From contig WFSI01000038.1 of the NCBI GenBank assembly GCA_015486105.1, positions 1-40,895 of the forward strand: 40,895 bases of DNA, read 5' to 3'. This document shows positions 1 to 40,895 of the stretch, piece after piece. The first letter of the stretch is position 1, and each line of letters begins with the position of its first letter. This DNA comes from Aquificota bacterium (GTDB lineage: Bacteria > Thermosulfidibacterota > Thermosulfidibacteria > Thermosulfidibacterales > B14-G1). Under the pieces are notes generated by a model. It worked only from the letters and a program-made list of their open reading frames with translations. It was not told the origin of the DNA and ran no database searches. The position numbers were made by a program, and so were the translations under genes.

Positions 1-1364
1 CCATGGACCAGTACATCCAATTCTGCCTCTTCCTGGATCCTTATGGCCTCTTTTATCTTTTTCTTTATAAATGCTTCGTAGTCTTTCTGGTTTATCTTGC
101 CTTCTCTATAGGCCTTCCTCTTCTCTCTCACATCGGGGGTCTGGGGGAAGCTCCCAATAGTGGTGGTGGGAAACAAGGGGAGATTCAGGTGATCCCTTTG
201 AATATTCTTTCTCTCCAGATACGAAGGGATCCGATAAATAGGTTCGGCCTTGGCCTCCTTAACCCTCTTTCTCACTTCTAAATTTATGCCGAATGCAGCC
301 GAAACCCCTGTTTTCCCTTGCAACTCATCCGCCGATCCTTCCCCCCAAAGCGCTCGGGCTAACAGGGAGATCTCTCTTAGCTTCTCCTGGGCAAAGGCAA
401 GCCTCTCCTTAAGCTCAGGAGGTAGCCCCTCACCCTCTAGGGTGAAGGGCAGGTGGAGTAGGGGTGAGGCATTAGAGATCACCAGTTTAGGGGCCTTCTT
501 TTTTATTTTCTCAAACAGGGAAAGCACTGAATCAAAATGGATCCTCCATGGGCTCCTACCGCTCACCATCCCTGCTATCAGCGTCTTATCGGATGGAAAG
601 CCTTCCCTTTCTAAGGTCTCTATATTTCTTTCACCATGCACCAGATCGAGTCCTATTGAAGCGAAGGGAAGATCGTATAAAAGGGGAAGCCTATCCACAG
701 AGTCATAGTAGGTGAAGAGATGGATCTTTTTTCCTCTGCCCAACTCTCTGTACACTTCTTGAAAGAGCTTCATCTCCTCCTCGGTAAGATCCAGCACTAA
801 GGCAGGCTCGTCCATGTGAACCTCCGAGGTATCATCAAGCAGTTCTTTATATACCGAGGCCAGATTCATCAGGGCATCTGGAAAACCGATATCCTCTTTC
901 AGGCGAGAGAGTTTGAGAAACGTGAAGGGGCCTATGAGATAGGGAATGCCATTTGGATGGGAAATAGAGAGTCCCCCATCTCTCCAGAAAGCGTTTTTCT
1001 TGAAACAGACCTTATCTATGTGAGGCACCAGGTAGTGGTAATTGGTGTTGAACCATTTGGTGAGGGGCAGGGCATCCTTTCCTCTGCAGAGCCGATAGTA
1101 GTCATTTAGACCCTCTGCCTTGTATACCCCCACCATAAGGGCGGTATCGAGCATCTTGTCGTAGAAACTGAGCTCGCCTATGGGGAAGGCATCTACTGAG
1201 TCTGCATAAGCCTGAATTCTCTCCCTTTCCAGGTTCAAAAGGCCCTTTCTCAGCTCATCTTCGCTGAGCTTCCCACTCCAAAATCCCTCAACAAGAAACT
1301 TGTAAGAGCGGTCATGACCTATCCTCGGGAGGCCATAAGCGTATGCTCTTATCTTTCTACTCAT
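1..1364 (-). CDS. metE: Cobalamin-independent methionine synthase MetE, partial (C-terminus beyond left edge)
   Basis: Reverse-strand reading from ATG at 1364: [41 protein letters not shown]...[15 protein letters not shown]...[58 protein letters not shown], matching MetE N-terminal and catalytic-domain motifs. Open at left edge. Confidence 0.93.
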   Translation of the reverse strand, partial: [454 protein letters not shown]

Positions 1365-3394
1365 CAGAATGTCACCTTACCCCCTATATACCACTGGGCA
1401 GTGGGGGCCTCATAGCCCTTCACCTCTTCGTAGTGCCTGTCAAAGATGTTCTGCCCCTTCAGAAAGACCTCGAAGTGGGAATGGACCTCGTAGCTGATTT
1501 TTCCATCCACCACGGTATAGGCATTGGCGAAATAGGGTTTGAGATGGCCAGAGGCATCTCTTCGGTATGAATCCACCCTGTCTCCCACGAACCTGGCACC
1601 TAAGTAAGCCCTTACTTTATCTTTCCAGTTATAAAAGACTGAGGCGTTCCACTGGTTCAAGGGTACCCGCTCCACCCTCACGTGCCGCTCTCTATCATCC
1701 GGGTTGGTGTAAGTATAGTTGGCCTTGAGGATAAGGCCCTTGAAGGGCCTCAATGTAAGTCCAGCCTCTATCCCCTGATCCACAACGGTGGCAATGTTTC
1801 TGTATGTACCCTGCCAGGTTACAGGGTCAATGTAGTATATGATCTTTTTATCAATAGCCTCGTGAAAGAAGGTGAAGTCAAGCGTGAGCCTTTTGGAAAA
1901 GAGAAACTGGCTAAAGCCCAATTCATAGCTTTCTCCCTCCTCCGAAGATAGTCCACGGTTTCCGCCCAAGAACCACCAAGAAGGATTGGGGGGGGCGTAG
2001 AGTTCAAAGAGTGTAGGCGTCCTGAAACCCGTGGCGTATCTCGCCTTGAAGATGGTATCTGTGAATTTCAAGTGGTAGCTTGCACCCAGATTGTATGTGG
2101 TCCTGCCTCCAAAGTCATCGGGGTCATCGTATCTGATCCCGGCCATCAGGGCGAGCCTATCCCACAATCTTAGTTCATTCTGGGCATAGTAGCCGATGAG
2201 CTGCATGGTGTGGGAAGGGAACCTGGACTTGCTCACCCGGATACCCAAAGACCACCCGCCCCAGTACCTGGCAGTTTTGCTCCAATAAGTGCTCTTTCCC
2301 TCGTTCTCCCGATACTCGTAACCCACTACCAGGGTGTCTTTAATACCCTTCCTATCCATCACATGGAGGGTATTCTGCCAGCCTATCTTCCTTATCCTGC
2401 CGGTATAACTGGATTCACTCTTCAACTTGTCTGTAACATATCCACCTCCCCAATCGTAGTGATCGCAGGACTCAGGGTCCCATTTATCGCTGTACTTCCT
2501 TCTGGTATCAGACATCCCCAGCTTTAGCTGGGTCTCCCACCAGTCAAAGGGGAAATAGTCTATAGTGAATGTAGTGATCAGGCGATCGGTCTTCTTATAC
2601 TGGTTGGGATCGTTTCTGGTTTTATAGGCCCTATAATCGAAGTCGTCGTACTGGACATCACCGTTGATAAACCTAAGAGTCCCCTCTAAACGCAGGTTCT
2701 CCAGCAGGTCAACACCTATTTTTGCTGCATAGCTTCCCCTCCAGTACCTGTCGTCCTTGGCAATCCCATTGGTCTCCATGTGAGAAGCAGAAAGGGAATA
2801 GTCCAAAATTCCTACCTTGCCGGATGAAGAAAACCGGGTCTGCCACGTGTCCATAGAGCCTGTATAACCGGATAAAGAGAATGAAGGTTTCTTCTTCCCT
2901 GTCTTCGTTATGATGTTTATCACACCTGCCATAGCATCGGACCCGTAAAGGGGGCTCTCAGGCCCCCGAACAATCTCTATGCGCTCAATATCGTCCACGG
3001 AGAGATCGGAGAAGTCGAAAGCCCCGCCGATGCTCATAGGATCGTTTGCCTCCATACCATCTACCATCACCATCACCCATCTGGAGTCCAGACCACGTAT
3101 CCTTAAAGAGGTAGCTCTGCCTGGTCCTCCATAGGTTTGAATGTAGGAACCCTCCACGTATCTTAGCAGATCAGAGACATTCTCTAAACCGGTGGCCTTT
3201 ATCTCGTCCTCAGTGATCACTGAGCTGGACACAGGAAGGGTCTTGGCCTTTTCCTTTACCCGGGTGGCCGTCACCACCACCTCTTCCATCTTCGCCACCC
3301 CTTTTGGGTTCTCCTGGGCATTTATGGGAAGGACCCATAGAAAAGAGCACAACGCCATCATCAACCACCACCAACACCCTGACTTGATCTGCAT
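1364..3394 (-). CDS. btuB: TonB-dependent outer-membrane receptor, BtuB-like
   Basis: Signal peptide MQIKSGCWWWLMMALCSFLWVLPINA; TonB box/plug EEVVVTATRVKEKAKTLPVSSSVITEDEI, IERIEIVRGPESPLYGSDAMAGVINIITK; barrel ending in aromatic F (GGKVTF). Start set at 3394 (RBS GAGGAGG). Substrate assignment rests on the upstream cobalamin riboswitch. Confidence 0.88.
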   Translation of the reverse strand: MQIKSGCWWWLMMALCSFLWVLPINAQENPKGVAKMEEVVVTATRVKEKAKTLPVSSSVITEDEIKATGLENVSDLLRYVEGSYIQTYGGPGRATSLRIRGLDSRWVMVMVDGMEANDPMSIGGAFDFSDLSVDDIERIEIVRGPESPLYGSDAMAGVINIITKTGKKKPSFSLSGYTGSMDTWQTRFSSSGKVGILDYSLSASHMETNGIAKDDRYWRGSYAAKIGVDLLENLRLEGTLRFINGDVQYDDFDYRAYKTRNDPNQYKKTDRLITTFTIDYFPFDWWETQLKLGMSDTRRKYSDKWDPESCDHYDWGGGYVTDKLKSESSYTGRIRKIGWQNTLHVMDRKGIKDTLVVGYEYRENEGKSTYWSKTARYWGGWSLGIRVSKSRFPSHTMQLIGYYAQNELRLWDRLALMAGIRYDDPDDFGGRTTYNLGASYHLKFTDTIFKARYATGFRTPTLFELYAPPNPSWWFLGGNRGLSSEEGESYELGFSQFLFSKRLTLDFTFFHEAIDKKIIYYIDPVTWQGTYRNIATVVDQGIEAGLTLRPFKGLILKANYTYTNPDDRERHVRVERVPLNQWNASVFYNWKDKVRAYLGARFVGDRVDSYRRDASGHLKPYFANAYTVVDGKISYEVHSHFEVFLKGQNIFDRHYEEVKGYEAPTAQWYIGGKVTF

Positions 3395-3420
3395 TTCATA
3401 ACCTCCTCTAAATTTTTCAC

Positions 3421-3458
3421 AAAAAATCCCCGGCCCTCCCAAAGGGAAAACCGGGGAT
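3421..3458 (-). terminator. Intrinsic terminator in the leader between riboswitch and receptor gene
   Basis: Minus strand ATCCCCGGttttccctttgggaggGCCGGGGAT followed by TTTTTT; GC-rich stem plus U-tract located between the riboswitch (3541-3768) and the start codon (3394). Confidence 0.7.
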
Positions 3459-3540
3459 CGAGTTGTAACCCATACTCTCTCAACCCTCCACAGCCCCATT
3501 CCCCGAGGGCCTTTTACCGGTCAAAAACCGGGTGAGGTTT

Positions 3541-3768
3541 CCCCTGGGCCGGTCTCCTGGCTTCCGGATCACTCTACTCACCGCTCCTTCCCGCTAGTTG
3601 GCTCATGGCTCACAGGTGATGGCACATAGCCTCGAGAAGCACCTTACTTCTTCCCTATCAGCTATCAGCCATGAGCTAATCCAGCAGTGGATAACTGCGG
3701 CTTTCGTCCCCGGTCACAGTGGCGGGTCCGCACCGGATTCTCACCGGACTTCCCGTCACCCAGGGGGG
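3541..3768 (-). promoter_or_regulatory. Cobalamin riboswitch (leader of btuB-metE)
   Basis: Minus strand contains the B12 box GCCAGGAGACCGGCC (3547-3561), GGGAAGTCCGGTGAGAATCCGGTGCGGACCCGCCACTGTGACCGGGGACGAAAGCCGCAG core, and closing P1 CCCCTGGG/CCCAGGGG. Confidence 0.95.
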
Positions 3769-3796
3769 AAATCTGCTTCTGTCAAAGAGCAGTAAG

Positions 3797-3825
3797 AATA
3801 TACCAAACCTGGGGACCTTAGTCAA
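3797..3825 (-). promoter_or_regulatory. Sigma-70-like promoter for riboswitch-btuB-metE
   Basis: Minus strand TTGACT-N17-TATATT, -10 ending about 30 nt before riboswitch P1. Confidence 0.6.
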
Positions 3826-3885
3826 CCGTGCCTTGGGAAAAGAATTAGCACATTAAGTCTCTCAGGGTGTTGTGTTGGGAAAGGC

Positions 3886-4638
3886 TTATCCTTTCCCTTT
3901 GAGGTTAAATACCACAGGTACCTCTACCCAGAAAGGTACGGCCTCTTTTCCTTTGTAGGCGGGGATAAACCTCCACCCTTTCACTGTTTTTACTGCTGTC
4001 CGGTCCAGGATGGAGTAACCTGATGACTGGACTACCTTTATCTGGGCTACCTTGCCTTCCCTTGAGACCAAAAGCCGGAGGATTAACCTGCCCTGGTATC
4101 CCCTTTTTCTGGCCAAAGGTGGATAGGGGGGTTTTTCCCTCTGGATAGGCACAGGAGGTATTAGTCCTCCTGTGCCTTCCCTTCCTTTACCGCCGTTACT
4201 CTGAAAACCGCTTCCTTTGGGTTCCCAGGCTGCAGGTATGGCTTTTCTTTCCATGGAAGGCCCCGGGGTTAAGGGGTGGGATTCATGGGCCAACCCCTTT
4301 TTTCCTTCGTGGGTGGAAAGACTTGGGGTAGGGGATAGTTTTAGTCTTTGGACCTTCGCCTCCTTCCTTCTTTTGGGAATAGGATGGACTGGAGTCCTTA
4401 CCCTGGCGGTCTTTTCTTCTGTGCTGTTCTTTTCCCTTTTAGCCGGGGTGTGGACATCCCTTTCTATAATCTTTTTGGGCCCTTTTAGCCCCAAAATTCT
4501 TACGTTAAAGAGGTTTCTTCCGGGCCTTTTCAGAGATAAGCCCTGTCCAGGGGGCATAAGGGATATGAGATAGACCATGCATAAATGGAGGAGGAGGGAT
4601 GCTCCCCAGAAGCACCAGCCTTTGTCTTTGAATCTCAT
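3886..4638 (-). CDS. tonB: TonB family energy transducer
   Basis: Single N-terminal TM (CFWGASLLLHLCMVYLISLM), Pro/Lys/Arg-rich linker, C-terminal TonB domain PPYPPLARKRGYQGRLILRLLVSREGKVAQIKVVQSSGYSILDRTAVKTVKGWRFIPA. Start at 4638 (MRFKDKGW) preferred over the 294-aa ORF start, because upstream sequence is riboswitch leader. Confidence 0.9.
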   Translation of the reverse strand: MRFKDKGWCFWGASLLLHLCMVYLISLMPPGQGLSLKRPGRNLFNVRILGLKGPKKIIERDVHTPAKREKNSTEEKTARVRTPVHPIPKRRKEAKVQRLKLSPTPSLSTHEGKKGLAHESHPLTPGPSMERKAIPAAWEPKGSGFQSNGGKGREGTGGLIPPVPIQREKPPYPPLARKRGYQGRLILRLLVSREGKVAQIKVVQSSGYSILDRTAVKTVKGWRFIPAYKGKEAVPFWVEVPVVFNLKGKG

Positions 4639-4731
4639 ACTTCCCTTCCCCGGCCCCCTGGAAAAGGGGCCAGGAAGGAGGAAAAACCCCTCAAGCCCAT
4701 CCCCGAGGGCCTCCTGCAGAGCAGGAAGTCT

Positions 4732-4950
4732 CCTAGGCAGGTCTCCTGGCTTCCGGATCACCCTACTCACCGCCCCTTCCCGCCAGTTAGCCCATCGCTA
4801 ATAGCTCATGGCCCATAGCCTTTAAAAGGCTCTTATCTGGCCATTAACCATGAGCCTCCAGCTAATCCAGCAGTGGATAACTGCGGCTTTCGTCCCCGGT
4901 CACAGTGGCGGGTCCGCGCCGGACTCTCACCGGACTTCCCATACCCAGGG
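4732..4950 (-). promoter_or_regulatory. Cobalamin riboswitch (leader of tonB)
   Basis: B12 box GCCAGGAGACCTGCC and core nearly identical to the copy at 3541-3768 (shared CACTGTGACCGGGGACGAAAGCCGCAGTTATCCACTGCTGG). Confidence 0.95.
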
Positions 4951-4960
4951 TTCAAAAGAA

Positions 4961-4989
4961 GATTTATTCCAGAAAGACTGAAGAGGCAA
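4961..4989 (-). promoter_or_regulatory. Putative sigma-70-like promoter for riboswitch-tonB
   Basis: Minus strand TTGCCT-N17-TAAATC immediately upstream of riboswitch P1, downstream of the rluD stop. Confidence 0.35.
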
Positions 4990-5009
4990 GGTAGGATTTT
5001 GTTTATGAG

Positions 5010-5975
5010 TTAGTGGGGGAGCGGGATGTTCGCCGCCCGGGCTACCTTTTCCATATCCTGGGGCATTGGAGAAGAAAAGACCATTTCCTCCCCAGTGACG
5101 GAGTGGACAAACTTCATGCGGTGGTGATGAAGGGCTTGGCGTCCTAGGGCCTTGATGGCCTCCCTCAACGGAGGAGCCAGCCTCCTGAGCCCTTTTCCTC
5201 CGTAAAGGGGATCTCCCACGACGGGATGGCCTATATGCTGCATGTGGACCCTAATCTGGTGAGTACGTCCAGTTTCTATCTTAACCTCAACCAGGGAGAT
5301 GTCCTCCCCATGAGTCAGGACCCTGTAGTGGGTAATGGCCTCCCTGCCCCTCTCCACCACGGCCATCTTCTTTCTATTGCCAGGGTGCCGTCCTATAAAG
5401 GTCCTGATGGTACCCTTAGGGTGTCTGGGCACCCCATATACCAGGGCTAAATAAACCTTTTCCACACCTCGGGATTGAAACAAGTTCACCAATGCCTGGT
5501 GGGTTCCCTGGTCCTTGGCCACCACCAGAAGGCCAGATGTATCCTTGTCAAGACGGTGGACGATACCTGGACGCTCCACCCCTCCTATATCCCTAAGACC
5601 ATGGCAGTGGGCAAGAAGGGCGTTTACCAGAGTGTCGTCCTCGTGACCCGGGGCGGGATGAACCACCAGACCGGCAGGCTTTTCTAAAACCAAAAGGTGG
5701 GAGTCTTCATACAGGATGGAAAGCTTCATCTCCAGGGGCACCAACTCCAGGGTCCTGGGGGGTGGAATGGTCACCTCCACCGAGTCTCCTTCCCTCATCC
5801 TTTGTCCCCCCTTTTGGGCTTTAACCCCGGCTACTTTCACCAGCCCGTCATCAATAAGGGCCTTTATCCTGCTACGGCTGAAGCCCCCCAGGCAGACCTC
5901 TAAGAAGCGATCAAGCCGCACTCTTGCAGCCTCCCTATCTACTGTGAAGTGCCTAATTTCTTCCCCAGCTCCCAT
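5010..5975 (-). CDS. rluD: RluA/RluD family 23S rRNA pseudouridine synthase
   Basis: N-terminal S4 domain (VRLDRFLEVCLGGFSRSRIKALIDDGLVKVAG), catalytic GIVHRLDKDTSGLLVVAKD, KTGRTHQIRVH-like ETGRTHQIRVHMQHIGHPVVGD. Confidence 0.93.
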   Translation of the reverse strand: MGAGEEIRHFTVDREAARVRLDRFLEVCLGGFSRSRIKALIDDGLVKVAGVKAQKGGQRMREGDSVEVTIPPPRTLELVPLEMKLSILYEDSHLLVLEKPAGLVVHPAPGHEDDTLVNALLAHCHGLRDIGGVERPGIVHRLDKDTSGLLVVAKDQGTHQALVNLFQSRGVEKVYLALVYGVPRHPKGTIRTFIGRHPGNRKKMAVVERGREAITHYRVLTHGEDISLVEVKIETGRTHQIRVHMQHIGHPVVGDPLYGGKGLRRLAPPLREAIKALGRQALHHHRMKFVHSVTGEEMVFSSPMPQDMEKVARAANIPLPH

Positions 5976-6106
5976 TTTCCCTTATGATTTCCCTACCGAT
6001 GCTATCTAATAAATCAGGGGTAACTTCCAGAGAGTCCAAATTACAGGGCTTGTAATACAATCCCCCCATGATCAGGATCATCTCAGGCATGGCGGGAAGA
6101 ACTTTG

Positions 6107-8665
6107 TTACTCCCCTTTATTACCCAAAGCGGATTTTACCTTCTTGGCAAGGTCTTCAAGACTGAAGGGTTTCTGCATGAAAAGGGTGCCAGGTTCAAGG
6201 ACTCCATGGTGTACAATGGCGTTATCTGTGTATCCAGACATGTAAAGCACCTTGAGATCCGCAAGGTGTTTTCGGAGACGTTCCACCATCACATCTCCGC
6301 TCATTCCCGGCATAACCACGTCTGTAATTATCAAATCCGGTTTAAGACTCTCCTCCTCTACCAGTAAAAGGGCCTCGCCACCATTGGCGGCCACATGCAC
6401 CTGGAAACCCAGACTTGAAAGCATCTCCTTTATCAATTCCCTCAGGGATTCTTCATCCTCTACAACCAAGACCTGCCGTCCATGACCAACCACCACATCC
6501 CCTCTTTTATTCTTAGCCCTGGCAGGAAGACTCAGCTCCTCTGTCGAATCCTGGGCCTTAGGAAGGTAAATCTTAAAGATAGTTCCCTGTCCAGGTTCAG
6601 AATAGGCCCATATATGTCCCTTCAACTGCTTGACCATCCCGTAGACCATGGAAAGGCCAAGCCCTGTTCCCCTTTTTTTGGTTGTAAAAAAGGGCTCGAA
6701 TATGTGTGATAGAGTTTCCTTAACCATACCACAGCCCGTATCTGTGACGGAAAGCAAAACGTATTCCCCAGGCTCTATCCCCTGATGCTTTTTTGCATAC
6801 TCTTCGTCAATCCAAACATTTTTGGTCTCAATTAACAACTTGCCCCCTTTGGGCATGGCATCTCTGGCGTTGACAGCCAGGTTCATAATCACCTGATCGA
6901 ACTGCATCGGATCTACCAAAACGGGAGCTAAGTCGTCTGACAGTATGAGCTGAAGATCGATATCCTCGCCTATTAACCGTTGCAACGTCTCCTTTATACC
7001 GGGTAAATGCTCATTTAGGTTTACCACCTTAGGCTGGAGGGTCTGTTTCCTGCTGAAGGCGAGAAGCTGGCCAGTTAGGGCTGCCGACCGCCTCCCGGCA
7101 TCCAGTATCTTCTCAACATCTTTCCGTATAGGGTCCTCTGGATGGAGCCTGCCAAGAATGATCTCTCCATACCCTAAAATGACATTCAACATGTTGTTGA
7201 AGTCATGTGCTATCCCCCCGGCCAGGCGACCTATGGACTCAAGTTTTTGAGCCTCGTGCAACTGCTCTTGGAGAAGGGCCTTCTCCTGATAAACCTTCAG
7301 ATGTCCAGTTACATCCCGCTTAGCGGCAACATAGTTCAAGATCTTTCCCGAACTGTTTTTAACGGGGGAAATGGTAGCGTCCTCATAATAGATGGTTCCA
7401 TCCTTCCTCCGGTTAATGAAGCGCCCCTGCCAGGTTTGCCCTCTGGTAATGGTGTTCCAGAGGTCTTTGTAAAAGGCCTCATCGTGCTCTCCACTCTTGA
7501 GGATCCGGGGGTTTTGGCCAATAGCCTCTTCCCGATGATAACCAGTTATGGCTTCAAAAGCCGGATTGACGTACTGAATCGTTCCATTGGGATCGGTTAT
7601 GACGATAGCCTCCCCAGCCTGCTCAATGGCCACCGCCAGCCTATCACGCTCGGCCTCTGCCTCCTTACGGGCCGTAATATCCCTGACAAATTCAACAACA
7701 CCTGTTATCTCTTTAGAAACAAGGTCCCTTAAGGGGTATGAAAAGAGTTCTATCCATTTCACTGGAGAATAGGGAGGAAGCCGTTTAACTTCCCTTTCTA
7801 CTTTCCCGGTCTTCATGCAGCGAAGGGAGGGACAAGGGTCACAAGGCCTGTTGGCGTCCTGATAGCAGACATAACAAGGCTTTCCCTCCAGGGGGAGGTG
7901 CTTTGCATGCCACCTTTTTATAGCGCTATTGGTGTAACGGATGGTCAGGTCAGGATTGAGAACCGAAATACCATCCTGAACACTATCGAGAACCGCTTTC
8001 AGAAACCGCGCGCTATCTATGAGCTTTTTCTCCACCCCTCCACGTTCCGCTATGGTCTTTACCCAATGCCGGAGTTCCATAGCCGCTCGGTCTTCTTTCA
8101 ACAACTCATCTGGAGGGATATAAAAGCAATTTTCATATACCTCGGTACTGATGATAGCTATGGGATGGGTGCAAAGCACATCCAGTAAAGTGGAGGCATC
8201 GAATCTGCGGCAATCGTACCGACAAATGGCCAAACACCGACTTCCAGGAAAGAAGCCACTGAGCTTGGCCTCGTACTCTATCAGTTTTTCAGGACCAGGA
8301 GGTCCCCGCAATACCCAGGTCATCTCACTGGTAATGCGTAGGGCGGAATAGCCTTTCTTTAAGGCACGCTCCGCTTCTTCCTGTAAAAAGGCAATCATTT
8401 GCTCGGGATTAAAAAATCCCTTCCGCGTGTAAGCATCGCTTTCTTTGAGAATGGAAAGCTGGCCCTGCTCCGAGTAGGCCTTTACATTAATCCCTTCGGC
8501 GCGTAAATGGTCTAAAATAGGTTCGGCATTATCACCGTTTACAATGCAAATGACCTTTTCGCCTTGCTTCAGTCCCCGGCACAAAAAAGGAGCGATTATA
8601 TTTCGCTTCTCTTCTTCGGTCTCGTAGAAGAGGCACGCGTGGTCTCCCGGCCTCAAATCACCCAT
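6107..8665 (-). CDS. Hybrid sensor histidine kinase/response regulator: MEDS-PAS-PAS-HisKA-HATPase-REC
   Basis: MEDS-like N-terminus GDHACLFYETEEEKRNIIAPFLCRGLKQGEKVICIV; two PAS regions (ILNPDLTIRYTNSA; ITDPNGTIQYVNPAFEAITGY); HisKA GGIAHDFNNMLNVILGYGE; ATPase GTGLGLSMVYGMVKQ; receiver VLVVEDEESLRELI...DLIITDVVMPGMSG...KPFSLEDL. Confidence 0.92.
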   Translation of the reverse strand: MGDLRPGDHACLFYETEEEKRNIIAPFLCRGLKQGEKVICIVNGDNAEPILDHLRAEGINVKAYSEQGQLSILKESDAYTRKGFFNPEQMIAFLQEEAERALKKGYSALRITSEMTWVLRGPPGPEKLIEYEAKLSGFFPGSRCLAICRYDCRRFDASTLLDVLCTHPIAIISTEVYENCFYIPPDELLKEDRAAMELRHWVKTIAERGGVEKKLIDSARFLKAVLDSVQDGISVLNPDLTIRYTNSAIKRWHAKHLPLEGKPCYVCYQDANRPCDPCPSLRCMKTGKVEREVKRLPPYSPVKWIELFSYPLRDLVSKEITGVVEFVRDITARKEAEAERDRLAVAIEQAGEAIVITDPNGTIQYVNPAFEAITGYHREEAIGQNPRILKSGEHDEAFYKDLWNTITRGQTWQGRFINRRKDGTIYYEDATISPVKNSSGKILNYVAAKRDVTGHLKVYQEKALLQEQLHEAQKLESIGRLAGGIAHDFNNMLNVILGYGEIILGRLHPEDPIRKDVEKILDAGRRSAALTGQLLAFSRKQTLQPKVVNLNEHLPGIKETLQRLIGEDIDLQLILSDDLAPVLVDPMQFDQVIMNLAVNARDAMPKGGKLLIETKNVWIDEEYAKKHQGIEPGEYVLLSVTDTGCGMVKETLSHIFEPFFTTKKRGTGLGLSMVYGMVKQLKGHIWAYSEPGQGTIFKIYLPKAQDSTEELSLPARAKNKRGDVVVGHGRQVLVVEDEESLRELIKEMLSSLGFQVHVAANGGEALLLVEEESLKPDLIITDVVMPGMSGDVMVERLRKHLADLKVLYMSGYTDNAIVHHGVLEPGTLFMQKPFSLEDLAKKVKSALGNKGE

Positions 8666-8929
8666 CCCTAAGCAAAACCTCCCATCCTTTCTCCCTGATA
8701 CGGAGAATCTTTCTATGAAAAAATCTTTAGATTACACCGTATTTTGTCGCCATCATTCAAGACGCCCATATTTCTCGAGCATCCAGACCCTGGCATCAGA
8801 CCCTCTACTCATTCAAAGATGTTAGGTTTTTTCTCACTTTTCAAGATAAAAATCAACAACAGGCCATTGTAAAGTCCTTGCCTGGCCAGAGGGTTGCAAA
8901 ACTGTTTTTTCATCTTGAGGCTTATAACC

Positions 8930-9925
8930 TCACGTGACCACGGGGATTTTCTTTCCACAATTGGGACAGGTACCGTTCTTCAAAAAGACCTCGGGCAGGG
9001 AGTAACCCTCCCTTACGATGAGGGCTTTACCACAGTCGGGGCAATATGTAGTGCCCCACTCCTGGTTCCAAACATTGCCCACATACACGTAATTTAGTTT
9101 TTTTAAGGCCATCTCTCTGGCCATAGCCAGGGTCTCTATGGGGGCAGGGGGCACATCCCTGAGCTGATAATGGGGAAAGAAACGGGAGAAGTGGAGGGGG
9201 ATCTGGACAGAGACGGCTGCCACCCAATCTATCAGCTCCTGGATATCAGCCTGGGAATCGTTGTGACCAGGAATGATGAGATTGGTCACTTCTATATGGA
9301 TCCCTGCCTCATGACTTCTTTTGATGGTGTGAAGGACGGTATCCCTGAAGGGACCCAGGCATAGCCTTTTGTAAAACTCATCCCTCATAGATTTGAGATC
9401 CACGTTCATGGCATCCACCCACGGGAGAATGTCTTCCAAGGGATCAGGATTGATAACGCCGTTAGTTACCAAAACGGTTTTCAAACCCCTGGGCCTTCCC
9501 AACCGGGCTACATCCAGGATATACTCGAACCAGATGAGGGGTTCGGAGTAGGTGAAGGATACACCTACTGAATGGTGGTAGATGGCCCAGTCCACCAATT
9601 TTTCGGGAGAGACGTACTTGGTGGGCACATCGGTCTGGGAAATCTGCCAGTTCTGACAAAAGACACATGATAGATTGCATCCATTGGGTCCCACAGAGAG
9701 GATGTAACTGCCAGGGTAGAAGTGGTAGAGGGGTTTCTTTTCTATAGGATCCATGGAGAGGGAGATGGTTTGGCCATACCCTTGGGTGTAAAGTGTTCCT
9801 TCTTGGTTGGTTCTTACTCGGCAGAATCCTCTATTCCCTGGCCTTATGACACATTCCCTTGGGCACAGAAGGCACTTGACCTTTCCTTCTTCCAAGGGCT
9901 GCCAATAGAAGGCTTCCTTTTTCAC
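8930..9925 (-). CDS. amrS: AmmeMemoRadiSam system radical SAM enzyme (AmrS)
   Basis: [34 protein letters not shown] and radical [19 protein letters not shown]-terminal [23 protein letters not shown] zinc ribbon. Confidence 0.92.
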
Positions 9926-10443
9926 CGGTAGCGATCCACCTTGAACCTGTACACCTTTGTGGTTTCTTTAGGATGGATACCTGCCTTGGCCATGGCAATG
10001 GAGAGCTGATGATTTACAGTATCTACCCCTTCCAGATCGGGTAGGAGGAGCCCCCTTTTCCAACCTGACTCCACGATTACACCGTAGGTTTTGGGGTCTA
10101 ACTCTTCGTATGATTCCACGGGTTCAGGCTCGGAAAGGACATCTACGGAGATTTCCAGATCCTTCAACTCCTTAGGTTCAACTGGGGGAAACCTGGGGTC
10201 TTGGGTGGCAGCAGCTATAGCGTTTTTGATGGTTTCCTGGGCCACGTTTTCTGCAGTAGGTAAAAAGGTGCCGATACAACCCCGGAGGTCTCCTTTCTTC
10301 TTCAGGGACACGAAAACCCCTGCCTTTTTCTTCATTTCAGGGATCATATCTTCAGGAGATGGGGGTTCTATCACTCTTCCGTTTTTTACATACTCTTCAA
10401 TGGTTCTTCTGGCTAAGTCTACTAAGGGATGCTTTTTCTCCAT
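9922..10443 (-). CDS. amrA: AMMECR1 domain protein (AmmeMemoRadiSam system protein A)
   Basis: [68 protein letters not shown]. Confidence 0.92.
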
Positions 10444-11411
10444 TATACCTCTCTCTCTGCACTTAAAAAGGCTACTTTTGTAAGATAATGCTTTTCGAGA
10501 CTTTCTTCAAAGATTTCTAATTGCTCCACGGCCCGGCGGGCGTGTTCCCGGGCCTTTTCCCTTGCTGCTTCTATGCCCCTGTGGTTCATTATAATAGTCT
10601 TTACTCTCTGTATGAGTTGGGGGGTAATCTCGTCGGCCAGGATGGCTTCCTGGATGGTCCTTTTTTCCTCTTTGCTGGCCTTTTTTAAAGTTGTAAGAAG
10701 GGGTAGGGTGAGTTTACCTTCCTTCAGATCGTTGCCTGAAGGTTTCCCTGTTTTCTTAGGGTTTCCTGTCACGTCCAAGCAGTCGTCCACGATTTGAAAG
10801 GTATAGCCCAGTTCTTGCCCATAGGTTTTGAGGGCCTCCCTCTCTTTATCCCGGGCTTCAGAGAGGATGGCTCCCACCTCGCAACAGGCAGAGATGAGGG
10901 CGGCGGTTTTACCGAAGATGATTTGGTAATAGTTATCTATCGTTGTGTTTATATTGAAGCTGTTCAAAAGTTGGAGGATTTCTCCCTCGGCCAAGTGCAT
11001 GCATACTTGGGCCATGACCTTCAAGGACGAGGAGGTTAGGTGATGAACCATCATGGAAAAGGCCTGGGCTAAGAGGAAGTCTCCCACAAGGACGGATGCC
11101 TCATTACCCCAGATGCTGTTGGCTGATGTCTTGCCCCTTCGGGTATCCGATTCATCTACCACATCGTCATGTAGCAGGGTGGCTGTGTGGATGTACTCTG
11201 CCACGCAAGCGGCTATGTGGGCCTTTTCTCCCCGGTAGCCACAGAGGGCAGCTGAAGCGATAACCATGAGGGGTCGGAACCTTTTGCCTCCGCTTTCAAG
11301 GATGTACTGGGAAAGTTCGGGGATTACTTTTATGGTAGAATGAATGTTGTTGTTGATGATCTCTTCTGTCATCGCAAGGTCATCTTTGAAGTAATCCAAA
11401 ATTTCCTTCAA
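10443..11411 (-). CDS. Trans-polyprenyl diphosphate synthase (IspB-like)
   Basis: First Asp-rich motif [15 protein letters not shown], second [18 protein letters not shown]. Confidence 0.92.
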
Positions 11412-11493
11412 AACCCCTCCCTCTCACTTGATGGTTGAACGAATCCTTTTAAACTTATATCTAAAAGATCTGGTCTGTCCAAGGGGGGCGGTA

Positions 11494-12330
11494 ATGAAGA
11501 GGGTTTTTCTTTTCCTTATGGTGCTTATGTTGCCCGGGGTCCTTTGGGCGAGTTCCCTTTCCGTGGTGGCTACCATTTATCCTCTTACCGCTATGGTGAA
11601 GGCCGTGGGAGGGGATAGGGTAGAGGTAGCGACTTTAGTTCCTCCAGGGGCTTCGCCCCATGGGTTTGAGCTTAGGCCTTCCCATATGAAGGCCATCCAA
11701 AGGGCTTCTCTTTTGGTTAAGGTAGGAGCTCACTTAGATGATTGGCTGGATAAGGCCCTGAAAGGGAAAGGAAAGAGGGTTTTTATCCTGAGCCAGGGGC
11801 TGGATTTGGAGGAGGGGAACCCTCATGTCTGGCTCGATCCCTTCATGGTGGAAAAGAAAATTCCTGAGCTGGTAGGACTTCTCTCTAAATTGGATCCTTT
11901 AGGGGCGGGGTACTACAGAGAGAGGGGCAGACGGTTCCAACTGGAGTTGGAGCGGGTTACTGCCAAGATAAGGGTTCTATTGGCCTCTATGCCCTGTCGT
12001 TACTATGTGGCTCAGCATGGGGCCTGGTATTATTTCTGTCAGCGCTTTGGCCTTACCTCTCTGGGGGTGGTAGAGGAGGTGCCCGGTAGGGAACCTGGCC
12101 CCCGGAGATTTATGTACCTTCTGAAGATGGTCAAGGAATATGCCCCTGTGCTCCTTTTTGCTGATAGGGGGGAAAACCCTCGTGCCATGGAGGTCTTGGC
12201 CAGGGATAGCGGGGGCATTTTGGTCACCCTTGATCCTTTAGGAGACCCTAAGGATCCTGAAAAGAGGGACTTGGTCTCCCTTTTTCTCTATGACGCAAGG
12301 AGGATTTATCATGGCTGTACCCGCCGTTAG
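11494..12330 (+). CDS. znuA: Metal ABC transporter substrate-binding protein (ZnuA/TroA family)
   Basis: Signal peptide MKRVFLFLMVLMLPGVLWA; SVVATIYPLTAMVKAVGGDRVEVATLVPPGASPHGFELRPS, NPHVWLDP, AQHGAWYYF. Metal not determined. Confidence 0.85.
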   Translation: MKRVFLFLMVLMLPGVLWASSLSVVATIYPLTAMVKAVGGDRVEVATLVPPGASPHGFELRPSHMKAIQRASLLVKVGAHLDDWLDKALKGKGKRVFILSQGLDLEEGNPHVWLDPFMVEKKIPELVGLLSKLDPLGAGYYRERGRRFQLELERVTAKIRVLLASMPCRYYVAQHGAWYYFCQRFGLTSLGVVEEVPGREPGPRRFMYLLKMVKEYAPVLLFADRGENPRAMEVLARDSGGILVTLDPLGDPKDPEKRDLVSLFLYDARRIYHGCTRR

Positions 12331-13093
12331 TTTGGAAGGAATTACGGTGGTTTTTAATGGGAAAACCATTCTGGATAGGGTTACTCTCCAAGTGGGAAAA
12401 GGGGAATTCTGGGGCATCATAGGCCCCAATGGGGGGGGTAAAACCAGCCTGTTAAGAACGGTTTTGGGTATTCTTCGGCCTAAAGAAGGAAAGGTTTCCA
12501 TCATGGGGCATTCTCCTAAGACGGCGGTAAGGAAGGGGCTGGTGGGTTATCTTCCCCAGAGGATGGATGCCAGGATCTTCCCACTTTCCGCTTTAGAGGT
12601 AGTTATGTTGGGGGAATGCAACCGATCTAATTTCTTTAGGTCTTTCGGTGCCCGGCACCGGAATGATGCTGTGGAGGCCTTGGAGATGGTGGATATGGCT
12701 GAAAAGGCCCATGAACCTTTCCCTTGCCTCTCTGGGGGGGAACAACAGAGGGTGCTCGTAGCCATGGCCCTGGCTTCCAAGCCCCGGATCCTTCTCTTAG
12801 ACGAGCCCAATACAGGGGTGGATATGGTGGCCCAAGAGGGCTTCTACCAAGTGATGAAGGGTTTCAAAGAGACGCTGGGGCTTACTATTCTTATGGTGAC
12901 CCATGATGTAGGGGTTATATCCCATTTTGTGGACCATATAGCATGTCTCAATGTCACTCTCCATTATGCCGGAGATCCATGGGGAGCTCTGGATTGTCAT
13001 CTTTTGGAGGACCTGTATGGAGAGCCTGTAGATGTCTTCGTTCATCACCCTCAGTGTGAAGGGTGCCATGTGCTGAAGGGCTTAAAGGAATGA
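12311..13093 (+). CDS. znuC: Metal ABC transporter ATP-binding protein (ZnuC family)
   Basis: Walker A GPNGGGKTSLL, signature LSGGEQQRVLVAMAL, Walker B ILLLDEPNTGVD; start set at 12311 because AAGGAGGA lies just upstream. Confidence 0.9.
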   Translation: MAVPAVSLEGITVVFNGKTILDRVTLQVGKGEFWGIIGPNGGGKTSLLRTVLGILRPKEGKVSIMGHSPKTAVRKGLVGYLPQRMDARIFPLSALEVVMLGECNRSNFFRSFGARHRNDAVEALEMVDMAEKAHEPFPCLSGGEQQRVLVAMALASKPRILLLDEPNTGVDMVAQEGFYQVMKGFKETLGLTILMVTHDVGVISHFVDHIACLNVTLHYAGDPWGALDCHLLEDLYGEPVDVFVHHPQCEGCHVLKGLKE

Positions 13094-13884
13094 CAGGGAT
13101 GCCCCTTTTTGCCCAATACTCCTTGGGCGCTGCCCTCATGCTGGCCCTCCTTCTATCTCTTTTATCCTTTTTTGTAGTGGTTCATAACTGGTCCTTTCTG
13201 GGTGTAGGTATATCTCATGCTGCCTTCGGAGGCGTGGCCTTGGGGTTTCTCTTGGGAGTGCCTCCCGATATCCCAGCCCTTCTTTTTGCCTTGGGAGCAG
13301 GGCTCACCATAGGTTTGGTAAAGCGTAAGTGGGGGCTCCATGAGGACGTGGCCATAGGGATTATATTCTCCAGTGCTATGGGATTGGGAGTGGTTCTCTT
13401 CTCCATATCTAAGGGATACACCTCTGACGCCTTTAGCTATCTCTTTGGCAATATTCTTACCCTCACTAAGGGAGATCTCATAGCCATAGCCGCTGTCACC
13501 CTTTTGGCCTATATCTTCGTAGGGGTTTTCCTGAAAGGTCTTCTCCTCATGGCCCTCAACGAAGAGCTGGCTTATACCCGCGGTCTCCCTGTAGATTTCC
13601 TCTATTATTCCCTTTTGGTTGTATTAGCCCTGGCAGTTGTTTTTGCCATAAAGCTGGTAGGGGTGATCCTGGTAACGGCGCTGATAGTGACTCCTGCCTC
13701 TGTAGCCCTCCACTTTCTCACAGGGTATCGGGGCATCTTTTTCCTTTCTATAGGGGTAGGACTGGGGGTGAATGTCGTAGGCCTATCTATTGCTTACCTT
13801 TTGGATCTTCCTCCAGGGGCTACCATGGCGATAGTGGCGGGGTTGGTCTTTTTCCTGTCTCTCTTTATTCCATCTCCACATTGA
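13090..13884 (+). CDS. znuB: Metal ABC transporter permease (ZnuB family)
   Basis: Polytopic ABC-3 permease, e.g. WSFLGVGISHAAFGGVALGFLLG, KLVGVILVTALIVTPASVA; ATGA overlap with the upstream ATPase gene. Confidence 0.9.
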   Translation: MTGMPLFAQYSLGAALMLALLLSLLSFFVVVHNWSFLGVGISHAAFGGVALGFLLGVPPDIPALLFALGAGLTIGLVKRKWGLHEDVAIGIIFSSAMGLGVVLFSISKGYTSDAFSYLFGNILTLTKGDLIAIAAVTLLAYIFVGVFLKGLLLMALNEELAYTRGLPVDFLYYSLLVVLALAVVFAIKLVGVILVTALIVTPASVALHFLTGYRGIFFLSIGVGLGVNVVGLSIAYLLDLPPGATMAIVAGLVFFLSLFIPSPH

Positions 13885-15766
13885 CTTGGGGAAGGGATGC
13901 GAGGAAGATCCGTCCGTAGCTTTTTTCCAGGATGCGAGAGTCCAAGATATAGACCACCCCCCTATCCTCCTTGCTTCTGATGAGCCTTCCAAACCCTTGG
14001 CGAAAGACCAAGACAGCTTCGGGGAGGAGGTAGTTCCAGAAAGGATCCTTCCCCTGTCTTTGAAACCATCGGGAGCGGGCTGCTACCAAGGGTTCTTCGG
14101 GAGAGCGAAAGGGGAGCTTTACCATGATCAGAGTCTTGAGGGAATCTCCTGGAAGGTCTATTCCTTCCCAGAAACTCTCTACCCCTACCAGGACCCCCAT
14201 GGGATCCTCTCGAAATCTGCTCACCAATGTATCCCTTCCCTCTTCTCCTTGAACATAGAAACTCAGATGGGGAAAGGTCCTCCTGAGAGTCTTGGCTGCT
14301 CCCTCCATGAGCCGGTAGGCTGTAAAGAGGATGAGGGTTTGGCCCTCCCTTTCCATGAGGATAGATGAGATGGCTTCTATGATGTTTTCCATGTAGCCCT
14401 TGGCCCCTGGATTAGGAAGACTTCCCTTTACTACAAGGCGTACCTGATGGCTGTAAGAGAATTCCTGGGGCAGGAATACCTCTTGGGCTTCTCTTATACC
14501 CAGGGTCCTTCTGATGTGCTCCATGCTTCCTCCCACGGAGAGGGTAGCTGAAGTGAGGACCATGCCATCCACTACGGAAAAGAGGGCCTCATCTAAGGAT
14601 GAAGAAACGTCTAAGGGAGCTAAGTGGAAGGAAACAATGGGGGGATCTCCCATTCCCTTTTCTACCCACTTTACCGTTTCTTCTTCTTCTATTGCCCAAT
14701 CTTCAAGGACTTGGGCTGAGGATAGCAGTTCCCTGGAGGCCAGGGCTACCTCCCCCATGACTGGTGCGTCTTCTCCTAAGCGCCGCACCAGTCCTTCCCC
14801 CTTGAGGGCTATCTCTTCCATAGTAAAGGATAGCTGTCCCAAGAGCTCTTTCAGTTTCCCTTTTTCCGGCAGGGACTCTTGGGGAACCCGTCCTTGGGGT
14901 AGGATGGAGGCCAAGAAGTTCAAAGCATGGTCCAGGAGCCTCTCGAGGCTCTGGAGCCCTTTTAAGAAGGGTTGCCCCCCTTCTAATGATAGGCCAAGAC
15001 CCGAGAGGCCCTGGGCCCGGCGCAATACACGGTTGAGGGAGCATTTTTTCCCCATGACTTCTAAAGCCGTTCTTTCCAGGCGATGGGCCTCATCCACAAT
15101 GAGCCTTTCAAAGTAGGGTAGGCCCCTTTTTTCTGCCAAAAGATGACTGAGGAGAAGATGATGGTTCACCACTACAACATGGGCATCTTCTGCCCTTTTC
15201 CATGCTTTCTGATAGAAGCAAGCCTCCCTGTATGGACAGTTTTTCCCTAAGCAGTACTCCCATCGGCTTCCCAAAATGGCACTGAGCCTTGGTTGAGGTG
15301 CTTGTTCTAAATCTCCCCAAGAGGTGGTGTGGGCCCAGTTCACCACACTCTCTAAGATTTGGCCCATCTCCACAGCTCCCTTTAGACGATGCAGACACAA
15401 ATAGTTGTTTCTTCCTTTAAGGGGAGATACCAATAGAGATACCCCTTGATTTTTGAGAAGTCTCTTGACCAAAGGAAGATCCTTGAAGGTTACCTGGTCT
15501 TGGAGACTCTTTGTGCTGGTGGAGATGACTGTCCGGGCGCCCCTCTCCGAAGCGAAAAGGGCGGCTGGGATGAGATAGGCCAAGGTCTTACCCACCCCTG
15601 TTCCTCCCTCTATAAGGCTTATGCCTCCTTCCTCCATGATCCGGGCTACCTCTTCTCCCATTATCTTTTGGCTTTCTCTGGCCTCATAGTTCTTCAAAAA
15701 AGGGGATAGGAGATCTCTGCTGAGGAGCCTTTCGGTTAGTGTTTTTATGCTGATCATCCCTTCCAC
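13865..15766 (-). CDS. dinG: DinG/XPD-like ATP-dependent DNA helicase
   Basis: Walker A EGGTGVGKTLAYLIP, DEAH box (IVDEAHRLE), four-Cys cluster region C...C-LGKNC-PYREAC, motif VVVNHHLLLSH, C-terminal SFWEGIDLPGDSLK and QGFGRLIRS. Confidence 0.92.
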   Translation of the reverse strand: MEGMISIKTLTERLLSRDLLSPFLKNYEARESQKIMGEEVARIMEEGGISLIEGGTGVGKTLAYLIPAALFASERGARTVISTSTKSLQDQVTFKDLPLVKRLLKNQGVSLLVSPLKGRNNYLCLHRLKGAVEMGQILESVVNWAHTTSWGDLEQAPQPRLSAILGSRWEYCLGKNCPYREACFYQKAWKRAEDAHVVVVNHHLLLSHLLAEKRGLPYFERLIVDEAHRLERTALEVMGKKCSLNRVLRRAQGLSGLGLSLEGGQPFLKGLQSLERLLDHALNFLASILPQGRVPQESLPEKGKLKELLGQLSFTMEEIALKGEGLVRRLGEDAPVMGEVALASRELLSSAQVLEDWAIEEEETVKWVEKGMGDPPIVSFHLAPLDVSSSLDEALFSVVDGMVLTSATLSVGGSMEHIRRTLGIREAQEVFLPQEFSYSHQVRLVVKGSLPNPGAKGYMENIIEAISSILMEREGQTLILFTAYRLMEGAAKTLRRTFPHLSFYVQGEEGRDTLVSRFREDPMGVLVGVESFWEGIDLPGDSLKTLIMVKLPFRSPEEPLVAARSRWFQRQGKDPFWNYLLPEAVLVFRQGFGRLIRSKEDRGVVYILDSRILEKSYGRIFLASLPQVNVEME

Positions 15767-15927
15767 GGCTGCTATCCTTCCTCCCTTTTTCCGTGTCCCG
15801 GGGCTGGGACGGATTCTTTAATTAGCACCTTTTTCCTTTGAAGGATAGGAGGGGTGATTTTTAAATGCTCCTTTATTTTTATGACCTTTCGTTGTATTTT
15901 AGTTGAAACCTTCACAAGGGGGAAAAT

Positions 15928-16338
15928 ATGGGCAGGACAGTGAGAGTATTAGCAGTTGCAGGATTGATGCTCCTTTTCGGTTGTACTTATGGGGGAGGTA
16001 ACATGAAGGTGAATGTTATGAATCCTGCTGCGCCTCTTTATGAGGAAGGCCTGGACGCTTTTAATGCGGGAGATTATTCCAGGGCCATCACTGCCTTTAC
16101 CGATGTGGTGAGCTATTATCCCAATAATGGACTGGCCGACGAGGCCATGTTTATGCTGGCCCGTACATATGAGAGAACGGGGGACTATTTAGATGCTCTT
16201 CGTTACTACAAGCTCTTTGCAGCCCGCTATCCCAAGCACAAGTGGGTAGACAGGGCAAACAAGGAGATAGAAACTATCAACGGAAGGATAGAAAAGGAGG
16301 AGGAACATGGCGGAAGTGGAAGTGGGAAGGGTAAATAA
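15928..16338 (+). CDS. TPR-type lipoprotein, YbgF/BamD-like
   Basis: Lipobox LMLLFGC; TPR-like YEEGLDAFNAGDYSRAITAFTDVVSYYPNNGLADEAMFMLARTYERTGDYLDALRYYKLFAARYPKH. Confidence 0.75.
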   Translation: MGRTVRVLAVAGLMLLFGCTYGGGNMKVNVMNPAAPLYEEGLDAFNAGDYSRAITAFTDVVSYYPNNGLADEAMFMLARTYERTGDYLDALRYYKLFAARYPKHKWVDRANKEIETINGRIEKEEEHGGSGSGKGK

Positions 16339-16564
16339 GTTTTTTGGCAAGGTGAGTGTGGCGGCGGTGGAGGTGACAGACTCCATTAAGGTAGGAGATG
16401 AGCTTCGTTTCAAGGGGACCACTACGGATTTCAACTTTAAGATAGAGTCTATGGAAATAGATAGAAATCCTATCAGAGAGGCCAGGCATGGAGATTTCGT
16501 GGGTATAAAGGTGCCGGAGAGGGTACGGCCTGGGGACAAGGTTTATAGGATAGAAGAGGACTAA
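16307..16564 (+). CDS. Translation elongation factor-like small protein (EF-Tu domain-2-like)
   Basis: VGRVNKFFGKVSVAAVEVTDSIKVGDELRFKG...RPGDKVYRIEED; overlaps the end of the upstream lipoprotein gene by 32 bp. Confidence 0.75.
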   Translation: MAEVEVGRVNKFFGKVSVAAVEVTDSIKVGDELRFKGTTTDFNFKIESMEIDRNPIREARHGDFVGIKVPERVRPGDKVYRIEED

Positions 16565-16594
16565 GGGCGTGGGTTTGCCAGGGGTAATGGCATA

Positions 16595-16900
16595 ATGGCT
16601 GTGGCAGAAGTGACGGTGGTGCCCTTGGGAACGGGTACTTCTTCTCTCAGTGTCTATGTGGCTAAGGCCTTGAAGATTTTGGAGGATTCGGGCCTCATAT
16701 ATCAGCTTACTCCCATGGGTACCGTTATCCAAGGGGATCCTCGAGAGATTGTGGAAGTGGTTCTCAAGATGCATGACTCACTTTTCTCTAAGGATATTCA
16801 TAGGGTGGTTACCACCCTCAAGATAGACGAGAGACGGGATAAATCCCTCACCATGGAAGGCAAGGTGAGGGCGGTAGAGGAGAAACTACAACTTGGATAG
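16595..16900 (+). CDS. MTH1187 family thiamine-binding protein (UPF0045)
   Basis: MAVAEVTVVPLGTGTSSLSVYVAKALKILEDSGLIYQLTPMGTVIQGD...VVTTLKIDERRD. Confidence 0.88.
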   Translation: MAVAEVTVVPLGTGTSSLSVYVAKALKILEDSGLIYQLTPMGTVIQGDPREIVEVVLKMHDSLFSKDIHRVVTTLKIDERRDKSLTMEGKVRAVEEKLQLG

Positions 16901-16960
16901 CTGACAGTTGGTAGTTAATAGCTTTAGCTATCCAGCCCCTCAACGACAGAGGAGGCACCA

Positions 16961-17599
16961 TTGAAAACCACCTTTCCCATCTCTCCGCAGGCCTATGATA
17001 ATTGGTTTGCCACACCACGAGGCAAAAGGGTTCTGGAGGAGGAGAAAAAACTCTTTTCTAAGCTCATGTGGGAGGGGAGGGGGAGTCTCTTGGACATAGG
17101 CTGCGGTACGGGCATCTTCACCACCTTCTTTAAAGGTATGGGTTTTTCAGTGACCGGGCTGGATCTATCCCTGGATATGATTCTCTGTGTAAGGACTAAG
17201 GATCCCCAGATACCCTTGGTTTTGGGAGATGCTCAGCTTCTGCCTTTTGGGAAGGATCTTTTTCAATATGCCATCCTCGTTACTGTCTTGGAATTCCTTC
17301 CCCATCCCTTTTTTGCTTTGGTAGAGGCCACCCGGGTGGCCTCCAGGGGTGTGGGTGTGGCTTTTCTCCCTCCCTGGGCCCCTATGAACGTGAAGAGGCG
17401 CCTTCCCTTTTTAGGTGGGTCCGTTTTTCAGAAGGGCAGATTTTTCTCTTTCTCTTCCATTTTCAGCATGTTGGAGGAGACCTGTGTTATCAATGGAAGG
17501 AGGGTGATAAGAAGAAAAAAGGGGGGCTGTCTCTATCCATTGGGTATAAAGAGGGATTTTTGGGCAAACTTTGCCCTGGTAAGGGTGGACTATGAATGA
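16961..17599 (+). CDS. Class I SAM-dependent methyltransferase (TTG start)
   Basis: SLLDIGCGTGIFTTFFKGMGFSVTGLDLSLDMI; GAGGAGG upstream of TTG. Confidence 0.8.
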   Translation: MKTTFPISPQAYDNWFATPRGKRVLEEEKKLFSKLMWEGRGSLLDIGCGTGIFTTFFKGMGFSVTGLDLSLDMILCVRTKDPQIPLVLGDAQLLPFGKDLFQYAILVTVLEFLPHPFFALVEATRVASRGVGVAFLPPWAPMNVKRRLPFLGGSVFQKGRFFSFSSIFSMLEETCVINGRRVIRRKKGGCLYPLGIKRDFWANFALVRVDYE

Positions 17600-18341
17600 A
17601 GAAGGCCGTTTGCTCTCGGCTGTAGAAGCCATGCGAGATGCCCAGCATGCCCTCGCCCTGACGGGAGCGGGTATATCTGTGGGGAGTGGTATTCCTGCCT
17701 TTCGGGGGTCCCAGGGCTTGTGGGACAAGTACGATCCCAGTGAATATGCCCACATATCCGCTTTTATTGAGAACCCTAAAAAGGTCTGGGGTATGCTCAA
17801 AGAGCTGTATGGGATTATGAAGGGCGCCCGGCCCAATTTTGCCCACAAGGCCTTAGCGATCTTGGAGGAGCATGGTTTCTTGAAGGGGGTTATCACCCAG
17901 AATGTAGATGGCCTCCATCAACGGGCGGGAAGTAAGAGGGTGATAGAATTCCATGGAAACGGTAATACCCTTATCTGTCTCTCTTGTGGCAGGATATTTT
18001 CTATGGAGGAGGTCTCCCTTGAGGATTTACCTCCAACCTGTCCATGTGGTGGTGTCTTGAAACCCCAGCTGGTCTTTTTTGGAGAACCTATTCCACCTCA
18101 GGCTTTGGATGAAGCCTTTAGAGAGGCGGATAGATGTGATCTCATGCTGGTGGTGGGTACTTCAGCCCAAGTATACCCTGCTGCTCAGCTTCCCTACAAG
18201 GTGGTAGATAGGGGTGGAGGGATACTGGAAATCAATTTGGAGGAGACCCCCCTCACCCGGGAACTGCCTACTCTTTTTCTCAAAGGACAAGCCAGCCGAA
18301 TTCTTCACCGGTTGGTTAAGGAGCTCTTGATCTCCCCGTAG
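17592..18341 (+). CDS. cobB: Sirtuin NAD-dependent protein deacylase
   Basis: ALTGAGISVGSGIPAFRG, ITQNVDGLHQRAGSKRVIEFHG, zinc Cys C..C...CPCGG, LVVGTSAQVYPAA. Confidence 0.95.
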   Translation: MNEEGRLLSAVEAMRDAQHALALTGAGISVGSGIPAFRGSQGLWDKYDPSEYAHISAFIENPKKVWGMLKELYGIMKGARPNFAHKALAILEEHGFLKGVITQNVDGLHQRAGSKRVIEFHGNGNTLICLSCGRIFSMEEVSLEDLPPTCPCGGVLKPQLVFFGEPIPPQALDEAFREADRCDLMLVVGTSAQVYPAAQLPYKVVDRGGGILEINLEETPLTRELPTLFLKGQASRILHRLVKELLISP

Positions 18342-18410
18342 TGTTTTTAAAGATACCCCTGATGGTTTTCAAGAGGGTAGTAACGAAGTAAGGCTCCTGG
18401 AGAAAAGGAG

Positions 18411-18570
18411 TCATCGTTCCAACGCAACGGTCTTTTTGGCCTTATCGCCGGCGTACCCGCTGATCATGACAGCTGGAATGTCTGGGTTTTTGCAGTTTAT
18501 CCCTTCCATAAGGGAAAAGCCAACCCCATTGGTAATCCGACCTCCATATAGGCCCAGACATTTCTGCATA
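18411..18570 (-). pseudogene. Possible decayed response-regulator receiver fragment
   Basis: Minus-strand reading LMEGINCKNPDIPAVMISGYAGDKAKKTVALER* resembles the beta4-alpha4 segment of receiver domains (NPDIPVIMISGYA..); no intact upstream portion. Confidence 0.3.
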
Positions 18571-18591
18571 GGGCAAGGAAGTAGTTTCTTA

Positions 18592-18620
18592 GTATATAAG
18601 ACTAAATTTTTCTTATATAC
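18592..18620. promoter_or_regulatory. Perfect inverted repeat upstream of hsp20 (candidate operator)
   Basis: GTATATAAGA-N9-TCTTATATAC, perfect 10-bp arms, just upstream of TTGACA at 18624. Confidence 0.5.
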
Positions 18621-18696
18621 CTCTTGACATATTTGGGAGAGGGTACCAGATTTTTTATTGGAGGCAGGGTCAAAAAGGGAAAAGGAGGTGGTAGGT

Positions 18697-19158
18697 ATGG
18701 CACTGGTGAGATGGGCTCCCGATAGGGAACTTGACAGGTTTAAGAGGGAGATAGACAAGATATTCGAGGACTTCTTCACCCCTGGCCGGTTTCCCACCCT
18801 TTTTGGCAGGGCCAGGGAAGAAGAGTATAGCACCTTTCCTGCTGTGGATGTCTATGACGACAAGGACAATGTTATGGTGAAGGCTGAGGTTCCCGGTTTG
18901 AGGAAGGACGATATAGAGATCCAGATCAAGGGTAGGGACTTGGTCATCAAGGGGGAGAAGAAGAAGGAAGAGGAAATAAAAGACGAAAACTACTACTATG
19001 CTGAGAGGGTGTACGGGGCTTTCTCCAGGGTAGTAAGGTTACCTGTAGATGTGAAGGCTGATCAGGTGAAGGCCAAGTTCAAGAACGGGATTCTGGAGAT
19101 AGTGCTGCCCAAAGTGGAGGAGGCCAAGCCCAAGGAGATCAAGGTAGAAGTAGAATAA
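18697..19158 (+). CDS. Hsp20/alpha-crystallin small heat shock protein
   Basis: [43 protein letters not shown]...[40 protein letters not shown] before ATG 18697. Confidence 0.93.
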
Positions 19159-19165
19159 CGGTACC

Positions 19166-20539
19166 TCAAAGGCCCTGCCTCCTCGTTATGGCTTGGGCTG
19201 CTAAAATGCCAGAAGCGGCGGCTTGTACCAGTCCTCGGCTAACACCTGCCCCATCCCCAGCTACGAATAGGCCGGGGATGGGGGTTTCCATTTCCCAGGT
19301 GATCATGGGTCTCAGGGAGTAAAACTTTACTTCTATCCCGTAGAGGAGGGCATGGCGAGAATTAACCCCTGGCATCACCATATCCATGGCCTCCAGCATT
19401 TCGGTTACGTCTACCAAGTACCTGTAAGGCAAGGCGAAGCTGAGATCTCCCGGTACAGCCTGGGTAAGGGTAGGCTTCACCAGGCCTCTGTCTATTCTTT
19501 CTTGGGTAGAGCGCCTTCCCCTTTTTAGATCTCCCAGTCTTTGAACGATAACGGTGCCTGTCAGGAGGTTTGCTAAGCGGGCCAAATACTCACCGTAGGC
19601 TACAGGAGACTGGAAGGGATGAGTAAAGGTGGTCTTTACCAGAAGAGCGAAATTGGTATTGGGGGAGTGGGAGTCCATGTAGCTGTGGCCGTTGACAGTA
19701 AAGGTGCCCCCTCTGTTCTCCATGACTACCTCTCCGTGGGGGCACATGCAGAAGGTACGGACCTGGTCATCAAAGCTTGGAGCGTTGTAAATAACCTTTA
19801 ATTCATAGGTCAGGGAGGTTACCTCCTCCATGACCTGGGCTGGAACTTCCACCCTTATCCCTACATCCACGGGGTTGGTATGAAAGTCTACCCCTAAGGG
19901 GGAGAGCTGTTCCTTGAGCCAGAGATTCCCTTCTCGCCCCGGAGCCAGGAGAAGGTAACGAGACCTATAGCTTTTTCCTTCCTTTGTAGTGAGTTCTTTT
20001 GTTTCTCCTTGGAAGCTTAGGGAAACCACTTCCTGATTGAAGATCACATTTGCTCGGGCCTTGATATGCTGATAGAGGTTTCTAAGCACTTTCCTGCACC
20101 GATCGGTACCCATAGGTCTGATGGGCACGGGAATGAAGCGTAGCCCCACACGGACGCAACGGTTATCCAATTCCTCTAAGGCCTCGGCATTGGTGCCATA
20201 AACTATCTCAGGAGCACCGAAGGACAGAAAACCCTCATCTACCTCGCGGATAAGGGTTTGGAGGGTATCTTCCCTTATGATTTCCCCCAAGAATCCTCCT
20301 ACCCTGGGAGAAAGGGTGAGCTTGCCATCAGAGAAAGCCCCAGCCCCTCCCCATCCTGAGAGAATGCGACAGGGCTTGCACATTTGGCACTCCAATTTTT
20401 CCTTCATGGGGCATTGCCTCTCTTCCAAGGGAGGACCTTTCTCTATGATAAGGATGTCCTTGATCCCCCTCTTCAAAAGTTCCAAGGCAGCAAAGGTACC
20501 TGCAGGACCTGCCCCTACAATGGCTACTTGGTACTCCAA
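19166..20539 (-). CDS. FAD-dependent dehydrogenase/oxidoreductase (COG2509-like), TTG start
   Basis: N-terminal Rossmann QVAIVGAGPAGTFAALELLKRG; GGAGAFSDGKL; C-terminal PGLFVAGDGAGVSRGLVQAAASGILAA. RBS AGGGAGG upstream of TTG at 20539. Confidence 0.87.
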   Translation of the reverse strand: MEYQVAIVGAGPAGTFAALELLKRGIKDILIIEKGPPLEERQCPMKEKLECQMCKPCRILSGWGGAGAFSDGKLTLSPRVGGFLGEIIREDTLQTLIREVDEGFLSFGAPEIVYGTNAEALEELDNRCVRVGLRFIPVPIRPMGTDRCRKVLRNLYQHIKARANVIFNQEVVSLSFQGETKELTTKEGKSYRSRYLLLAPGREGNLWLKEQLSPLGVDFHTNPVDVGIRVEVPAQVMEEVTSLTYELKVIYNAPSFDDQVRTFCMCPHGEVVMENRGGTFTVNGHSYMDSHSPNTNFALLVKTTFTHPFQSPVAYGEYLARLANLLTGTVIVQRLGDLKRGRRSTQERIDRGLVKPTLTQAVPGDLSFALPYRYLVDVTEMLEAMDMVMPGVNSRHALLYGIEVKFYSLRPMITWEMETPIPGLFVAGDGAGVSRGLVQAAASGILAAQAITRRQGL

Positions 20540-20629
20540 AGTTGCCTCCCTTTTACTCCTATTTTTATAAATGATAATAGATATGGAGGCTTGAGGGAAG
20601 GAGACCAATTTGTGGAAAGGAGGCAGAGT

Positions 20630-21547
20630 ATGGAGTGGAAAGAGGCTCAAAAGGTTAAAGTGAGAATATTAGTTGACAATTACATTGATGTTTTCGAACC
20701 TTCTACAGAGTTGGTGAAGCGTATCACCCCTGGACAGGCCAAGAAGCCCCTTATGGCTGGGCATGGGTATTCCCTCTTTATAGAGGCTGATGGAGAGGCA
20801 GGAGCACGCAACCTTCTGGTGGATTCTTCCCATTCGGATGTGATGCTCCTCCACAACATGGAAGCCTTGAGTATAAAGCCTAGATCAGTAGAGGCTTTTT
20901 TCCTTACCCATGGGCATGTAGACCATTTTGGAGGGATGGTGGGATTTCTCAAAAGTCGAGGAAAGGGCATAGATGTCTACACCCATCCCCAGTCCTTTTT
21001 GCCCAAGCTGGTGGTGACTCCAAGAGGTAAAGTGGGCCCCTGGCAGCTTCCCAGAGGGGAGTTGGAGGCCTTGGGAGCCAGGTTTGTTACCAATAGGAAG
21101 CCTACCGTGGTAAGCCAATACTTTCTCTTGTCCGGAGAGGTACCTCGGGTTGTTTCCTTTGAGAAGCCCTGGCCTGCTGCCCGGATCTTGAAGGATGGGG
21201 AGGAAGAACCTGACACCTTTGCAGATGAGCAGACCTTAGTGATGAAGGTGAAAGGCAGGGGGTTGATAGTGGTTTCGGGCTGCTCCCATCCCGGCATTAT
21301 CAACATGGTAAAGCAGGCCCAGGAGTTAGGGAAAGATAAGGTCTTTGCCGTTATCGGGGGGTTCCATTTGGGGGTGGTGGACCAGGATGGGATAGATGCC
21401 ACTGTGGACGCCTTCGAGGATTTGGGGGTAGAACTGGTAATGCCTTGTCATTGCACGGGCTTTAGGGCCACCCTACGCTTGGCAGAGGTCCTGGGAGACC
21501 GTTTTGCTGTCAACTGCGTGGGCAGCCTGATCGAGATAGGGGTTTGA
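20630..21547 (+). CDS. MBL-fold metallo-hydrolase (RF-APP synthase-like, COG1237)
   Basis: FFLTHGHVDHFGGMVGFL, VSGCSHPGIINMVKQA, VIGGFHLG, MPCHCTG. Confidence 0.85.
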   Translation: MEWKEAQKVKVRILVDNYIDVFEPSTELVKRITPGQAKKPLMAGHGYSLFIEADGEAGARNLLVDSSHSDVMLLHNMEALSIKPRSVEAFFLTHGHVDHFGGMVGFLKSRGKGIDVYTHPQSFLPKLVVTPRGKVGPWQLPRGELEALGARFVTNRKPTVVSQYFLLSGEVPRVVSFEKPWPAARILKDGEEEPDTFADEQTLVMKVKGRGLIVVSGCSHPGIINMVKQAQELGKDKVFAVIGGFHLGVVDQDGIDATVDAFEDLGVELVMPCHCTGFRATLRLAEVLGDRFAVNCVGSLIEIGV

Positions 21548-21553
21548 AGGACC

Positions 21554-22423
21554 ATGGCCATGGAAAGGCCTTTGATAGGCGTGATTGGGGGAAGCGGTCT
21601 TTATGAGATGGAGGGCTTAGAGGTCCTTGAAGAGCTGGATGTGGACACTCCCTTTGGAAAGCCCTCGGACAGGTTTGTCTTGGGGAAGCTGGAGGGCAAG
21701 GTAGTGGCTTTCCTCGCCCGCCATGGGGGGAGGCACGCATATATGCCTTCCGAGGTGAATTACAGGGCCAACATTTTTGGCATGAAGCTCTTGGGGGTCC
21801 AGTGGATTGTTTCCATCAGTGCCGTGGGTTCCATGAAGAAGGAAATCGAGCCTGGACATATGGTAGTGCCTCATCAGTTTATTGACAGGACCCAGGGGAG
21901 GGCTTCTACTTTCTTTGGCCAGGGAATGGTGGTCCATGTTTCCATGGCCGATCCGGTGTGCCCTATTTTGACTGGCATCTTGGTCCAGGAGGCTAAGAGG
22001 GCAGGGGCTACCGTCCATGAAGGGGGAACCTACTTGTGCATGGAGGGTCCCCAGTTTTCCACCAGGGCCGAATCCCACCTCTATAGGAGCTGGGATGTAG
22101 CAGTGATAGGGATGACCAACATGCCTGAGGCCAAGCTTGCCCGGGAGGCAGAGATCTGTTACGCCACTTTGGCTATGTCTACAGATTATGACTGCTGGCA
22201 CCAAGTTCAGGAGGATGTGAACGTGGATATGGTGGTTCAGACCCTCTCCAAAAACGTGGAGAGGGCCAAGGAGATTGTGAAAAGGGTGGTCATCCGGTTG
22301 CCCGTGGAGAGAAACTGCCCCTGCTCCCGGGCATTGGAGAACGCCATCTTTACCCAGCCCCAGGCCATACCCCAAGAGACCTATGACAGGCTTAAGCCCT
22401 TGGTAGGTAAGTACCTGCCCTGA
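21554..22423 (+). CDS. mtnP: S-methyl-5'-thioadenosine phosphorylase
   Basis: [98 protein letters not shown]. Confidence 0.94.
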
Positions 22424-22428
22424 CAAGG

Positions 22429-22731
22429 ATGAACCTCCCTGGCGAGTATTATATTGGGGCCTTTTGGGACACGGGTTTCACCATTTCGGCCTTGGGGGAA
22501 CCCAAGAGGGATGTGGTAGTCCTGGTCTTTGGCGACAGTTGGTATGCCTTGGCCTGCGATGGGCAGAGGGGAGAGATGTGGCCAGTGAGACCTGCCAGTG
22601 AATCCCATTTGGCCCAGTTGGCCCATTACTTTTTAGGAGGAACCCTAACGGAAAGGGAAGAGGTGGCGCTCCTCCTCCAGTTTGTGTGGGAGGGGGAATT
22701 CATGCCCCTTCTTTTTACGGAGGAGCCATGA
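22429..22731 (+). CDS. Hypothetical protein, 100 aa
   Basis: Intact ORF in an operon-like context; its stop overlaps the next gene's ATG (ATGA). No family recognised. Confidence 0.6.
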   Translation: MNLPGEYYIGAFWDTGFTISALGEPKRDVVVLVFGDSWYALACDGQRGEMWPVRPASESHLAQLAHYFLGGTLTEREEVALLLQFVWEGEFMPLLFTEEP

Positions 22732-23831
22732 TCTGTGGTGGTTGTGGTAAGGATGTACCCTTTCTCTCGTCCAGATTGGAGTACTGCCTCGATTGCATCA
22801 GGGAAGGCAGGGAAGGGGTTTTGGATAGAGCCCGTATGGTTCATCTCCAGGGGAGAAGGAGATTTAATCTGCCTGGTGATATTCCCCGGGACCCTCAAGG
22901 TGTAGAGTGCTGGCACTGCGGGAACAACTGTTCTATACCCTTGGGTGAGGTGGGATTCTGCGGCACCAAGGCCAATATAGAGGAAAGGCTTATCCATCTG
23001 GTGGGTGATAAGGGAAGAGGAAAGCTCCAGTGGTATCACGATCCTTTGCCCACCAACTGTGTGGCCCATTGGGTCTGTGGGGGCTCCTCTTCTGCTGGGT
23101 ATCCCCAATACAGCTACGCCCCTGAAGCGGAGTATGGTTACAAGAATTTAGCGGTTTTCTACTGCTCCTGCACCTTCCACTGTCTGTTTTGCCAGAACTG
23201 GCGTTACATGGGGGTGAGGACGGAGGAGAAGGAACTGGTGGATGCTGGTGACTTAGCGGCTCAGGCCCAAGAGGATAGTTCCTGCATCTGTTTTTTTGGG
23301 GGTGATCCCTCTTCCCAGATTCTCCATGCCTTGGCCGTGAGCTATGAGGCTTTGAGGTTGGCCCAAGGGAGGATCCTCCGTATCTGCTGGGAGACCAACG
23401 GCAGTATCAGTCGATCCCTTTTAGAGCAGGTTATCCAGCTTTCCCTTGCCACGGGAGGTACCATCAAGTTTGACCTGAAGGCCTGGAATGGCAATCTCCA
23501 TAAGGCCCTCTGCGGTGTGGATAACCAGGCTACCTTTTCCAATTTCCATTATGCGTCCCACTTCATCTCCCAGAGGCCCCAGCTTCCCCTGTTGGTGGCC
23601 AGTACCTTGCTGATTCCAGGGTACGTGGATGCCTGGGAGATTGGAGAAATAGCAGGTTTCATTGCTTCCTGCAGTCCAGATATTCCCTATTCCCTTCTGG
23701 CTTTTCATCCCCAGTATCTCATGGATGATCTCCCGCCTACCCCACATTGGTGGGCTATGGAGTGTTTCCAGGCAGCTCATAATGCTGGGCTTAAAAATGT
23801 TCATTTGGGGAACGTTCATCTCCTATGGTGA
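22728..23831 (+). CDS. Radical SAM protein with N-terminal zinc ribbon (COG1180/AmrS-related)
   Basis: CGGCGKDV...YCLDC zinc ribbon; CWHCGNNCSIPLGEVGFCGTKANIEERL; radical SAM YCSCTFHCLFCQNWRYMG; start at 22728 overlaps the upstream stop. Confidence 0.85.
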   Translation: MICGGCGKDVPFLSSRLEYCLDCIREGREGVLDRARMVHLQGRRRFNLPGDIPRDPQGVECWHCGNNCSIPLGEVGFCGTKANIEERLIHLVGDKGRGKLQWYHDPLPTNCVAHWVCGGSSSAGYPQYSYAPEAEYGYKNLAVFYCSCTFHCLFCQNWRYMGVRTEEKELVDAGDLAAQAQEDSSCICFFGGDPSSQILHALAVSYEALRLAQGRILRICWETNGSISRSLLEQVIQLSLATGGTIKFDLKAWNGNLHKALCGVDNQATFSNFHYASHFISQRPQLPLLVASTLLIPGYVDAWEIGEIAGFIASCSPDIPYSLLAFHPQYLMDDLPPTPHWWAMECFQAAHNAGLKNVHLGNVHLLW

Positions 23832-23936
23832 AAAGGGGGATAGAGGCATCGCTTTGAAGGGAAAGCGAAATCCTGAAACTCTTGAGTGTTGATCCTTTGG
23901 TTTGTATGGTCTAAAGGGAGGGGGGGTGGAAGGGCC

Positions 23937-24569
23937 ATGAGGCGGATCCGGCGTTTATACTATGATCTTTTTTCCAAGATATACGATAGGATTATAGCCC
24001 TTCACTCTGCCGACAGGGCTGGACGGCTGAGGGCGTGGCTCGTGGAGAGGTCGGGCGCTACAGGGGGTACTAAGGTCCTGGATCTCTGTACAGGTACAGG
24101 TTCTGTGGCCATGGAAGCCAGCCGGGTTGTGGGGAGCCATGGTGTAGTGGTGGGTCTGGATTTCTCCCGGGGTATGCTGAAGAAGGCTGAAGGGAAGGCC
24201 CACGGGGTGGAAAACCTATGCTGGATTGAGGCCAGTGCCCCTTTTCTCCCTTTCAAAGAAGGGAGCTTCCATGTGGTGTTATGCTCCCATGCCTTCTATG
24301 AATTGAGGGATTGGGAGAAGATATGGGCCTTAGCCGAGGTGAAAAGGGTGCTTAGGTCAGGGGGGCGGTTTTTGATGATGGAGCATGAGGAGCCTTCCCA
24401 TCCCTTGATAAGGTTTCTGTATAAGGTGCGTTTGGCATCCATGGGTTCCTGGGACTCCGCCCGCTTCATCTCCCGGGAGCTAAGCCTCTTTTCCCGATTT
24501 TTCAAGGATGTCATGAAGGAGAAGAGCCCTACAGGTAACTCTAAGCTCATAGTGGGGATCAGGGGATGA
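23937..24569 (+). CDS. Class I SAM-dependent methyltransferase (UbiE-like)
   Basis: YYDLFSKIYDRI..., VLDLCTGTGSVAMEASRVVGSHGVVVGLDFSRGMLKKA. Confidence 0.85.
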   Translation: MRRIRRLYYDLFSKIYDRIIALHSADRAGRLRAWLVERSGATGGTKVLDLCTGTGSVAMEASRVVGSHGVVVGLDFSRGMLKKAEGKAHGVENLCWIEASAPFLPFKEGSFHVVLCSHAFYELRDWEKIWALAEVKRVLRSGGRFLMMEHEEPSHPLIRFLYKVRLASMGSWDSARFISRELSLFSRFFKDVMKEKSPTGNSKLIVGIRG

Positions 24570-25588
24570 TGGTGGCAACTAAGGGTAAGAAGCAGGGGGC
24601 TAAAGGGGCCATACTAATCTCTATCCTGGGTCTTATCCTCACTGGGGCCGACCTTTTCACCTCCATCCAAGGATGGGAGCTGTGTCCCTATCAAGGATGC
24701 AGGTTGGCCCAGGGTTCTCCCTATGCCCATATACTGGGGGTTTCTCTTTCGGTCGTGGGGTTGGTTTTCTTCTTTGTAGCCCTTGTCCTTTGTGGGTTTT
24801 GGCGAAGGGGGCTTTTTTATTGGTCTTCCTTGGGTTTGGGGGCTTCTATATACTTCTTCTATCTCCAGCGATGGGTCCTGGGCAAGATGTGCTTGGTTTG
24901 TGTAGCGGTAGAGGTGCTGGTTTTCTTCCTCTTCCTCTTTTCCCTTACCAGGGCCTCCCCCTGGTTCATCGTTTCCTTGATACTTCTAGCTTTTCTGGGC
25001 CTTCATAGTGTCTATGCCTGGCAGATAGGTAGGATCAACCCGTGTATGGGACCTTTGGAGAAAAAAATCCTGGATCGATACTACGTTGTAGGGGAAGGGG
25101 AGAGGCGGGCCGTTTTCTTTTTCAGCGTGGGGTGCCCTGCCTGTGCCAAGGCCCTTCCAGTAGTAAAGGACTGGGCTAAAAGAAAAAAAGTGAGGCTTGT
25201 GCTAAGGGAGGTCAAGGTCCACTCGGACACAAAAAAGGCTAAGGTCCTGTTTGCCCTTATAAAGGGTGGTGTAGATCCATTGAAGGCCTTGGAAGAAATG
25301 GAGAAGGGGAAGGGAAAGGGCCTTTCTACCCCTTTGAGTAAAGAAGAGGAGAATGCCTTAATCAGACTTATGGCCTTCAATAAGGCTATGCTAGAGGCCA
25401 TGGGAATGGACGGGGTGCCTGCTCTCATGGTCCAAAGGGAAGGAAAGGCAGAGGTGGTTCAGGGATTGGATGCCATAGAATCCTTGCTGGCTGCCCCCCG
25501 TTTCACCCTTAAAAAAGAGCATAGCTCCGGTCCCAGTGGGCTGGAAACGGATTTTGGGGGCATCTGTACCCCTTCCGGATGTCGCTAA
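24566..25588 (+). CDS. VKOR (vitamin K epoxide reductase) family protein fused to thioredoxin-like domain
   Basis: Loop motif CPYQGCRLAQGSPYAHILGVSLSVVG, redox CLVC in a TM helix (KMCLVCVAVEVL), then thioredoxin-like FFSVGCPACAKALPVV. Confidence 0.83.
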   Translation: MMVATKGKKQGAKGAILISILGLILTGADLFTSIQGWELCPYQGCRLAQGSPYAHILGVSLSVVGLVFFFVALVLCGFWRRGLFYWSSLGLGASIYFFYLQRWVLGKMCLVCVAVEVLVFFLFLFSLTRASPWFIVSLILLAFLGLHSVYAWQIGRINPCMGPLEKKILDRYYVVGEGERRAVFFFSVGCPACAKALPVVKDWAKRKKVRLVLREVKVHSDTKKAKVLFALIKGGVDPLKALEEMEKGKGKGLSTPLSKEEENALIRLMAFNKAMLEAMGMDGVPALMVQREGKAEVVQGLDAIESLLAAPRFTLKKEHSSGPSGLETDFGGICTPSGCR

Positions 25589-25669
25589 TGGGTCCAGGAG
25601 GCTTTTGGTCCTTCCCCAAGGTGATTGAACCTTTCTCTAAGCAATGTTAGAAGGAACCGGGAGGATTTG

Positions 25670-26161
25670 GTGAAGGTACTGTGGGCGCCGTGGAGGATGG
25701 ATTATATCCTCTCCCCTAAAGGGGGAAAGTGCTTTATTTGCGAGGCTGTGAAGGACCCCCAGGACGAGGATGCCTTCGTTCTGTATGTGTCAGAGTGGGG
25801 ACTCGTATTCCTCAATAGATTTCCCTATAATCCTGGGCATATCCTCATAGCCCCCAAGAGCCATGTAGCCTCCATAGGGGATATGACTCCTGAAGAGAGG
25901 GGGGAAACTATGGAGCTCCTCCATCTCTCTTTGAGGGTAGTGAGAGAGGTAATGAACCCTGATGGTTTCAATGTAGGAATGAATCTGGGCAAGATCTCGG
26001 GGGCAGGTTTGGAGGACCATGTTCACCTTCACTTGGTTCCCCGTTGGGGAGGTGATACCAATTTTATGCCCCTTCTGGCCGATGTGAAGGTGGTACCTGA
26101 ACACCTTAAAGAGACCTACAGAAAACTGAGAAAGGCCTTTAAAGAGGCCGCAGGAGGATAA
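25670..26161 (+). CDS. HIT family hydrolase/Ap4A phosphorylase-like
   Basis: VLWAPWRMDYIL, CFICEA, LNRFPYNPGHILIAPKSHVAS, EDHVHLHLVPRWGGDTNFMP. GTG start at 25670 with RBS GGGAGG. Confidence 0.92.
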   Translation: MKVLWAPWRMDYILSPKGGKCFICEAVKDPQDEDAFVLYVSEWGLVFLNRFPYNPGHILIAPKSHVASIGDMTPEERGETMELLHLSLRVVREVMNPDGFNVGMNLGKISGAGLEDHVHLHLVPRWGGDTNFMPLLADVKVVPEHLKETYRKLRKAFKEAAGG

Positions 26162-26162
26162 G

Positions 26163-26579
26163 ATGGTTATTTTCAGATTACTGATAGGCATGATCCTTGT
26201 CTTTTTACTTGTGGCTTTTGCCATTGCCAATATGGGTGGGGTAGCGGTGAGTTTCTATTTTTATCATACCCCCCAGATTCCCCTTTTTGCGGTTATTTTT
26301 CTCTCACTCCTGTTGGGGGTCATAGTGGCCTGGGGACTGGCCGTATCTGAACAGTTGAGATTGAGGGGCCAGGTCCGGTCTAAGGATAAGAAGATCAAGG
26401 AATTGCACAAGGATATAGAAGAGTTGGAGGGGAGGCTTTCCCGCCTTTCCCCTTATCCCCCTGAAGAGGTGGAAGAGCCCATTAAGGTTGCCGAAGGAGA
26501 GGTTTTGACCCCTGAGAAAGAGGTGGAGGAAGCTCCTAAGCCTGCATCGGAAGAGGGGGGTGTAACGGAGGGTGGGTAA
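26163..26579 (+). CDS. LapA domain membrane protein
   Basis: Two TM segments with short loop (FLLVAFAIANMGGVAVSFYFYHTPQIPLFAVIFLSLLLGVIVAWGLAV) and coiled-coil tail. Confidence 0.78.
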   Translation: MVIFRLLIGMILVFLLVAFAIANMGGVAVSFYFYHTPQIPLFAVIFLSLLLGVIVAWGLAVSEQLRLRGQVRSKDKKIKELHKDIEELEGRLSRLSPYPPEEVEEPIKVAEGEVLTPEKEVEEAPKPASEEGGVTEGG

Positions 26580-26631
26580 GGGGAGTCCTGCTCACCTAAC
26601 TTATCTGACTCATCTTTCGTTCTGAAGGGAA

Positions 26632-27501
26632 ATGGGCATGTGGTTTTTCTATGCCTTTCTCGCAGCCTTTTCATGGGCCACTGCCGATCTCTTTTCAAAG
26701 AAGCTGATGAATGAAAGAGGAATGGACGAGTACATCACCCTTTGGGCCCGCTTCGCCTTCGCTGTCCCTTTGCTGGGTGCCTTTCTGCTCGTCCGGGGAA
26801 TACCCTCTGTTGTTTTGTCATTTTGGTGGACTGTTTTAATTTGGCTCCCTGGGGATCTGATAGCCTCTCTCCTTTATATAAAGGCTGTTAAGGGCTACCC
26901 CCTATCCTTGGTGGTGCCCCTTCTCTCTACTGCTCCCCTTTTCATGATCCTCACCTCCATAGTTATTCTGGGAGAGTATCCATCTTATGGAGGGCTGTTA
27001 GGAGTTTTCTTAGTGACCATGGGGGCTTATACTCTGAATCTCCATATGAGGGAGGAGGGGATCTTAGCCCCTTTAAAGGCCCTCTATCAGGTGAAAGGGG
27101 CCCGTTACGCTATCATAGCCGCTTTTATCTTCAGCGTGGATACAGCTATCGGTAAGATTGCCTTACAAGCCTCCAACCCTGCCTTCTTCAGTTTCTTTTA
27201 TTCCTTGGCCATGGCCCTGGGTTTCCTTCCTGTACTCTTCGTCACCAGTGGTAGGCCTCTTAGACTGGGGAGGGATTGGAGGTTTGGTGCTGTTGGTTTT
27301 CTCTTTGCCATGGGGGTTTTCGCCTTTCTTAAGGCTATAGGGGTAGCCAACATTGCCTATGTCTCAGGAGTGGGAAGGTTAAGCATGGTTATTGCGGTGC
27401 TTTATGGCCGTTTTTTCTTTGGAGAGGCCCACCTCCGGCAGCGATTGGCAGGAAGCCTTATCATATTGGTAGGAGTTTTCCTCATCCTCTGGAGGGGATA
27501 A
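26632..27501 (+). CDS. EamA/DMT family transporter
   Basis: Ten-TM-like pattern; FYAFLAAFSWATADLFSKKLM, GEYPSYGGLLGVFLVTMGAY, FGEAHLRQRLAGSLIILVGVFLI. Confidence 0.82.
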   Translation: MGMWFFYAFLAAFSWATADLFSKKLMNERGMDEYITLWARFAFAVPLLGAFLLVRGIPSVVLSFWWTVLIWLPGDLIASLLYIKAVKGYPLSLVVPLLSTAPLFMILTSIVILGEYPSYGGLLGVFLVTMGAYTLNLHMREEGILAPLKALYQVKGARYAIIAAFIFSVDTAIGKIALQASNPAFFSFFYSLAMALGFLPVLFVTSGRPLRLGRDWRFGAVGFLFAMGVFAFLKAIGVANIAYVSGVGRLSMVIAVLYGRFFFGEAHLRQRLAGSLIILVGVFLILWRG

Positions 27502-27543
27502 AGCTGCCAGCCATGAGCTATGAGCCTTTCGTCCTCTTCCATC

Positions 27544-28404
27544 TTATATGGCTCCCCTGGCCATGGCTTCCAAGCGGGCTATCCTCTTTTCGGTGGGGGG
27601 ATGGGTAGAGAAGAGGGATGTCATGCCCTTTCCTCTAAGGGGGCTTACAATGAACATGTGGGCGGTAGCTGGATTGGCTTCCTTCATAGGCCGTTGCTGC
27701 ACCCCTTGCTCCAGTTTCCTCAGGGCATTGGCTAAATAAAGGGGTTGGCCACAGAACCGTCCTCCTCCTTCATCGGCATAGTATTCCCGAGAGCGAGAGA
27801 TAGCCATTTGAACGAGAAATGCGGCTATAGGAGCGATGATGAGAAGTGCAATGGCCCCTATGGCTCCTAAGGGATTGTCGTTATCATCTCCACCGAATCC
27901 TCCAAATATTAGGGCCCATTGGCCTATGCGGGCTATCATGACTATGGCACCTGCTACAGTAGCTGCCACTGTCTGAATGAGGATGTCTCTGTGTTTTACA
28001 TGGGCCAACTCATGGCCCAGGACCCCTTTGAGTTCCTCCCCTGATAAAAGCTGGAGGATTCCCTGGGTTACGGCCACAGCAGCATGGTGGGGATTTCTCC
28101 CTGTGGCAAAGGCATTGGGGGTTTGGGAAGGCACTATGTAGACCTTGGGCATAGGCAGCCCTGCTCTTTGGCAAAGTTCTCGAATGATGGCGTAAAGCTC
28201 TGGGGCTTCCTCTTCCCTTGCCTCTCGAGCCTTATACATGGCCAAGACTATCCTGTCGCTGAACCAGTAGGCCATGAAGTTCATCACCCCTGCAAAGACA
28301 AGGGCTATAACCATGCCCCCTTTCCCTCCTAATGCATCCCCTATCAGGACAAAGAGGGCGGTGAGGACCGATAGCAAAAATAAAGTTCTAAACTGATTCC
28401 CCAT
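27544..28404 (-). CDS. htpX: Zinc metalloprotease HtpX
   Basis: [72 protein letters not shown]. Confidence 0.94.
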
Positions 28405-28461
28405 GCTTTTACCTCCTGATTCCCCGTCTCCCTTAGAAGATTGGCTTTCCTATGCCCCTTG

Positions 28462-29673
28462 TCAACCTCTCTTCTCCCATAGCTCTTCAGGGGCGGGGGT
28501 GAGGCTTTCAGCTCCTTCGGAGGTAATCAGGTAGGTGTTCTCCAAACCCACGGCTCCCTCTCCGGGAAAGAGGAATTTAGGTTCCACAGCCACCACCATA
28601 TTCTCCTTGAGTTCCATCTCTAATCCCCGTGCAATAAAGGGATACTCGTCTATTTCTGTCCCCACCCCGTGGCCTATAAAGTTTACCCTGTAGTCCCCAT
28701 AACCCATAAAATGATCCCTGTAAGGAGAACCTTGAGCTATCTTTAGGACCCCGTTGTAAATGTCCAAAGCGTTCTTTCCGGGTTTCAGGTTTTCCCTCAA
28801 ATAGAGATGTATTTCTGTGAGGAACCTATAGGCATCCCCCATCTTTTCTGGGATGGGAGCGATACAGAAGGTCCTGGTCATGTCAGTAAGGTAACCCATA
28901 TGGGTGGCAAAAAAGTCCATGACCACCATCTCTCCAGGCTTGATCTTTTTCCGGCTGGGGCCTGTGGGACTGGAGGGAGAGAGTCCTATCCCATTGAGGG
29001 GGGCATTCATATAGCTGGGAAAAGCCGCTGAATACCCTGAGAGGATGTGGCCCATAAAGCCATCCATTCTGCCGTTCCTCATGGTCTCTCCATCCTCATG
29101 GCCCAGTAGCCTCATCTCCAAAAAGACCTTGGCGGCGAGTTCCAGTTCGGTTATGCCTTCCCTTAAAAATTCTCTGGCTTTGAGATACCCGTGGACTACC
29201 AACTTTCCAGCCTTCCTTAAGGTTTCTATCTCCCAAAGGGTTTTAACGGCCTTGCACTCCCGTATAAGGGGGGAGATGTCTTCCCATTCCCTTTTGTTAA
29301 AGAGTTTGGAGAGCCTTTGTAACCGTGCATAGGGAATAAGGTCCATCTCTGTGGCTGTTTTATCCTCCAAAGATATATGCTGAGAAAGCTCTTTCATGCT
29401 CCTGAAAGGTATTACCTGCCAGGGACTCTCTACCTGGGCCCTGGCAGGGTACTTCTGGATTAAAAGCAGGGGCTCTCCTTTTTGGGGGAGAAACAAAAAA
29501 CCCTCCTGTTTGGTCCCCCCTAAGTAATAGATGTCTGGAGGATGAAATAGAAGGGCGCTTGGGATACCCTTTTCCCCCATAAGACCCTGTAGCCTTGTTA
29601 ATCTTTTTTTCAACTCCTCTGGAGGCACCAGAGGAGTGAGCCGGGTGAGCAGGTCTTTTAAGGTTTCTCTCAT
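28462..29673 (-). CDS. M24 family Xaa-Pro peptidase
   Basis: [69 protein letters not shown]. Confidence 0.88.
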
Positions 29674-29752
29674 AAGCTTTCCCCCTTAAACTTTATTATT
29701 GGAATCTTGTTTGCTTATTTGTTATAGTTTTTTCGCATGGAGGTGGCAACAG

Positions 29753-31339
29753 ATGGAGCTTCGTGAGGCGGTGGAGCTTTTGGCCAAGGCTTTTAAGACT
29801 TATCAGGTCTATCCCCCAGGTCACGACCTTCGTCAGTCTTTTCTCTTTAGGCTTTACCAGGATCTGTCTTCGTTTTTAAAGAAGGAGGGCCTGGAACTTC
29901 ATATTGAAGAACTCAAAGTGCTCAGTGCCTCTGAGGAGGAGATCTTTGAAGGAGAAAAAAAGGACCCATTTCCCTGGCTCTTTTATAAAAACGGTCTTCG
30001 AGGGGTGACCATATTACCGGGTCTTACGTCTAATGAGCTGGATGCCTTTCTATCATTGGTAGTGGATAAGCCCAGTGATCTTCTTTATTACCTTTTGGAT
30101 GCGGGTTTGCCTCACATCATTTTCGAGGTGGCAGAATACCTTCTTTTGACGAACGAGGAGGAGATACCTGACTCCAAAGAATGGAAGCCTCCCGATGAAC
30201 CTTACACCTTTAACGGTTCAGACTCTTTTTCAATGGAAGTAGGCCTGGGGGGTTCGGATCTTACCCAGGAGGATACGGAGTATCTGGATAAGGCCTTGAA
30301 AGAAGAGGCAGAGAGAAATCATCTCTCTATTTACTTGGATATCATCCTCTCGGTTTTCACTATGGAGGATTACAAAGGGTTGGCTAAGGGGCTCATGAGG
30401 AGTGTAGAGTATTTTGCCATGGAGTCCTTAGGATTGGGGAACCCCTGGGCCGTATTAAAGCTGGTGAGGCATTTGGATGAGCTTAAGGAGGAGGGGGGGC
30501 TGGATCAAGAGAGGGCTTATATTTTAGAGGAGCTTATGGCTTCCTTGGGGTCTCCGGCTGCCCTTGATCTGTTGAAGAAGCATTACTCCTTCTCTTGGGG
30601 AGATACTTTGAAAGAGCTTTTATTTAGACTGGATCCTCCCCATACAGACAAGCTCCTTGAATGGCTTGAGGAAGAGAGACGAGACGAGGTAAAGGGTGCT
30701 TTGTTGGCCCTTCTAAAGATAAAGACAGAGGCCCTCCCTGCCCTTCTGATTTCCCTTTTTATGGAGGCCAAACCCAGGGCAAAGCGGGAAATCATTGATC
30801 TGGCCTGGGATTTTAGAGATCGGGAAGAATCCAGAAGATTGTTAGAGTTGGGTTTAGAGTCAGAGGATGAGAGAATTAGAAGGGCTGCTATGAAGGTGAT
30901 GCTAAGGATAGATCCTTCCACCTTGGATGCCCTTGTGGATAGATTTTTTAGCAGTGGGGAAGCCAACCTGAGGATTCTCCTTTTGGATACCATCAACGAG
31001 CTGGGTGGGGTGCCGTCTCTGGCTCCCATTTTATACCAGGAATTCTCAGAAGGGGATTTTGTAGAGAGGGACTACTTAGAGAAGCGCCTCTTCTTTACGG
31101 CCCTTGCCCTGTCCCATGGAAAGACCTTCAAAAGGGCCTTGGAAGAATTGTTGGCTGCAACCCCTGGATGGAGAATGAGGAAAAAGTGGGAGGAGACGGT
31201 AAAGATAGCGCTGACCGTGGCTGTCGACACGGATAGAATAGGCATGAGCGAGGTGAGGGGCGTGGTGGAGGCCTCTGGAAGCAAAAGGGCCAAAAGGGTG
31301 TGGGATACCCTTGTGGAAGCGAGAGAGGGGATACGGTAA
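29753..31339 (+). CDS. Helical-repeat (HEAT-like) protein with N-terminal YPPGH domain
   Basis: N-terminus AFKTYQVYPPGHDLRQSFLFRLYQDL...LRGVTILPGLTSNELDAFLSLV; C-terminal helical repeats (RREIIDLAWDFRDREESRRLLELGLESEDERIRRAAMKVMLRID). Start set at 29753. Confidence 0.7.
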   Translation: MELREAVELLAKAFKTYQVYPPGHDLRQSFLFRLYQDLSSFLKKEGLELHIEELKVLSASEEEIFEGEKKDPFPWLFYKNGLRGVTILPGLTSNELDAFLSLVVDKPSDLLYYLLDAGLPHIIFEVAEYLLLTNEEEIPDSKEWKPPDEPYTFNGSDSFSMEVGLGGSDLTQEDTEYLDKALKEEAERNHLSIYLDIILSVFTMEDYKGLAKGLMRSVEYFAMESLGLGNPWAVLKLVRHLDELKEEGGLDQERAYILEELMASLGSPAALDLLKKHYSFSWGDTLKELLFRLDPPHTDKLLEWLEEERRDEVKGALLALLKIKTEALPALLISLFMEAKPRAKREIIDLAWDFRDREESRRLLELGLESEDERIRRAAMKVMLRIDPSTLDALVDRFFSSGEANLRILLLDTINELGGVPSLAPILYQEFSEGDFVERDYLEKRLFFTALALSHGKTFKRALEELLAATPGWRMRKKWEETVKIALTVAVDTDRIGMSEVRGVVEASGSKRAKRVWDTLVEAREGIR

Positions 31340-32715
31340 TGGATGATAAAATGGACCAATGCGAGTTTGCCCATGTGCCCATAGTTTTTCTCAAGGTATT
31401 AAAGAACATCCAGGTTTATCCCAAGAAGCATCCCCTCATATCTCAAAGTCTGGACAGGTTTATGGCCTTGATCCAGGAGCACGAGGGCCTCTCCTTGGAG
31501 GTGAACAAAGGTTACCTGTATGTCAACACCGACAGGGTAGAGATTACGGCAGCCAATTATGTATTTATCAGGCTTACTATTCAGACCTTCAATATTATTG
31601 AACTGAGGGAGGTGGAGTTTCTCACGGGATTGGTGGAGAGAGAGCATCTCTATCGCTTTTTCTCAGCTATGGCCAAGGCAAAGAGCTACAATGAACTTTT
31701 GGCTCTTTTAGAGAAAGAAGGGGTAATAGGCGTGATCACAAGGCGCTCCTCAGAATCCTCTGAAGAAGGGGTTAGAGAAAGAGCCAAGAAACTGTATTTC
31801 CATACTATCAAGGTTATCAAGTCCTTTTTCGAAGGCAAAAAGAGGGAAGCATCCTTGATAAAGATGAAGGCGGCCGCCTCTTATTTGACGGATCTTTTGA
31901 GACACTCCGAAGAGGCCCTTATGGGTCTCACTGTCATAAAGAACTACGATGACTATACCTATAACCATTGCCTGAATGTGGCCATTCTATCCCTGGCCTT
32001 GGCTATGAGGACAGGGATGGAGAGGAGGCTCCTTGTGTCCTTGGGAACAGGGGCCTTGGTGCATGATATTGGGAAGGTTAAGATTCCTATAAGCATTATC
32101 AATAAGCCTAACAAACTGACGGATGACGATTGGATGATGGTCAAGCGCCATCCTATAGAGGGATTGTCTATGGTCCTGGACCAATGGGGAATCAGTAGGG
32201 ACATAGCCCATATCCTTCCGGCTATCGTAGAGCACCATCTGGGCATGAACTACTTTGGTTATCCCGAATGGTTGCGTAAGAAGGAGACCTCTATCCTTGC
32301 GGGGATCATACATGTCACCGATTTTTACGATGCCGTGACTACACCAAGGGTTTATAATAAGAGGCCTATGGCTCCTGTAGAGGCCATGCAGTACCTCTTG
32401 GATAACTCAGGGATAAGATTCAACCCCGTGCTGGTAAAACTTTTTCTCAATGTCATGGGCTTCTATCCTGTAGGTTCAGTAGTTAAGCTAAGCACGGGAG
32501 AATGGGCCATGGTGGTGGAAAAGCCCTCCCATTCCTCTTATTTGGATAGGCCCGTTGTGGTTGTGGTGGCCGATGAGAATGGAGACCCTCTGCCTCCCAG
32601 GAAGGTGAGCTTAGAAGACGGCGAAGTAAGAATAGTAGGAGCCTCTTCTCAATCCCCTTGGAACATGGGGCTGGACCCCATGGAAGTGGCCCTCTATTCC
32701 TTTGAGGAGCAATGA
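31339..32715 (+). CDS. HD-GYP domain protein with N-terminal YPxxHP domain
   Basis: NIQVYPKKHPLISQSLDRF N-term; GALVHDIGKVKIPISIINKPNKLTDDDWMMVKRHPIEGLSMVL; divergent VEHHLGMNYFGYP; VTDFYDAVTTPRVYNKRPM. Confidence 0.87.
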   Translation: MDDKMDQCEFAHVPIVFLKVLKNIQVYPKKHPLISQSLDRFMALIQEHEGLSLEVNKGYLYVNTDRVEITAANYVFIRLTIQTFNIIELREVEFLTGLVEREHLYRFFSAMAKAKSYNELLALLEKEGVIGVITRRSSESSEEGVRERAKKLYFHTIKVIKSFFEGKKREASLIKMKAAASYLTDLLRHSEEALMGLTVIKNYDDYTYNHCLNVAILSLALAMRTGMERRLLVSLGTGALVHDIGKVKIPISIINKPNKLTDDDWMMVKRHPIEGLSMVLDQWGISRDIAHILPAIVEHHLGMNYFGYPEWLRKKETSILAGIIHVTDFYDAVTTPRVYNKRPMAPVEAMQYLLDNSGIRFNPVLVKLFLNVMGFYPVGSVVKLSTGEWAMVVEKPSHSSYLDRPVVVVVADENGDPLPPRKVSLEDGEVRIVGASSQSPWNMGLDPMEVALYSFEEQ

Positions 32716-33653
32716 CTCCTTATCACAGGCTTCTTACCCATTGGGATACCCTTCTCAATGTTACCCAGAAGAGATGGGAGCGTTTCATTTCTTTAAGGGA
32801 TGCTCAGGTTAAAGACGAGGTCAGGGTGGGGGAAACAGAGGCAAGGGAGCTTTTTGAGAGGGTCTTTGAGGCCTTAAGGCGAATGTTGGGAGGGCCCGCT
32901 CTTCCCCCCAAGATGGTTTTTTTTCCTGCTATCTCTCGGATGAAGAGAAAGCTCGTATACCTTTCTTTAGGCCTGGCAATGGTGATTGTGGCCCTATTTT
33001 TGGTGGTGGTCTATATGGTAAAAATGAAGACCCTTTCCGTCAATGAGGGATACTACTGTATCCTTCCTATTCTCTTTGTGGCTCCTTTTCCTTGGACTAT
33101 GTATAGGCGTATCCGGGAGTATATGGATCAGGGGTCTTACTATTTAAGCCCGGGGGAGGTGGTTATTTACGATCTGTATAGGAGCCGCTTCCTGTCTTAC
33201 TGTACCCATGAAGTAGCCAGCTATCTGTTGGAGCGTGAGGGTCCCTCTTGGGAGTTTTACAGGGAGGGTTGGGCCAGGGGAGTTCAATATAATGTGACAG
33301 AGGATTTGATGGTAGAAGGTGAAGAGGGAGTGCCCCTTTCTTCCCTTCAACTCATGCTGGGAGAGCTTAGGTTGGCTTTGGAGTGGCTTTCCCGCCAGGG
33401 TAAGAAGGGACTCCCATCCTGGGTGAAAGCCCTGCCTGGTCCCTATTCCCCTTCGTGGTGGAAGGGATTTTTGGGCATAAACAGGGTTCCTACTCCTGAC
33501 GTCGTATCCCGAGCCCTGTCAACGGCTTATTTCCAGGTGTTGGAAGAGAAAGAGGACATAGGGGTGTACAGAGAGTACTTAGAGGGAAAGGTGGATGAAA
33601 GATGGCCCTTTGTGTCGGCAAATCCCCAGGACTGGGAAGAAACTGGCGATTAG
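32712..33653 (+). CDS. Membrane protein of unknown function
   Basis: Two predicted TM stretches (LVYLSLGLAMVIVALFLVVVYMV; YYCILPILFVAPFPWTMY); ATGA overlap with the HD-GYP gene. Confidence 0.65.
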   Translation: MTPYHRLLTHWDTLLNVTQKRWERFISLRDAQVKDEVRVGETEARELFERVFEALRRMLGGPALPPKMVFFPAISRMKRKLVYLSLGLAMVIVALFLVVVYMVKMKTLSVNEGYYCILPILFVAPFPWTMYRRIREYMDQGSYYLSPGEVVIYDLYRSRFLSYCTHEVASYLLEREGPSWEFYREGWARGVQYNVTEDLMVEGEEGVPLSSLQLMLGELRLALEWLSRQGKKGLPSWVKALPGPYSPSWWKGFLGINRVPTPDVVSRALSTAYFQVLEEKEDIGVYREYLEGKVDERWPFVSANPQDWEETGD

Positions 33654-34591
33654 AGCTTGCTCGGTCCCTTCAAGACTTTGAGGGTATAGAAAGGGTTTTT
33701 CATTTTCGGCCTCATGAAAAAGAAAGGATAAAGGAGGTTTGTAGGAGGTATCCTCCTTTCATTACTCCTTTTTTTCTCTCCCTTATGGACCATCGGGATC
33801 CTCAAGATCCTCTTCGCCTTCAGGCAGTTCCCACTGTCTACGAACTCTCTCCAGGCCTGGATGATCCCCTGGCTGAGGAGGCCTTTTCCCCTTTTTCTCA
33901 TGCTGTCCACAGGTACCCCAATCGCCTTCTTGTGGTTTCCACCAACCTCTGTGGAATCCATTGTCGCTACTGTTTCCGGAAGAGGAATTGGAGTAAGCCC
34001 ACCTTCTTTTTCTCCCAATGGAAGAAGCTGGAGGCCTATCTCTATGATCACGGTGAGATAACTGATCTTCTTATTTCTGGGGGAGACCCCTTTCTTATGC
34101 CCGTGGCAGACCTTGAAAGGATCCTGTCTTTGGCTCGCAGGGTTCGGATAAAGGTGATAAGGCTGGGGACCAGGATACCTGTTGTCTTGCCCTTTCGCAT
34201 AGACTGTGCCCTTCTGCGCCTCTTGGAGCCTTATGCCCCTTTGTGGATCTGCCTCCACGTGAACCATCCCCGGGAGCTAACAGATGAACTGGGAGGGGCT
34301 GTAGAGGCCCTCTCCAAGGTAGGGTGCTCTGTGGTCTCCCAAACGGTCCTTCTGAGAGGAATAAATGATCAGGCAGACACTTTGGCTCGGCTTTTCATGG
34401 GCCTTTTGTCCATGGGGGTGAAACCTTACTATCTCTTTCAGTGCGATCCGGCCCCTGGCACTGATCACTTCAGGGTCCCTGTGGAGGAAGGAAGGAGCCT
34501 GATGAAGGCCCTGTGGGGAAGGGTCTCCGGCTTAGCTTACCCCCATTATGCCATGGATCTCCCTGGCGGTGGGGGAAAGGTGCTCCTCTGA
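33602..34591 (+). CDS. KamA family radical SAM aminomutase-like (lysine 2,3-aminomutase/EpmB family)
   Basis: VVSTNLCGIHCRYCFRKRNW, LLISGGDPFLMPVADLERIL, IRLGTRIPVVLPFRI, PLP-Lys-like DLPGGGGKVLL at the very C-terminus. Confidence 0.88.
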   Translation: MALCVGKSPGLGRNWRLELARSLQDFEGIERVFHFRPHEKERIKEVCRRYPPFITPFFLSLMDHRDPQDPLRLQAVPTVYELSPGLDDPLAEEAFSPFSHAVHRYPNRLLVVSTNLCGIHCRYCFRKRNWSKPTFFFSQWKKLEAYLYDHGEITDLLISGGDPFLMPVADLERILSLARRVRIKVIRLGTRIPVVLPFRIDCALLRLLEPYAPLWICLHVNHPRELTDELGGAVEALSKVGCSVVSQTVLLRGINDQADTLARLFMGLLSMGVKPYYLFQCDPAPGTDHFRVPVEEGRSLMKALWGRVSGLAYPHYAMDLPGGGGKVLL

Positions 34592-35331
34592 TGTCTCTTC
34601 GGGTCCGCTTAGACCGGCTTTTGGTGGAGAGGGGGCTGGTAGAGAGCAGGGAAAAGGCCCGCTCTTTGATCATGGCTGGGGAGGTCTGGGTGAAGGGATG
34701 CCGGGTGGACAAAGCGGGTAGGGCCTTTCCCCGGGATGTGGATGTAGAGATTAGGGGTCGAACCTGTCCCTATGTTTCCCGGGGGGGATTGAAGCTGGAA
34801 GGGGCTTTGGAAGCCTTGGGTGTAAAAGTGAAGGACAAAGTGATAGCCGATTTGGGGGCCTCTACAGGGGGCTTTACCCATTGTCTCCTCTCCAAGGGTG
34901 CAAAGAAGGTTTACGCCGTGGATGTGGGCTATGGACAACTCCATTGGAAACTCCGCCATGATCCTCGAGTGGTTACGTTGGAAAGAACCAACGTGAGATA
35001 TCTGGAGCCTTCTGCCCTGGGTGAAACGGTTGACTTAGTGGTGGCCGACCTATCCTTTATTTCCCTTACCCTGGTATTACCCATCATTGCCCGGATCCTG
35101 AAGCCGGGTGGTGAGGCCCTCTTACTGGTAAAGCCCCAGTTTGAGGTGGGCCGTGAGAAGGTGGGTAAGGGTGGAGTAGTTAAAGATGAAAAGGATCGCC
35201 TTGGGGCCATGGATAAGGTGAAGCAAGCTGCCCAGGCGCTGGGCTTTCGGCCTTTGGGTTGGGTGGACTCTCCTGTGCCTGGGGCCAAAAAGGGGAACGT
35301 GGAGATCTTTTTACACCTGAGTCTTCCCTAA
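34591..35331 (+). CDS. tlyA: TlyA family RNA methyltransferase (S4 + FtsJ fold)
   Basis: RLDRLLVERGLVESREKARSLIMAGEVWVKG; YVSRGGLKLEGALEALGVKVKDKVIADLGASTGGFTHCLLSKGAKKVYAVDVGYGQLHWKLR. Confidence 0.93.
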   Translation: MSLRVRLDRLLVERGLVESREKARSLIMAGEVWVKGCRVDKAGRAFPRDVDVEIRGRTCPYVSRGGLKLEGALEALGVKVKDKVIADLGASTGGFTHCLLSKGAKKVYAVDVGYGQLHWKLRHDPRVVTLERTNVRYLEPSALGETVDLVVADLSFISLTLVLPIIARILKPGGEALLLVKPQFEVGREKVGKGGVVKDEKDRLGAMDKVKQAAQALGFRPLGWVDSPVPGAKKGNVEIFLHLSLP

Positions 35332-36180
35332 GAGCTCGGTGAGGATGGCCTCGGTAGCCCTTGACCGGTTGAGGGTATAGAAGTGCAGGGCCTTAATGCC
35401 GTGATTCAACAAGTCCCTGCACTGGTTATAGGCGTGTTGGATTCCCAATCTCCGAACCTCTTCGGGATGGCTGGCCTTTTCCATGGTCTCTATGAGGTTC
35501 CTGGGGATGGTGGCACCGCATAGCTGGGTAAAGCGCATCACCTGCTTCAGGTTGGTGATGGGCATGATGCCGGGGATGATGGGTACCTGGATGCCGATGG
35601 CTCTGGCCCTGTCCACGAAATTATAAAAGTATTTATTGTCAAAAAAAAGCTGGGTCACCACAAAGTCCGCGCCTTTATCTACCTTGAGCTTGAGATACTT
35701 CAGGTCTGCCTCCTTATCGGGATTCTCTATATGCCCCTCAGGGTAACCTGCCACACCTATACAGAAATCCCATTTCTTCCTGATAAACTCTAACAACTGA
35801 AAGGCGTATCGAAAGCCTCCAGCCACGGGTTTGAATTCCCTTTCCCCTTGGGGAGGATCTCCCCTTAGGGCCAGGAGGTTCTCTATGCCCCTTTTCTGAA
35901 GCCAGTCTAAGGTCTGGGCCAGTTCCTCTTTGGTGGCCCCCACACAGGTAAGGTGGGCCACTACGTTTAGACCCTGATCCTTTATCCTTTGGGCCAGCTC
36001 TAAGCTTTTGTCTTTGGTGGTGCCCCCTGCCCCGTAGGTAATGGAGACGAAGCCTGGGTTCCATCTCTTTAGTCTCTCCAAATTCTGGAATAAGGCCTCT
36101 TCCTCTTCCAGGGTTTTTGGGGGAAAAAACTCGAATGATATGACCAAGGGGCTTTTCTGCAGGGTCTCCTTTACAAGCAT
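35311..36180 (-). CDS. metF: Methylenetetrahydrofolate reductase
   Basis: VISFEFFPPKTLEEEEALFQNLERLKRWNPGFVSITYGAGG, HLTCVG, LALRGDPPQG, GADFVVTQLFFDN, IIPGIMPITNLKQ. Confidence 0.94.
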   Translation of the reverse strand: MLVKETLQKSPLVISFEFFPPKTLEEEEALFQNLERLKRWNPGFVSITYGAGGTTKDKSLELAQRIKDQGLNVVAHLTCVGATKEELAQTLDWLQKRGIENLLALRGDPPQGEREFKPVAGGFRYAFQLLEFIRKKWDFCIGVAGYPEGHIENPDKEADLKYLKLKVDKGADFVVTQLFFDNKYFYNFVDRARAIGIQVPIIPGIMPITNLKQVMRFTQLCGATIPRNLIETMEKASHPEEVRRLGIQHAYNQCRDLLNHGIKALHFYTLNRSRATEAILTELLGKTQV

Positions 36181-36234
36181 GGCATCACCATTAATCCAGA
36201 CCCGATTCAACGTCAAGCTTTTAATGGGGGAGAA

Positions 36235-36300
36235 ATGTCAAAGGAGATAGTAAAGCTCATTAAAATAGCAGGGTGGGAAGTTGAAGAGCCTATTGTATAA
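36235..36300 (+). pseudogene. Possible HicA-like toxin N-terminal remnant
   Basis: GGGGGAGAA-ATG then MSKEIVKLIKIAGWEVEEPIV*, resembling HicA N-termini (S.E.IKLI...GW..V...GSH) but truncated before the catalytic Gly-Ser-His region. Confidence 0.35.
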
Positions 36301-36321
36301 ATCACTATGGATTTTTTGAGG

Positions 36322-37200
36322 CTATTGGTTTAAATCATAGGACCAGTAAATCTTAATGCCTTTTTCTTTAGTGTATTTCTCCACGTCTGGGGTGATGGTG
36401 TGGACCACGGCCACAGTGAGGATATGGTCTTCATGAACGCCTTCCAGGGATGAAATGAGTTTCACGTGCTTCATAAATTTATTTACCTCTCTTTTAGAGA
36501 GGCTTGTCTTGGCTTCCCCCAGAATGAGGACCTTCTCACCGTTTCTCTTGCCCCACCCATAGATGTTGATCTGGATGTATCTCTTGCCATCAGGTCCCAG
36601 AATATACTTTCTCAGCAGTCTGTCTTCTATTTGTAGATCCAGATCCCTTTTTAGGAGGATAGGAAGGGCCATGTAACTCTTGTTTTCTAACTCGTACCCC
36701 ACAGCATCGGACATGCTCTCCAGTCTCTTGCGGGTTTCGCTGTGATCCTCTACCAATTTGGTTAGCACTTTTTCAGTTTTTCTTTGGGCCTCTGCGAGTT
36801 GATCTACCCTGGCAGTGAGTTGCTCCAGTCTTTCTTCAGTCCTTTTCTGAGCCTCTGCGAGTTGATCTACCCTGGCAGTGAGTTGCCCCAGTCTCTCTTC
36901 AGTCCTTTTCTGAGCCTCTGCGAGTTGATCTACCCTGGCAGTGAGTTGCCCCAGTCTTTCTTCAGTCCTTTTCTGAGCCTCTGCGAGCTGATCTACCCTG
37001 ATGGTGAGTTGCCCCAGTCTCTCTTCAGTCCTTTTCTGAGCCTCTGCGAGCTGGTTCACTACTTCCTTGAGCTCCAGAAAATCCTCTCGCCTTACAGACT
37101 CTCCCACTACCTTCTGAATGGCCCTCGCCACCTTCAGAAGGGGACCCCTAAGCTCAGGGGGTAGCTCTTCAAAGGCCTCAAGCAATTCCACCTCTAACAA
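36322..37200 (-). CDS. Coiled-coil repeat protein with C-terminal nuclease-like domain (DUF3782-like), TTG start
   Basis: Heptad-rich 21-aa repeats QLAEAQKRTEERLGQLTARVD; C-term KVLILGEAKTSLSKREVNKFMKHVKLISSLEG resembling a PD-(D/E)XK E-x-K core. RBS AAGGAGG before TTG. Confidence 0.72.
   Translation of the reverse strand: MLEVELLEAFEELPPELRGPLLKVARAIQKVVGESVRREDFLELKEVVNQLAEAQKRTEERLGQLTIRVDQLAEAQKRTEERLGQLTARVDQLAEAQKRTEERLGQLTARVDQLAEAQKRTEERLEQLTARVDQLAEAQRKTEKVLTKLVEDHSETRKRLESMSDAVGYELENKSYMALPILLKRDLDLQIEDRLLRKYILGPDGKRYIQINIYGWGKRNGEKVLILGEAKTSLSKREVNKFMKHVKLISSLEGVHEDHILTVAVVHTITPDVEKYTKEKGIKIYWSYDLNQ
36788..37054. repeat. 63-bp in-frame tandem repeat (four units plus partial)
   Basis: GCCTCTGCGAG... 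starts at 36788, 36851, 36914, 36977 and 37040, exact 63-bp spacing with near-identical units. Confidence 0.95.
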
Positions 37201-37285
37201 GTTTGACCTCCTTGCTTAAAACAAGATAACCAAACAGAAGGGCTATGTCCACAGCTCATCTATGACCCTGATAGATTTAACAAGG

Positions 37286-37314
37286 GCGGGATGGCGTTTT
37301 ATAGGCCATCCCGC
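37286..37314. terminator. Strong hairpin, possible terminator of the pilY1-like gene
   Basis: Perfect 10-bp arms GCGGGATGGC-N9-GCCATCCCGC just after the stop at 37328 on the minus strand; lacks a clear U-tract. Confidence 0.45.
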
Positions 37315-37327
37315 TGCTTGTAGTCCC

Positions 37328-40300
37328 CTACTTTTCCATCCAGAACTGGACCTTTTCTGGCATAAAGACCGGCTGATTGCTGACCTCTACCACCTGACCT
37401 GTGGAGAGCTGGATGTAGGTCTTTAGCTTCTTGCCCACCCTTTTAGAGACAATACCTTCTCCGACGGCCGGGGCACCCTGGCCGATGTTCACGGATTTTT
37501 CTATAATGCCGTTCAGATAGGCTTCACTCCTGAGAATGGTGGGCTGTTTGTAGGGTATGCCCGCCTTGTAATAGAGGGAGTATAGGGAAGAGTCGCCCCC
37601 GAAACCGCACACGTCTGAACTGGGGGTAAAAGTGGTGTACATGGCCAACTGGCCTATTACTGAGGGCTTGGAAATAACCCTTTCGGCAGGACTGGAAACA
37701 TTGAGGGTGAGCTTCCATCCGTCGTGCTGTGCAGCTATAAAGTTTGCACATGCCTGCCAGTCGGTGTAGCTCTCGCAATTGCTAACTGTTACACCTGTTA
37801 CCTTTGTTACTACCTTGTCTCCGCAGTGGCACTCGTTATTCTGCTTTGCTGGTTGGTCATCCGAGCAGGTATCTACCTCTCCTCCTTCGCACATGCACAC
37901 GTAGTCAGCTACACCCGCTGAGATTTCTATATTGGTGGTGTCGTAAATGTTTGTGACGGGGTTGCAAGTGGTTTCATATCCCCAGGCCCCGTCGTGGTAT
38001 CCCCAACAAGTATCTTTAACACCGTAAATGTACTGTTGGTCTGTACTGGTCTTGTCCGTTTCGCCAAAGTACTTTCCGGTGCCAAAGTAGCACCAGAGAT
38101 TACCCTGGTCGTCAAATGCGAATTCAGGTGAAGCGGTGACGGGACCATCGGTGTTGACGAAAGTGGTAATATTATCACCAGTGGTCCAAGTAGTAGGCGA
38201 AGCTCCTTTCGTCAGGATGCGAAGCATCTGCCCAGAGAAGGTACTCCCACTTTTTTCCACTGTGCCACAGTAAATGGCATCCACCGTATAGTCGTTGTCG
38301 GGGTCCACAGCAACACAGTCTCCAGTGTACGAATCGGTGGTGGGCAAGGGGAGTTTTTTGGCCAAAGAACCGTCTCTCAGGTCAATGGCATAAATATACC
38401 CCTGGCTTGGTGGAATGTCTCCGCTGTAGTCGGTGGGTCCGGATCCCAAAACTACATACCAGTTACCGTTCTGGTTTGAGTCTCCTATTCTCACAACAGC
38501 GGGGTATGAGGTGGTGAATCCCAGGTCAGGATCGGTAAATTCCCACAGCAGGCTCGGATTCTCTGGATCGGTTATATCTAAGGCAAAAATTGACGAAAGG
38601 CCCACTTTTTTCCCGTTTACAACGGGGACGTTACTGGGGGGGTCGGGGCTTCCGCCAAACCTTAGCTCTCCTATAAGGATGGTACGCCAGGAGTCTTTAG
38701 TTTTTGTAGCAGAAGCATTTCCGTTGATACTTGTATCTAAGAGCATTGACCTTTGATCTACGTAGTAGATGTGGCAATAGTCTGGATAGGCTAAGTACTT
38801 CAGATAGGGTAGGGTGTTCATAGGAATATAGGCCCATACCTCCTCTCCAATATCATGGGTCGCCCCGGAAGGCTTAATGACGGCTGCTTGGACATTTGGG
38901 TAATTGGTTCTATCGGGGTTTTCTTTTATTCTGCCCAAGTAGAAGCAGTGAAGCATGCCATCATTGGCCCCAACAAACAGATAATCGTCCCTTTTGATGG
39001 GATCTGTCTGGGTAGGGTCATATAACTTGTCCCTTATAAAGTCCCGATATGTGCTGTCGTTGTATCGGATGTCGTAAGTCCCCAGGGGGAAGTGAGAAAG
39101 GACCCGAGGAGTAGAGTAGACGATGTCACCCAGCTTCCAGACCTTTTCATTAATAGTTCGGTCCCTATGGCTCTTTGTGCATGTCGGATAACTACAAGAT
39201 CCATTGTCGCTGTCGGTACAAATATCAACGTCGTTTCCTCTTACATAATTGATGATGTTTTGGGCATCATCTGAATCACAGGCTCTTAAATAATTAGATA
39301 GAATCGACGAATAATCAGTTGAAAAAGTATCATTTTTGTCTATTTTTGAATCACCGTTCAAATCTACTCCCGTGAAGATATGTCTGCTATCGGCACTCAT
39401 GTTCAGGAGTTTATCTCCGATGTCCCAAATGGTTTCGGCTTCATCTAAGGTTTCAGTTTGACTCAAATCGCAAGGACTTTCCACATTACCATCTGAGTCA
39501 GAGTCGAATAGGTAAAGCTTGGTTTTGCGATCGGCCGCGTCGAAAAAGAACTTTATTATATCGTCTTTGTCATACTCTAACTGTGCTGTAGAATTGGTTA
39601 CCGTGTGGCTTGGGTCAGTATCCTCTCGTATCTGGCCAAAGGGATCCACCCAGAACCCCCGGAGTTCACCTACCCATGAAAGTTCTTTGCTTCCAGATGA
39701 CATTCTGGGTAGGAAGTAGGCTTGGTTCAAGGTAGCGCTTCCTCGGGTGGAGGTTGAAAGAACGGAAACGGCGGTTCCTGATGAAGCCCTTTTCAGGATG
39801 TCGTAAATGGCCTGGGTAATTTTTCTTTGCAGCTCTGCGCCTTCCTGGGCCTCGTAGTAGTCGTCTGGCAGACCATCTCCATCTTTATCCCATTCTTTGC
39901 AGTAATCATTGTAGGTACCGTTTGGATCGCAATGGGAATCGGGCAGGCTCACGTCCCTGCTTCCATAAGGGTCATTATCCCCAGTATCCCAAGGGGGATA
40001 CTGGGTGTAAGGATAGGGCCAATGGTTATTGTCTTTGTCTTCAAATCCTCCATATATGGCTGTTTGTTGCATGGCGTTTCGTCCTTCTTGGCTGTCTGAG
40101 AAGGCGTAAACAGTGTAAGTTGTAACCACCTGAGAGCCATCTAAATCACTCCTGAGGTCGTAGTTCCTGTTCTCGTGGATGCCTAATTGCCCTTCCCTGG
40201 CAGGCACAACTGGATCAGCGTCTCCATTCCACTCTCCGTCAGATATGAGAAGAATAAAACTCTTTTGACACCAGTCAGTCCAAGGATCTTTGTTGCTTCC

Positions 40301-40895
40301 TGGTCCTCCAATGTAGGCGCCATTGCCTGAGCACTGATAGGTAAAACTGTCCTGCTCGAAGTAGTCCAATGCATTGACTAACGCTTCCCCTGTGGGTGTG
40401 CCCCAGTAAGGAGCTTCACTCTGAAGGGCATTGATAAAACTGGACATATTTGCACCTGCTATACCTGATCGCATACACCCGTATCTGCCATCGCTGGCGT
40501 AGACCATGAGCCCAAATCTGGGTGCTCCGTCATCCCAGTCGCCGTCGTAGTCTTTGTCAGAGATGTTTTGGATTACCCCTCTCCTTTCCCTTTCCGGAAC
40601 ATCTACTTCGATATTGGCGTTGTTTAAGCTCCCCACAAGGCAGCTTCCATTGTAATCTTGTATTGTAATTTTATGGTCTAAATTGGACCATGATCCCCCA
40701 CTTATTTCAAATTTACAATGGAGCACGTTATCCGCGAATGCCCATCTTCCTCCTTCTCCCCTTAAAGTGTGTGTATTTGTTTGTTGTGATACGGATTTGC
40801 CTCCAATGAGCACTTTTCTCATGATATCAACCCTGGTCATGGTAGCCCAATTCAGCAGATTTCCTGGAATGCAATTGGGCTCCATAGAAGTACAG
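37328..40895 (-). CDS. pilY1: PilY1/PilC-like type IV pilus tip-associated adhesin, partial (N-terminus beyond right edge)
   Basis: NLLNWATMTRVDIMRKVLIGG; vWA-like FGLMVYASDGRYGCMR...KSFILLISDGEWNGD; PilC propeller YLFVGANDGMLHCFYL, IFALDITDPENPSLLWEF, DPDNDYTVDAIYCGT calcium-site-like motif. Reading frame has no stop at the right edge. Confidence 0.9.
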   Translation of the reverse strand, partial: CTSMEPNCIPGNLLNWATMTRVDIMRKVLIGGKSVSQQTNTHTLRGEGGRWAFADNVLHCKFEISGGSWSNLDHKITIQDYNGSCLVGSLNNANIEVDVPERERRGVIQNISDKDYDGDWDDGAPRFGLMVYASDGRYGCMRSGIAGANMSSFINALQSEAPYWGTPTGEALVNALDYFEQDSFTYQCSGNGAYIGGPGSNKDPWTDWCQKSFILLISDGEWNGDADPVVPAREGQLGIHENRNYDLRSDLDGSQVVTTYTVYAFSDSQEGRNAMQQTAIYGGFEDKDNNHWPYPYTQYPPWDTGDNDPYGSRDVSLPDSHCDPNGTYNDYCKEWDKDGDGLPDDYYEAQEGAELQRKITQAIYDILKRASSGTAVSVLSTSTRGSATLNQAYFLPRMSSGSKELSWVGELRGFWVDPFGQIREDTDPSHTVTNSTAQLEYDKDDIIKFFFDAADRKTKLYLFDSDSDGNVESPCDLSQTETLDEAETIWDIGDKLLNMSADSRHIFTGVDLNGDSKIDKNDTFSTDYSSILSNYLRACDSDDAQNIINYVRGNDVDICTDSDNGSCSYPTCTKSHRDRTINEKVWKLGDIVYSTPRVLSHFPLGTYDIRYNDSTYRDFIRDKLYDPTQTDPIKRDDYLFVGANDGMLHCFYLGRIKENPDRTNYPNVQAAVIKPSGATHDIGEEVWAYIPMNTLPYLKYLAYPDYCHIYYVDQRSMLLDTSINGNASATKTKDSWRTILIGELRFGGSPDPPSNVPVVNGKKVGLSSIFALDITDPENPSLLWEFTDPDLGFTTSYPAVVRIGDSNQNGNWYVVLGSGPTDYSGDIPPSQGYIYAIDLRDGSLAKKLPLPTTDSYTGDCVAVDPDNDYTVDAIYCGTVEKSGSTFSGQMLRILTKGASPTTWTTGDNITTFVNTDGPVTASPEFAFDDQGNLWCYFGTGKYFGETDKTSTDQQYIYGVKDTCWGYHDGAWGYETTCNPVTNIYDTTNIEISAGVADYVCMCEGGEVDTCSDDQPAKQNNECHCGDKVVTKVTGVTVSNCESYTDWQACANFIAAQHDGWKLTLNVSSPAERVISKPSVIGQLAMYTTFTPSSDVCGFGGDSSLYSLYYKAGIPYKQPTILRSEAYLNGIIEKSVNIGQGAPAVGEGIVSKRVGKKLKTYIQLSTGQVVEVSNQPVFMPEKVQFWMEK

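Follow-up and report, generated by a model that had tools for sequence, protein, structure and literature searches.

Do two adjacent genes whose products begin with the same unnamed domain encode the two parts of one signalling device? This question is raised by the window, a 40,895-nucleotide stretch of DNA from an Aquificota bacterium (contig WFSI01000038.1), in which the gene for a protein with helical repeats (A) directly precedes the gene for an HD-GYP protein (B), followed by a gene for a membrane protein (C). It is the common beginning of A and B that suggests a matched two-part device. The original prediction, made from the sequence alone, had described three genes with overlapping starts and stops, and all of its coordinates and overlaps are confirmed on the sequence. 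A GGAGG-type site lies just 5′ of the start of gene A, the start of B falls inside the stop of A (TAATG, 31337-31341), and that of C inside the stop of B (ATGA, 32712-32715). The genes and the domains of A and B are as follows.

29753-31339, forward strand: gene A (528 aa), N-domain and HEAT-repeat scaffold
29753-30142, forward strand: N-domain of A, residues about 1-130 (profile comparison, AlphaFold model)
30143-30253, forward strand: linker of A, residues 131-167, low confidence (pLDDT below 50) and probably disordered
30266-31336, forward strand: HEAT-type helical repeats of A, residues 172-528 (AlphaFold model)
31339-32715, forward strand: gene B (458 aa), N-domain and predicted HD-GYP phosphodiesterase
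31354-31764, forward strand: N-domain of B, residues about 6-142 (profile comparison, AlphaFold model)
31762-31929, forward strand: two long linker helices of B, residues 142-164 and 169-197 (AlphaFold model)
31930-32457, forward strand: HD-GYP domain of B, residues about 198-373
32479-32643, forward strand: C-terminal all-beta domain of B, residues 381-435 (AlphaFold model)
32712-33653, forward strand: gene C (313 aa), membrane protein resembling an HExxH peptidase with the second His lost; accessory and family-restricted

A divergently oriented M24 peptidase gene precedes gene A, and a radical-SAM gene and then a TlyA-type methyltransferase gene lie 3′ of gene C. Elsewhere in the window, an open reading frame on the minus strand (36322-37200) contains near-identical 21-residue coiled-coil repeats (QLTARVDQLAEAQKRTEERLG).

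The homology of the two N-termini had been judged by eye, and a BLASTP comparison of the single sequences (E 0.027) is suggestive only and too weak to stand alone. We therefore rely on profiles of the A and B families, gathered both among related genomes and across 85,000 species genomes. The first profile-profile comparison of the N-termini gives a match of 98.4% (E 5e-15, 129 columns), and independent full-length alignments give 98.8% (E 6.8e-17, 139 columns), with the match confined to the N-termini. A comparison built from 65 pairs reaches 99.7% (E 5.7e-27, 144 columns) while none of its controls (reversed, column-shuffled, HEAT and HD) exceeds 3.6%; its domain boundaries were taken from a joint profile, so that the 98.4% and 98.8% comparisons are the independent tests. 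Thus, the profile comparison is decisive, and A and B share an N-terminal domain of ∼130 residues.

Separate AlphaFold models of A and B (mean pLDDT 86.7 and 90.4) agree with this conclusion. In these models the two N-termini do not differ in fold, but have the same element order, a-a-b-b-(b)-a-b-a-a-b: two helices, three short strands of which the third is marginal in B, a helix, a strand, two helices and a strand. Common to both is the motif K....YPxxHP followed by G(I)...F..G(L)..EL..F. No Pfam model describes this alpha/beta domain; among the 20 families listed, each matches only one of 38 members (best E 5.5e-4). ACT_3, a weak match in one of the 38, was judged to be chance. No convincing chain was found when the N-domain profile was compared with PDB sequences, where matches are of low coverage or isolated; one of them, to a designed cytochrome trimer (8e-5, 36 columns), was likewise attributed to chance. 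DUF3391 gives no match at E values up to 1, either in B or in the 38 N-domains. Fold searches with the whole A and B models return mainly matches to the HEAT and HD-GYP parts and leave the N-domain unplaced.

Profiles and models also bear out the view that this module is joined to helical repeats in one protein and to an HD phosphohydrolase in the other. At the level of the family, A is a HEAT-repeat scaffold protein: HEAT_2 (PF13646) matches all 47 A-family members (best E 3e-37), although the window copy alone scores 18.4 bits, below the cut-off of 27.7, and the AlphaFold model of A contains helical repeats. HEAT repeats in general are protein-binding scaffolds. HEAT_2 links every family member to HEAT and alphaRep-type helical repeat proteins, from which A differs in carrying the N-domain, in having a dedicated HD-GYP partner and in the sub-threshold Pfam score of the window copy.

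The HD part of B had been described as divergent, a label that does not really apply, since the binuclear HD-GYP metal site of B is complete and its GYP intact. Its seven metal ligands (H210, H242, D243, H271, H299, H300 and D328) are kept in 49-50 of 50 family members, and the GYP motif (G307, Y308, P309) in all 50. For comparison with PmGH of Persephonella marina (PDB 4MCW), whose active-site layout B resembles, equivalents of D183, H189, H221, D222, K225, H250, H276, H277, G284, Y285, P286, D305, D308 and R314 are retained in 49-50 of 50 members. Seven of the eight PmGH metal ligands, catalytic Asp183 and Lys225, and structural Asp308 are conserved in the B family. PmGH differs in having a GAF input domain and a trinuclear site with Glu185. 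The equivalent of E185 is Tyr in 48 of 50 B-family members (Tyr206 in the window, within the Y-T-Y cluster D-D-Y-T-Y-N-H), and the trinuclear-type Glu or Asp at this position is absent from the window copy of B. This tyrosine places B in the Y/F subfamily with a 'Y-T-Y' cluster, described as probably binuclear (PMC4159591). Binuclear HD-GYP enzymes catalyze one hydrolysis step (PMC8177086). Because every metal ligand of the binuclear 'Y-T-Y' class is kept, B is probably an active cyclic-dinucleotide phosphodiesterase that yields a linear dinucleotide.

B shares with Y/F binuclear HD-GYP enzymes the H...HD...H...HH...D ligands, HDIGK, GYP, the Arg314 equivalent and Tyr in place of Glu185, but stands apart from them in its unnamed N-domain, its obligate-looking HEAT partner gene, a loop of the form HHxxxxxxGYP rather than HHExxDGxGYP, and the base-contacting Lys317 of PmGH, which is not conserved among the 50 family members. 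In the window copy the loop reads HHLGMNYFGYP, with HH and GYP kept and E and DG not. The HHExxDGxGYP consensus is a motif of classical members only, and its loss does not exclude B from the HD-GYP superfamily. The nearest fold matches of the B model are HD-GYP enzymes (Bd1817, PmGH, DvhD and PA4781). Closest over the whole chain is Bd1817 of Bdellovibrio (PDB 3TM8, 3TMB, 3TMC, 3TMD; TM 0.65 by target, 329 alignment columns), which has the same HD-GYP fold and a binuclear iron site. In contrast to B, Bd1817 has neither the GYP tyrosine nor one of the Asp ligands; it does not act on c-di-GMP (PMC8177086). Sequence similarity between the two proteins begins only at the linker helices, and so gives no support for homology of their N-terminal parts.

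The substrate of B would most likely be c-di-GMP, cleaved to pGpG as by other Y/F-type HD-GYP enzymes, and every distant pair-bearing genome sampled encodes at least three GGDEF proteins. The presence of these proteins and the intact GYP motif of B both speak against c-di-AMP, 3′3′-cGAMP or pGpG as the substrate instead, which we consider improbable even though some observations point that way. B-family members do not conserve Lys317 of PmGH, cGAMP is a substrate of some HD-GYP proteins (PMC8177086), and two WOR-3-type pairs (L090 and L093) are directly followed downstream by folP and a gene for a CdaA-type diadenylate cyclase. At L090:7347-10208, and alike in L093, the order is the pair, folP, the CdaA-type gene and an S49 peptidase gene, a context assigned by Pfam on L090 and by equal gene lengths in L091, L093 and L096. 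However, in genome G017, which is 99% complete, the pair is present and a DAC protein absent, and c-di-AMP is thus not the general substrate of B. cGAMP is a possible one.

If A and B work together, their genes should not be neighbors in this genome only, and a conserved neighborhood had been predicted. It exists for A and B, across many phyla. Among N-domain HD proteins with enough upstream DNA, 65 of 66 directly follow an N-domain HEAT gene on the same strand, in contrast to none of the 35 HD-GYP proteins without the N-domain that were recovered by the same searches. The lone exception (L131) has a sigma-54 response regulator upstream of its N-domain HD gene. By record titles, the pair recurs in about ten phyla, including Zixiibacteriota, Nitrospirota, WOR-3 (Caldifarciminota), Stahliibacteriota, Desulfuromonadia, Syntrophia, Desulfobacteria, Elusimicrobiota, Eiseniibacteriota, Calditrichota, Armatimonadota, Acidobacteriota and others, although many of these records are metagenome bins and single placements may be wrong. 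Geomonas diazotrophica (L101) is a cultivable host. Within a sample of 60 genomes the N-domain is present in 19; the pair occurs in the genome of the window and four others of its family, split over two contig ends in G003, and in 12 of 51 distant genomes. Four sampled relatives from the same order but other families have no pair, and the distribution is therefore patchy. A plasmid-borne pair did not turn up: among plasmid records, none reaches 80% coverage of a Geobacter B protein. The genes flanking the pairs (two-component systems, folP-cdaA, radA, mfd, sugar-nucleotide genes, a CHASE2 kinase) have no theme in common. In Geobacter-type pairs (L125:7380-7964, L125:2931-4346), a convergent small HEAT-repeat gene lies downstream and a RadA-like gene upstream. 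Titles and abstracts of the open-access literature bring HD-GYP and HEAT repeat together only in a handful of unrelated papers, none of which deals with such a pair, although a description may have gone unnoticed. The two-gene HEAT/HD-GYP module with a common domain is real, old and widespread.

The third gene behaves differently. The original prediction had included a two-TM membrane protein in a dedicated signalling complex; C is not part of the conserved module. The product of gene C has one strong hydrophobic stretch (residues 82-100), with a second clear in some orthologues only. Homologues beside the pair are restricted to the bacterial family of the window (5 of 60 genomes, plus one weak match), and outside this family no gene C homologue adjoins the pair. 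The HExxH site is broken as well. The window copy reads HEVAS (residues 166-170), and the four operon copies read HEVAS, HEVAS, HELAV and HELAF, so that neither the second His nor a complete HExxH with third Glu ligand is found. Three divergent relatives away from A-B (L072:9435-10406, L055:13975-14898 and L051:1501-2358) read HEMAH(H), with GWAR and a preceding Glu in two or all three, as in zinc peptidases. Because these relatives keep HEMAHH and the operon copies have lost the second His, gene C probably encodes a membrane peptidase relative without catalytic activity, which would serve at most as a lineage-specific anchor in the membrane. A complex of all three proteins would be consistent with the A-B-C order and short overlaps kept in the family of the window. 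Nonetheless, we think such a complex very unlikely, given that C is missing beside pairs outside the family and that members of its own family lie apart from A-B (L072, L055:13975-14898, L051).

The shared domain occurs in other settings as well. Single HEAT proteins carry it in G011, G017, G022, G042 and G045, and since some N-domain HEAT proteins lack an HD partner (in G011, in G045 and in many cases in the phylum of G042), B is not a requirement for the domain. Each of the seven genomes sampled from that phylum (L178-L206) has 2 to 7 N-domain proteins; most are long HEAT proteins, and in some the domain lies in mid-chain. A 1204-aa protein (L167:3340-6951) places GGDEF and an AAA_16 ATPase in front of the N-domain and HEAT behind it; N-domain HEAT modules are thus associated with a c-di-GMP cyclase domain in this protein and with an HD-GYP domain in the A-B pairs. 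A 291-aa protein (L165:3501-4373) combines a partial N-domain with a C-terminal part that matches no known family.

A tree of 129 N-domains needs 3 label changes to part A-type from B-type domains, where shuffled labels need 43 on average; many of its inner branches have weak support. It is most simply explained by one old duplication, after which the copies would have been inherited as an adjacent pair. The distances measured in the HEAT parts correlate with those in the HD parts (Mantel r 0.755, 0 of 2000 shuffles), as would also be expected from the species history common to A and B, and the nearest neighbor is identical for the two parts in 43 of 65 cases.

These data bear on what the shared domain does. 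It might be a ligand- or signal-sensing module, such that A and B respond to the same signal in one pathway without touching and adjacency provides co-expression only. Occurrence of the domain alone with HEAT repeats and with GGDEF-AAA_16 is what a generic sensory module would show. We regard this explanation as unlikely, since the two genes are strictly paired in one order and their N-domains parted into A and B types a single time, long ago, with no mixing visible, which suits subunits of a complex better; nor was a conserved polar pocket recognised in the N-domain sequences. We lean, with moderate confidence, towards A and B being the two subunits of a dedicated cyclic-dinucleotide signalling complex, a phosphodiesterase and its scaffold with paralogous N-domains. 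In such a complex the N-domains would bind each other as a heterodimer or mixed oligomer, and thereby hold phosphodiesterase B on the HEAT scaffold, which might bring the enzyme to a client. Alternatively, a client bound to the HEAT face could turn B on or off, its effect being relayed by the N-domain and both linker helices.

A broader proposal is more tentative. The N-domain may be a new domain for protein interaction and the basis of a widespread signalling system, in which each HEAT scaffold binds its matching HD-GYP protein through paired N-domains and a two-gene cassette, found in about a quarter of the distant genomes sampled (12 of 51), provides local, client-specific removal of a cyclic dinucleotide; related N-domain HEAT proteins might bring in further enzymes, GGDEF cyclases among them. 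It is an open question how a single cell directs its many c-di-GMP enzymes to separate targets. If the proposal is correct, a phosphodiesterase with its own scaffold would be a compact and testable answer, with a fixed two-subunit complex acting as the local signalling unit. A name and a predicted function would be gained for a domain that Pfam lacks and for thousands of genes now annotated only as 'HEAT repeat protein' or 'HD domain protein'.
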